A stretch of 64,000 bases of DNA. It comes from Neoarius graeffei (taxonomy: Eukaryota; Chordata; Actinopteri; Siluriformes; Ariidae). How positions within the stretch are numbered: position 1 is the first letter of the stretch; each line of letters begins with the position of its first letter. The notes beneath the pieces were generated by a model that was not told the origin of the DNA, searched no databases, and worked only from the letters and a program-made list of their open reading frames with translations. The stretch spans positions 12,135,051 to 12,199,050 of the forward strand of contig NC_083570.1 in assembly GCF_027579695.1 (NCBI RefSeq). Direction: 5' to 3'. A program made the position numbers and the translations under genes. This document shows positions 1 through 64,000 of the stretch, one piece after another.

Positions 1-134
1 AAAGGAATACTCCGGTAAATTCAGTTTATTCTTTTACGCTCAATGAAGTCGATCAGTCGAGACGTTTCAGCGTCTCATGGTTGCACCTTGAATTTGAGCG
101 ACATGCTAACAATGCTAATACATAACGGAATTTT

Positions 135-314
135 TTTTAAAGATATTTTTTTGGGCTTTTTGCACCTTTATTGGATAGGACAGTGTAGAGACAGGAAATG
201 AGCGGGAGAGAGAGAGACGGGAAGGGATCAGGAAATGACCTCGGGCCGGAATCGAACCCGGGTCGCCTGCATTCATGGTATGGCGCCTTAACCACCTGAG
301 CCACGACACCCCCG
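135..314 (-). mobile_element. tRNA-derived SINE (family 2), copy 1
   Basis: Read on the minus strand it starts with a tRNA-like head: an A box (TGGCTCAGGTGG type) and a B box (GGTTCGATTCC), followed by a CT-rich body and an A-rich tail. It is flanked by a perfect 15-bp target duplication, acataacggaatttt, at 120-134 and 315-329. The same family occurs at about 50697 and 53958. The intact duplications suggest a fairly recent insertion. It is a retroposon, not a tRNA gene, because the 3' half of the cloverleaf is missing. Confidence 0.88.
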
Positions 315-329
315 ACATAACGGAATTTT

Positions 330-3270
330 GATATACTTGTTTCGAAGGACATCGTTTGTCCTCATGAAACATAGTTTCACCTGGGTGGTAAAGCCGACGT
401 GATGGATTAATACCAAATTTCATTTAAAATAAGTGCTTTTGCTTGTCCAAAATGGCCACCTTCATAATGTTACATCATGGCAGGAAGTCACAGGGAGTCC
501 TAAACCATATCAGTGTGGCATTACCGACTTACGCAAAATATTTTTATACTAAAATAATCCATGTTAGGGTGGTGTACTATGTATGCCTCAACAAGTGAAG
601 TTCCTGTGTATGAGCTGGATTAGAACGAGCGCATTAATGTAGAACTATTGTTTTATTTTCTATAGCTGCTGTTATAGACAATCAATCAACATCTTGCTTG
701 TAAGATTCACTAATTCAGTATGGTATAAATTTGACCCCGGCATCCCAGACTCTGTGTATACCTGTCTAACACTATTTTATCCACTTTTTTGTACTGGATA
801 TAGCATCCTTGGCTGAGTAACATTCAATTTAATCTTGGTTCCAAGCTCTTTGCCCTGATTCACGTGGAATCACCTTCTTTCTCCTTTTTGTCTTTATGAC
901 CCTTTCCACCAACCTGATTTAAGACTATGGATTCATGCAGGGTGTGTCTTTGTCATCTTACCCCCATTTATGCCATCTCATTATCGGCATCAGCAGCTGT
1001 CCATCGCTAGCGATGATGAGTGCTTCATTAGGATGCACAGAAATGCAGATGGGCCGCAAGGCCCCGAACTGAGAGACAGAGTCGCCCACAGTGGCAGCAT
1101 GAATGGCCCGGCCATGGAATGTCCCCGCCAGGGAATGTCTGGCCTCGTGAGCTCTCGCATACTATTCTCCTCTCCTAATGAAGCGCCTTGCACAGTAAGT
1201 TAAGGTAAACAATGTTGTGCCCCCATTGTGTTGTCTCTCTGGACCTCCAGACCTGACGCCAAGTGGTGCACAAAAGTGCTACAGACCTGACAGGTATGGA
1301 AGTTGCCCCACAGTGACAACTGACTTGCCGAGTGATGCCAGCCATTGGCCATTTGAGTGGCTCTTCCGCATGCCATCTGGTGGTGCACCACTGACCCTGT
1401 TGGGTTCATCTGCCACTGAAAAGCACCCTGCTGCCGGCGCCTTATTGCCGATGTACTATTTAACCCAAAGCTGGAGCCCAGGCAGGTGCTACTACTCCAG
1501 GTCAGAGCTGACCTGGGAGCAATGGTGATTAAGGGGTAACTCCACTTTCTGCAATACTCAAGTCATCCCAGACCTGAGACTCACCACCAGTTGCAATTTA
1601 AAGTCATACCCAGGACTACCCAGGTCTATGCCATCTATAGCCCATGACAGTGATGATCTTGGTGATCTTCTGTGCCTTTCCCATCACACAAATATCGATT
1701 GAAATGCTCGTAGAAATGCCCTAAAGTATCATATCATATTGTATCATATTGCAGACCGCTCTCCTGCTTAAACTTCATCCTGTTTTTTTTTTTTAATGGG
1801 AACTTGCATCAGATCACAAGGCCTCTTGGATAAGTTCTGCTCCTAAACTCGGCTCCTGCCGACTCTATCCCTTATATAATGGTCATCTAACAAACTTTAT
1901 TTTAGCTGATGAAGGGCCTTGAGATGGCGACAGGGACTGAACCGAGGGGAGACGAGGGCAAGTCAGTGAGGATGCTTTAAACCCACTAATGAAACCATGC
2001 ACCAGGAATCTCCAGATTAGGGGCCTGACTCGTTTCAACTTTTACTCCTTCATTCACCCCTCTCCTCCGTGTATCGTGCTTGCCTTGTCTCTCGATCACC
2101 TTTAAGTTCCCCGCAGAGCTGTGAATCGCTCGAGGCTGCAAGGCAGAAACTTTACCTTTGAACCAGATGATCATCATCTTCACAATGAGAGGAGCAGGAA
2201 CCATGTGCTCCCTGTGAGGAGAGAATGCCACCTGGTGGTAGTTCAGTGCAAAAGATTTTGAAGAATCTCTAGAAACCGATGTTTGTTGGGTTTTTTTTTA
2301 CCAAATTGGTTGGTACCATGAGGGATACTTGGGGTTGTTCATGGGTGGGGGGTTTTCTTGAGGGGGTATGTGGGGGTGATTTGTTGTGTTTGAGGATAGA
2401 GAGTGTTTGAAAGGTCTTTAAGTGTAGGGGTATTCTGATGTCTGGTGGTGTTTGGGAATTTTTATGGATGGGAATTGTTAGGCAGGGGGTATTTAGGTGG
2501 GGGGATTGCTTGGGGGAGCATCTGAGGTGACTGGTACCCTTCTGGAGTAGGGGTTATTTGGTGGGTGGCTGGTGGTATTTTGGGAAATATATCCAAGCTG
2601 CTTGAATGGTCTTGATCTTTAATGGTAGGGGTACCTTTAGTAGCAGGTGGGAGATGTTTGGCAGAGGGGTATTTAGGGTGCAGATGACTTGGGACAGTAT
2701 CTGGAATAAATGCAAGTGTGTTTGTGTTAACCATTTCTCTGTTGGTTATTCTGGGGAGTAATTTGGTGATGTTATATGGATATCTGTGAGGAATAAATGT
2801 ATTTTTGATATTGGGGGATTTTGGAGATTATTTGGGATACAGTAGTTTGGGGTCCTGTCTGTCGAAGCCTTTGTAGGGTATTAGGAGTGACTGGAGTTAT
2901 TTAAGACAGGTGTTCCTGGGGTAAGGTATAGGAAATTTTGGAAATGCAAAGCATTCAGGTGGTATTTCATTGTTGGTGTTGGCATTGAAATATTTAGGGT
3001 GGTCTGAGATATTTTGGAGATAGAAAGACTTTGGAAGGTATATTAGTGTTGATGGTGCTTGGAATGGTTTCAGAGCAGTCTTTTGGCCCAGTTAAGATAT
3101 TTTTAGAGTCTGAACAATTTGGAGGATATTTGGTGAAGATGTACTTTGACGGTTGACCTGATTGGTGGAGAATATTTCTGATTTTAGTGATAAGAAAGAT
3201 TGAAGGGTGTTGGAAGTTGGCTCGGGAGAGTTGTCGAATATTTTGGGGACATGGAAAGTGTGGCTTCAGC
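330..3270. other. No gene recognised; GT-rich segment 2280-3280
   Basis: I see no coding exon here that I can support. Opposing short ORFs at about 970-1530 overlap on both strands and have no recognisable motif. From about 2280 to 3280 the plus strand is rich in G and T, with recurring ggtgtttgg / tattttggg words. On the minus strand this reads as degenerate Pro/Asn/Ser-rich peptide, so it looks like a decayed tandem repeat. Confidence 0.45.
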
Positions 3271-3289
3271 ATGGTGGTTCCTGTCAGTT

Positions 3290-3485
3290 CTCCAGTTTAA
3301 CTCCTACCTCATAAAACATGTAGGTAGGTGAATTAGCTACGTGAAATTACCCAAGATGTGAAAGAAGGTGTACATGGTGCCCTACGATGTATTCCTCCCT
3401 CACGCTCCGTGATCCCAGGATAGGCTCAGGATCCACTGTGACCCTGACCAGGATAAAGTGCTTACTGAAGGAATGAAGGAATGTT
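3290..3485 (+). mobile_element. SINE 3' fragment
   Basis: The stretch contains the words cctcacgctccgtgatcccaggataggctcagg and gaccctgaccaggataaagtgcttactgaaggaatgaa, split here only by wording. These resemble the 3' tail shared by many fish SINEs (dataset not searched). The tRNA head is absent, so the copy is 5'-truncated. Confidence 0.5.
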
Positions 3486-3936
3486 TGGAACATGATACAG
3501 AGGTGTTTAGTGATAGGGAGTGTTCATCTGTTTTTCTGAAGTGTTTGGAAGAACTTATTAGTAGGAAGAGTTCAGGGGCATTTTAACAGACCATCTTTTT
3601 TAATAAGTCGATGCAATAAACTGCTACTAATAATAATAATAAGACACTGGATGGACTGTGTCATCTGCTGTGACCTAAAGCATCTTTTACTCTGAAATCA
3701 TGTAGCACCTTGGAGGCATGTAGAAGCTCCAGGAGATCAAAATCAATCTATCTTCTGACCAAATCTCTGTTTAGTGTTTGTCCTTCAGCATGGACCCAGA
3801 GTCTGAAGGGAAATGAATGCGTCATGCTGACGTTACTGTGGCAACAGCGACATCTGGGGGATCCGGCGTCATGCTCAGAATGACACATATACACACTGTC
3901 TCTCTATTTATCTAACTCTGATATTGTATGTGTATG

Positions 3937-4001
<65 letters not shown>

Positions 4002-5425
4002 ACAATATAATTATATATTTTATAATAATATTGATATTATGTCACAATATACCTACTTTTCGGCAAATCATGGATATTGTGATATCTTTTACATATTTTC
4101 AATTGTAAAATTGATTTTTTTTGTTTAATACAAATCTAATTCATTTATTCATCGACTTATATAATAGTAGCCATTTTTATATGACACGCCAAGAATAAAT
4201 AAAGCGTAAATCATTTATTCGTCTATTCACAAACAGACATTAATATTGTGTATTTGTGTGATCACATAACACTAATAATGAGCTGTCTTGCTCGGAAAAT
4301 AATATTTATATGACACTGGGGAGAGAGAGAGAGAGAGAGAGAAAGAGTCTTGCAGCTTGTGAACAAGCAAGGCAGGCAACTGCTTGGGGCCCCCTGGCCC
4401 AGGGGCCCCCCGAGAGTCGGGGCCCGAGGGCTTATTTATTTTGTTTTTTATTGTTTTTATTGTTCTTTACCATTGTATTTTCATGTTTGGAATTTAAAAA
4501 ACTTTGGTTTCATACATTTTTCGTTGGTGTCAGATTATTTATAACATATTGGTGATGAACACTGGTCAGAAGGGCCCCCTGGAAATTTTTGCTTGGGGCC
4601 ACAACAGACTCTAGAATCACCTCTGGAGAGAGAGAGAGATTATTCAGAATCCACATGATTTAACACATCAGATCAAATTCAAACAAAAATGTCTCATTTC
4701 ATTGCAATTAAAAAAAAAAAAAGTACATCGTTCGCTTCGTCTGTTTTTTTTTTTAAAGGAAGTCTGGAAAGCGTCTTCCTTTTAAAACCAGAATTCAGGT
4801 GAGATGTGACACAAGCCGGAGCTCATCTTTGTGTTTTTCTTCCTGAAAGCTAATTTCTGCACTTTGTCATGATGACGATGATGATGTTTATAGCGTAATA
4901 ATCCATGCTCAGGAAACAGAGTAAAACTGAGGTCAATTATGAACTCGGTATAGAGCTAGACTCCTGTCTAGACGACATGTGCTCGACTACATGTGTTAGG
5001 CCCTTCAGCCACGTGACACCAGACGTGCGGAAAATAAGCCCCTGGTGACCTGGTGCCAAGCCTGGGTATGAATTTCGTATGTGTGTGGCGTAATGTGTGC
5101 TCCATACACGCATACAGACAGCAGTCATTTCTTCAGAAATCTTTTTTTTTTTACACTCATCAACATCCTGGATATTTATAATGAGAGGATATTTTTTTCT
5201 TTTTATTTCTTCTTATCCCATCTGATATTTTTATTAAATTTTTTTATTTTTTTATTTTTTTTTATTTTAAGGAAGCACTTTATCGGGAAACTGTTTCACA
5301 TAAAACTCACTGACATTCCAAATATAATAAATAAAAGTAAAAAAATCATAAATATCATCAAATCATATCCTATGAAAAGGAACAAAGTTATAAATATCTT
5401 TATGAGATATTACTAGCTTAACTAT
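3486..5425. other. Gene-free; microsatellites and a GGGGCCCC repeat
   Basis: The stretch holds a (TA)n run at about 3943-3994, short AG runs near 4320 and 4626, and an interspersed GGGGCCCC-rich repeat at about 4380-4620 that shares wording with 41145-41250. No exon is supported. Confidence 0.5.
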
Positions 5426-5870
5426 ACATTCACCAACCGGCCACTTTAATAGGAACACGTTGTTGATTCTAAGATCCCTGTTCTTGGCTGCGGGACTGGA
5501 ACCCAATTTAAACATTGCTTCTGTTGCATGCTGAGATGCTTTTCTGATCACGACAGTTGTAAAGAGTGACTATATGAGTTACTATATCCTTCAAATATGT
5601 CCATTTTCCTCTGACCTCTTATCAGCAAGGCGTTTCCTGTTTCCATCCATAGGAATGTCGCTCGCTCACTCACTCACTCTCTGACTCAAAAATGGTTTTT
5701 TTTTGCACCATTCTGTGTAAACTCTAGAGACTGCTGTGTGTGAAAACCTCAGGAGGAGATCAGCAGCTTCTGAAATACTGAAACCAAAAATCTGGCTCAA
5801 ACCAACATCCATGCCACAGTGAAAAAGTCACACTTCACTGTGAGATCACAATTTTCCCCATTCGGATTTT
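5426..5870 (-). mobile_element. Decayed DNA-transposon repeat (GGCCACTTTAAT family)
   Basis: Read on the minus strand this matches, in the same order, the repeat at about 16895-17290: ttttcacacacagcagtctc, then tttacacagaatggtgc, then ccttgctgataagaggtcagagg. The frame GFSHTTVSRV...WCEKQKT is partly readable in the other copy, which suggests the N-terminal part of a Tc1/mariner-like transposase. No intact ORF remains. Confidence 0.45.
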
Positions 5871-7068
5871 TGAACATTGCGAACGTGAACGATCAAGGGA
5901 TCGGCCCTTGTATATACAGTACTGCTGAGTGTATTACTATACACACATACAATATACTGTAGATCAATATTTATAAACAAAACTAAAATCTGTCTCGAAG
6001 TCGAGCACAGAGAAGGTCAACTTACTCAAAAAAAAATATATATATATAAACCTTCCAAACCTATAAAAAGATCTGAGCCTGAATACGATCATCCACCATC
6101 AACTGGACTGGCAAAGTTATCATATCATATATTATATCATATCATATCATAAGAATTTTCTTAAAAACATCTCTACGATACCCGATATATGTATCATGAT
6201 TTAACTCTGTTAAGCAACAGTAGCATCGCATTTAAAAATTAAAAAAAAAAAACTTTGATGAGACTTTATTTAACATACGCAAAAGAAAAACGTATTTTAA
6301 TTATTGACGTAAAAGTATTCAATGAAATAGCATGAAAAAATATTTAACAGTGAAAAGTAGAAAGAATAGAAACAATATACAAATGAGAACATTGGACAAG
6401 ATATCTCAGAGAAGCGCAATATGACATCATTGATCAGGATATCAATATGAAGCGCATCGTGTAGAGAGAGAGAGAGAGAGAAAGATGAGTGAAACGGGGC
6501 AGATCGCTGTGGACGGATGGATAAATAAATAAATCGAACCGTAAAAGTTTTTTAAAATGGGCTTTTCCCCCCTTAACGCACTTCTGTGATTTAGAAATTT
6601 TATACATTTTTGCAAAATTATTGGTCAAATTCTGCATGAATTAATTGAATTAATTTAGTAAGTGAGAGAGAATTAATTTCTTCATTGTGCAAACCAACAA
6701 CAGTGAAGGAAAAAATTAAATTCACACACACACACACACACACAAATATTTTTTTCCCACCTCATATGTTCACTTTTTCTGAATTCACAGGGATTCAGAA
6801 GACACTTTCTTCTTTCTCAGGTGTTGGCTCCGGTGGTCATGTGACCAAATATACCAACGCGTACGCCTAAAAAAAAAACGAAGTTCATAAGACGAACATA
6901 TAGTCGAAGTTAATTCTCAGAGGTCGAATTATTAAAGATAATTACCAAACCCAAGACAACTTTTTTTATTTTCAACATTAAAAAAATTTCAAAAATTAAT
7001 AATTTATCATTTTTGAGCGCGAGTCTGTAATGATGCTAGCTCGCTAGCTACGAACATTCACCATGTCC

Positions 7069-7069
7069 T

Positions 7070-7118
<49 letters not shown>
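7069..7118 (+). repeat. (GATA)n microsatellite
   Basis: About 12 uninterrupted gata units. A (GT)n run follows at about 7238-7270 and an (AG)n run at about 7392-7411. The surrounding 5.9-8.07 kb shows no supported gene. Confidence 0.9.
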
Positions 7119-7236
7119 CATTTGTGTATTATGGCACTGCTGTATATAAAATAAATAGTGTGTGTTTTTCTCTGTGCTAGTTATGTGTGTGTGAGTGTGT
7201 ATATCTCTTGGGTTTAGTGTGTTTATTTGCTGTATG

Positions 7237-7273
<37 letters not shown>

Positions 7274-8280
7274 AGTTGAGTTTGGGCCTAACGTGATTGA
7301 ATCTCTGGAGACGGATGACTGGTGTCAGACTGTCAGTCCTGAACTCAACCTGCCCTCCTTCCCTCCTCCCTCGCTCTCAGACGAAAAAGAAGAGAGAGAG
7401 AGAGAGAGAGAGTTTGCTGTTGTTTGCTTTCCTCATCCTCTCGTTTTCCCCCTGCAGCCCTTCCACTTTAAACAGCCCCCCAAAAATTTGCTAAACTTCT
7501 CTCCAAACGCTAAACGTCGATGCTGAACAACACTTTTTTTATTCTTTGTTGTTGTTGTTGTTGTTTTTATTTTTTTTAAAAACCCACAACCCTCATTTAA
7601 ATTCTGCCTGCACTTTATTAAAAAAAAAAAAAAAACAGCGCTCCTGAAAAGAATGCATTAAATATGATTCATAACAGAGAACACAGAGAGTCACGAGAGG
7701 GCAGAGAAGCGAGGAGACGAGAGCAGAGGGGATGGAGGAAAAAGGATAGAGGGAGGAATAGATGAGAAGGACGAAGAAGGAGAGAGAGGAGCCCTGCAGC
7801 CAGAGAGGAGCCGACCTGCAGGGACACGAGTGCCGAGACCAGACACAGGTCACGACCATGGGGAGGGAGAGAAAGACAGAGAGAAAGAGACAGAGAGAAA
7901 TGGCGAGAGAGAGAGAGAGAGAGAGAGAGTGTGTTAGTTATAGCTCTTTTCCACTGGACACTGGAATACGATGTCACCTTCTCATTATGTCCACTGGGTA
8001 TTGGTTCCATTCCCCTTGGTGTCATGCAAACCAAAGCTGTCAAATGTGGGCGGAGCTACAGCTCGTAGTATATACAGTGGCCTCCACAATTATTGGCACC
8101 CCTCACTAAGATATGTTCTTAGGCTTCTTTTTTAAATAATATAGGACAACAATGCAAAAAAAAAAGAAAAATCCAACCTTTAATTCAAGTGCATTTATTC
8201 AGTGGGAAAAAAAATCCCACATTAAGAAATAATTCTTTGACATGAAATCATGTGTGCTACAGTTATTGGCACCCCTGATG

Positions 8281-9666
8281 TTAATACTTTGTACAACTCC
8301 CTTTTGCCAACAAGACAGCACTTAATATTCTCCTATAACATTTCACAAGATGGGAGAATACAGAGAGAGGGATATTCGACCATTCCTCTTTGCACAATCT
8401 ATCTAAATCATCCAGAGTCCTGGGTCCTCTCCTGTGCACTCTCCTCCTCAGCTCACCCCACAGGTTTTCAATTGGGTTGAGGTCTGGGGACTGAGATGGC
8501 CATGGGAGGAGCTTGATTTTGTGTCTGGTGAACCATTTTTGTGTAGCTTTGGCCACGTTTAGGGTCATTATCTTGCCGAAAGACCCAGTGACGACCCATC
8601 TTCAGCTTTCGGGCAGAGGCCACCAGATTTTGATTTAAAATGTCCTGGTATTTCAAAGAGTTCATGATTCCATGCACCCTAACAAGGTTCCCGGGGCCTT
8701 TGGAAGAGAAACAGGCCCACAGCATCACCGATCCTCCCCCATACTTCACAGTGGGCATGAGGTGCTTTTCCGCATACTCATCTTTTGTGATGTATTAGAG
8801 TGTTTGTTGCCAAAAAGCTCTATCTTGGTCTCATCTGACCAAAGCACACGGTCCCAGTTGAAGTCCCAGTACCGCTTAGCGAACTCCAGACATTTATGTT
8901 TATGCTTGTAAGTGAGAAAAGGCTTTTTCCGTGCATGCCTCCCAAACAGCTTGTTGGCATGTAGATAGCGCCTGATGGTTGTTATGGAGACTTTGTGACC
9001 CCAAGATGCTACTCTTTGATGCAATTCTCTCACAGTGAGCTTTGGAGAACTTTTTACTTCTCTTCCCATCCTCCTCACTGTGCGTGGTGGCAAGATAAAC
9101 TTGCATCCTCGTCCAGGCTTGTTTGCCACTGTTCCAGTTGTTTTAAACTTCTTGATGATTCCTCTGGCGGCACGGTGGTGTAGTGGTTAGCGCTGTCGCC
9201 TCACAGCAAGAAGATCTGGGTTCGAGCCCCATGGCCGGCGAGGGCCTTTCTGTGTGGAGTTTGCATGTTCTCCCCATGTCCGAGTGGGTTTCCTCCGGGT
9301 GCTCTGGTTTCCCCCACAGTCCTAAAGACATGCAGGTTAGGTTAACTGGTGACTCTAAATTGACCGTAGGTGTGAATGTGAGTGTGAATGGTTGTCTGTG
9401 TCTATGTGTCAGCCCTGTGATGACCTGGTGACTTGTCCAGGGTGTACCCCGCCTTTCGCCCGTAGTCAGCTGGGATAGGCTCCAGCTCGCCTGCGACCCT
9501 GTAGAACAGGATAAAGCAGCTTGAGATAATGAGATGAGATGATTCCTCTGACTGTAGATATGGGCCGGTGTAGGCGAGTGGCTATTTTCTTGTAGCCATT
9601 GCCTGACTTATGAAGGTCGACACACATCTGCCTTACTTGAATGGTGTGTTCTCTTGTCTTTCCCAT
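8281..9666 (-). pseudogene. Tc1-like transposase, broken
   Basis: This is a DDE cut-and-paste transposase relic. Fragments in order on the minus strand are: a start and helix-turn-helix region (MGKTREHTIQVRQMCVDLHK..., 9550-9666); after the SINE, a second DNA-binding part (LTVRELHQRV..., about 8900-9150); then the catalytic motifs [20 protein letters not shown] and SPDLNPIENLWGELRRR. All three DD34E residues are still readable. The copy is inactivated by the SINE and by frame changes near 8745 and 8560. Confidence 0.85.
9167..9537 (+). mobile_element. DANA/Mermaid-like SINE, copy A (inside Tc1)
   Basis: It begins ggcggcacggtggtgtagtgg, with a tRNA-like B box (GGTTCGAGCC). It then carries the conserved core gtttcctccgggtgctc and acagtcctaaagacatgc, and ends in a gagatgagat tail. 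A perfect 13-bp duplication, gatgattcctctg, flanks it (9154-9166 and 9538-9550). The insertion interrupts the transposase of the surrounding Tc1 copy, so it is younger than that copy. Confidence 0.93.
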
Positions 9667-10041
9667 GTTGAAGAGTGGATAAGAGAAATAGGCCTCTGTG
9701 TCACATCATATTTATACCCCAGGGAAACAGGATGTGATGAATTACTAATTAAAGGTTCCTAGATACTCTAATCAACTTTATAAACTACAGTAGAAATTAC
9801 AGAAATGCTTCAATTACATTTATTTTCTAGGAATTGTTATGGGCGCCAATAATTGTGGAACAGGTGGTTTTATGAAAAATAATTATTTCTTAGTTAGGGA
9901 TTTTTTTAATTCACTTGAGTTAAGGGTTACATTTTTCTACAATTTTCAATGTGAGATTATGCTTCTGCAATAAAAATTTAATTTATTTTAAGGCTTTTAA
10001 CACATCTTAACCAGGGGTGCCAATAATTGTGGAGGGCGCTG

Positions 10042-12276
10042 TACGTATGATATACACCGAAGCTCACTACATAGGGTGCACACTTCTTCTTTAACAGTAA
10101 ACACACTAAAGGAAAGGTGCAACATCTTGTATTTAACATCGTCCGACAAAGCGGGCACACTCCCTTTCATAAATCTCCCACAAAACCAAAAGTATTGGCA
10201 CCCCGGCCCCCAACTCTCAAATTCCGCTTTGTTGCAATAACGTGTGTTGATGGTTGTATCAACTCGTCAGACATGCTTGCACTGATGCTTTGTGCCAGGT
10301 TGTCGCGTGCAAATCCGTTATATGAATAATTTCAATAACGATTCGTATCATTTATTTTTCTCCTCCTGCAGTCATCCTTTTGGCACTTCATGACTTCATG
10401 ACCCATCGATTGTAGCAACGAGGAAACCCACGATCCTGATTGGCTCATCACGTTTCTCACCACGTGGTATCCAATAAACTGCGATTCCACAAACTACGGG
10501 ATGTAGAAGAGTAAACGACGATGACAACAACGATGATGACTCTGTTGATCTTTTACGAACAGCATAATGAAATTGATCACTGATCACTGAGTAACTTTGC
10601 GGAAATTGGGCTACATCATAAAGTAACATGCTAACAACCTGCTCTAAACCCAACCCTGAGACTCTAAACCTCACGAGCTATTTTGTTGCGAAGTATTGTC
10701 CCGTTTTGGTCGATCACTCACTCACTCATTGTTTTCTCGGTACTCATCAGAAACGTAGCTAGTTTTAGTGAATTGGTTCAAAGTGCGGAAAACGGATAAG
10801 CCTGAAAGTGGATCGCTGTTGGAAAACGAAACAAAACCTGTAAAGAAAAATGACATCAGGACAAAATCACGACTAAAAGTCAACTGTTATTTTGAAATGA
10901 AAAAGAAGTCAACAAAAAAAAAAAAGAACAAAGCTTAATATTACAATTGTAAGCCTGGACGTCTTTTTTCGATGCTTGGCCCCCGAACGACGACATGACG
11001 GAGTGATGACTTTCTTTTTTTTCCAGATTTAATAAGCAGCATGACGATCGTTTGACATTATTTAACATTTCATGTAAATTTCAAAGATCACGTTAGAGCT
11101 TTGGAAAAAATCCGCGTATACACTGTACAGTAGACGCTCACTACGTAGGGGATAGGGTACTAAAATAGTGCCCTAGGTCCTTTACAGTGTTTAATTAAAT
11201 ATAAAAACACGTGAAAGGTGCAAATGTCTTGTTTTTCAGATTACAAACTATTACAAATTCTGGTCTCGACAAAGAAATTAGATGAACGTGAAAGTATTGG
11301 CACCCTCCGGGGTTTTTTTTTTTTTGGGTCGCTCGCTGATGTTACAAAAAAGTCTTCCATTTCTTAATCCCCCATTTAGTCATGATGTGTGATTTCTTGT
11401 CATCTTGTCAAGGTGAGACTTGCATGGCAGAGAACAAAAGTATTGGCACCCCTTTGGATTTGTCTGGCTCGCCAACTGCACACCTGGAATATCAATTGTT
11501 GGTGCTGGTGGTGTGTATGTTTGGGGGGGGAGGATAATTTAATATACAGTATTTTATTGATCGTGATCTTTTCAGTAGTCAGGGTCTAATCAAACATTCA
11601 CGTGATTGGAAACAGAGACAGGATCAGGCATACGGAGAGCTCTGGACACGCACTGGATGCCTGGTACTGGGTACCAGAAGGAAAGCAGTGTTTAGTAGAT
11701 ACATGTGCAATCAGTTAACGAGAGAAATCACAGACTGTTGGGGATTGTTGAGGTTTTTAAGCTTTGCGTTTGCGCTTTCATGGTAAACATGATGGATTTT
11801 TGTGTTTCAGAACAGTTTAGAACCATCGCTGAGAGGATGAGGTGGGGAAAAATATGTGGAAAAAGTGAAGAGGGTGAGTGTAAGAGTCACACAGAGTAAG
11901 AGAGTGTACATGAGAGGAAGTGTGTGTGTGTGTGAGTGAGAGAGAGAGAGAGAGCGCGAGAGAGAGAGTTGCTCAGAGACTAATTAAGTGGGCAGGAGGC
12001 AGCGAGGGTTCAGTAGAGGAGCCATCTCTGGGCCAGGGACGAGGTAATGATGGAAAAAAGGATTTTCTCTCTCTCTTTCCCTCTCCCTCTCTCGCTCTCT
12101 CTCTCTCATTATGAAGCAGGTATGCTCTGTCCGTGTCTCTGCAGTGGCTCCAAGTGTGTGTGTGTGTGTGTGTGTGTGTCTCTCTGCTCTCTTAGAGCTT
12201 TACACGCTCTGTGTTCAGAGTTTTCACACAGCAATACAAATACACACACACATCATTAGGATTAGATCCACTTCTA

Positions 12277-12324
<48 letters not shown>

Positions 12325-12334
12325 CTTATATATA
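10042..12334. other. No gene recognised; microsatellites
   Basis: The stretch holds AT-rich unique sequence with scattered aaaagtattggcacc words (near 10190, 11293 and 11437), which look like remnants of Tc1-type ends. It also has (AG)n/(GT)n at about 11920-11967, (CT)n at about 12066-12107, and (AC)n at 12287-12321. No exon is supported. Confidence 0.45.
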
Positions 12335-13868
12335 CAGTTGTGGTCAGAAGTTTACATACAGTGACATGAACGTCATCTTGGATATGAATGTCATGACAAT
12401 ATTTGGGCTTTCAGTAATTTCTTTGAACTGTTCTTTTTCTGTGGCAGAATGATTGTACAGCATACAGCTTTAATAAAAAAAAAAAACACTAGAATTTGGT
12501 GCACAAGTTTTAATTTTCTTTGGGTTTTCTCCAATCAGTACAGGGTCAAAATTATACATACAGCACACATAATATTTGGGTAAAATGTCTCTTCGCAAGA
12601 TTCACCTTGACCAAACATTTTTGCTTACCATGAACAAGCTTCTGGCAGAATTCTGGTTGGATATTTCATGACTCTTCATGGTAGAATTGGTAGAGTTCAA
12701 TTAAATTTGTTTGTTTGTTTTTCTTGGCATGGACTCAACTTATAAGCACAGTCTATATATTTTCAATAGGGTTGAAGCCAGGACTTGATTTAAGCTAAAT
12801 GTTAGCCTGCTTTATCCTCCACAACCAGCTCTGATGCGTCTTTGGGTTCATGGTCCTGTTGTAACTCCCAAGTTGTGTTCAAGTTTCTGATGGTTTATGC
12901 TGAAAAATTCTGAGGTCGTCCTCCTTCTTCATTATTCCATCCACTTTGTGCACTGAACCAGTTCCACTGGCAGCAAAACAGCCCCAGAGCATGATGATCC
13001 TACCACCACCACCAGCTGGTACAGTGTCCCTCTGTACATGGAGATGGACTCAATCTTTGTCTCTGACTATACAGAAGATGTTTTCTTTGTTTGTGTGGTC
13101 AGCTTCAAACTTTAGTTAAGGTTGAAGGTGTTAATTTTGGAGCAGGGGGTTATTTCGTGGATAGCAGCCTCTTAGTCCATAGTGATCTGAACTGTAGACA
13201 GTGATCCATCAGCTTCCAGTTCATGGCAGGGTTGTGCCATGGTGGTTCCCAGGTTGTTCCTGACCATCCAAACCAATTTTCTTTCAGCTGAGGATAACAG
13301 TTTGGGTTTTCTTGAAGCAAAGTGGCTTTGCAAAGTGACTACACCTCACAATAACTTGCATACAATTGCTTGAACCGATCTTGGAATTTGCAGTTGTTTA
13401 GAAATGGCTCTAAGAGACATTCCGGAGTTGTGTGTATATCTGCGATCCTCTTTCTCAGATCTGCACTGAGCTCCTTGGACTTTCCCATTTTACTGTGTGT
13501 TGGTCAATCCAGTGAGTTCTGTAAACAAACCATTTTTTATGAAGGCACAGAGAAGCTACCAGCTGTAGTCAATCATGATCACTAACAGGAAGTTAAGAGA
13601 CCTCAGCCTTGGCAAGATAAGAGACGTTTCGGAAGTTTCAGCACTGTATGTATAATTTTGACCTGGTATTGATTTCAGAAAACCCAAAATAAATTAAAAC
13701 TTGTGCAGTAAATTCTAGTGTTTTTTTAATGAAAGCTGTATGCTGTACAATCATTCTGCCACAGAAAAAGAACAGGTCAAAGAAATTACTGAAAGCCCAA
13801 ATATTGTCATGACATTCATATCCAAGATGACCTTCATGTCAGTGTATGTAAACTTCTGACCACAGATG
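12335..13868 (-). mobile_element. Sleeping Beauty-like Tc1 element, decayed
   Basis: The ends are inverted repeats with cagttgtggtcagaagtttac on the left and its near-complement on the right, each next to TA. The length is 1534 bp. The minus-strand frame begins near 13489 with MGKSKELSADLRKRIADIH, which resembles the N-terminus of Sleeping Beauty-type transposases. The rest is riddled with stops and frameshifts. A short internal-deletion derivative of the same family lies at 34837-35272. Confidence 0.85.
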
Positions 13869-14013
13869 TACATTTTCCTGTAAGACATGTACCGTCAGCC
13901 TTCTATACATTAATGTTTTATTTTATTCCAGTACTTAATTTTCTGTCGATCATATTAATTTCATAAGTAGTCTGATCATGTGAATTTCTTAATAATTATC
14001 ATGAACATTAACA

Positions 14014-14652
14014 TTGGCTAATGTTAATGTTCATGAGTCCACCATCAGGAGAACACTGAACAACAATGGTGTGCATGGCAGGGTTGCAAGGAGAAAGCCA
14101 CTGCTCTCCAAAAAGAACATTGCTGCTCGTCTGCATTTTGCTAAAGATCACGTAGACAAGCCAGAAGGCTATTGGAAAAATGTTTTGTGGACAGGTGAGA
14201 CCAAAATAGAACATTTTGGTTTAAATGAGAAGTGTTATGTTTGGAGAAAGGAAAACACTGCATTCCAGCATAAGAACCTTATCCCATCTGTGAAACATGG
14301 TGGTGGTAGTATCATAGTTTGGGGCTGTTTTGCTGCATCTGGGCCAGGACGGCTTGCCATCGTTGATGGAACAATGAATTCTGAATTATACCAGCAAATT
14401 CTAAAGGAAAATGTCAGGACATTTGTCCATGAACTGAATCTCAAGAGAAGGTGGGTCATGCAGCAAGACAACGACCCTAAGCACACAAGTTGTTCTACCA
14501 AAGAATGGTTAAAGAAGAATAAAGTTTATGTTTTGGAATGGCCAAGTCAAAGTCCTGACCTTAATCCAATCGAAATGTTGTGGAAGGACCTGAAGCAAGC
14601 AGTTCATGTGAGGAAACCCACCAACATCCCAGAGTTGAAGCCTAGGGCGTAA
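14014..14652 (+). pseudogene. Tc1 transposase, C-terminal two-thirds, split
   Basis: The open frame carries the second DNA-binding region ([20 protein letters not shown]) and the catalytic core, with QQDNDPKH and SPDLNPIEMLWKDL visible. The first catalytic aspartate motif reads WTGETKIE instead of WSDETKIE, so the first acidic residue appears to be glycine. The last codons here (after PTNIPELK) belong to an inserted element. The true C-terminus resumes at about 16089 and ends before 16210 ([13 protein letters not shown] wording). Confidence 0.82.
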
Positions 14653-16080
14653 TTTTGGGTAGGGACGCTAGGGCCGTGTCCCTACCAATATTCAGCCGCT
14701 ACTGTGTAATCACGATCAATAAAACCGATGTCCTAACCTGAGCAATGATTATATGGCACACACATGGTTAAATGTATGACACTGCTAATAATCCCCCCTC
14801 TAATGTAGATATCATTCTCTGATTAGCTACCTGTTTCTTGCTAACTTACATGGTTGGCTATCCCAGTTGTCACTCCATCTGCTGTAAAAGCAGCACACTT
14901 CCCACAGCAGCCGTGACTACCCGCCCATCAACCCCCCGTATCTGACACGTACACACCTGACCTACCCCACGCACCCCCCACTCTCCGTCAGCCTACAAAT
15001 TGAGCTGGACTTCCATGTCCATGCATGCTTGCCCTACGACTCGCATGCTGACTTGAGTATCATGGATGACGGCCCCCCTCCCAAGAAATGAGGCATTCAT
15101 TCATTCTTCTTCAAAGTCAAGAATGTAAGTGCAGGGTTTCCGTCGAGCTTTAAAAACTCAACAAAATCCTTTTGATGTATGGAAACCCTTCATAAAAGTA
15201 TTGCTGCGGCTCCTTAGGCAGGTTTAGCAACGTGACAGGACGCATCAGAGCTAGGCTACTGCATAGCTGCAGAGAAAATGAATGCTGGAGCAATGTAACT
15301 TGGTGTTCAATAATATCCTCGATGAATGAATGTTAATGGTTTTACAGAATGTAAGTAGTCAGATGTAGGCTACTGCATGGCCATGCAGATGTGCGACTTG
15401 CATTTCAGAATCAACAGCCGCTGAGTCCACCGTTTTACAGAGACCTCTTTCTACTACTAGGCTAGGCACAACAAATCCATGGGCCTTTACTACAGACGAA
15501 TATTGGTAACTGCAGCATGTTTGGTTCTTTCAAATAGGAGCAACCAGTGTAAACTAATTTGCTTGTGTTTATGTTTGAGTATCAGTAACCAACACATTTA
15601 CATTCCATTTATGTGTACTTACATGTTACGTGTTGTAGTTATGTGTTTCAGTATGTTGCACTTTTGCAGCCCTTAACATCCTGCATGAGTAAAGCTGAGA
15701 ACTCCTTGAGTTTCATTACATGACGTTACAGTACATTTAGCTGACGCTTTTATCCAAAGTGACTTACTGTTACTATTTTGGTACAGGGTATTGGTTACAG
15801 TCCCTGGAGCAATGCTGGGTTAGGTGCCTTGCTCAAGGGCACTTCAGCCATGGATGGAGATGTAGGGAGAGGTAAGGGTGAGATTTGAACCTGCAACTCT
15901 GGGATCCAAAGACCAACTCCCTAACCATTAGGCCACGGCTGCCCTCCTTAACCTATAAGATCTGCAGGACATGAAATTATGATTGCTAATGGAACAAAAA
16001 AAAAAAAAAACACCTTTCGGAAGCTCTGCCTTGGATCACTTTTGTGTCCCCACCAATGTCAAAATCAAAGTTGCTCCCTT
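14641..16080. mobile_element. hAT-like non-autonomous insertion
   Basis: It interrupts the Tc1 transposase exactly, and removing it restores continuity with the homologous copy at 55.6-57.3 kb. It is flanked by an 8-bp duplication with one mismatch (agttgaag / ggttgaag), the length typical of hAT. The ends are only loosely inverted: agggcgtaattttg against agggagcaactttg. No transposase is visible inside. A SINE lies within it at 15727-15947. Confidence 0.6.
15727..15947 (-). mobile_element. tRNA-derived SINE (tttatccaaagtgactta family)
   Basis: On the minus strand it starts with a tRNA-like head (A box tggcctaatggttaggg, B box ggttcaaatctc). On the plus strand its other end reads acatttagctgacgctttta, a common fish repeat word. 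It lies inside the hAT-like insertion, which gives three levels of nesting here. Confidence 0.7.
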
Positions 16081-16429
16081 GGTTGAAGCTGTTCTGTACG
16101 GAGGAATGGGCTAAAATTCCTCCAAGCCGGTGTGCAGGACTGATCAACAGTTACCGCAAATGTTTAATTGCAGTTATTGCTGCACAAAGGGTTCACACCA
16201 GATACTGAAAGCAAAGGTTCACATACTTTTGCCACTCACAGATATGTAATATTGGATCATTTTCCTCAATAAATAAATGACCAAGTATAATATTTTTGTC
16301 TCATTTGTTTAACTGGGTTCTCTTTATCTACTTTTTGGACTTGTGTGAAAATCTGATGATGTTTTAGGTCATATTTATGCAGGAATATAGAAAATTCTAA
16401 AGGGTTCACAAACTTTCAAGTGCCACTGT

Positions 16430-16705
16430 ATAAGTTTACTTGTGGTATACTTACAGTACAAAATAAAAATTACTAGTTGTATACTCAAAGTTTACTTCTC
16501 TTAGACTTAAAGTATACTTTTTATAAACTAAAAGTGGGCCAATTTAGTCCCAAGAAGTATTAGATTAGTTTACTTACAAGTATACTGTAAATGCATTGAG
16601 ATCAGTATACTTGGTACACAAAAGTATACTTAAGGAAATATACTTTAACTTTACCTAAGTATATTTAATAAAATGAACTTGAAGTATACTTCTTTTTGAT
16701 AAGGG
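16430..16705. repeat. AGTATACTT-rich repeat
   Basis: The nonamer agtatactt or a close variant recurs at least eight times in under 300 bp, in both orientations. It ends with cttctttttgataaggga. This resembles a miniature transposon built from short inverted words. No coding frame is seen. Confidence 0.55.
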
Positions 16706-16894
16706 AAGTCAGGAGACTTGGTGGGTGTGGCATTGTGGGATTGATTTTGACACGGTGTGACATCATAACCAACTGGTTAGGGCTAAACCAATTGATTTGC
16801 TAACAGTATGGTTAAATTAGCTTCAAAAAACGATTGGTTAACTAACGGCAAGTTAAAATTTTAGTGGATGGTTACAGGTTAACCTACCTTTAAA

Positions 16895-17290
16895 ATAATC
16901 ATGTTTTAAACAACTGGATCCTGGTTATTTATGCAGTGACCCAGTGAGCCAATCGTGTGGCAGCTGGACAAAGCATAGACACAGGTCAAGAGCGTCATCA
17001 AACATCAGAACGAAGAAAAGATATGATCTTTGTGAGTTTGGGGTTTTCACACACGACAGTCTCAAGAGTTTCCCCAGGATCAGGATGGTGCGAAAAACAA
17101 AAAACACTGAATGAGTGATTCTTGCTGATAAGACAGAGGTCTGAGGAAAACAATTTGCCAAGCAGGATTCAGCAACTCGAAAATAATCACTCTTTACAAC
17201 CGTGGTGAGCAGAAAAGCATCTCAGGATGAGTTCAACAAGAATCTGATGCTATTGTGAGCGCGGAAATGGGACAGGTGAAGATTAGGGAT
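16895..17290 (+). mobile_element. Decayed DNA-transposon repeat, second copy
   Basis: This is the plus-oriented partner of the repeat at 5426-5870. It shares, in order, ccaatcgtgtggcagc, ttttcacacacgacagtctc, atggtgcgaaaaacaaaaaac and cagaaaagcatctcagg. A broken frame reads GFSHTTVSRV and WCEKQKT. Confidence 0.5.
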
Positions 17291-17399
17291 GCATGGTTTG
17301 ATGTACCGTGCATTCTGAGATGCTCTACAGTTGGAAAGAGTACTTGTTTGTTTGTTTGTCTGGCTATTGTCCTCTGACGGCTCTCATCACCTCCTGCAG

Positions 17400-17472
17400 A
17401 ATTGTTCCTCGCTGGATGGAGATGTGGATCTGGAGGTGGTTGTGGAAACTCTGAAGCTCCTGACTTGTATCT
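17400..17472 (+). other. Isolated exon-like segment
   Basis: A pyrimidine-rich tract ending ctcctgcag precedes a 73-nt stretch that ends in a good donor, tct/gtaaga. One frame is open and reads as acidic and hydrophobic residues (LDGDVDLEVVVETLKLLTC). I do not recognise the product, and a second frame is also open, so this may be chance. No neighbouring exon was found within several kilobases. Confidence 0.22.
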
Positions 17473-18420
17473 GTAAGACTTGAACTGATTGGATAAATTG
17501 TATGAATGTGTTTGTTAGCTTGCTAATGAGGAATTGCATATCATTAGCACATTTTGTCAGAAGCTGAGTTTAATGGCAATGCTCTCTTTTGCCCCCTAGT
17601 GGAGAATTTATTCAAATCTATTACGAGATGATTTTGATTTAGTATAGGATTCGAAGGTTTATCGAGGACTCTGTCCTTGTAATCATTTACTACTACCACT
17701 ACTCACTCTCTCTCTCTCTCTCTCTCTGTTTTCATTCACAGACATGGTTAGCATTTTGACTGTTACAATGCTGTGCTCCTCTCAGTGCCTAAGGGACAAA
17801 TGGCCTCAAGGTGTACATAAGTATTCACCCCCCTTTCCAACACCAACCAATCTTAATATTTAAACACGCTTGCACAGGCCGTGCTGTTAATTGGGCATTA
17901 GACACTGACCCACGCCAAATCTGCTTCTCCTTATCCACTCGCATACGCAATGATGTAACACACCACTCCACAAACACTTCCTTAATTCGATTAGAAAATG
18001 TTTCAGCTTTAAAAGTCGACAATAAGACCTAGTTTTTGTGAAATGAAAATGTTCCTAGGTCTTGCTAATCTGATTAGCAGACTTTTTTGAAGATGCACAA
18101 AGGCATAGAATCTCAAATGAAATGTTTTTAGAGTGATTACTTTCAAGACTAGAGATTTAATGTGGTCTGTGTTATAAAAGAAAGCATTAATAATAAAAAA
18201 AAGACTCTAGTGAGGTGTCTTGTGCAATTAGCATTGAATCAGTAAAAAAAGTGATGCTTTTAATCCAAACTGCTCTCCTAAACTCTGTGAAAAAGTGCAT
18301 TTGAAAAGAAATATCTTGACGTTATTCACAGTGGAATTGAAAATTTTCAGCAGTTTTAGCCGACAGTTTGGGAAATGCAGACTGTGTAATAACAGTGCCA
18401 TGAATATTTCAATGTAGGAA
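17473..18420. other. No gene recognised
   Basis: AT-rich unique-looking sequence with a (CT)n run at about 17705-17727. Overlapping ORFs on both strands near 17811-18032 have no recognisable motif. Confidence 0.4.
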
Positions 18421-18423
18421 TTC

Positions 18424-19132
18424 AAATGGATGGATGGATGGATGGATGGATGGATGGATGGATGGATGGAAAGATGAAAAGGTGAAAAGATGGGCAAAAT
18501 AAATGGATCAGTGGATGGAAAATATTTGAGAACAATGGAAAGTGCTGAAATGTACAGATAGATACAGCTACATGGCTGGGAAACATGGATGAAATGATGG
18601 GTGGACAAAATAAATAAACTTGCCAATGGATGGATAAATATGTAGATGGATGGATGAAAAGATGGGGAGATGGACATATATGAGTGGATCAATCTATGGA
18701 TGGATGGATAGATGGACAGATGAATGAAAGAATAAATGGATGTATGGACAGGCAGACAGATGGATGGCCTGATGGATGGATGAAAGAATGGCGAGATGGA
18801 TATAGAATGGACAGATGGATGGATGGATAGACAGATGGATGGACAGATGGATGGATTGACAGATGAATGGAAGAATGAATGGATGTATGGACAGGTGGAC
18901 AGATGGTTGGACAGATGGATGGACTGATTGATGGATGGAAGAATGGACAGATGGGTGGATGGATGCATAGATGAATGGATAGACCAACGGATGGATGGAA
19001 GAATGGACAGACAGATGAATGGATGGATGGGCCAATGGATAAATGGATGGATGGATGGATGGATGGATGGATGGGCTAATGAACAGATGGAAGAATGGAC
19101 AGATGGATGGATGGATGGATGGATGGATGGGT
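18424..19132. repeat. GGAT/ATCC satellite block 1
   Basis: Pure and interrupted ggat arrays with variant words such as gacagatggatgg and gaatggacagatgg. The minus strand translates as long Ile-His-Pro-Ser repeats and the plus strand as Met-Asp-Gly-Trp repeats. These open frames arise from the repeat unit (12 bp encodes four residues in phase) and are not genes. Confidence 0.92.
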
Positions 19133-20395
19133 GTTTATATTTATGGGTTTATTTTTAATGAATCACATACTTTTTACATTCTTTTTATACTGTATTTATT
19201 CATGTATTTTAAATCCCCCCCCCAAAAAAATTAATTGGTGTCTTAAAACTTCTAGAAAAATCTCTTTTCACAGACGTTTATGGCCGCAGTCTCACACTTT
19301 CCAACATTCTCAATGGGATTCAGACCGGGGAAAAAAACATTATCGTTCTGCTGACCAAGTGTTATCTTGCTAGTTTTAAGTATTTAACAGACTGCAATGT
19401 TTGCTGATGTTTTGCTCCATCCGTCTGTCCGTCCTTCGGTTTTAACAAGCTGCTCAGTCCGTGCTGAGGAGCGACCTCACGGCACCGTGACGCGTCACTT
19501 AAGGGACGATAAACTGTTAGACACCAAATATATCACTCATGATATTTACGGCAAAACGTTTTCCTGTTGTCTCGGCTGAGCACAGGGACGTTATCATTTT
19601 ATTTTATTTATTAATCTTTTTGACTGGAGCTTTCAGGTGATTCACTGTAGATTTGTTGAGCAGACGGATCTTTTTTCCAGGTCGTTTTGCTCTTGATGAT
19701 TTAATCTGAACAAATTGGACGTGTGTTAAATAGCTCTTACAATGACAAATACGATAAGATTGTTTCAAGATATGAAGGTTTATGTGATGCATTTTTGTTT
19801 AAATTATCTCAATTTAAATATTCAAAGCATGTCAGAAATTGACCCCAGCAGTATGGAGATGTAATGAGATGAGAATGAGATGTTTGTTATTAAATGTTAG
19901 AACTATCTAATAAAAAGCTAAATGTTAAATAATGATCTTTATCCCCTTAATAATTCATCACTTTGGGTGTTTTACAGTGAACACCAGTACAGTGTGAGTC
20001 TGAGTCTCGTATCCGTTTATCTCCAGGGTTAATGTTTTCACCCTCCTGCCCCCGAGAGCGAGCAGTGAACATGTTCCACCCCGATTCAGCGTTCCTTATT
20101 GAACTGATATTTCACACACTGCTACTAATCGCGAATAAACCCGAACCAAACAAAAGCTTTTTTTAACAGGCAGTATGTGTCTCCAAATTAAAGAGCAAAA
20201 TTTACATTTCTGAACTTTCATAGTTCATAAACAATTATTAACCGTTGAAGAGAAATGTGTGTAAATCTTTACATTAACTCACAGACTACACTTTAGATGA
20301 AAATGTGAAGGATGCTGTTTTGAGACGGACAAAACGTTCAGGCGATGAAAGAGTTAATAATTAACCACATCCAACACGATAAAATAACCAAGAGG
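19133..20395. other. No gene recognised between satellite blocks
   Basis: Moderately AT-rich sequence with no supported exon. Confidence 0.4.
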
Positions 20396-21832
20396 CTCTA
20401 CAGACAGACAGACAGACAGACAGATAGATATAGAATTAATGAACAAACCAATGGATGGATGAATTGATGAAAATGGAGAAATGGACATAAGTAAATAAAT
20501 AAATAAATAAATAAATAGACCAATCCAAAAGTGGATGGATGGATGGATGGATGGATGGATGGATGGATGGATGGATGGATGGATGGATGAAGAAATGTAC
20601 ATAAAAATAGAGAGATTGTTGGATGGATGCATGAAAAGATAAAAAGATGTACATAAAAATGGAGTGATGGATGGATGGATAGATGGGTGGATGGATGAAA
20701 AGATGAACCTAAAACTGGAGTGATGGATGGATGGATGGATTAAAAGATGTACCTAAAAATGGAGTGCTAGTTGCATGCATGGCTGGATGGATGAAAAGAT
20801 GAAGAAATGTATATAAAAATGGAGTAATGGATGGATGATAGAAGGATGAAAAGCTGAAGATATGTACATAAAAATGAGTGATGGATGGATGCATGCATGG
20901 ATGGAAGAAAAAAATGAAGCGATGTACCTAAAACTGGAGGGATGGATGGATGGATGGATGGATGGATGGAAAAATGAAGAGATGTACCTAAAACTGGAGT
21001 GATGGATGGACGGATGGATGAAGAAATGAAAAGATGTGCATAAATGTGGAGGGAGGGAGGGAGGGAGGGAGGGAGGGATGGATGGCTGGATGGATGGCTG
21101 GATGGATGGATGAAAAGATGATGAGATGTACATAAAAATGAAGGGATGAATGGATGGAAGGTTGAAAAGCTGAAGATATGGACATAAAAATGGAGTGATG
21201 GATGGATGCATGGATGGATGGAAGAAAAAATGAAGCGATGTACCTAAAACTGGAGTGATAGATAGATGGATGTATGGATTGATGTATGGATGTATGGATG
21301 AAGAGATGTACTTAAAACTGGAGTGACGGATGGATGGACGTATGGATGGATGGATGGAAAAATGAAGCGATGTACCTAAAATTGGAGTGATGGATAGATG
21401 GACGTATGGATGGATTTATGAAGAGATGTACTTAAAACTGGATGGATGGATGGATGGATGGATGGATGGATGGATAAATGAAAAGATGTGCATAAAAATG
21501 GAGTGATGGATGGACAGATGGATGAAAAGATGATGAGATGCACATAAGAATGAAGGGATGAATGGATGGAAGGATGAAAAGCTGAAGATATGTACATAAA
21601 AATGGAGTGATGGATGGATGAAAAGATGACGAGATGTACCGTACATAAAAATGGATGGATGGACAGTATCTGATAATAGTGAAAATGACAGACAGGATGG
21701 ATGGATATTGGAATAATACTCATTATAGATGACAAAATGGTGTGAGGTAGAGGAGGAGAAAAGAAAATAGTTTAATTCAATTAACAGATGGATGGATGGA
21801 TGGATGGATGGATGGATGGATGGATGGATAAT
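20396..21832. repeat. GGAT satellite block 2 with 60- to 70-bp higher-order units
   Basis: After short (ACAG)n and (AAAT)n runs, units of the form gatggatggatgaaaagatgaagagatgtacataaaaatggagt recur many times with small changes (cctaaaactggag against cataaaaatggag). There is an (AGGG)n patch at about 21055-21078 and pure ggat at about 21786-21829. Confidence 0.88.
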
Positions 21833-22044
21833 ATCCCAAAGATGGTGGCGGGATATGGTAGAAAGTGATGGGAGAGAAATGTTACAGGAGAGTGAAAAAG
21901 TAGAAAGAAGAGACGCCACATGGGTTAAAAACTGTGAAAAGCAAAAGACAAGAAGAAGTGAGTGGTGGAGGAAGGAGTGGAGAAGAAATGGAGAGAATAA
22001 GAGCGTAGGGAAGGAGAGGGCAAAGAGAAGCCAGTGTAGAGTAC

Positions 22045-22100
<56 letters not shown>

Positions 22101-23255
22101 CATTAATGTGTGAGAGCAACTCCAGCAGCCAGCTGTCAATCACTCATCCATCCACCTGACTAATTGGCTTCTTACCCTCTGTGCTCGCGGCTCGAGTGCT
22201 AACCGCTCGCCTCTGGCGAAAAATGCAGATGAGCGCGAGAGAAGCCGAGTGGCGGAGGGAGGGAGCGAGGGAGCGGGAGCACGGGAGAGGAGAGAAGGAA
22301 AACTGCAGCTTTAGTTAATTATCTGTCTGAGGCGGTGTGTCCGACAGCGGCCCACACAGCGCACTTATGCTAAACAGCAAAGCATCCTGGGAATTGGAGT
22401 GACAGCTCATTTTCCTCCTGCAATTTTATATGAAAGGAGGAGCGCACACCTCTTCTCCTCCACACCTTCTCTGCTTTCTTTCTCTACCTGTCTTCCCCTA
22501 ACCCGAATCTTCCCTCTTTCCATCTCTCTCTCTCTCTGCCCTCTCTCGTGGGATCTCGGTGTGTTAGCTGTCACCGACATGGTGCTCCCTCTCTCCCTCT
22601 CTCCCTCGTTCTCTCACTCCTCCACTGACAGCGGCTTGTTGACAAACGCCAGCAGTCATCTGGGCACCCTGGGAAATCTCTGCCACCATTTTGTCAGCAG
22701 AATGACAGAAGCTGTTAATGTCTCAAATTCTCGGCGTGACAGAGAGCCGTCTTGTTGACAGTGTTTGACACTCCGCTCTCAATTCATGTCCGCCATTTTA
22801 ATTCATTATATTTTTTTCCCCTTTTGCACCACTGCTAACCCCCCTAATCTCTCACACACACACACACCAGCTCTCTAACCCCTGTTTCTCTCTCTCAGTC
22901 AACACACACACACCGCTCAATTTGTCTGCATGTATTACCGAGACTAATGATTTTTTTTTCCCTTCCTGCTTTGGTTAATGAGAATTGTCTCCGCGTCCTG
23001 TTAAGAGTGAAATAAACCACCAGCTCCTGAGATCAATATGATTTACAACCGAAAACAAAGGACTGTCTTTTTTAAAAGGCACTCTTCATTTATTCCCTCG
23101 AGTTTGTTTTTCCTGTCAACTATATGATGAAGGGAAAATAAAACAAAAGGATGAGAGACTCCCCATGTACAAGAACAGCAGCTACAGAGGAATGGTGTGA
23201 TGATCCCTGGAATAGTATTGTTCTCTTCTTCGTGTCCACCTGAGTTTATTTACCA
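21833..23255. other. Mostly unique sequence, possible conserved non-coding DNA
   Basis: Apart from an (AG)n run (about 22047-22098), CT-rich patches and short CA runs, this is non-repetitive. It contains TAATTA-type words in a GC-mixed background (for example ctttagttaattatctgtc near 22310, and gttaatgagaattgtctcc near 22974). That texture is typical of conserved non-coding elements, but I cannot show conservation. No exon is supported. Confidence 0.3.
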
Positions 23256-23261
23256 AAAAGA

Positions 23262-23404
23262 GGATGGATGGATGGATGGATGGATGGATGGATGGATGGA
23301 TGGATGGATGGATGGATGGATGGATGGATGGATGGATGGATGGATGGATGGATGGATGGATGGATGGATGGATGGATGGATGGATGGATGGATGGATGGA
23401 TGGA
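23262..23404. repeat. Pure (GGAT)n, about 36 units
   Basis: An uninterrupted ggat array of about 143 bp, the cleanest in the window. Confidence 0.95.
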
Positions 23405-24865
23405 ATTAGAAGGGAGTGTTGGATGAGATGGGATGGATGGATTGATGGACAGATGGATAGGATTAATTGTAATGGTCTGGGATACAATTGGATGAGATGG
23501 ATGGATTGATGGATAGATCATGGAGATGGAGGCTAGGAAATGTTGGCATGGGATGGATATGATGGAAGGAGGTGACGTGATGGTGGATGGATGGAATACG
23601 GGAATAGATAAATGGGAAGGGGGATGGATGGAAAGGATCGATGTATTGGTGATGGATTGATGGAAGGATAATAGCGATGAATGCTAGGAAATGTTGAAAG
23701 GATGTGATGGATGGAATAGGTGAATAGATAAATGGGATGGATGGATGGATGGATGGATGGATGGATGGAATCAATGTTTTGGGGATGGATTGATGGATGG
23801 ATAATAGAGATGGATACTAGGAAATGTTGGAAGGATGTGACAGATGGAATGAGTGAATAGATAAATGGGATGGATGGATGGATGGATGGATGGAAAGGAT
23901 AGATGTTTTAGTGATGGATAGATAATAGCAATGAATGCTAGGAAATGTTGAAAGGATGTGATGGATGGAATAGGTGAATAGATAAATGGGAAAGGAGATG
24001 GATGGATGGATGGATGGATAGGATCAATGTTTTGGGGATGGATACTAGGAAATGTTGGAAGGATGTGACGATGGAATGAGTGAATAGATAAATGGGATGG
24101 ATGGAAAGGATAGATGTTTTAGTGATGGATGGATAGGAAGAAATTAATGTGATTGCATGGATGGATGGATGAAAAGGATCAATGTTTTGGTGATGGACTG
24201 ATGAATAGATAATAGTGATAAACACTAGGAAATGTTGAAAGGATGTGATGATGGAATAGGTGAATAGATAAATGGGAAGAGGGATGGATGGATAATAGAG
24301 ATGGAAGCTAGGAAATGTTGGAAGGATGTGACTGATGGAATGAGTGAACCGATAAATGGGATAGATGTTTTGGTGGTGGATGGATAGAAGGTAATGAATG
24401 TGATTGCATGGATGGATGGAAAGGATGAATAACGATGAACGCTAGGAAATGTTGAAAGGATGTGATGGATGGAAGAGGTGAATAGATAAATGGGAAACAG
24501 GATGGATGGATAGGAAGAAATGAATGTGATTGCATAGATGGATGGTGATGATGCTTGGAAATGTTGGCATGGCATGGATATGATGGAAGGAGGTGATGTG
24601 ATGGTGAATAGGTGGAATGCATGAATAGATAAATGGATAGAGGGACAGATGGAAAGGATTGATGTTTTGGTGATGGATGGATGGATGGATGGATGGATAG
24701 GAAAAAAATAAATGGATGGGATGTGGCTGGGGTGAATTGGAAGCGAGATGAGAGGAGGAATCAGTATGGGATTCGTTCAGATAGGAGTGATGGATGGAGA
24801 AAAGGATGGATGCGAGAAAATGGTAATGGGAGAATGGAACGGATGGATGGAAGCCTCCAGATGAT
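23405..24865. repeat. GGAT satellite block 3 with long higher-order units
   Basis: Units of roughly 110-140 bp repeat about ten times. Each contains ctaggaaatgttgaaagg, atgtgatggatggaat, gtgaatagataaatggga and atcaatgttttggtgatgg separated by ggat runs. This is a satellite in which a composite unit has been amplified. Confidence 0.85.
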
Positions 24866-25199
24866 CATCATCTTCCTTTCGAACTCCTTCTGTGTTATGT
24901 TTTGCCCGATGGCATGTTCCGTGATGAGTTGGTCAGAAGGGGTTGATTGATTCTCCAGGAGTCATGGAGACATCTTTGGGTTTCAGGATTGAGGAAGTGA
25001 CGTTGGTGTGGGAGTGACTCGGGCTGTTGCAACCCAAGGGAGGACCAAGAAGGGGTGCACTAACTTTACTGTAGCTAGAAACGGATAAAAAGTACACCGC
25101 TTCATCACACCACGGAAAAGCTGATTGATTTTTAATTCCTTAATATAGGAGAGCGTCTCGGGGAAAAAGAAAAAGTGAGGAGGGAGGAAAAGAAAACAC

Positions 25200-25510
25200 A
25201 CACGCGCTTTAATGCACGCGCTCGCAAGTTTCAGCAGGTGCAGAGAGGAGAGGAGAGGAGAGGAGAGGAGGATGAAAGTCTCTCTGTGTGTCTGTAAGTG
25301 ACGGGGCTGAGAGCAGCGCGTCAGGAACAGATTTGTACCGACAGCACCGGGTGCATTCTCCCGTCAAACGCCATAAAAAGGGCGCGCGGGAAGTGATCAA
25401 AGTGGCGCGCGCTGCTGTTACAGCTGCGGAGGAAAACCGGGGGCTCGCGCTCAGCTCAGCACCCCGCCGTCTCTCGCGCGTGGAGGCGGGTTTGAAGGTT
25501 GGTTAAAACA
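25200..25510 (+). promoter_or_regulatory. CpG-dense promoter-like island
   Basis: CpG dinucleotides are dense (gcgcgcgggaag, ggcgcgcgctgc, ctctcgcgcgtgg) in an otherwise CpG-poor region. A TATA-like word, ccataaaaagggc, sits at about 25370-25382. An ATG at 25272 is followed by a donor-like gtaagt at about 25294. No downstream exon was found, so whether a gene starts here is open. Confidence 0.35.
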
Positions 25511-25686
25511 ACACAACACAAAAACAATCCCCCTCCCCCACACACACCACAACAACAACAACATTTATTTACATCTCTTTACATTTTTATCCTGCAACAC
25601 ACACACACTTCAAAACGGCTCTCATTATTATTATTATTATTATTATTAACAACTGTATGAAGCTAGATTCACTAGAAAGGAGCTCC

Positions 25687-25699
25687 GTTGCTTAGCAAC
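25687..25699. promoter_or_regulatory. RFX-type X-box, unit 1
   Basis: The palindrome GTTGCTTAGCAAC fits the RFX X-box consensus (GTNRCC/GTTGC half-site plus RGYAAC). An ETS-type CCGGAAGTG follows within about 12 bp. Identical sites recur at 26346, 28155 and 28790. Confidence 0.55.
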
Positions 25700-26345
25700 C
25701 CATGAAACCCCGGAAGTGCGACAGTGAAAAAAAAAAACTTTACAAAAACATTAATTCAAACTGAAATAAACAAACTTTTGGCTGCATTAAAGCGGATATA
25801 TTATATATTAAGCAAATTGATTACTATATTGTTACTTGAAAAAAAAAATCTCTAAAAAAAAAAAAAACCCCAAACCGCTGTTGTTAATTGGAGGCGTGGC
25901 CACATCGAACCGACTGCACGGTAACCCGGAAGTGATAGTAAAATCACGACTAAATTCTTACTTGTACATGTATTAAATATGACGCGAATGCAGTGATTTA
26001 TTAATTGAAATGAACTTGTAAGAAATGTAATAGCTGTCAAAACAAACTAACAAGAAGAAATAATCCGCGGTTGGTAATTAGGGGCGTGGCTACGTCTTCC
26101 CCACTGCAATAGGAAACCGGAAGTGAAAAATATATTAACCTTTACTTGAAAAACGTATGAAATAATTCAAACTTAAAGACTAAAGTTGGTAAAAAAAAAT
26201 CCCCCCTCCCCCACACGAAGAACAACATTTATTTACATCTCTTTACATTTTTATCCTGCAACACACACACTTCACACAAACGTCTCTCATTATTATTATT
26301 ATGATTATTAACTGTATGACGCTAGAGTCACTAGAAAGGAGCTCC

Positions 26346-26358
26346 GTTGCTTAGCAAC
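26346..26358. promoter_or_regulatory. RFX-type X-box, unit 2
   Basis: GTTGCTTAGCAAC, identical to the unit 1 site, again followed by CCGGAAGTG. Confidence 0.55.
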
Positions 26359-26837
26359 CCGTGAAACCCCGGAAGTGCGACAGTGGAAAAAAAAAAACTT
26401 TACAAAAACATTAATTCAAACTGAAATAAACAAACTTTTGCATGTATTAAAGCGGATATTATATATTAAGCAAATTGATTGATTACTATATTGTTACTTG
26501 AAAAAAAAAATCTCTAAAAAAAAAAAAAACCCCAAACCGCTGTTGTTAATTGGAGGCGTGGCCACATCGAACCGACTGCGCAGTAACCCGGAAGTGATAG
26601 TAAAATCACTACTAAACTGTTACTTGTACATGTATTAAATATGACGCGAATGCAGTGATTTATTATTCGAAATGAACTTGGAAGAAATTAAATGGCTGTC
26701 AAAACAAACTACCGAAGAAATAATCCGCGGTTGGTAATTAGGGGCGTGGCCACGTCTTCCCCACTGCAATAGGAAACCGGAAGTGAAAAATATATTAACC
26801 TTTACTTGAAAAACGTATGAAACAATTCAAAGACTAA

Positions 26838-27997
26838 TGTTTTATCCACACCACCTCGTCTTCGAAAAAAATCCCTTCCACACATAACCGAACATCTGCG
26901 TTTTCAATCACATTCATAAGCATTCCAAACCTGTAGATGGCATTATTTCCCCAAATCCGACCCCCTAATCACATCGCCTGTGCTCTTGGAGCAGTAGTTG
27001 GGCTTCTAAAATTAAACATGTAAATAGCACCTGCACAATAATTAACGCTTTCAAGGCACTACTCCGATCCATTACTCTTTAGCTAGCCGCACACTACGCC
27101 GATTTTCAGCGTACCGAGCCAACTGAAGTCGCGAGTCAGGCGTAAAGACTAGTTTTCGATGGTACCGACTCATCTCACAGCCGATTCGAAAAACTAATCG
27201 GGAGCCAGACTGATCGGCGAGAGTCGCTAGCAATAGCCAATCATATCTTTCGCATATAACACGTGACATCATTAAACACAATTTCTAGCGCGAGAAATAC
27301 GTGTTGGTAGCACCTAATGCAGGTATATACTGTAATTCCATAGACTGAAGCTTTATCCATAGACACAGTGGGCTGGAAAGCCACTCTGCTCAAGTTGTGT
27401 GGCTGAATTCCAAATCGCTTTAACTCCCCTATATAAGTGCACTATTTAAGGTTGGGAATAATAGCTCATGCAGCCTAGATAGTGCGCTACATATTCCATG
27501 TTGTGTCATTTGTAATTCAGCCTGTAGCATCTTCAAGTGTTGGATTTAACAGTAACTATATCCAATAGCCAATCACAAAGCTATTGTCACGTGTCGCTTC
27601 AATCGCGACTGCACTCGTCAACAGTCGGGGGATATGTGCGTGCCCTGTCGGGAGTCGGCTCTGAAATGGGTCGGTTCGGTACCGCGTGGATCGCCGTGGT
27701 GTGCGGCTAGCTTAAGTCCATGCTTAATCTGGCTTCTGCAGTAAACAAAGGTCGCACGTTTGACGTCAGGGCAGATTTGTTGTCATTTTTTTGGCGCAGA
27801 TTGTGACGTTCTAAAACGCAAAACTCCGGTTATCTCTGTCTACACGAAAAGGCATACACGGAGTTTTCAAAAATCTTCACTTTGCCCGGAGTTTTTTTAA
27901 ATATTCGTTTTTGATGTGTTTTCATGTCGATGACAGGCCAAAACATAGAAAAATATCTTCGATTTAGCAGATACCCGGCTACGTGTGGACATGGCAT
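26838..27997. mobile_element. Harbinger-like insertion splitting the tandem array
   Basis: Comparison with the other units shows that extra DNA interrupts the shared text aaagactaaagttgg. It is flanked by TAA on both sides (26835-26837 and 27998-28000), as for PIF/Harbinger. The ends are imperfect inverted repeats (tgttttatccacac against tgccatgtccacac). No transposase was seen. A second element lies within it. Confidence 0.55.
27082..27711. mobile_element. Nested Harbinger-like MITE
   Basis: Inverted ends gctagccgcacac and its complement gtgtgcggctagc are flanked by TTA on both sides (27079-27081 and 27712-27714). The length is 630 bp and no coding frame is present. This looks like a non-autonomous PIF/Harbinger element. 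Confidence 0.75.
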
Positions 27998-28154
27998 AAA
28001 GTTGGTTAAAAAAAAATCCCCCCTCCCCCACAAGAACAACATTTATTTACATCTCTTTACATTTTTATCCCGCAACACACACACACACTTCAAAACGTCT
28101 CTCATTATTATTATTATTAACTGTATGAAGCTAGAGTCACTAGAAAGGAGCTCC

Positions 28155-28167
28155 GTTGCTTAGCAAC
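28155..28167. promoter_or_regulatory. RFX-type X-box, unit 3
   Basis: GTTGCTTAGCAAC, identical to the unit 1 site, again followed by CCGGAAGTG. Confidence 0.55.
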
Positions 28168-28789
28168 CCGTGAAACCCCGGAAGTGCGACAGTGGAAGAA
28201 AAAAAAAAAAACTTTACAAAAACATTTAATTAATTCAAACTGAAATAAACAAACTTTTGCATGTATTAAAGCGGATATTATATATTAAGTAAATTGATTG
28301 ATTACTACATTGTTACTTGAAAAAAAATCTAAAAAAAAAAAAAACCCGCTGTTGTTAATTGGAGGCGTGGCCACATCGAACCGACTGCGCAGTAACCCGG
28401 AAGTGATAATCACTACTAAACTGTTACTTGTACATGTATTAAATATGACGCGAATGCAGTGATTTATTATTTGAAATGAACTTGTAAGAAATGTAATGGC
28501 TGTCAAAACAAACTACCGAAGAAATAATCCGCGGTTGGTAATTAGGGGCGTGGCCACGTCTTCCCCACTGCAATAGGAAACCAGAAGTGAAAAATATATA
28601 TTAACCTTTACTTGAAAAACGTATGAAATAATTTAAATTTAAAGACTAAAGTTGGTAAAAAAAAATCCCCCCCCACAAGAACATTTATTTACATCTCTTT
28701 ACATTTTTATCCTGCAACACACACACACTTCAAAACGTCTCTCATTATTATTATTCTGTATGACGCTAGAGTCACTAGAAAGGAGCTCC

Positions 28790-28802
28790 GTTGCTTAGCA
28801 AC
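28790..28802. promoter_or_regulatory. RFX-type X-box, unit 4
   Basis: GTTGCTTAGCAAC, identical to the unit 1 site, again followed by CCGGAAGTG. Confidence 0.55.
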
Positions 28803-29366
28803 CCGTGAAACCCCGGAAGTGCGACAGTGAAAAAAAAAATTACAAAAACATTAATTCAAACTGAAATAAACAAACTTTTGCCTGTATTAAAGCGGATATA
28901 TTATATATTAAGCAAATTGGTTGATTGATTACTACATTGTTACTTGAAAAAAAACTCTAAAAAAAAAAAAAAAATTAAACCCAAACCGCTGCTGTTAATT
29001 GGAAGCGTGGCCACATCGAACCGACTGCGCAGTAACCCGGAAGTGATAGTAAAATCACTACTAAACTCTTAATTGTACATGTATTAAATATGACGCGAAT
29101 ACAGTGATTTATTACTTGAAATGAACTTGTAAGAAATTTAATGGCTGTCAAAACAAACAAGAAGAAATAATCCGCGGTTGGTAATTAGGGGCGTGGCCAC
29201 GGAAACCGGAAGTGAAAAATATATTAACCTTTACTTGAAAAACGCATGAAATAATTCAAATTTAAAGACTAAAATTTGTACATGTTAAATATGAAGTGAA
29301 TAGATCAAATTTGTTACTTTATAAAAATGACAAACTATATATTATGGCTGTCAAAACAAAACATGG

Positions 29367-29613
29367 TTAACTAGAAAAGCACTCGGAAAGCGCAGACCTC
29401 CGCCAAGAATCCTTTAAAAAAAAATCAGGGATCCAGAAGGTGATCCGGATCACCGCCAAAATTTAATGCATTGTTACTTGTGCCCAGTCACACCTCTGGA
29501 AAAAATTTCAGAGCAATCCGTTCATTACTTTTTCCGTAATGTTGCTAACAGACAGACAAACAAACCAACCAACCAACCAACGCTACCGAAAACATAACCT
29601 CCTTGGCGGAGGT
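29367..29613 (+). repeat. Interspersed repeat ending cctccttggcggaggtaa, copy 1
   Basis: The copy contains ggtgatccggatcaccgcc, atttcagagcaatccgttc, a run of ccaa and cctccttggcggaggtaa, the wording of a common fish retroposon 3' end. A second copy lies at about 30596-30802. The 980 bp between them hold no recognised gene, only words such as gtggcgccccctagtggc. Confidence 0.65.
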
Positions 29614-30595
29614 AATAATAATAACTAGAATGCATTTCCGGAGAAAATGTGAAAGTGTGCTTGCTCAGGTGCGCCGCCATGGCAACCCGACAAGAGAGGC
29701 GACCGCACGCCCACACGACAAGTTTTGTCAGCACGCGAAAGTTTGGCCAAGACACAAGGCGGATTCTCATACGGAGATGACAGGCTGGCAAGGTTCTTTA
29801 CAGGGACATCCCAGAGCATCACTAACATGAAAAATTTAGATGTAATTCTAAATCCGTAAAGAGATATGCCCTAAAACACGTTTTTGCTCATTGTGGCGCC
29901 CCCTAGTGGCTAAATGACACCAAATTTGATGAGGGTACATGAACTGGTGCTGAAAGTCATCTCAACAAATATGGCCTTGATACGTCAAAGCGTTTCTGAG
30001 ATATGAGCCAAAATACATTTCTGTTAATTGTGACTCCCCCTAATGGCCAAATGACACCATATTTGGTGAGGGTAGTTTGGATGGTGTCCAAAGTCATGCT
30101 ACTAAATATGGTCTTGATACGTCAAAGCTTTTCCATGATATGAGCTCATTTCCTGTTTGGTGGCTTCGCCGTCGATTTTGATTGGCTGCCATGGGCGAAC
30201 GCTTTGACGTATGAGAGCAAAACGAATATAATTCATTAGGCATAGACTGGAGATCACGTGTGCCAAGTTTCGTGATGATCGGACAAAATATGCGGCCAGG
30301 GTCACTCTACCTTCACATAGGGTGCGTTAGAATCATCTAGCTCCAAGGATTCCAACGGCACCAGACTTGTGAAAATCGGACATACGGATCAAAAGTTACG
30401 TGCATGTAAGACTGTGATCAGTTGGTGGCGCTAGAGCGTGAGATGTACCAACATGAAACTTGATGAAATCAATCAGGGTCCACTCCTCTATCACTGTACC
30501 AAGTTTCATGACTTTACACCTTACTGTTTGGCCTACAGAAGGAAAAATCTGTTTTTTTTTGCGTCGCGCGCCCATTCATTTCATTGGGGAAAAAT

Positions 30596-30802
30596 TAATC
30601 CTTTAAAAAAATCCGGGATCCAGAAGGTGATCCGGATCACCGCCAAAATTTAATAGATTGTTACTTGTGCCCAGTCACACCTGTGGAAAAAATTTCAGGG
30701 CAATCCGTTCATTACTTTTTCTGTAACGTTGCTAACAGACAAACGAACGAACAAACCAACCAACCAACACTACCGAAAACATAACCTCCTTGGCGGAGGT
30801 AA
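30596..30802 (+). repeat. Interspersed repeat ending cctccttggcggaggtaa, copy 2
   Basis: Nearly identical over about 200 bp to the copy at 29.4 kb, in the same orientation. Confidence 0.65.
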
Positions 30803-31029
30803 TTATTGGCGTGGCAAACAAAAGCTTCTGAAAAACTGTTAAAGATGGTTTAATAGATAGTTTAATATTTAAGAACTATTAAAGATCAGCAAAAATGAAA
30901 GTATTTTGCTTTCATGTTTAATAATCGGGGGATATTTTTCACGTAAACATGTTCAAGAATGATCAGCGACAGCGCTTCGTTACCTTTCTGCCATTGTACG
31001 ACTGACTAACTGGCAGAATCTGCTTCTCT

Positions 31030-31297
31030 AGATGTAGAAGAAGCAGCTTTTATTTGTCACATGTACACTCAAGAACAGTGAAATTCCTCCTCTGAAGCAG
31101 TGAACACACCCATACCCAGAGCGGTGGGCAGCTATGCTATGCTACAGCACCCAGGGAGCAGTTGCCATGATACAGAGCGAAGGGAAAGTGATGTTCATTC
31201 ACTCAACTCCCCTCACGGTTTTCTTGTCGGTCCTGGCAATCGAACCGGCAACCCTTTGGACCCAAGGCTGATACTCTAACCTTCATGCCTGCTCCAT
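31030..31297 (-). mobile_element. tRNA-derived SINE (tttatttgtcacatgtaca family)
   Basis: The plus strand reads gcttttatttgtcacatgtac, then aacagtgaaattcctcc, and ends with a tRNA-like stretch (ggcaatcgaaccggcaacc on the plus strand, a reversed B box). This order occurs in many fish retroposons. It directly precedes a DANA-like copy. Confidence 0.6.
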
Positions 31298-31342
31298 GAT
31301 TTTAAACTGTGTGGAGCGAAGTGGGAAGGAGAAGTACTTCCT

Positions 31343-31715
31343 CATCTCATCATCTGTAGCCGCTTTATCCTGTTCTACAGGGTTGCAGGCAAGCTGGAGC
31401 CTATCCCAGCTGACTACGGGCGAGAGGCGGGGTACACCCTGGACAAGTCGCCAGGTCATCACAGGGCTGACACATAGACACAGACAACCATTCACACTCA
31501 CATTCACACCTACGCTCAATTTAGAGTCACCAGTTAACCTAACCTGCATGTCTTTGGACTGTGGGGGAAACCGGAGCACCTGGAGGAAACCCACGCGGAC
31601 ACGGGGAGAACATGCAAACTCCGCACAGAAAGGCCCTCGCCGGCCACGGGGCTCGAACCCGGACCTTCTTGCTGTGAGGCGACAGCGCTAACCACTACAC
31701 CACCGTGCCGCCCCC
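31343..31715 (-). mobile_element. DANA/Mermaid-like SINE, copy B
   Basis: Minus-oriented copy of the family at 9167. A perfect 13-bp duplication, agaagtacttcct, flanks it (31330-31342 and 31716-31728). Confidence 0.92.
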
Positions 31716-31728
31716 AGAAGTACTTCCT

Positions 31729-33690
31729 ATCCTAAATAATTTTTAAATTAAAAAATTGAATAACATGAAGTTAAGAAAATCACTACTTGAAGGCAATACC
31801 TGTTATAGATTTTTTTTAAATATCAGGATCGGAAATATTGATACTTTGGTATTGAGCTGGCCATCTTTAGTGGTCACATCTCACTGACCAGAACGGGCTC
31901 TGATGCAGCTTTCAGTTCACTTCAGTTACTGAAACACTGATTTATTATCAGAAAATAAGAGGATTCAGGTTCGATTGGCTTTAAAGACTCATAGAGTGAT
32001 AGATATTTTTGAACCCTGAGGGAAATTTAGTTTTTCTTTTTTTTTTTACCAGCAGTAGAAGCCGCACACAGTCAGTCTGCACATAAAATAACTAAATAAA
32101 TGAAAAAAAATATATATATATAAAATAAAAATATATGGGGTCAAGAGAAGAAGAATTCTAAGCAGTCATCTTTCTTCCTGCATTTCTATTAAACACTTTT
32201 CTACACTAATAAGCTTCATGCAAAAGGTTTTGGAAAACGTAAAGGGTTAAAAAAAAAAAAAAAAGACATTCCTGAGTGACAGTAAAAAAGGGCACCAAAC
32301 TCTGCTTCAAGCGGACTCTCGCATGCGCCGTAAACTTCATATCTTCGCTCCACCATGTAATGTTCTTTATATTATATGGACACATCCATCAAAAAAACAA
32401 AAAACAAGTTAATCAAAAGAATTTTAATTTTGAACCGGTTCGCCATTTTGACACCACTGCGGAAGAACACCGGGAGTGCCGTCATGGGAGTGAAATATCG
32501 GGAATTATACATCCAGGACACTTTTTCAATGGAATAAAAACGGTGTTCGATTCCCTTCTCACAGGTTTCATTCATTTGGTTAGATAGCATGCGATATTGT
32601 TAGCATATCGCTTATCCGATGTGTATTGCGTCACTCTACCCAACGGAGAATGAGCGTTGAGTACAGTTTACGATATTGCATGGTTGTCAAGACAACAGGA
32701 CATCACACATCGGAGCTCATGCGAATACCCAATGACAAAACTTTTCTCTTGCGCATGCGCATAACCGGTTTTTTTTTTTGTCCGCCGGCAAAGAGAGACG
32801 ACGAGGCTAATCCAGGATTAGCGCTGCTATAATTAAGCACTAAATAAATAAACAAACAAACTGAAAACTGAAACTAAAGACGCGTTGAACACCCAAAAGG
32901 CTACCAAAACTTCATTAGATATTTTTCACGCATATTTACAAGAGAAAAACATACCAACGGACATCGAAAAACTGGAAAAGAGACGCATTGGGGATGTAAT
33001 TTTTTTTTGTTATTTAGCATAAAAGTCTTTTAGCACAAGGTCCAAGAACACATCATCTTCTTGCTTCATGATTGCCAAATTATAAATAATTGATATTAAT
33101 TTGTTTTGTCATTCCTGAACATTTCTATTGCACTTTTATTTAATTGCCATTCGTTCTAGGATACGTCAGTGGAAGTTTCTTTTGTCTGTTGACACATCGC
33201 AACTGTTGGTTACTAAGGAGACACGATTCTCATTGAAATCGTTCTTTTGTCAGTTAAAGACTTCATAGCTTTATTAGTCAAATACATAGTAATATATAAT
33301 ATCAAACGGACTTTTAATAGTTTGAGGACGTTTTTAGGAACAGATTCAGCTCTTATTGTCGTCGGCAAAACTCATTGTCAAGCAGGACAAGAGACCCCGG
33401 TTAATTAATTCGGCAAACGCGTAATTATTTAGTCTGATCATCTGTGAGATGATCAGAAGTGACTATGAAGGTGCCAACAGTTCAAGGTTCGTTACGGCTT
33501 CACTACAAATATCCAAAGACACCAAAGAATCGGATTTTCAGTCCACGTTTCAGGGATCAATAACTGATCCTTAACATGCACAGCAGCAAAAATTATAGCT
33601 TCCAGTCAGTAAGCAATCGTAATAAACCCCTTCCTATATCAAGAGGAGTGGAATTTTTCTTTTCAATTATTGTGACCATAATCCAGAGTT
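31729..33690. other. No gene recognised
   Basis: AT-rich sequence. Part of it (about 32330-32400) shares text with the hairpin family at 34497-34755. Opposing ORFs near 32276-32590 have no recognisable motif. Confidence 0.4.
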
Positions 33691-33691
33691 G

Positions 33692-34051
33692 GGCGGCACG
33701 GTGGTGTAGTGGTTAGCGCTATCGCCTCACAGCAAGAAGGTCCGGGTTCGAGCCTCGTGGCCGGCGAGGGCCTTTCTGTGTGGAGTTTGCATGTTCTCCC
33801 CGTGTCCGCGTGGGTTTCCTCCGGGTGCTCCGGTTTCCCCCACAGTCCAAAGACATGCAGGTTAGGTTAACTGGTGACTCTAAATTGACCGTAGGTGTGA
33901 ATGGTTGTCTGTGTCTATGTGTCAGCCCTGTGATGACCTGGCGACTTGTCCAGGGTGTACCCCGCCTTTCACCCGTAGTCAGCTGGGATAGGCTCCAGCT
34001 TGCCTGTGACCCTGTAGAACAGGATAAAGCGGCTAGAGATCATGAGATGAG
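33692..34051 (+). mobile_element. DANA/Mermaid-like SINE, copy C
   Basis: Same family as at 9167, slightly shorter in the core. Duplication ataatccagagttg flanks it (33678-33691 and 34052-34065). Confidence 0.92.
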
Positions 34052-34327
34052 ATAATCCAGAGTTGTAATAAATAACCGGACACTGTTGTGTGTCGCTGTC
34101 AATTTTAAAAGTAACTAAGTAAATTACACAGGAATAATAATAATAATAATAATAATAAAATAGGCTTGACTGTGCTAGCATTGGTCTTCGCTAATGCTAC
34201 ACCGGCTGGAAGGTAACTGGACTGCTGTGCTAACAGCACTGAGTCACGGGTAAGCTAGCATTGTCCTTCGAGAATGCTGATATGAAAAGAGTATGTATGT
34301 ATAATAATAATGGCTTTTTTTCATGGT

Positions 34328-34755
34328 CTATCAGAGATATTCCATTCAGCTACTCAGCTTCAGCTCATTCAAGATCATGGTAGCTGAATGGAATACATCT
34401 GATAGAACACTCACTCAACGCCAGCCAACATTATTTAAATCCGTCCCTCAGATCCGTGATGTATTTCATCTGAAAAATACGAGTTTTTCAACACGAGAAG
34501 ATAAACTTCATATCTTCAAGCCAACGTGTCATTCTTTTTATTATATGGACACGTTCACAAAGTCAGTCCCTAAATTTACCAAAACTAATTGATCATCGAT
34601 TTCCTCACGAGTGACCGATAGAGATACGTTTGTGTCCCAGTTTTGGTTCTCCATTTGATTAACTTTTTTTTTTTTTTGTGGCTGTGTCCATATAATATAA
34701 AGAGCATTACATGGCAGCACAAAGATATGAAGTTTATCTTCTCATGTTGAAAATA
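34328..34755. repeat. Fold-back repeat pair
   Basis: There are two inverted pairs. One is attccattcagcta (about 34337) against tagctgaatggaat (about 34380). The other is gagaagataaacttcatatc (about 34497) against its complement (about 34727), with ttattatatggacac inside each arm. The second pair could form a stem of about 65 bp. Related text occurs at about 32330-32400. Confidence 0.6.
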
Positions 34756-34836
34756 TTTTCACTCTTTTTTTTTTTTTTTTTCCCCCCCACTCGTGAATAT
34801 ATCCACCACTTGAAGATAAACGCCATATATCCTCTA

Positions 34837-35272
34837 CAGTTGTGGTCGGAAGTTTACATACATCCTCTTTCTCAGATCTGCACCGAGCTCCTTGGACTTT
34901 CCCATTTTACTGGGTCAAGCCAACGAGTGCTGTAAGCTAAACCCTTTTCATGAAGGCACAGAGAAGCTACCAGCTGTAGTCAATCACAATCACTAACAGG
35001 AAGTTACGAGACCTTGGCCTTGGCAAGATTTCGGAAGTTTCAGCACCTCTGAATTAATAATCTGAGCGAGCGTATGTATAATTTTGACCCTGTGTTGATT
35101 ACAGAAAACCCAAAGAAAATTAAAACACGTGCACCAAATTCTAGTGTTGTTTTTTTTATGCTGTACAATCAATCATTCTGCCACAGAAAAAGAACAGTTC
35201 AAAGAAATTACCGAAAGCCCAAATATCGCCATGACATTCATGTCACTGTACGTAAACTTCTGACCGCAATTG
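34837..35272 (-). mobile_element. Miniature derivative of the Sleeping Beauty-like Tc1
   Basis: Both ends match the element at 12335-13868 (cagttgtggtcggaagtttac and its complement) and abut TA. The internal text jumps from the left end directly to cctctttctcagatctgc, which lies at about 13447 in the longer copy. About 1.1 kb is therefore deleted, leaving 436 bp and no transposase. Confidence 0.85.
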
Positions 35273-35735
35273 TATGGTGTCGGGACGACACACAGCAAGT
35301 ACCGTGTAGTATAGTGTTCTACGCCAAAAGTATATTGTGCTCTAGTAAATTTTCCAAGCTTAAATTGGTATAATATGAAGACCGTATGGTTTAGGAGATC
35401 AAACAGGTTAAATATTCTCTACTACTGTCTCGTAGACAAAATTATTTAAACGTGTCCAAACCATCCATGTATAATTTTACTGTAAATTCTGACCACACAC
35501 CCATTTTAACTGCAATACAATACCGAACCGCGCTGCACTATATAGTTTATTATCAGAGTTTATACTGATTCTTTTAACTAGACATATTTATTCTACTAAA
35601 CCTTTCTATACTACACTACATCATAATATTACCGCTTCATCTACTCGTCTCTAACGTACCGTACTGTCCCGGGTCACAAACACGGCTCATGCTTTTAACT
35701 TAGGGACATGATTTTTCCTCAATATTTTATACACT

Positions 35736-35826
35736 TTTATTCATTCAGTAATTTTCTCAGTAACAGTGTTCCTTAATACAAGAAACAAAATAATAGCAAA
35801 AACACATGGATTTCTATTATTTTATT
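35736..35826 (-). terminator. hadhb: Candidate hadhb poly(A) signals
   Basis: Two minus-strand AATAAA hexamers (TTTATT on the plus strand) lie at 35821-35826 and 35736-35741, 450-540 nt after the stop codon. Either would give a 3' UTR of ordinary length. Which is used cannot be told from sequence. Confidence 0.4.
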
Positions 35827-36274
35827 TCACAATATTCAAAAAAAAAAAAAAAATACAGTGGAAACATGACGCATGCAGAGACGACTTTACGGAGTGCGAG
35901 TGTGTTAAGCCGAATTCCATCCTCACACCTTTTCATCAAGAGTGAACCGGATCGGTTTAAACAGGAGCTGTCTACAGAATCCTGAAGGAGGCGGGGCAGG
36001 AGGGAGGTGGGCGCTGATCACTCGGGTTCGAACGGCAGAAAGGGTAACTGATGAATGCGTTGACAAACTCAGCTGAACACGCGTTCTTAACAGGTTAGGA
36101 TTCTCCTCAGCTGCTTCACACACTCAATGTTTTAAAAGTACACAAGCACTTTCATTTCTTCAAGGCCTTGTGGTGAATTTAATTCTCTATCATTATTAAT
36201 TATTATTATTATTATTATTTACACCATTTGCCATTCTGTACGTGCGCACGCATGCTGCAGCACTCTGTAAAGCT

Positions 36275-36310
36275 CTACTGTGGATACGCCTCAATCACCA
36301 TCGCGTGACC
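36275..36310 (-). CDS. hadhb: hadhb exon 16 (coding part)
   Basis: Acceptor cgcgcag at 36311-36317, then the codons for [11 protein letters not shown] and a TAG stop at 36275-36277. The exon was found from the conserved HADHB C-terminus and is too short to appear as an ORF. Confidence 0.95.
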   Translation of the reverse strand, partial: GHAMVIEAYPQ

Positions 36311-38457
36311 CTGCGCGAGGAGGAAAAGAGTGTTTTAGAAGAAAGAGTGTCTCCGTGAACAGGGTTAAATCAGTCAAAGTAGCAATAAGCTTATAAAAAA
36401 AAAAGTAAACAGTATATAGTGTTATTATGAATCAATAAGATTTAAAAAAAAAAATCAATGAAAATAAATTAAATGAACAGCTCAATATTAAAATACAAAT
36501 AAATGATATAAATGAGAAAACTATTTAATAAATAAATGCAGGCTAATATTAGAATATTGAAAATATTCCAGGAAATAATTAATTATACATTAATCGTACA
36601 TTTTACATGAATATTAAATTCAGATATTCATTTTAAAAAAATATGAACAATAATGTAATAATGCTAAAAATAATTTTTAAAAACATTTAATGCAATATTC
36701 TGTAAATATTGATGTTAATTGAATGACTGTGCTTAATATTAAATTATTATAGACAAAATATATTTCTGCTAGAAGATTAAACTGAATAAATATAATGAAT
36801 TTTAAATAAGAATTTTTGTAAAAAGGTCACACAATAATGGTCATAATTAAATGTTTATTACTGTAAATATTGTTGCAAGTGCAAAAAACATTTTTCTGTG
36901 TAATGTTACTGATAAATACTTGGTGTGTGTTACCTGTCCCCCTGCAGCGCACGCTGCCACCAGGCCATACTGCCCCCCCTCCTTCTTGAGCCGGTGTGCT
37001 ACCGTGGTAACCAGGCGACAGCCAGTGGCTCCGAACGGGTGTCCGATGGAGAGCGAGCCGCCCCACAGGTTAAACTTCTCCATGGGGGGCGTACCAACCT
37101 GGGGCAGAAACACGTGCACAATAAACACAAACACACACCTCTACCTACCTACCTACCTACCGACCCCACCCACCTACCTTTGTTTTCCTGCCCATGTAGT
37201 TCTGAGCAAACCAATCAGAGTCCATCGCCTTCATATTCGCCAAGATCTGACCCTGAAAAACAAACACAGGAGCGATTAGCGGGGCCCGAGCACTGAAGCT
37301 GCACTGGCAGCAGTGTTTATTCCAGTAGTCGGCACGTGGGGGCGTCATTGTGCCTCGGCACTGAGCATCCATGTAATGACACCGTTTAAACTTTCAAAAA
37401 AACACCACCAACTTGGAGCTGTGTGACCTTTTACATGGCCACGCCTCCTACTAGGAAATAACAAACACTCAGACTAAAACTGTAGCGAGTCTCTGGGATT
37501 CATTCATTCATCCATCCATCACTGGTTTAAAGCGGCGTACGTGTAACGGAAATACGTTGGGCAATGACAGCTGTAGGAACACCCGTGGGGGAGGGGCTTA
37601 AGTGGGGGGAGCTACAGCTATTTTGACACAGCGGCCTTGAAAATCAAAGTCGCTTCATAGATGTGTGTAGAGAAGAAGAAAAAAAAGACAACTCTGTGTG
37701 GGGGCGGAGCTACAGCGGTGGTCATGTGTAAATCAGCGTCTGAGCGCTTTTCACACGTGAAAGCGGACGCACTCACAGCGAAAGCTTCATGGAACTCAAA
37801 CACGTCGATGTCGGCCAGCGTCAGGCCGCTTTTCTCCAGGACCTTCGGCGTGGCGTAGGTCGGACTAAAAGGAAAACAGAAACAAAAAAAACCCAACACA
37901 CATTTTAGAACTTTTTATCAGAATGAAAACACACCAAGGACTAAAAAGGACAGGAGGGCGCCATAATTAAAGCACATTCGCTGATACTAACGTCTGAGGA
38001 AAGAAAAAGAAAAAAAAAAAAAAAGCTAAAGCTGACACCATTTCGAAAAGATAAACAAGTGAACACACATTTAACGAGTGAAGCTAAAATAAATAAAAAG
38101 TGTGATGTTTACTTCTCCGCACCAAAATCTGAATAACACACGGCACGCATATTTTAACACGAAGAAAACCCGCACTGCCACCAGCTCGACGTGCAAAAAC
38201 ATAAATAAAAACCAGGAGAGAAGAAAGGCACGAGCGGAGAAAAGGCAGCTGTCACTCACCCGAGCAGGAGCTGGTCTTTAGGGTCCTGAGACACGTACAC
38301 GAAGTCTCTAAAAGAAACACAAACGACAGAACGCAGCACAAAATCTTTCAGTACGTCTCGCCCGGAGAGACACGGCATGAGCAGAGGTTCCTGTGACAGG
38401 GTGGAGGAGTTTAACCCGACTCACGTTAAAGCAGAGATAAATACCGCTTTCTGAGCT

Positions 38458-38492
<35 letters not shown>

Positions 38493-40321
38493 AAACACTA
38501 GCACACAGGTGCACTTAGTTTTGTCCTTTCATGCTCCCAGGCTGTGATGGAGTATAATACAGCACTGGAGAATATCTCAGATATCAGCTCTGGAGTCTGA
38601 GAGGAGGAAACTAATCACAAATAATAATAATAATAATAATAATAATAAGTGTTGTGTTTAGTTGTTGGGGGGGGGGTTTGGCAAAATAAATTAATAACAA
38701 TAAATAAACTCCCCTGCCGTTCTCGGAGTTCCACCAGCGTCACACTGTGTTCAGGAGGGAAATAAACCCAGCCGAGGGTGTGATTAGTTTCCTCGTCTCA
38801 CCATCAGTGCAGTGATATTTACAGCCCACTCTCGACATGAACAGCTACAGCAACCTTCAGCCTCGTGAGGAAGGAAATTAAAAAACTCCACTCCTTCACT
38901 CACTTCAGGAAAATGAACGAAAAAAAGAAGACAGAGGCAGAGAGAAAGAAGATTAAAAGAAAAAAATACAGAAGCAGAAAGAGAACAAAAGATGGAAAGA
39001 GTAAAAACAAATTACAGAAGCAGACAAAGAACAAAAAAGAAACAGATTGGCAAAGAGAACAGACATAAGGGAAGGAAAAAAGATAAAGACAGAAGCAGAG
39101 AGAAAAAGAGAACAAGACAAACATTGGCACAGAAAGTTGGTTCGATAAACAAAAAGGAAAGAAAATACAGAAGCAGAAAAAATTGAGAGAGAGGGAAAGA
39201 AAGAACAGAAAAGAAACAAAGATTGGCATAGAAAAAGAGAGAATACATAAGGGAAGGAAAAAGATTAAAAGAAAAAAGAAAAACAAGGGAAAGAAGATTT
39301 TTTTTACAGAAGCACAGAAAGAGAAACAAAGGAGGGAAAAAGAACAAAAAAGGCATAGAAAAAAAAGAGATAGACAGAACAAACATAAGGGAAGGAAAAA
39401 AGATTAAAAGATGACAGAAGCAGAGAGAAAAACAAATGGAAAGAAAGGCAACTGCAGAAAGAAAGGAGACAAAGAGAACATAAGAAGGAAAGATTAAAAG
39501 AAAAAAAATTACAGAAGCAGAAAGAGAGGGAAAGAAAAACATAAGGGACGGAAAGAGAACAAAAGACAAACGGAAAGATGGGCATAGAAAGAACGGGAAC
39601 AAACAAGGGAAAGAAAAACAGATCGGCACAGAAAGAGTTAGATAGAGAGAAACAAAGGAAAGAAAAAGAAGGTTACAGAAGCAGAAAGAGAGAGAGAGGG
39701 AAAGAACAAAAAAGACAGGCATAGAGAGAAACATAAGAGAAGGAAAAGAAAAAAGTTACAGAAGCGGAAAGAGGGAAAGAAAAAGAAAGTTAGAGAGAGA
39801 GAAACAAAAGAAAGAAAAAGATTAAAAGAAAAAAAATTACAGAAGCACAGAGAAACAAGGGAGGGGAAAAAGAACAGAGGCATAGAAAGAACAAAAGAGA
39901 GAAACATAAGGGAAGGAAAAAATTAATCAACAGAAGCAGAGAGAGAAGAAAAGAAACATGGGGAGAGAAACAAATAAATGGAAAGAAAGGCAACTGCAGA
40001 AAGAAATCTAAGAAAAAAAAGGAACAAAATGAAAAAGAATGAGCAACAAACAAGCGAAAAGGAAGAACAGACAGACAGACACTGGGTGGGTGGGTGTGTG
40101 AGAGAGAGGTTTTCCCTTTCAGGTCGGATATGGATCTCACACAGCGCTGAACTCCAGCAGCACTAACGGGATAAAACGTGCACTCGGAGTTTCAGAGGAG
40201 CAGAGCAGAGCTGGAGTGGAGCTGATCAGAGCAGTGTTTACCTGAGATACGCTTTGGGTTTGTAGCCCAGAGACAGCGCTTTCTCTTCAGACATTATGAG
40301 CACTGCAGAGCCACCGTCAGT

Positions 40322-40372
<51 letters not shown>

Positions 40373-41980
40373 CTTCAGCAGGAACAATCAGTAATCAGTG
40401 CGCAGGCGTGTGATTGGTCACTGACCAGGTAGGAGGAGTTAGCAGCGGTGACGGTTCCGTGCGGTTTGACGAAGGCCGGTTTCAGTTTGCTCATCTGCGC
40501 CATGCTGCTGGGACGAATCCCATTATCCTTAGAGACGATGTCCTTCCCTGTAGGAACACAACACAGCTGCTTATAATAAACAAACACCCTGTATGTGTGT
40601 GTGTGTGTGAGAGAGTGAGAGAGAGAGGCGCGCTCACCCGGCACTTTGAAGCTGATGACGTCACTGAGCAGCCCCTCATCCTGAGCTTTCTTTGCCAGAC
40701 TGTGAGAGCGCAACGCAAACTCGTCCTGCTCCAAGCGGGACACGGCGAACGCTGCGGCCAGACGATCCGCAGAGTGACCCATCGTCTCCGCCGTGGAGAA
40801 CTCCGCCACCGCAGGCAGCTGCAGAGAAAGAAAGAATGACCAAATAAAATGGAGAGTGATAGAATGGATGGAGGAGGAGGAGGAGTACTACCTCTGGTGT
40901 GAAGTGGGCGAGTCTGATGGAGCCGAGCAGAGCCAGTCTCGCTCCGAGAGTCTTGGCCTTGTTCAGAGAGAGCATTGTCTTCCTCATCCTGCGGCTGTGA
41001 CGGATCGGGACGTCAGACATGAACTCCACTCCACCGGCCACCACAATGTCACACTGACCGGCGGCAATCAGACCCACAGCTACACACACACACAGTGTAA
41101 ATATATTCAGCAGAGTCAAGATGTAGAATTACAATTTGATACAAAAAGTGCTTAGGGCCCCCCCCTCCTTCAATCGCTTTCCTGCTTGGGGGCCCCACCC
41201 CTCCTTCAATCGCTCTCCTGTTTGGGGGCCCCCCCCCTTCAATTGCTACATTGGTTATTATAATTATTGTCCATTTTTAATTAAATCCTTTTTAACTGGA
41301 TTTAGGTTTCCTTTCCTTTTATAGCCGACTCTTATGGTGATGATACACGGGGCAACTTTTTGGGCAATGTTGCCGAGCAATGTTGCTGGGCAATTGCGTT
41401 TTGACTCTTTTCTATTGAGATTGGGCAACATTGTTTCTTTCTGAATGGTTTTGATAATCTCTGGCAACTTTTTGAGATAAGCCAATCAGAACGCGAGTAT
41501 CGAGTCATGTGACCTCCGGTGAGGTTCGGATCAGAAATTTCAAACAAATATGGCGGCCGCTCAGTGTCAGTGGAGTGAAGAGATGGAGAGACTCCTCATC
41601 TGTTTTTACGCCGGTAAGTTATTTTAATATTCTATATGGAGGAATTTACCTCACCAAAGCTCTAAAAAACAACAGACAGCTTGATTAAATGGTCACAGCA
41701 AAAATTAAGACATCGATTTTTTTTAGCTAACTGTAAACTGCCGTTGCTAACTGTTGTTGCCCATTGTTAGTTGCCCTGAAAAGTTGCCCTGTGTCTCACC
41801 TAGTTGCCCGTTGCCAGCAACATTGCTCGGCAACATTGCCCAAAAAGTTGCCCCGTGTATCATCAGTTTTAGAGTGTGAGAGAGAGAGAGACCTGTAGTC
41901 ATGGCTTGGTTGGAGGAAATGCAGGCCATAGTGACTGTGTGAGCAGGAATCTTGTCGGAGAATCCGGCACCCAGGGCAGC

Positions 41981-42015
<35 letters not shown>

Positions 42016-45000
42016 TTATTGTCTACACACAGTGGATATAAAAAGTCTACACACCCTATTAAAATTATCGGTGAAATAAGAGACCACGAGAAATAATTTC
42101 AAAACTTTTCCCACCTTTATAGTCCATGGGCCAGAGCAGAAGTCGGTACCACCAAAGGTGGCAAAATCTACCAATGATTTTTGTAATCCTCTATGTCTGA
42201 GGGATGCGTTTTGGTATGATAACCTTTTCCAAGTGGTAGCCTTGTTGTATTTTTACAAGCTTTTATACCCACACCCAGTACAGTTCACCATACATGCCTA
42301 TGTGTAGTTATAGGTGTATGCAAGTGTATGGGACGATGGGATATGGCTTAATCTAATGTTATATCATATGTACGCACCATAGGCATTTAGAAAATATAAG
42401 GATTAGATGGATAATTTGGCTTTCTATGAATTGCATAGGCCAAAATGTATCAGTCCTACACTTTTTCGCCTCTATAATATAGGATTAGATTGAGGCAAAA
42501 GACTGAAGGAGGGTGGGTCAAATCCAAACTCTTGCTATTTCACATCTACAGAGTATAGGCTTTCAGAATATATTCTGGGTTAGATGGCTAAATACACACA
42601 ACGTAGCTATTTTAGACCCATAAATAATAGTTGTCCATTGAAAACCAATGCATTTCAATGTAATGCAACATGCATTACAGAACTAACGTATAGTGGAATG
42701 GAGGAAGGTGGAGATGTCTCAATGCACATTATATCACATCTAAATATACCCTTTTATAAAATATATACTTTAACTGTTTTCCTTAATGATACCAGAACTG
42801 TAATATTCGGACATTAAACACAGAGATGCCTACCCCAAATTTTAAATTTCAGTATTCTTGAAAACATTTTTCAGTATTTTGGAATGACTTTCAGTAACAT
42901 TAATTTATGCGCATTTCCATTATAAAAGAGGTGTATATACCAATATGTTTAACATTTAAATTATTAAAAAGAACTGTTTTGTGTGAATTTAATAATAATG
43001 TTAAATTTATATAGCGCCTTTCAAAAAACCCAAGGACGCTTTACAATTATAGACAAGGAAAGAAAAAAATAAAAAGTCCATCAAGTAGGGGTCAGGATGT
43101 AATTCCCGTGGTGTAGCAGCCACAGTCCCACCAAAAGGCGCACGAAAACAAGTCCCACATCTCCAGCACCACCGCCGTGATGCCGCCAGCAACATCGCTC
43201 GAACACCACGCCATGGATCCACAAAGCGAGCAGCGAAGCTCCACAACGCAAAGCGCTGGTGTCCCCCAAACCGCCTGCACAGCCGCCGCGACGCCACCGA
43301 GCAACATCGCTTGGAACATCACGCCAAGCGTTAAAGCGCAGAGCGCTGGACAACCATGATGTAAATTGAGCAACGAGCTCACTGCAGTCCATAGCTGGGA
43401 GTGCAGGCATTGCCCACGGCGAACCAAGGCCTGGAGGGAACTGACGCCCAAAACTGGGTCCGGAGCTACACCACAACCGGCAGACAAAACACTCAAACAT
43501 CAAACTACACAAACACACAGGAAAGAAAAAAAAAAAGAAAAAGAAATACACTAAGTAACTTTAAAATGCACATTGATAAAACTTGCTGAATTCGTGCTGA
43601 GTTTCTCAAGAAGAAAAGAAATATATCACAATGGAAAAATAACTTTGTTCCGCCCGAATAAGTTCCAAATCTGTGCTCAAATCAGAATTTAAGGGAGTTG
43701 TACTCAATAACGTGCAATATGACTCGGGTAGTCAATGACATGGACAGGCTTTAATTTTCAAACAAATTTTGCATACACTGTACACACACACAATCTTGCC
43801 TATAAATACCCGGGGGAAATGATGGGAAAATTGTCATTATTGAAGATGCCATGCCTAAGCCAAAATCAACGTGAACAGGCCATCGGGATGTTGCGTGCCG
43901 GAAGTACACAGACAGAGGTCGCCCGGCACTTCGGTGTTCATCATTCGACCATTTCCCGTTTGAGTCAGCGTTACAGACAGACAGGGAGCACCAGGGATCG
44001 TCCACGCCCTGGTCAGCCTCGAGTCACGACGCCAGTTCAGGATCAGCACATCAGGCTAGCTCACCTCCATGACAGATTCCTGACACCCTCAGTCACTACT
44101 GCTGAGACCCCTGGACGACACAGACCCAGAATCTCCAGCATGACGGTCCGAACATGGACCAACTGTCACTTTGAATTTTTTTATTGTGAATTAATTCTTG
44201 AGTTTGACAATAAATGTCCTTTATCGATGTTTCAAGATGTGTGTGCATTACATACAATATCATAAATTTCAAATATATGCATGGATCTAAAGTGATATCG
44301 TGTTGAATTCCATTGTGTTTTTTTAAACTTGCTTAGTATAAAATAAGAGCTCCAGTGAGAAGCGGCAGCCAGAACGCGCACGACGTACTCTCAAACGGAA
44401 AAAAAAAAAAGGATGACCAAAATGCGAGCAGCCATCAACTGAATTTCCACTCAACAAATTTCTAGAGCATACAATATATCACATTTTTATAAATACAATA
44501 GTGTTCCCTGTTTGCAGACATTACGGTTGACTACCAATCAGTGGTATTGAATATAACTCCTCAAAAGTATTATATTATATTGCCTGGCAAAATGTTCTAC
44601 CTGTTAACGGATTCTAATAAAATTAAAAAAAAGAATTCTTATTTCATGCCAAAGAGAGTCCGACATTGTTATCTTAACGTCCCAATATATAAATACTTCA
44701 GCATAATGCTTCAGAAGAGACATTGAATAAAATGACATTTATAATTGTATTTAAAACAGTGGAATGATCAATTTTTTGCCACAATCCCAACAACACTAAT
44801 CATAAAATTCTGTTTTTGATCATGCTACATGTACATTTGCACTTGCAACACTGAAAAGACTTTGAATTAAAGAAGTACAGCCAGTGTTTGATATTTCAGT
44901 GAATAAAAATCAGACATGTAAAAAGAAACTGAATAAGTTTAACTCACATTTCATGGCACTAATCGGCAAGTTCAACTCCAAGCACAGGTCAACCATCACC

Positions 45001-48000
45001 GCTTCAGCACGGGTCACATCCCGTGTCTTTTCATCCACAGATTTCGTAAAAAACTGCTGGATACCCCAGATTTACTTTCCGCCTGACTCGCCATTTCAGA
45101 ATACTCCATGTTTTTTTTTTTTTTTGTAGTTGACATGCCGCGTGCAGTCATCGCGACCACCACGAGTGATGTTAATGTCAGTTCTACACAGTTTGCAGTG
45201 CGCGTATCCATTGCCCTTTTGACTGGGTGTAATGCACGGCCATTCTACCGTATCGAAAATAGCGTGAATGTGCGGAATCTGCGCATGTCACACACAGCAT
45301 GTGTGGTTGTCGTAAAAATAAATAGCCTAGCCGTGAATCGCGCATGGATTGAAAAAGTCGCTTGGACATTTAAAAACAACTCACTGGAATTTAAGACTTT
45401 ATAATAATTCCGTACAGAATAACACTGTTTGCCGTAACATCGTATTTACGTAACTTTTCCGTACAAAATACGGCCAATCCGTACTAGTAGGCATCTCTGT
45501 AAATGATATTAAAAGACAACACATGCTGATTCTGCATAACTGTATTAAATTCAATTTTTCCAATTTGCCTGGAGATGTGTGTGTGAACATTCTACAGTAC
45601 AACCATAAACTGACAACTTTAGAATGTTAGAGTGTGTTGGTGTTTGCTGAGCCAGTGCTATTCTGTGCAAAAAGAGGTCAAGTAGACTCCAGTTCACTCC
45701 CCCCTTGCAGGGACGGCTTAAAGCTGCATATACAGTGTGCCAATTATCAGGCCGCAGTCTGGAGGCACTGTCTGGAAGGACAGCCCGACATACCTGAACC
45801 AAAAGGACATGGATGGACAACCAGTGACGAAGGTACAAATACAAACCATGAACTAGAATTCACAATTTTGCTATATTTATTATATAAAACAGTAATTGTC
45901 AAAACGTTACTTATTTTACAGGAATGCTGATGGTAGACTGGATGCAGGGACTGCCAGCCCCATTGGCTGTCCTGGAACTTTTGGCCTGCCAATGTGTACA
46001 GACCTGCAAACTTCATGACTATTGAGGTATTTCACCTGACGTCACAGGGTCACGTGACGCCCCGGTGTCCGCCATTTTGAAGGTCAAGCTAGCTAATGTC
46101 AACAACATAGTAGCTAGTATGTTACTGTAGCAATGTTTACGTTCAGTCATTTGGATGACTGTTAAAACCTTTCAGTCTCAAGTTTTTCCTTTACTGTATT
46201 TACTAGTTTACTGTAATTATGATCCGGCAGCTATTTACACCGGATCCAGTGTAAATAGCTGCCGGAGCGCGCTCCAGCTTGCTCCCCCTCAAATTAAGCA
46301 GCGCGCTCCGGCTTGCTCCCGGAGTGCTCCGGCCGAGGTTCCGGAGCGCGCTCCGGCAGCTATTTACACTGGATCCGGTGTAAATAGCTGCCGGATCATA
46401 ATTACAGTAAACTAGTAAATCCAGTAAAGGAAAAACTTGAGACTGAAAGGTTTTAACAGTCATCCAAATGACTGAACGTAAACATTGCTACAGTAACATA
46501 CCAGCTACGATGTTTTTGACATTAGCTAGTGCTAACAGCTAGTTGCTAATACACTGCTACAACAGACACCGACCCTAATAATACAGTTCTTGGTCATTGC
46601 CTGGTAACAGCAAATTTATAACGGGCCATGTCTCAACAGACTAAGAAGTTATTTCAATGACATTTAATAACATTTTGTTTATCCTGAGGACCGAAAGTAA
46701 ATGAAAATGTGAACAAACCTTAGCTGTAATCAGATGGCGACCACCGGCTCCAGGGACGACCCGCTGATGTAGGCATGTTACCCAGCCTGACACAAAATAT
46801 TTGTAGGCATCCAAACTCTTATACGCTTTCAGATCAATACCTGTGTATGGCGATGGGTTTTTAACGACATAGGTATACAGATCATGTGGGCCGAAGTCAG
46901 GTAAAGACGAGGGCTTCGTGTACTTCCGTACGTCAGTGAACAATCCTGGTGGAAGCAGGTAAACGTCGTTCTCTAAGCCTGCTAACCTCAATTTTTGCAA
47001 ATACCTCTCCCTCTGCTCGCCCTGTAAATGCCCTATGTCGCTGGATAGTGAAGGTGTTTTCTGCATCTCGCTCCTTTTTCTTTTATGTTTTTCGTTTGTC
47101 GCCTTCCTCGCATTCAAACTGATTCGAGCCGTGACGTCCAAAATGGCAGCCTAACGATGCATCACATGACTTGGTCACGTGGGTGAAAAACCTCAATTCC
47201 TGTCTTTCAAACAAACTAAAATGCACAGAATTGTGTAGGTTACAAACTTGCAGCAATCAGGTGGAAGAAGTGAAGGAGGAGGAGGAGGAGAACATACATG
47301 GCAGTCTGGAATATGATGATAGTGACAAAGATTAAAAAGCTTGCAATGAACAAATAGGTTTGTGAACAGTAGAGGTTTAGTTGCGATTTTACTGTTGTGT
47401 GTCATGTTCTGCTGAAATAAAGTGGCACCATTTCCATTCTTTCACTGAAAAGTTACTGTCATTGAATGCTAACTTATGTGAGTGAGAGAACACTTGTAAT
47501 ATTCTTCTTTTGCAAATACCCCTCTGATAGACACCTCTTGATCTAGACCTTTTGCCTGAGTCCTTATTAATATGTTCATCAAACATTTGATCACATTCAT
47601 CTATAAATACCACTGAAGCAAAGTTGAGTCATTTTTGCAGCCAAGGTATTATATAATGCCTATTCGCCATTTAATCTATATATTTTCTGAAAGCCTAGAC
47701 TCTATAGATGTCAAAAAACATGACTTTGGACTTGATGCATCCTTTTCCATCATTAGTTATATAATGTACTTTGCATTACATTGAAATGCATTGATTTTCA
47801 ATAGACAGCTATGGGTTTCAGGTCTAAAATAACTGTGTAATGTGTATTAAGCTATCTCAGCCATATATTTTCTAAAGGTCTATATACTATATACTCTGGA
47901 TGTGATATAATGTGTATTGAGACACCTCCCAACTTCCTACATTCCTCTATACCTTAGTTCTATAATGTACTTTGCGTTAGAGGTCTGCTCGGGACAGAAT

Positions 48001-51000
48001 TTTCAGTCCTGCTCCCGCATTGTGCAGTCCCGCTCCCGCAAAGAATTATGATTTTCAGTCCCGCTCCCACCCGCGCCTGCCATATTTTGTCCCACTCCCG
48101 CCCGCAAATCCCGCATGATGCAGACGTTCGCGTTATTTCTCACGAAAGTTCTTGTCATTGGCTTGGGGAATTAAACATGCTGAGCTTAGCTGAGCTCTCC
48201 ACTGACCGATCCTTCATTTATTGTTTAGACTCTGACATTCTGCTGACACATTCCAAGTTGAGCGCTCTCGCTTTGATTGACAGCTCTCGGTTTGATTGAC
48301 AGCTCTCGGTTTGATTGACAGCTCTCGGTTTGATTGACAGCTCTCGGTTTGATTGACAGCTCTCGGTTTGCGCACTCGCACTCCCAAGTCTGTGGCGTTA
48401 CGATTCCAACCGCGATTTCATTCTCCTCTCATATGAAGTGCTGCGCAACCACAACCAGCTCCTCAGATTATACACTGTCTATTTCTAGCTTTAAATTGAA
48501 CAATCTGTGCGATACACAGTCCTTTTTAATACTTAGGACTAATACTCTTGACTTTTTAACGGTAAATGTACCTCTTTTTAAAGCAGCACTTACTTCTGAA
48601 GCACTGTGAGCTTCACTAGAGGAGCTCTGCTCTTCTGCCATGATCGGAGATCTCAAACACGGAAGAGCGGAAAGGAATTGGAAACGTACGCGAGATTAGA
48701 CCATAGGCAGTGTTGGGCACGTTACTTTCAAAAAGTAATTAGTTATAGTTACTTTTCCCAAAAAGTAACTGAGTTAGTAATGGAGTTACTTTGTCATTAA
48801 AGTAACTAATTACCAGGGAAAGTAATTATTCTGTTACATTTTGTTACCCCCCCCCCAAAAAAAAAAATCAAATTCAATTAGTGTAATCATAATAAAAGTG
48901 AATGTTAAATGTGTTTAATGACTGAAATGGACACTTAACAGAACCAATCAGTAACGTTATCTACACTATATTAATATTTTTGTGGGACAATGTGAGAAGA
49001 CATCAAATTTAATATATTTTTGTAGTTATTAAAATTGTTACTAATTACTGGCCACTGACGAGGACAAACGCTTTGTTCCTCGACAATGTGCATTGCACGT
49101 ACACATTTTTGCCTTTTATTTCAAGTAATGAAAAGCAATGGCTGTATTTCCAATGTGAAAGCGCAGTGCTGGGCTGACCGCTCGCCATCGCTGTGTCTTC
49201 CAATTGAAAGAGTGCACAGTAGTGCAGTAGGCGTGGCCTATGTATGTTGTCCAAATCTACTCTGATTGGCTTACTGTGCCGTTGTCTCGCGTCTCCCCGC
49301 CCCACACTAAAGCAGAGTAAAGAAAGGCTGAACGAGCAGCGTGCCAGATTAAAACAGCTTTAATAAAGTAACGCATAGTATTTTATTTAAGTAACGGGAA
49401 CGGCGTTATAACGATGTAAAAAGTAATTAGTTAGATTACTCATTAATAAAAAAAGTAACGCCGTTTATTTCTAACGCCGTTATTCCCATCGCTGACCATA
49501 TGCATCTTAAAATGTTTTTATTAATGCCAAATAAAATATCCAGCACAAATTATATACGATAGACATAAATTAATAATTTATAAATTTTATTTTAAACACG
49601 TTTTTAAGTTAGCGGGACTGCAGCTCATCACCTCTCCCGCCCGCGCCCGCATTGTGCACTCCCCCTCCCGCCCGCAATGAGCTTTCAAAATTTGTCCCGC
49701 GCCGCACTGCTTTGCGGCGGGTCCCGCGGGACTCGCGCGGGAGTGCAGTGCTCTACTTTGCGTTACATTGAAATACATTGATTTTCATTGAAATACATTG
49801 GACAGCTAGGAGTTTCAGGCCTAAAATAGCAGTGTAATGTATATTAACCTATCTAACCCATATATTTTCTGAAAGCCCGTAATCTCCAGATGTGCTATAG
49901 CAATAGTTTGGATTTGACCCACCCTTCTTCAGTCTTCTGCCTCAATCTAACCCTATATTATATTGGTGAAAAAGTGTACGACGGATACATTGTGGCCTCT
50001 GAAATTCATGGGAAGCTAAATTATCCATCCAAACTGTATATTTTCTAAATGTCTATGGTGTCTACATGTGATATAACATTGATAAACACATATTCCATCC
50101 TCCCACACACTTGCATACACCTATACCTACACATAGGCATGTATTGCGAACTGTACTGGGTATGGTTATAAAAGCCAGGAAAAATATAAGAAAGCTACCA
50201 CTTAGAGAGGGTTATCATACCAAATGTCCCTCAGGGATGGAGGATTACAAAAATCATTGGTAGATTTTGCCACCTCAGGTGGTACCGATATGTGATTTTT
50301 TGGGTCCTGCCCATGGACTATTAATGTGACTTATAACCTGTACAATTCAATTGCAAAACAAAAATCTGTTTGGGGGAAAAACATAAAAAACGTACAATAA
50401 GCTGGTTGCATAAGTGTGCAGACCCTTAAACTAATACTTGAAGCACCTTTTGATTTAATTCCAGCATTCAGTCTTTTTGGGTTCAGACCTGCCATCAATT
50501 AAAATGACTCTGATTAACCCCAAATAAAGTTCAGACATTTACTCAGTTGCATCCTGCACCAAAAGCCAGGGTTCACAGAGAGCTTACAAAGCATCAGAGG
50601 GATCTCATTGTTGAAAGGTATCAGTCAGGAGAAAGGGACAAAAACATTTCCACACCATCAGATATACCATGGAGCACAGTGAAGACCGTCATCAAGGGGG
50701 CGTCGTGGCTCAGGTGGATGGGGCGCCATACCATGAATCCGGGTACCCGGGTTCGATTCCGACCCGGGGTCATTTCCCGATCCCTCCCCGTCTCTCTCTC
50801 TCTCTCCCGCTCATTTCCTGTCTCTGCACTGTCCTATCCAATAAAAGGTGAAAAAAAAGCCCAAAAAAGACCATCATCAAGAAGTGGAGAAAATACGGGA
50901 CAACAGAGACATTACCAAGAACTGGACGTCCCTCCAAAACCGATGAAAAGACGAGATGAAAACTGGTCAGGGAGGCTGCCGAGAGGCCTACAACAACACT

Positions 51001-54000
51001 GAAGGAGCTGCAGGAATTTCTGGCAAGTACTGGTTGTGTACTACATGTAACAATCTCCTGTATTCTCCATATGTCTGGACTATGAGGTCGGGTCAAAGAG
51101 AAACATCCAGGCCCGGATAAAATTTCTAAAAATATACATCAACTCTCCCAAAAGCATGTGGGAAAATGTGTTCTGGTCTGATGAAACCAAGGTTGAACTT
51201 TTTAGCCACAATTCCAAAAGGTATGTTTGGTGCAAAAACAACACTGGGCATCACCAATAGAACCCCATACCCACGGTGAAGCATGGTGGTGGCAGCATCG
51301 TGTCTTGGGGTTGTTTTTCTTCAGCTGGAACAGGGGCTTTCGTCAAGGTGGAGGGAATCATGAACAGTTCTAAATACCAGCCAATTGTGGCCCAAAACCT
51401 TCAGGTGTCTGCTAAAAAGCTGAAGATGAAGAGGAATTTCATCTTTCAGCATGACAATGACCCCAAAAATGTTTGGAACGGCCCAGCCAGAGCCCAGACC
51501 TAAATCCAGTTGAAAATCTGTGGGGTGACCTGAAGAGGGCTGTGCACAAGACACGCCCTCGCAATCTGACAGATCTGGAGCGCTTTTGCAAGGAAGAGTG
51601 GGCAAATATTGCCAAGTCTAGATGTGGCAGGCTGATAGACTCCGACCCAAAAAGACTGAATGCTGTAATTAAATCAAAAGGGTGTGTAACTGGGTGTGTA
51701 TGCTTTTTATAGTTCAACCTTTCACACACACTGACCTCTCGGGCCACGTTGCTGGTCTTCACTTCCTGTATGACGGTTCCGTAGACGATGTAATCCACCA
51801 AGTCTTTAGGAATACCAGTTCTGTTCAGCAAACCTCTGCAACACACACACACACACACACACCGTGTCAGTACAGAGTTATGGACGTTACAGAACACGAC
51901 CCAATCTTTTTTCCTGTAGCTTGAACACACTCACTGTAAAGCTCCTCTGGCCAGATCGTGGGGCATCAGATCCAAATATCTAAAAAACAAACAAAAAGTT
52001 AAATAAACCCTGAAATCACTATTCAGCACCGTTCTGTTGTGTTTCCAGGTTAATTAGTTATAATCAAATCTACAAGTCAGTCTGCGGATGAGACCCTGTG
52101 CTCAAGCGGCTCGTCTTGCATGTAGGTTGGTTCTTGTGGGCGTGGCTTATCCAGGGATGAGAAACCATAGTAAATATATCACTTCTCACACCAAACACAA
52201 ATTTAAAAAAAAAAAAAAAAAAAACCCACTAATCAGTGTGAAAGCTGGCCGTCTGATCTACCTACATGCTGATGTCACACACTCGGCTTTGTTTACAGAT
52301 TAGATTCGCAAAGCGAGCTACTTCCTTCTCCTTCTGAGATTTATCTTCATTCGTATCGCCTCTACACCCACATACACGTTACACGTCAGAAACGTAGAAT
52401 TGCCACATGGAATTTTTCAACCTGGGCTAGAACTTTTAACCCAGTTCATAATTTGCTCCTTGTATTTGAGAGACTTGCGATATCTATCTATCTTGGGTCA
52501 GGCTTTGGATTTTAAAATTCGGCGTATCAGACGCTCGTTGGCCGTGCTGTGAAAATTCTCCATGCAGACGCTCATCTAAATTTCCAAGTCTGTCATTAGT
52601 TAACTCCTGAACATTTATCATTAAAGGGGAACTGAAGGCAAATTCGTCATCAAAATTCTCTCATTTTATTAAATACAGGAATGCATTATTGTGTCGCTGC
52701 TATAGCAAGTTATGAGTGTTTGAAATATGCTCTGTAATACATCAGTCCATATGTCAAAGCGACGACCGTAAACGAGATTGGTTGAGACCTGTGCGAGACA
52801 TCGTAGGACGGAAGTAAAACGTACAGCGGAAATCCAAGTCACCAACATCTGCCAATGTTCCCCGTGTCCGAAATCGCTCACTCATTCACTACTCCCTACA
52901 TAGGGAATTACTCTATAGAGGACTATACAGTGAGCTGATTGGTAAAATGAAAAAAAAAAAACGCTTTCGGACACTACTCCGTCGCGCTGGTATTTACATC
53001 ATTACTGTTGCACAATTAAAACACGCCAGCTCAGTCGGCTGGTGGGTTTCAAAATAATAAACACATGCATGTGTTTTTGTGATAAATCCATATTATACTG
53101 GGTGCATTTCCAACATTAATCAATACAAAGTACCTGCAGCTTTCAGTTCTTTTAAATCAAGGCTGAATACTTTTTCTTCTTCGTCGCTGCCTTTTATTAA
53201 ATCAAATTTCAGACTTCTAATTTGATTTGTCAGCACGACCGCAATGCATGATGGGATATATTGCTTTGGTTAGTCCCCATCGTTGTACACTACTTTTCAT
53301 GATGCACTGTGGGATACTTTGAGTGCAATATATAGGGTGTAAATAATCCTCACTAAGGTTTCGGACAGCGCTACAAAATGCCGTCCTCACTATACAGTGC
53401 CCTATATAGTGAGTAGGGAGCGATTTCGGACACGGGTTGTCAAAAGACACACGCGCCCTCTTTCGAATGCTGATGTAATCAAGCCGGAAGTTTTGTTTGT
53501 TTTGATAGCGATCAGGAAAGTTTGAAAAAAAAAAAGTAGGCAGTAATCGTCATTTCAACTCGTTTGGAAAACAGTTTTCAAAATGGCGGCACTGACAACC
53601 TGGCTGACGCTTCACGTTTCGAAGTCTCGCACAAGTCTCGTGAAGATCGCGCGGATAAGCGACGCCTGCCGTGGACCAAACAAACTAAATTCAACACGGC
53701 TAAAAACCGAATAGGCCGAGAAGTATCATATTTAATTGCAATTAGTTGCCAATACGAGTCAAGATATAAGGTTACTAAAACCAAAAACGTCATTGAATAA
53801 CACGTTAATTAAGAAAGAAAGCAAGTTTAAAAATGACTTCAGTTCCCCTTTAAAAAGCTTATAATCTCTGCTTTCCAAAGAAATGTATCTGGTTAAGATC
53901 TGTTCAGTATTTTGGGAGGCAGGTTGAAGTCGGCACAACAGAGTAAAAACTCTGCTTGTGGGGGCGTCGTGGCTCAGGTGGATAAGGCGCCATACCATAA

Positions 54001-57000
54001 ATCCGGGGACCCGGGTTCGATTCTGACCCGAGGTCATTTCCCGATCCCTCCCCGTCTCTCTCCTGCTCATTTCCTGTCTCTACACGGTCCTATCCAATAA
54101 AGGTGAAAAAGCCCAAAAAAATCTCTTTATATTAAAAAAAACAAAACAAAAAAAACCCTCTGCTCGTGGGACATCAGGAAACTGAAAGCGGTCAGGCGCT
54201 CTCTCTCTCTCGATCAATTTATGACTGGATTACTCATCAATATCATAACTTATTTATAGGGATGTTCTCTGGTTCTGTTCTCTCACTGTTTCTGATGAAG
54301 GATTCAGCAAAACTAGCAGGCGGAAAATTTTGATGTTATGATTCACGGGAGAATTTGAAGCGAGTTTTCATAGATTTACCTACTTATTTTTTCAAATCAA
54401 ACTGATTCCTGTGAATAAATAACTCTTTTAGAATATAACTGGAGTTGTTTTGATGAGAAATATTGATCTTAGGAGTCAGTTTAATTATATTTTAAAAAAC
54501 CAGAAGTCAAAAACACGAGTGTCGATAACTCAACTGAAAATGTGAATTGTTTATTGGATGTGGATCAGACAGGTTTTTTTTGAGGTTCGCCTTGAAAGCT
54601 GTGAATATTAATCGAAATAATCATTTATTATTATTCTTTTATGTAAAACATTAGTAGGCACTACTGAGAAATACAAAGCTCTACAGAGCACAAAGACGGG
54701 ATTAGAAATAATCTTATTACTTAAGATTAAGACTAGACTTAATAACAAATCCAAAATATTAAGGTGTTGGGTTAAGAATCCGAAGGTTCCGAGTTCGAAT
54801 CCTGGTTAAGTATGAAAAAAAGGTATGTTTATTTAATAATAAATAAATTAAAAAAGGGGGGGGGGGAGCTAATTAGGGAGACAGGAATAGGTGGACAGAG
54901 ATAAGAGGAAATACCCGACAGATAGGAAGAGAGAGAGAGAGAAAAGAAGTGATGGAAAAAAGTTTATAAAAAAAAAAAAACCACCACCATGGTTGAAATT
55001 TTTGGACCAGTCACATCTAACTTTCTTCTATTTTTACAGGAACTAAAGAAACGTCTGAGCTGATCGTTTGGATTGGTCGCTTTACCTCATTAATATTTAA
55101 TTTGTGTAATACTTAGAAGCTAGATGACGTTTCTTAAAAGCTTTGACTTTGAATCCTGGATACAGGAAGCAAGTCAGAACAAGAAATTAATTCCCCCCCC
55201 GCACACACACACTTACGCAGTGCCAGACTGTAGGAACGGTGTACGGACTCCATCGACCAGAACAATGTTCTTCACCCCAGGCTTAGCCAGTGTCTTCTTA
55301 CTTTTAACTGTTAATACATTTAAAAAAATAAACGAAAATTAATAATAAATAATAATAATTGCATTATTATTAATTGAACAAAATCAGACTACAGTACTGG
55401 TGTGTGTGTGGGATAGACCTTGTGCCTGTAGAGGAGCAGATGTCCCGAGACACCGTGCAGCTGGGGGAAGAGAGAGAGAAAAAGCGCAAGAGACAGATGT
55501 TAAGTTTAATATTAAAGTGCCACACAGGACTGATCCAGGATCAGATTACATTATGCAGGAGAGAAGCTCAGTGTCTTGAATATCATGATACAAAATATTG
55601 TCCTGACGAGACGAATTTGCTGCTCGTTTCAGTTTAATTTATTATAGTGGTGCTTGAAAGTTTGCGAACCCTTTAGAATTTTCTATATTTCTGCATAAAT
55701 ATGACCGAAAACATCATCAGATTTTCACACAAGTCCTAAAAGTAGATAAAGAGAACCCAGTTAAACAAATGAGACAAAAATATTATACTTGGTCATTTAT
55801 TTATTGAGGAAAATGATCCAATATTACATATCTGAGAGTGGCAAAAGTATGTGAACCTTTGCTTTCAGTATCTGGTGTGACCCCCTTGGGCAGCAATAAC
55901 TGCAACTAAACGCTTGCGGTAACTGTTGATCAGTCCTGCACACCGGCTTGGAGGAATTTTAGCACATTCCTCCGTACAGAACAGCTTCAACTCTGGGATG
56001 TTGGTGGGTTTCCTCACATGAACTGCTCGCTTCAGGTCCTTCCACAACATTTCCATTGGATTAAGGTCAGGACTTTGACTTGGCCATTACAAAACATTCA
56101 CTTTATTCTTCTTTAACCATTCTTTGGTAGAACAACTTGTGTGCTGAGGGTCATTGTCTTGCTGCATGACCCACCTTCTCTTGAGATTCAGTTCATGGAC
56201 AGATGTCCTGACATTTTCCTTTAGAATTTGCTGGTATAATTCAGAATTCATTGTTCCATCAATGATGGCAAGCCGTCCTGGCCCAGATGCAGCAAAACAG
56301 GCCCAAACCATGATACTACCACCACCATGTTTCACAGATGGGATAAGGGTCTTATGCTGGAATGCAGTGTTTTCCTTTCTCCAAACAGAACGCTTCTCAT
56401 TTAAACCAAAAAGTTCTATTTTGGTCTCACCCGTCCACAAAACACTTTTCCAATAGCCTTCTGGCTTGTCTACGTGATCTTTAGCAAACTGCAGACGAGC
56501 AGCAATGTTCTTTTTGGAGAGCAGTGGCTTTCTCCTTGCAACCCTGCCATGCACACCATTTGTTGTTCAGTGTTCTCCTGATGGTGGACTCATGAACATT
56601 AACATTAGCCAATGTGAGAGAGGCCTTCAGTTGCTTAGAAGTTACCCTGGGGTCCTTTGTGACCTCACTGACTATTACACGCCTTGCTCTTGGAGTGATC
56701 TTTGTTGGTCGCCCACTCCTGGGGAGGATAACAATGGTCTTCAATTTCCTCCATTCGTACACAATCTGTCTGACTGTGGATTGGTGGAGTCCAAACTCTT
56801 TAGAGATGGTTTTGAAACCTTTTCCAGTCTGATGAGCATCAACAACGCTTTTCTGAGGTCCTCAGAAATCTCCTTTGTTTGTGCCATGATACACTTCCAC
56901 AAACATGTGTTGTGAAGATCAGACTTTGATAGATCTGTGTTCTTTAAATAAAACAGGGTGCCCACTCACACCTGATTGTCATCCCATTGATTGAAAACAC

Positions 57001-57603
57001 CTGACTCTAATTTCACCTTCAAATTAACTGCTAATCCTAGAGGTTCACATACTTTTGCCACTCACAGATATGTAATATTGGATAATTTTCCTCAAAAAAT
57101 AAAATGACCAAGTATAATATTTTTGTCTCATTTGTTTAACTGGGTTATCTTTATCTACTTTTAGAACTCGTGTGAAAATCTGTTGATGTTTTTGGTCATA
57201 TTTATGCAGAAATATAGAAAATTCTATCGGGTTCACAAACTTTCAAGCACCACTGTATGAGCACCACCACTTCTCCTCTTTCCACACGTAGCAGCAGCAG
57301 ACGGAGCCGTGATCACTGAAGGCGCAAACTACCATTTAAAAAAAAAAAAAAACCTCCAACCTTCCATATTAACACCATTGCCATGAAGTCCATTTATGAC
57401 ACTGAAAACCATTAAGAAAAATTACACCTTATCACCTGTAACCTTTCTTCAAATAAAACATGTCATCACAAAACAAATTTCATATGTTAATATCGTCTCG
57501 TGATGCATCTCATATCACGGATCTGCTCCGACTCACCCAAGTGAAAAGCCCTGGAGTTGTTCACCGGGCAGCTCTTCAGAGAATTCATCAACATGGACGC
57601 CAT
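36275..57603 (-). CDS. hadhb: Trifunctional enzyme subunit beta, mitochondrial (whole spliced CDS)
   Basis: HADHB is the 3-ketoacyl-CoA thiolase subunit of the mitochondrial trifunctional protein; it carries out the last step of long-chain fatty-acid beta-oxidation at the inner membrane. Fifteen coding exons join in phase to 1416 nt, 471 residues; human HADHB has 474. The first 54 residues contain no acidic residue, as in a mitochondrial presequence. Thiolase landmarks are present: nucleophile Cys135 ([11 protein letters not shown]), His376 in FEFHEAFA, His425 in [10 protein letters not shown] and Cys455 in [10 protein letters not shown]. The C-terminus is [11 protein letters not shown]. The exon count, 16 with the non-coding first exon, is what I recall for the human gene. 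I see no frameshift or stop. The introns are heavily loaded with transposons, above all intron 6 (9.75 kb). Confidence 0.97.
36934..37098 (-). CDS. hadhb: hadhb exon 15
   Basis: 165 nt, phase 0 at both ends, acceptor ctgccccag and donor gtaaca. It encodes residues 406-460, with the GHP histidine (425) and the second active-site cysteine (455). Confidence 0.97.
37178..37252 (-). CDS. hadhb: hadhb exon 14
   Basis: 75 nt, phase 0 at both ends, donor gtaggt. It encodes [19 protein letters not shown] and MGRKTK. Confidence 0.97.
37777..37864 (-). CDS. hadhb: hadhb exon 13
   Basis: 88 nt, acceptor ccttttag, donor gtgagt. It completes a split Gly codon, then [11 protein letters not shown]...FEFHEAFA with catalytic His376. 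Confidence 0.97.
38260..38307 (-). CDS. hadhb: hadhb exon 12
   Basis: 48 nt, acceptor ttcttttag, donor gtgagt. It encodes [15 protein letters not shown] between two split codons. Confidence 0.96.
38462..38491 (+). repeat. Poly-G run of 30 in hadhb intron 11
   Basis: Thirty consecutive G residues. In the hadhb transcript this is C30, about 154 nt upstream of the exon 12 acceptor. Run length may be an assembly estimate. Confidence 0.9.
38905..40040. repeat. 1.1-kb purine-rich degenerate tandem repeat (intron 11)
   Basis: The plus strand is almost all A and G, with recurring words cagaagcagaaagag, acataagggaaggaaaaa and gattaaaagaaaaa at roughly 90- to 120-bp spacing. Long minus-strand ORFs (up to 240 aa of Phe/Leu/Ser/Cys) are a by-product of the missing stop codons on a pyrimidine strand and are not genes. 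Confidence 0.9.
40242..40321 (-). CDS. hadhb: hadhb exon 11
   Basis: 80 nt, acceptor tgtgcag directly after a (CA)n run (40324-40366), donor gtaaac. It encodes [19 protein letters not shown] followed by YKPKAYL. Confidence 0.97.
40426..40547 (-). CDS. hadhb: hadhb exon 10
   Basis: 122 nt. It encodes [20 protein letters not shown] through [10 protein letters not shown]. The donor is gtcagt, with C at the third intron position. Confidence 0.97.
40638..40818 (-). CDS. hadhb: hadhb exon 9
   Basis: 181 nt, donor gtgagc. It encodes [20 protein letters not shown] through VISFKVP. The motif ETMGHSAD is typical of the family. Confidence 0.97.
40892..41079 (-). CDS. hadhb: hadhb exon 8
   Basis: 188 nt, donor gtagta. 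It encodes [20 protein letters not shown], then [20 protein letters not shown], and on to HFTPE. Confidence 0.97.
41145..41255 (+). repeat. Three tandem units of about 38 bp in intron 7
   Basis: The text gggggcccc...ccttcaatcgctctcctg occurs three times in a row. It resembles the GGGGCCCC repeat near 4.4-4.6 kb. Confidence 0.75.
41335..41868 (+). mobile_element. Harbinger-like MITE in intron 7
   Basis: Long inverted ends (tgatgatacacggggcaac and its complement, about 45 bp nearly perfect) are flanked by TTA (41332-41334 and 41869-41871). The length is 534 bp. Inside on the plus strand, an ATG near 41550 starts [20 protein letters not shown] followed by a gtaagt donor. This looks like the first exon of the Myb/SANT-type protein that accompanies Harbinger transposases. 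The element ends about 20 nt from the exon 7 donor. Confidence 0.78.
41893..41980 (-). CDS. hadhb: hadhb exon 7 (active-site cysteine)
   Basis: 88 nt. It encodes [20 protein letters not shown] then ISSNQAMTT, with nucleophile Cys135. The acceptor follows a (CA)n run. The donor lies in gtctctctctctctc, an unusual pyrimidine-only donor. Confidence 0.97.
42821..45499. mobile_element. hAT-like element (cagagatgcctac ends)
   Basis: Inverted ends cagagatgcctac occur at 42821 and, inverted, at about 45487-45499. The element interrupts the left arm of the 8.2-kb element. A clean 8-bp duplication is not visible, so superfamily and exact ends are uncertain. It contains the Tc1-like relic at 43735-44265 and a GC-rich stretch (about 43090-43530) with no recognisable product. 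Confidence 0.55.
43845..44160 (+). pseudogene. Tc1-like transposase N-terminal fragment
   Basis: The frame reads [19 protein letters not shown], then [19 protein letters not shown] and [12 protein letters not shown]. This is the paired helix-turn-helix region of a Tc1/mariner transposase with a GRPR-like linker. The catalytic domain is missing; after about 44150 the frame runs into unrelated AT-rich text. It is an internally deleted copy. Confidence 0.8.
46086..46530. repeat. Large palindrome, arms about 220 bp
   Basis: The left arm (from about 46086, ctagctaatgtcaacaacat) is repeated inverted in the right arm, ending near 46530. The match is nearly exact over tttggatgactgttaaaacc, the adjacent gtttactgtaattatgatcc, and the smaller palindrome cagctatttacac...gtgtaaatagctg. 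The centre, near 46300-46312, is GC-rich and imperfect. Mirror ORFs beginning [14 protein letters not shown] on both strands are a result of this symmetry. Confidence 0.93.
46719..47141 (-). pseudogene. YqaJ-type transposon protein, first exon only
   Basis: Starts [20 protein letters not shown], has [19 protein letters not shown] and ends [19 protein letters not shown]...GGRHLITAK at a gtttgt donor. The [16 protein letters not shown] wording resembles the N-terminal region of the YqaJ-nuclease-like proteins of ISL2EU elements as I remember them. No further exon is present; the rest of the element is the palindrome. Confidence 0.6.
48272..48370 (+). repeat. 19-bp tandem repeat, about 5 copies
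   Basis: The unit tttgattgacagctctcgg is repeated five times with no mismatch inside the hAT element. Confidence 0.95.
48708..49494. mobile_element. hAT-like MITE (cagtgttgggcacg) nested in the hAT
   Basis: The left end cagtgttggg and the inverted right end (cccatcgctg) are flanked by accatagg / accatatg, an 8-bp duplication with one mismatch. The interior is made of gttactt / aagtaact words. It is the fourth level of nesting in intron 6. Confidence 0.78.
50547..51712 (+). pseudogene. Tc1-like transposase in intron 6, broken
   Basis: Fragments in order: [20 protein letters not shown] (HTH); the SINE insertion; [11 protein letters not shown] and [37 protein letters not shown] and FQHDNDPKN; then [20 protein letters not shown]. 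The frame shifts several times, so it cannot make a transposase. Strand is opposite to hadhb. Confidence 0.82.
50697..50866 (+). mobile_element. tRNA-derived SINE (family 2), copy 2, inside Tc1
   Basis: It begins gggggcgtcgtggctcagg with A and B boxes and ends gaaaaaaaagcccaaaa. It is flanked by aagaccgtcatcaag / aagaccatcatcaag (50682-50696 and 50867-50881). Confidence 0.9.
51736..51835 (-). CDS. hadhb: hadhb exon 6
   Basis: 100 nt. It encodes [19 protein letters not shown], then [14 protein letters not shown]. The donor is gtcagt. The decayed Tc1 end lies only about 23 nt beyond the donor. Confidence 0.97.
51935..51979 (-). CDS. hadhb: hadhb exon 5
   Basis: 45 nt, acceptor gttttttag, donor gtgagt. 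It encodes [14 protein letters not shown] between split codons. Confidence 0.95.
52624..53850. mobile_element. Non-autonomous element, aaggggaactgaag ends (intron 4)
   Basis: Inverted 14-bp ends aaggggaactgaag / cttcagttcccctt are flanked by TA on both sides. A smaller element lies inside at 52861-53436. No transposase was seen. Confidence 0.72.
52861..53436. mobile_element. MITE, cccgtgtccgaaatcgctc ends
   Basis: Perfect inverted ends cccgtgtccgaaatcgctc and gagcgatttcggacacggg, nested inside the previous element. No coding frame and no clear target duplication. Confidence 0.8.
53958..54150 (+). mobile_element. tRNA-derived SINE (family 2), copy 3
   Basis: Same family as at 135 and 50697, with the A and B boxes intact. 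The flanks aaaaactctgctt and aaaaaccctctgct are a slightly decayed duplication. The tail extends into a long A-rich stretch. Confidence 0.82.
55217..55307 (-). CDS. hadhb: hadhb exon 4
   Basis: 91 nt, acceptor tattaacag, donor gtaagt. It encodes [19 protein letters not shown], then [10 protein letters not shown]. Confidence 0.96.
55419..55460 (-). CDS. hadhb: hadhb exon 3 (presequence)
   Basis: 42 nt, found by phase and splice sites. A strong pyrimidine tract (ctttttctctctctcttcccccag) precedes codons giving [15 protein letters not shown] with the flanking split codons. The SAPLQ wording fits a teleost HADHB presequence. The donor is gtctat, a weak GTC type. Confidence 0.85.
55645..57255 (-). 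mobile_element. Complete Tc1 element in hadhb intron 2
   Basis: Ends agtggtgcttgaaagtttg and its complement are next to TA (55643-55644 and 57256-57257). The length is 1611 bp, full size for Tc1. The transposase reads on the same strand as hadhb. Confidence 0.92.
55865..56890 (-). pseudogene. Tc1 transposase in intron 2, nearly complete but broken
   Basis: Reading the minus strand: [20 protein letters not shown] near 56888; [19 protein letters not shown]; a frame change near 56555; [39 protein letters not shown]; a stop near 56087; then [19 protein letters not shown] to [12 protein letters not shown]. The first catalytic motif again has glycine where Tc1 proteins have aspartate, as in the copy at 14.0 kb. 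Confidence 0.88.
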
Positions 57604-57604
57604 T
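57537..57604 (-). CDS. hadhb: hadhb exon 2 (start codon)
   Basis: 68 nt, acceptor tttgcgttccag, start ATG at 57601-57603, donor gtgagt. It encodes [20 protein letters not shown] then HL, a basic, Ser-rich mitochondrial presequence start. Confidence 0.93.
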
Positions 57605-59859
57605 CTGGAACGCAAAAATAAATCATTTATTTCCTGGAGCTAAACCATCTCTGAATCATTTACACTTCAATTCATAAAGCTTTCTCAGATTTATAATAAA
57701 GACAGATCCAGACAGACAGACAGATCCAGGTTGCATTTGAATGCTAAATTAATGGACTGGGATTTATATCGTAACAGGACGACTTTTTTTTATTATTAAT
57801 AGTATAAATACGGAGGTGGATATAGAAAATCAATCGCGCTGATTGGTCGAGAAATTGACCATTTCTCAATAATCATCTCGAGCGACTCGGCAAAATGACG
57901 GCCAATTGCTCAACCATACCGCAAGTGAGGAAGAATTGCACACGATGGAGAACAAAATAAATAAATAAATAAATAAAACGCTGTTTCTAAAAGTACTAAA
58001 GATGCTCTGAAGTTTGGTCTAAAACTATTCAGAGGAGGAACTGGGATTCATTTTATCAATTTCAAAACTAAGGATTTTATGTGACAAGTCTGCGCTGTAC
58101 CGTTATTACATTTACATGCTGCTTTTGAAGTTTGAAATAAATTAAAAAAAAAAAAAAATACCACTCGTGTATTTATACTAAAACAATTCTCCGCCTCCGT
58201 GAATAATAACCTCAACTTCACCTCCGTTATTATTCACGTAACCTTTGGCGAATAACTTTCATATTTTTAGCCAACATTGTGTTTGAATGTCCGTGGTGTT
58301 GCTCGATGTAAACTCCAAGCTCTTTAACTTTCTGACCACAGAACCCAGACTTATTACACAGATACAAGATCTGAAACTACTGTAATACCGCTTCAAATTA
58401 TTCAGCTGTTCATCGGGGAACGAACATCATCCTTCGATTAGGATCGTCCTTTAAAGGTAGACAGCCTTTCAGATTTTAAGTGCAAGTCATTTAAAAAAAA
58501 AAAAAATTTATATGGGTCTGTCTCAGAAACTGGGTACTGTGGGGGTCCCCCACTAAATATACTCCATCAATAAACTATACGGTTTTGAATGGTGATGTTG
58601 GTTTTAATTTGAAATAAAAATGATGAAAGAAATAATACAGATAAAACTACATCTTTGATGTGAATATTCAGAATTTGGCAAAAATTCTGCAAATTCGTAG
58701 AAAAATGGCGGCTTGATCTGGGACATGATAAATGGTCAACGACATCGCATTCCCTTAAAAAGGTTGTAGTCCACTGAAAAGTCTACAGTTATCACTAATT
58801 GTATTTTAAGTTGTAACTTTATACACCTAAGGATTGGTGCGCTCACAGAATAATCATAACCGTAATAAAACATCATGCAAAATATTTGATCGCCATCGTA
58901 ACTCCTTTTTCCGCAGACCCAAAACCAATACGATCGTGTGTTTTGATCTAAACGGAAAGCCTCAGGGTCAAGGTCACGACCTCACCAAAAGTAGTAACTT
59001 AAAAATCACTACGCCATATAAAAATTTAGTTATAAATCTGCGATTTTGTTTTTTAAAATGAAAGCTGAAAGTTAGGTATAGACTATGTTTGTTTCTTACA
59101 GAATATGTTACGATGGTAGCTGGTCTTGTATGAATTTCTGAGCTATAAAATGAGTTGTGGTCTATTTTTTACCGCAGCATGTTATTTGTGTGCGGGGAAG
59201 GACACACATTAACAATTTGCATGTGTAGAATGGAATTTTCCACTCCAGCAGTTAGAAGTTGATCGTGCTTCCATTTGCGGTCTTTGTTATGCGGGTGATC
59301 TGTTCGGACGTTATCGCTGAAAAGGTGAGTTTTGACAGTTTTATTTTGTTTTAGTCTTGCAGTATAAGGCAATAGAATGTTTCTTTTTCATCTTACTTTC
59401 ATATTTCGTAGTGTTTGCGTGTTTTTGGCCAATATTTTGCAACCATGGTCAATTTAGATCGAACTTTTGATAGAATCTACGGCCAGTCATTTTGCCCCGT
59501 CCCCGCTCCATCCGGTGCGGTAGTGATGCCCCGTTGCTCGCGCGCCACAGCAGAGACCCACGCAACCTTCAGCCGGTACAGTCGCTGTTCTTTTACCACC
59601 GCCGTTATTCTCATCTTTCCGGTGTGTTCTTGATTTTTCCATTGTGCCCCATTTCACCATATCAAATACCCAAAATGTATTATCATATTATTCATATTTA
59701 AGTGAATAATCAATTCAGTCATCATAACTTGGCATTTTTAACCCAAGCAATCAAAAAGAGGAAATTTATTCAAGATTTTCACTCATCTGTGAAGGAGGGG
59801 CTTTAATTCTTCATGATGGAGTTATATGTAAATCAATTTTACAAAAGCATTTGAATTGT

Positions 59860-59896
<37 letters not shown>

Positions 59897-60117
59897 CACA
59901 GTGGAGGCCAGATAAAACAAGATGCTATCTTTATTCTTATTAAACATGACAAAAGAAAAACATTGAGTGTTAGGGAAATGCAAAAAAAAAAAAAGTAAAA
60001 TTAGAAATTTTATTTTTTGACCATAATGTCCCAAATGAGAGACCAGTTTCTGAGACGGACCCAGATACACATTCAGAGCAGACACATTAAAACTGCATGG
60101 CTCTGTAGTAAAAGAGT
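57605..60117. other. hadhb intron 1, lower part; no gene seen
   Basis: AT-rich sequence with an unresolved repeat (about 57790-58245) and a poly-A run of 31 (59864-59894). No exon is supported. Confidence 0.45.
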
Positions 60118-60398
60118 CGGGGTGCTAAACTGGCCAGCTGCAGTCCAGACCTGTCTCCTGTTTAAAACATTATGAAGCGCAAAATGAGACAAACGAGACA
60201 CCGAACTGTTACACAACTGAAATTATATCTCAGGCAAGAATGGGACGACATTTCTCTTTCAAAACTCCAGCACTTGAACTCCTCGGTTCCCAAACGTTTA
60301 CAGAGCGTTGTTAAAAGTAGAGGAGATGTGGTACAACACAGTGGTAAATGCCCCTGTCGCAACTTTTTTTTTTTTTAAACGTATTGCTGACATTAAAT
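60118..60398 (+). pseudogene. 3' fragment of a Tc1/mariner transposon
   Basis: After a broken WPAAVQ...DLSP-like stretch the frame reads MKRKMRQTRHRTVTQLK, QEWDDISLSKLQHLNSSVPK and RLQSVVKSRGD. This is the C-terminal part of a Tc1-type transposase of a further family. The 5' part is missing. A piggyBac-like element follows directly. Confidence 0.65.
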
Positions 60399-60534
60399 TT
60401 AACCCTTGTCTGGTGTTCGGGTCTGTGGGACCCGTTTTCATTTTTTATCAAAAGGAACAATGATACGATTAATTATTTTTTCAAACTCAGACTCATTGGC
60501 CTTGGCTCATTTTCTGTGAAGAACATATATCAGA

Positions 60535-60912
60535 GGGGCGGCACGGTGGTGTAGTGGTTAGCGCTGTCGCCTCACAGCAAGAAGGTCCTGGGTTCGAGCC
60601 CCATGGCCGGCGAGGGCCTTTCTGTGTGGAGTTTGCATGTTCTCCCCGTGTCCGCATGGGTTTCCTCCGGGTGCTCCGGTTTCCCCCACAGTCCAAAGAC
60701 ATGCAGGTTAGGTTAACTGGTGACTCTAAATTGACTGTAGGTGTGAATGTGAGTGTGAATGGTTGTCTGTGTCTATGTGTCAGCCCTGTGATGACCTGGC
60801 GACTTGTCCAGGGTGTACCCCGCCTTTCGCCCGTAGTCAGCTGGGATAGGCTCCAGCTTGCCTGCGACCCTGTAGAAGGATAAAGCGGCTAGAGATAATG
60901 AGATGAGATGAG
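60535..60912 (+). mobile_element. DANA/Mermaid-like SINE, copy D
   Basis: Same family as at 9167. Perfect duplication acatatatcaga (60523-60534 and 60913-60924). Confidence 0.92.
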
Positions 60913-61503
60913 ACATATATCAGAACACATTTTCAATGACCACACACTGTACACCCCCTACACATTTATATTACATACAGGATGTTTGAGTCCACTGGAC
61001 CCGGGGCTAATAAAAATGTGTACCTTTACTCTGTCCTCCTCCTGTCTGGGCCTGCTGTTAGTGTGTGTGTGAGTTTCGTGTTTCTGCCCCTGCCGTTCAA
61101 GCACCGACACCTGTCTGCTCTCACATTCCTACACATTTTACCCTCTGTCTTGCAGGAACCGAGACAGAAGTTCCCATAAATTGGGGGCGGGACACAATAA
61201 ATATAGCTTTTCCAATGTGGCTCCTTATCACAACTGATCAAGATGGCCAAAAGATTCTCTGCTCAGATGGACTTGCGAATGATTTTGGAAGAGAGAGAGA
61301 GAAGCTTTTGATGATGTAGAGGAAGACGTTTCAGAACGTGAGGATCACATTTCTGAAAATTCAGAGTCTGACGATGACTTTGAAGAAGAGGATGAGACGG
61401 AGCATCAGCCATTCCCAAAACGAAGATGAGCATAGGGATGATGTGTTGTATAGACTGACGATGGTTACTGTGTATGTTCAGTTTGTGTTGTGTAAACTGA
61501 ACT

Positions 61504-61865
61504 CATCTCATTATCTCTAGCCACTTTATCCTTCTACAGGGTCGCAGGCAAGCTGGAGCCTATCCCAGCTGACTACGGGTGAAAGGCGGGGTACACCCTG
61601 GACAAGTCGTCAGGTCATCACAGGGCTGACACATAGACACAGACAACCATTCACACTCACATTCACACCTACGCTCAATTTAGAGTCACCAGTTAACCTA
61701 ACCTGCATGTCTTTGGACTGTGGGGGAAACCGGAGCACCCGGAGGAAACCCACGCGGACATGGGGAGAACATGCAAACTCCACACAGAAAGGCCCTCGCC
61801 GGACCCGGGGTTCGAACCCGGACCTTCTTGCTTTGAGGCGACAGTGCTAACCACTACACCACCGT
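61504..61865 (-). mobile_element. DANA/Mermaid-like SINE, copy E
   Basis: Minus-oriented. Perfect duplication gtgtaaactgaact (61490-61503 and 61866-61879). It lies about 0.6 kb from copy D in opposite orientation, in the same piggyBac-like element. Confidence 0.92.
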
Positions 61866-61984
61866 GTGTAAACTGAACTGAATGGGTTAAAGTTCTAATG
61901 AAATTCCAAGAAATAAAAATCAGTTGTTATGAAAAACCTTGCTTCATTTGTAAATTTGAAGATAAACATCTCTTTTTCCACTCA

Positions 61985-62530
61985 TATCTTCTTCTTTTGG
62001 CTGCTCCCGATTAGGGGTCGCCACAGCGGATCTTTTGTCTCCATTGCTGTCTTCCGCATCCTTCTCTACCACACCTGCCACTTTCATGTCCTCTCTCACC
62101 GCATCCATGTATCTCCTCTTTGGCCTTCCTCGTTTTCGTTTGCCTGGCAGCTCCATCCTCAACATTCTCCTTCCAACATCTCTTCTCATCTCTCTTAGCT
62201 TAATTCCCAAGCTCTCCACATGTGCTGTCCCTCTGATGTGCTCGTTCCTTATCCTGTCCAACCTCCCATCGCAATCCTTAACATCCTCAACTTTGCCTCC
62301 TGTCTCTTCGTTAAGGGTACGGTCTCCAATCCATACATCACAGCTGGTCTCACTACTGTCTTCTACATCTTACCTTTCACTTTTGCTGGGACTTTCCTAT
62401 CACAAATGACTCCCGAAATCCTTCTCCACCCTGCCTGCACGCTCTCTCTCACCTCACTATCGCAGCCCCCATTTTCCTGCACAGTTGACCTCAGGTACTT
62501 GAATTCACCAACTTTCTTTAGGGTTAGTCC
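61985..62530 (-). pseudogene. LINE ORF2 C-terminal remnant
   Basis: Minus-strand frames give VRPAVMYGLETVPLTKRQEA, then DRIRNEHIRGTAHVESLGIK and KRGRPKRRYMDAVREDMK. This is the end of a reverse-transcriptase protein of the RTE-like type. The element ends with the fish 3'-end word cttcttttggctgctcccg (plus strand). Frameshifts and a 5' truncation make it dead. Confidence 0.8.
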
Positions 62531-63107
62531 ATGAAATGATGTTACTTTTCATTGGTCCGGGTTTACATAATCATTTCATCTTTAATTTCCATGATTTAAA
62601 GAAATATTTAGCAGATTACCCATAAATATTGTTTGAAGAAATAAAATAAATAAAAAAAAATGAAGTTTTCTTTTGAAATAAAGAAATGTGAAAAACATTT
62701 TCTTCCCCTGTGACTGGACACGGATGACACGTTTTTTGTGACATGGAATATTTGCTGACTTTGAGCTTAAATAAACCATTACTTTCTGAAAATTTCAATA
62801 AAATTAGTTTCATGGTACTTGCAATTTAGTTTTACACTCACATAATAAAGTTAAGGTTCTATAAACTATTTAGCTTCGAATTCATCCACTAAAAATAGGT
62901 TGTGAACGTAACATTGTGGTGTCCTACCGTGTTACGTTAGAAACCAGGCTTATAAAAAATGATAAAACGAGTTGAAATCATGATTGATGTTTTTAATATA
63001 AAGAAGAATATACTATAAAACGATGCAGGTAGAAAGAAGTTTAAACAAACGGCAATAAAAGAAATTATCGATGTTTTTTCTCACATCCTAACTTAGCGTC
63101 CACTCAC

Positions 63108-63178
63108 TTCCTGGTTCGTTCACAACCTGCGAGACCTGTTTACTCAATCTAGGTCAGCTGAACTGACGCGAGAGAACT
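63108..63178 (-). other. hadhb: hadhb exon 1, non-coding (5' edge estimated)
   Basis: Exon 2 starts with a good acceptor one base before the ATG, so an upstream non-coding exon must exist. The only strong minus-strand donor next to CpG-rich sequence is gaa/gtgagtgg, with the exon end at 63108. The transcription start is not determined. Confidence 0.55.
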
Positions 63179-63224
63179 TCTCGCGGGATCTCACACACCA
63201 CAACACGTGCTCTCGTCGCTATCA
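63109..63224. promoter_or_regulatory. Bidirectional promoter between hadhb and a + strand gene
   Basis: The stretch contains CpG-rich text and tctcgcggga (63179-63188), one mismatch from the TCTCGCGAGA motif found in many bidirectional housekeeping promoters. It also has a second cgcgagag half and ETS-type ggaag. There is no TATA box. About 117 bp separate the exon 1 donor from the ATG of the opposite gene. Confidence 0.6.
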
Positions 63225-63255
63225 ATGGCATCAAAATTGCGGCCAGCAAGAGCAG
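63225..63255 (+). CDS. First coding exon of an unidentified gene
   Basis: ATG in good context (atcaATGg) encodes MASKLRPARA plus one base, then a strong donor gtaggt. In human, HADHA shares a head-to-head promoter with HADHB, but these ten residues do not resemble the HADHA N-terminus as I know it. The rest of the gene lies beyond the window or in later exons I cannot recognise. Confidence 0.5.
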
Positions 63256-64000
63256 GTAGGTGATATTATCAGCGTGTCCAGCAAAGTTACGCTTAAAACC
63301 ATGTTGCGTTCGACCGACAGTTGGTGATATCATGTGATAAGGAAGTCTACTATGTTATTGTGACTTGTATAACACGACAATATCATCTTACAGCTAAACA
63401 TTTGTCACAACGCCGACAATCTGATCGCCTGTTTTGACGGGAAGATTTTGACTTATGTTTTCAGACACTATTCGCTGTCGTGTCTTTGTTACGTTTATCA
63501 GCTGTTTTGGTGCATGATCGGCTCATTTAATTTAATTATCAGTGATAAACTACAGATAGTTTTAAAATCATTAAAAATTGAAAACGCATCATAAATTTTC
63601 AGTGTTAATGTTTAAAGTAAGCAAATAAAAGCAAAAAATTTATTTTATCAATATTTTTCCTTTATTTTTAAAAGCTTGTTCGTGTCCTTGTTACATTAGC
63701 AACCGGGTAAATATTTATGGATTTTATCATACACTGTAGAGCAGGAGTTATCTTAACAACTACCGTAAAATACCAAATAATAGCCCGGGCTATTATTTGT
63801 CTCAATCACGTAAGAGACCCGGCGCGTATTAGAGACTAGGCGGCTATTTGGAACAGGCGATTAATTCCTTCTTCACAAACACCTTCCCCAAAATCTACCT
63901 CAAAACGGGGAAAAAAATCACTCTCAGATAGGCCTACTTTTAACCAGTATAACTTACAGTTTGTTTAGAGTTAGATTACAGATAGCACGGTGCCGACTTC
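63256..64000 (+). other. Probable intron 1 of the + strand gene
   Basis: AT-rich sequence. The last 200 bp include tagcccgggctattattt, a small palindrome-like word. No second exon is recognised. Confidence 0.35.

Follow-up and report, generated by a model that had tools for sequence, protein, structure and literature searches.

The intron of hadhb at 41981-51735 (minus strand, 9755 bp) in the 64,000-nucleotide stretch of Neoarius graeffei DNA analyzed here (the window) consists almost wholly of a nested stack of transposons, as an earlier sequence-only reading had proposed, with 65 bp lying outside the layers. It very probably arose from a short intron that grew by serial nested insertion while its splice sites and reading phase stayed intact. 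The layers and the intron remnants at their edges are as follows.

41981..42029, minus strand: intron remnant on the acceptor side, 49 bp, including the AG acceptor that precedes the next hadhb exon
42030..51719, plus strand: Tc1-like element, the outermost layer, with HTH_SB (below cut-off) and DDE_3 matches and a degenerate right end
42120..50320, plus strand: inverted-arm element, target duplication TTA, about 2.6 kb once its inserts are subtracted
42821..45499, plus strand: element X, with CAGAGATGCC as termini and TAAACA/TAAATG as a duplication best taken to be 6 bp
about 42996-44417, plus strand: block of 1.42 kb inside X that includes a Tc1-like piece (about 43732-44262)
45667..45834, plus strand: exon remnant whose protein is akin to those with an XPG fold and a CXC domain (74% identity to P0001, 61% to P0002)
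45921..47332, plus strand: C-terminal CXC-part remnant, split by the ISL2EU-like element
46023..47195, plus strand: ISL2EU-like element, target duplication AT, termini common to other copies
47978..49755, plus strand: hAT element, target duplication CTTTGCGT
48708..49494, plus strand: fourth element, within the hAT, target duplication ACCATAGG/ACCATATG, 7 of 8 bases alike
about 50697-50868, plus strand: SINE inside the Tc1, flanks GACCGTCATCAAG/GACCATCATCAAG, near-identical over 13 bp
51720..51735, minus strand: intron remnant on the donor side, 16 bp, with the GT donor

The exons flanking the intron were placed with a human HADHB query, and the splice sites were then read directly. On the minus strand the donor GT lies at 51735 and the acceptor AG at 41981, in phase 0 (..VARE|AALG..). 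Judged from the intact sites and frame only, splicing of this intron is probably kept. A search within the window for the first hadhb coding exons found none. The two remnants measure 49 and 16 bp, slightly different from the 45 and 23 bp or so estimated earlier, and 30 of the 49 bp on the acceptor side are an AC repeat (41983-42012). A SCARNA7 candidate at the acceptor scored 30 bits, where the gathering score is 65, and was rejected, the TG repeat being its most likely cause. A 52-bp sequence occurs twice in opposite orientation with 100% identity (41338-41389 and 41814-41865), either within the following hadhb intron or close to it.

Other copies of the layers were sought in 2.34 Gb of genome in 38 contigs. 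For the outermost layer, this gave 2611 candidate places, and among the 40 that were scored, the 39 besides the window are 92-94% identical. The Tc1 transposase survives as fragments, with a DDE_3 match above cut-off (E 1.1e-6) and an HTH_SB match below it (E 3e-6). Of nine copies retrieved, two are whole (L048 and L049). TA stands directly before the 5' end in all nine, with TACAGTGG exact at that end in five, while the window has CA; in both whole copies the right end is a long inverted repeat with TA after it. The window element resembles fish Tc1-like transposons in its terminal inverted repeat CAGTGGATATAAAAAG, in the TA before the 5' end of its relatives, and in its DDE_3 and weak HTH_SB matches, but differs in having TA on neither side and, at the right, a short degenerate end in place of the long inverted repeat. 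Since the TA duplication is gone and the right end is degenerate, at least one deletion or rearrangement must have taken place there. An empty site for the Tc1 was sought in one scan of viral contigs, and none was found.

The 8.2-kb inverted-arm element lies within this Tc1, and its site is uninterrupted, with a single TTA, in all nine fetched Tc1 copies. A search with a 510-bp query from the element yielded 14 scored candidates in 17 rows. One row is the window, 12 represent 11 other copies, and the last four are weak matches to a single place. Twelve loci were read (L030-L041), L040 and L041 being about 1.5 kb apart and counted as one copy. Both ends were read in just one other copy, L036, where TTT flanks the element on each side, so that the target duplication is 3 bp long in both copies (TTA in the window). 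Within the window copy, similarity between the two arms is 84% (K 0.18 over 539 sites). Between copies, by contrast, it is 92-97% for the left arm (87% in L035) and 97-99% for the right (92% over 63 bp in L035). An arm thus resembles its counterpart in other copies far more closely than the left and right arms of the window copy resemble each other, so their divergence was inherited. We therefore rejected an insertion date for the 8.2-kb element based on its arm divergence, which was already present at the time of the family's spread and dates nothing.

What remains of protein-coding sequence in the window arm element consists of C-terminal pieces only. The remnant exon at 45667-45834 matches 88 of 120 related proteins, and the pieces of the CXC-part remnant match 49 and 38 of the 120. 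A structure model of P0002 has an XPG/FEN1/Exo1-like fold, and the relatives of the remnant protein often carry a CXC domain; Pfam searches with P0001 and P0002, and a PDB sequence search with P0001, gave no match. No transposase was recognized among the scanned frames of the window copy. The nuclease of AcademX transposons is of the XPG type. AcademX elements are described as having 3- or 4-bp target duplications and an encoded nuclease (PMC10045372). Given the 3-bp duplications, which fall within that range, and a remnant protein related to proteins of XPG/FEN1/Exo1-like fold that often have CXC domains, the 8.2-kb element most likely belongs to AcademX, as a non-autonomous and decayed copy, though this name is provisional. 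It resembles AcademX DNA transposons (PMC10045372) in its 3-bp duplication and in the nuclease fold of the relatives of its remnant protein. It differs in that the window copy keeps C-terminal pieces alone, with no transposase found, and in that its arms are unequal and longer than 600 bp. The titles and abstract openings searched held no case of a fish Academ element with an XPG protein, though print may still hold one. At 45627-45847, L032 and L035 contain several hundred more bases, differing from each other, which suggests that the window copy either underwent internal deletions or derives from a mosaic subfamily.

Harbinger elements prefer TWA targets, and the TTA duplication in the window would suit them. 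An assignment of the 8.2-kb element to PIF/Harbinger rather than AcademX is nevertheless improbable, since the TTT of L036 is not a TWA duplication, and since the remnant protein has XPG/FEN1/Exo1-like, often CXC-bearing relatives. The 3- or 4-bp duplications and nuclease ascribed to AcademX (PMC10045372) likewise speak against it.

Three insertions lie directly in the 8.2-kb element, namely element X, the hAT, and the ISL2EU-like element. The site of X (2,679 bp long, or about 1,260 bp with the inserted block taken out) is uninterrupted in all eight arm-element loci that span it, with TAAATG once in seven and TAAATT in one. Two other X copies share the ends seen in the window: L046 has GTTTCT on both sides, and L047 shows no clear duplication. 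Among 815 candidate places for X, 40 were scored; the 39 besides the window are 96-97% identical, and 37 of the 40, window included, end at the same base. X had been called hAT-like, a label left unsupported because its duplication, TAAACA/TAAATG in the window and GTTTCT in L046, is best read as 6 bp instead of the 8 bp of hAT elements. A zinc-finger-like frame in X (45099-45287) has no Pfam hAT or BED match, and a protein search from this frame found no relative. That X belongs to an undescribed DNA-transposon superfamily recently spread in the genome is a speculative idea to which we give little credence.

Within X lies the 1.42-kb block, which the sequence-only reading missed. It is lacking in both other X copies read (L046 and L047) and contains a truncated second Tc1-like piece with an HTH_23 match. 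With this block counted, two branches of the stack are four deep.

The site of the ISL2EU-like element is uninterrupted in all nine arm-element loci spanning it (with just a few bases to its left in L040), and the empty sites read GT where the window has AT. Seven other copies of the element were compared (L002-L008; ends from L003, L004, L005, L007, and L008). AT flanks both sides in the window, L003, L004, and L005; L007 is without AT at the right, and the match in L008 ends early. ISL2EU elements duplicate AT, and the AT duplication at 46023-47195, together with termini common to close copies, is what likens the element to them. The wider group containing ISL2EU has duplications of 0-4 bp (PMC10045372). 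A 169-aa open frame at 46644-47150 has no Pfam match. The element also encloses a palindrome (46089-46529) with 187-nt arms that are 98% complementary. An opposite-strand match over the same stretch occurs in all seven other copies, which makes the palindrome a feature of the family. Parts of it (query 263-358) are repeated several times at many further places in the genome.

For the hAT, all nine spanning arm-element loci are uninterrupted, seven with CTTTGCGT and two with one base changed. L023 has the same hAT termini flanked by a different 8-bp duplication, GCTCCAGC. Both the 8-bp duplication and the TAGAG termini of 47978-49755 are like those of hAT elements; the names hAT and ISL2EU are to be taken as putative, drawn from termini and duplications. 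The fourth element, flanked by near-identical 8-bp repeats, sits within the hAT as had been proposed, and in L013 a copy of it is flanked by GGTAAGAC on either side. No empty site for this element turned up, the sole other hAT copy read (L023) having an unrelated interior at that place. The hAT also holds a 19-bp tandem repeat of 5.6 copies (48264-48370).

The SINE is missing from both whole Tc1 copies. ARAGORN found no tRNA over 41500-54500. Two further SINE copies lie in the window, at 147-313 and 53960-54120, and are 88% identical to the intron copy by BLAST.

Empty sites in other copies were thus found for five insertions, and for the block in X in two copies. Together with the layer boundaries and duplications, they bear out most of the order originally proposed: a Tc1 in the intron; in the Tc1, a SINE and, with a duplicated TTA, the 8.2-kb element; in the latter, X, the hAT, and the ISL2EU-like element; and an overall depth of four. 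Since the termini recur in independent copies, the layers are not products of chance. The deeper a layer lies, the more closely it matches its best other copies, from 92-94% identity for the Tc1 and mostly 92-99% by region for the arm element to 96-97% for X and 98-99% for the ISL2EU-like element, although these ranges overlap and the Tc1, arm-element, and X figures come only from the copies that scored best. For the hAT and the fourth element, the comparison used a single sampled copy each and so says little.

High-copy repeats and a palindrome with 187-nt arms are hard to assemble, and the stack might on that account be an artefact of assembly. We regard this as extremely improbable, because every insertion lies at a site with duplicated bases, because the flanks join exactly as in the uninterrupted copies, and because the palindrome itself is present in each of the seven other ISL2EU-like copies compared.

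The layers suggest the following course of events. First, the Tc1-like element would have entered a short intron of hadhb, of which 65 bp are left, and the Tc1 would next have received the non-autonomous AcademX-type element of roughly 2.6 kb, with a 3-bp target duplication. That element would in turn have taken in X, the hAT, and the ISL2EU-like element; X and the hAT would each have received one further insertion, and the Tc1 a SINE. Growth would thus have proceeded by serial insertion into DNA that was already dispensable, leaving donor, acceptor, and reading phase unharmed, and it was presumably neutral.

An ancestral length of 70-75 bp had been put forward for this intron. The 65 bp retained set only a lower bound, because the Tc1 lacks its long right inverted repeat and its TA duplication, and some intron sequence beside the Tc1 may have been lost. 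A survey of teleost introns places the peak of short introns at about 76 bp, with few below 75 bp (PMC9438311), and the remaining 65 bp fit an ancestor of this short-intron class. For such an intron, the entry of a transposon is a large relative change, again according to the survey (PMC9438311).

Teleost introns are also argued there to have mostly shrunk, in parallel, during teleost evolution (PMC9438311), and we therefore keep a longer ancestor as a rival account. In that case the intron was long, and most of its unique sequence was deleted next to the Tc1, either before or after the stack formed. The degenerate right end and missing TA duplication show that a deletion or rearrangement did happen, and the parallel decrease argued for in the survey (PMC9438311) points the same way. 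We consider this account unlikely, because both remnants adjoin splice sites and their 65-bp sum is near the teleost peak of about 76 bp given there (PMC9438311). Growth from a short intron is the reading we prefer.

Intron growth by nested insertion is a known, ordinary kind of event. The hadhb intron resembles the transposon insertions described for teleost introns in two studies (PMC9438311, PMC2996927), in which short introns change length class and repeats add size; here, single layers and their order are read at one locus. What is new is the reading of each layer, the corrections on X and on dating, and the AcademX assignment. The locus makes a case against dating elements by their inverted arms, whose difference here was inherited, and, through X, against naming superfamilies from termini alone. 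As a layer-by-layer record, it indicates how an intron that was probably near-minimal can join the long class: a first insertion makes way for others, which settle inside it, and the splice sites of the gene survive.
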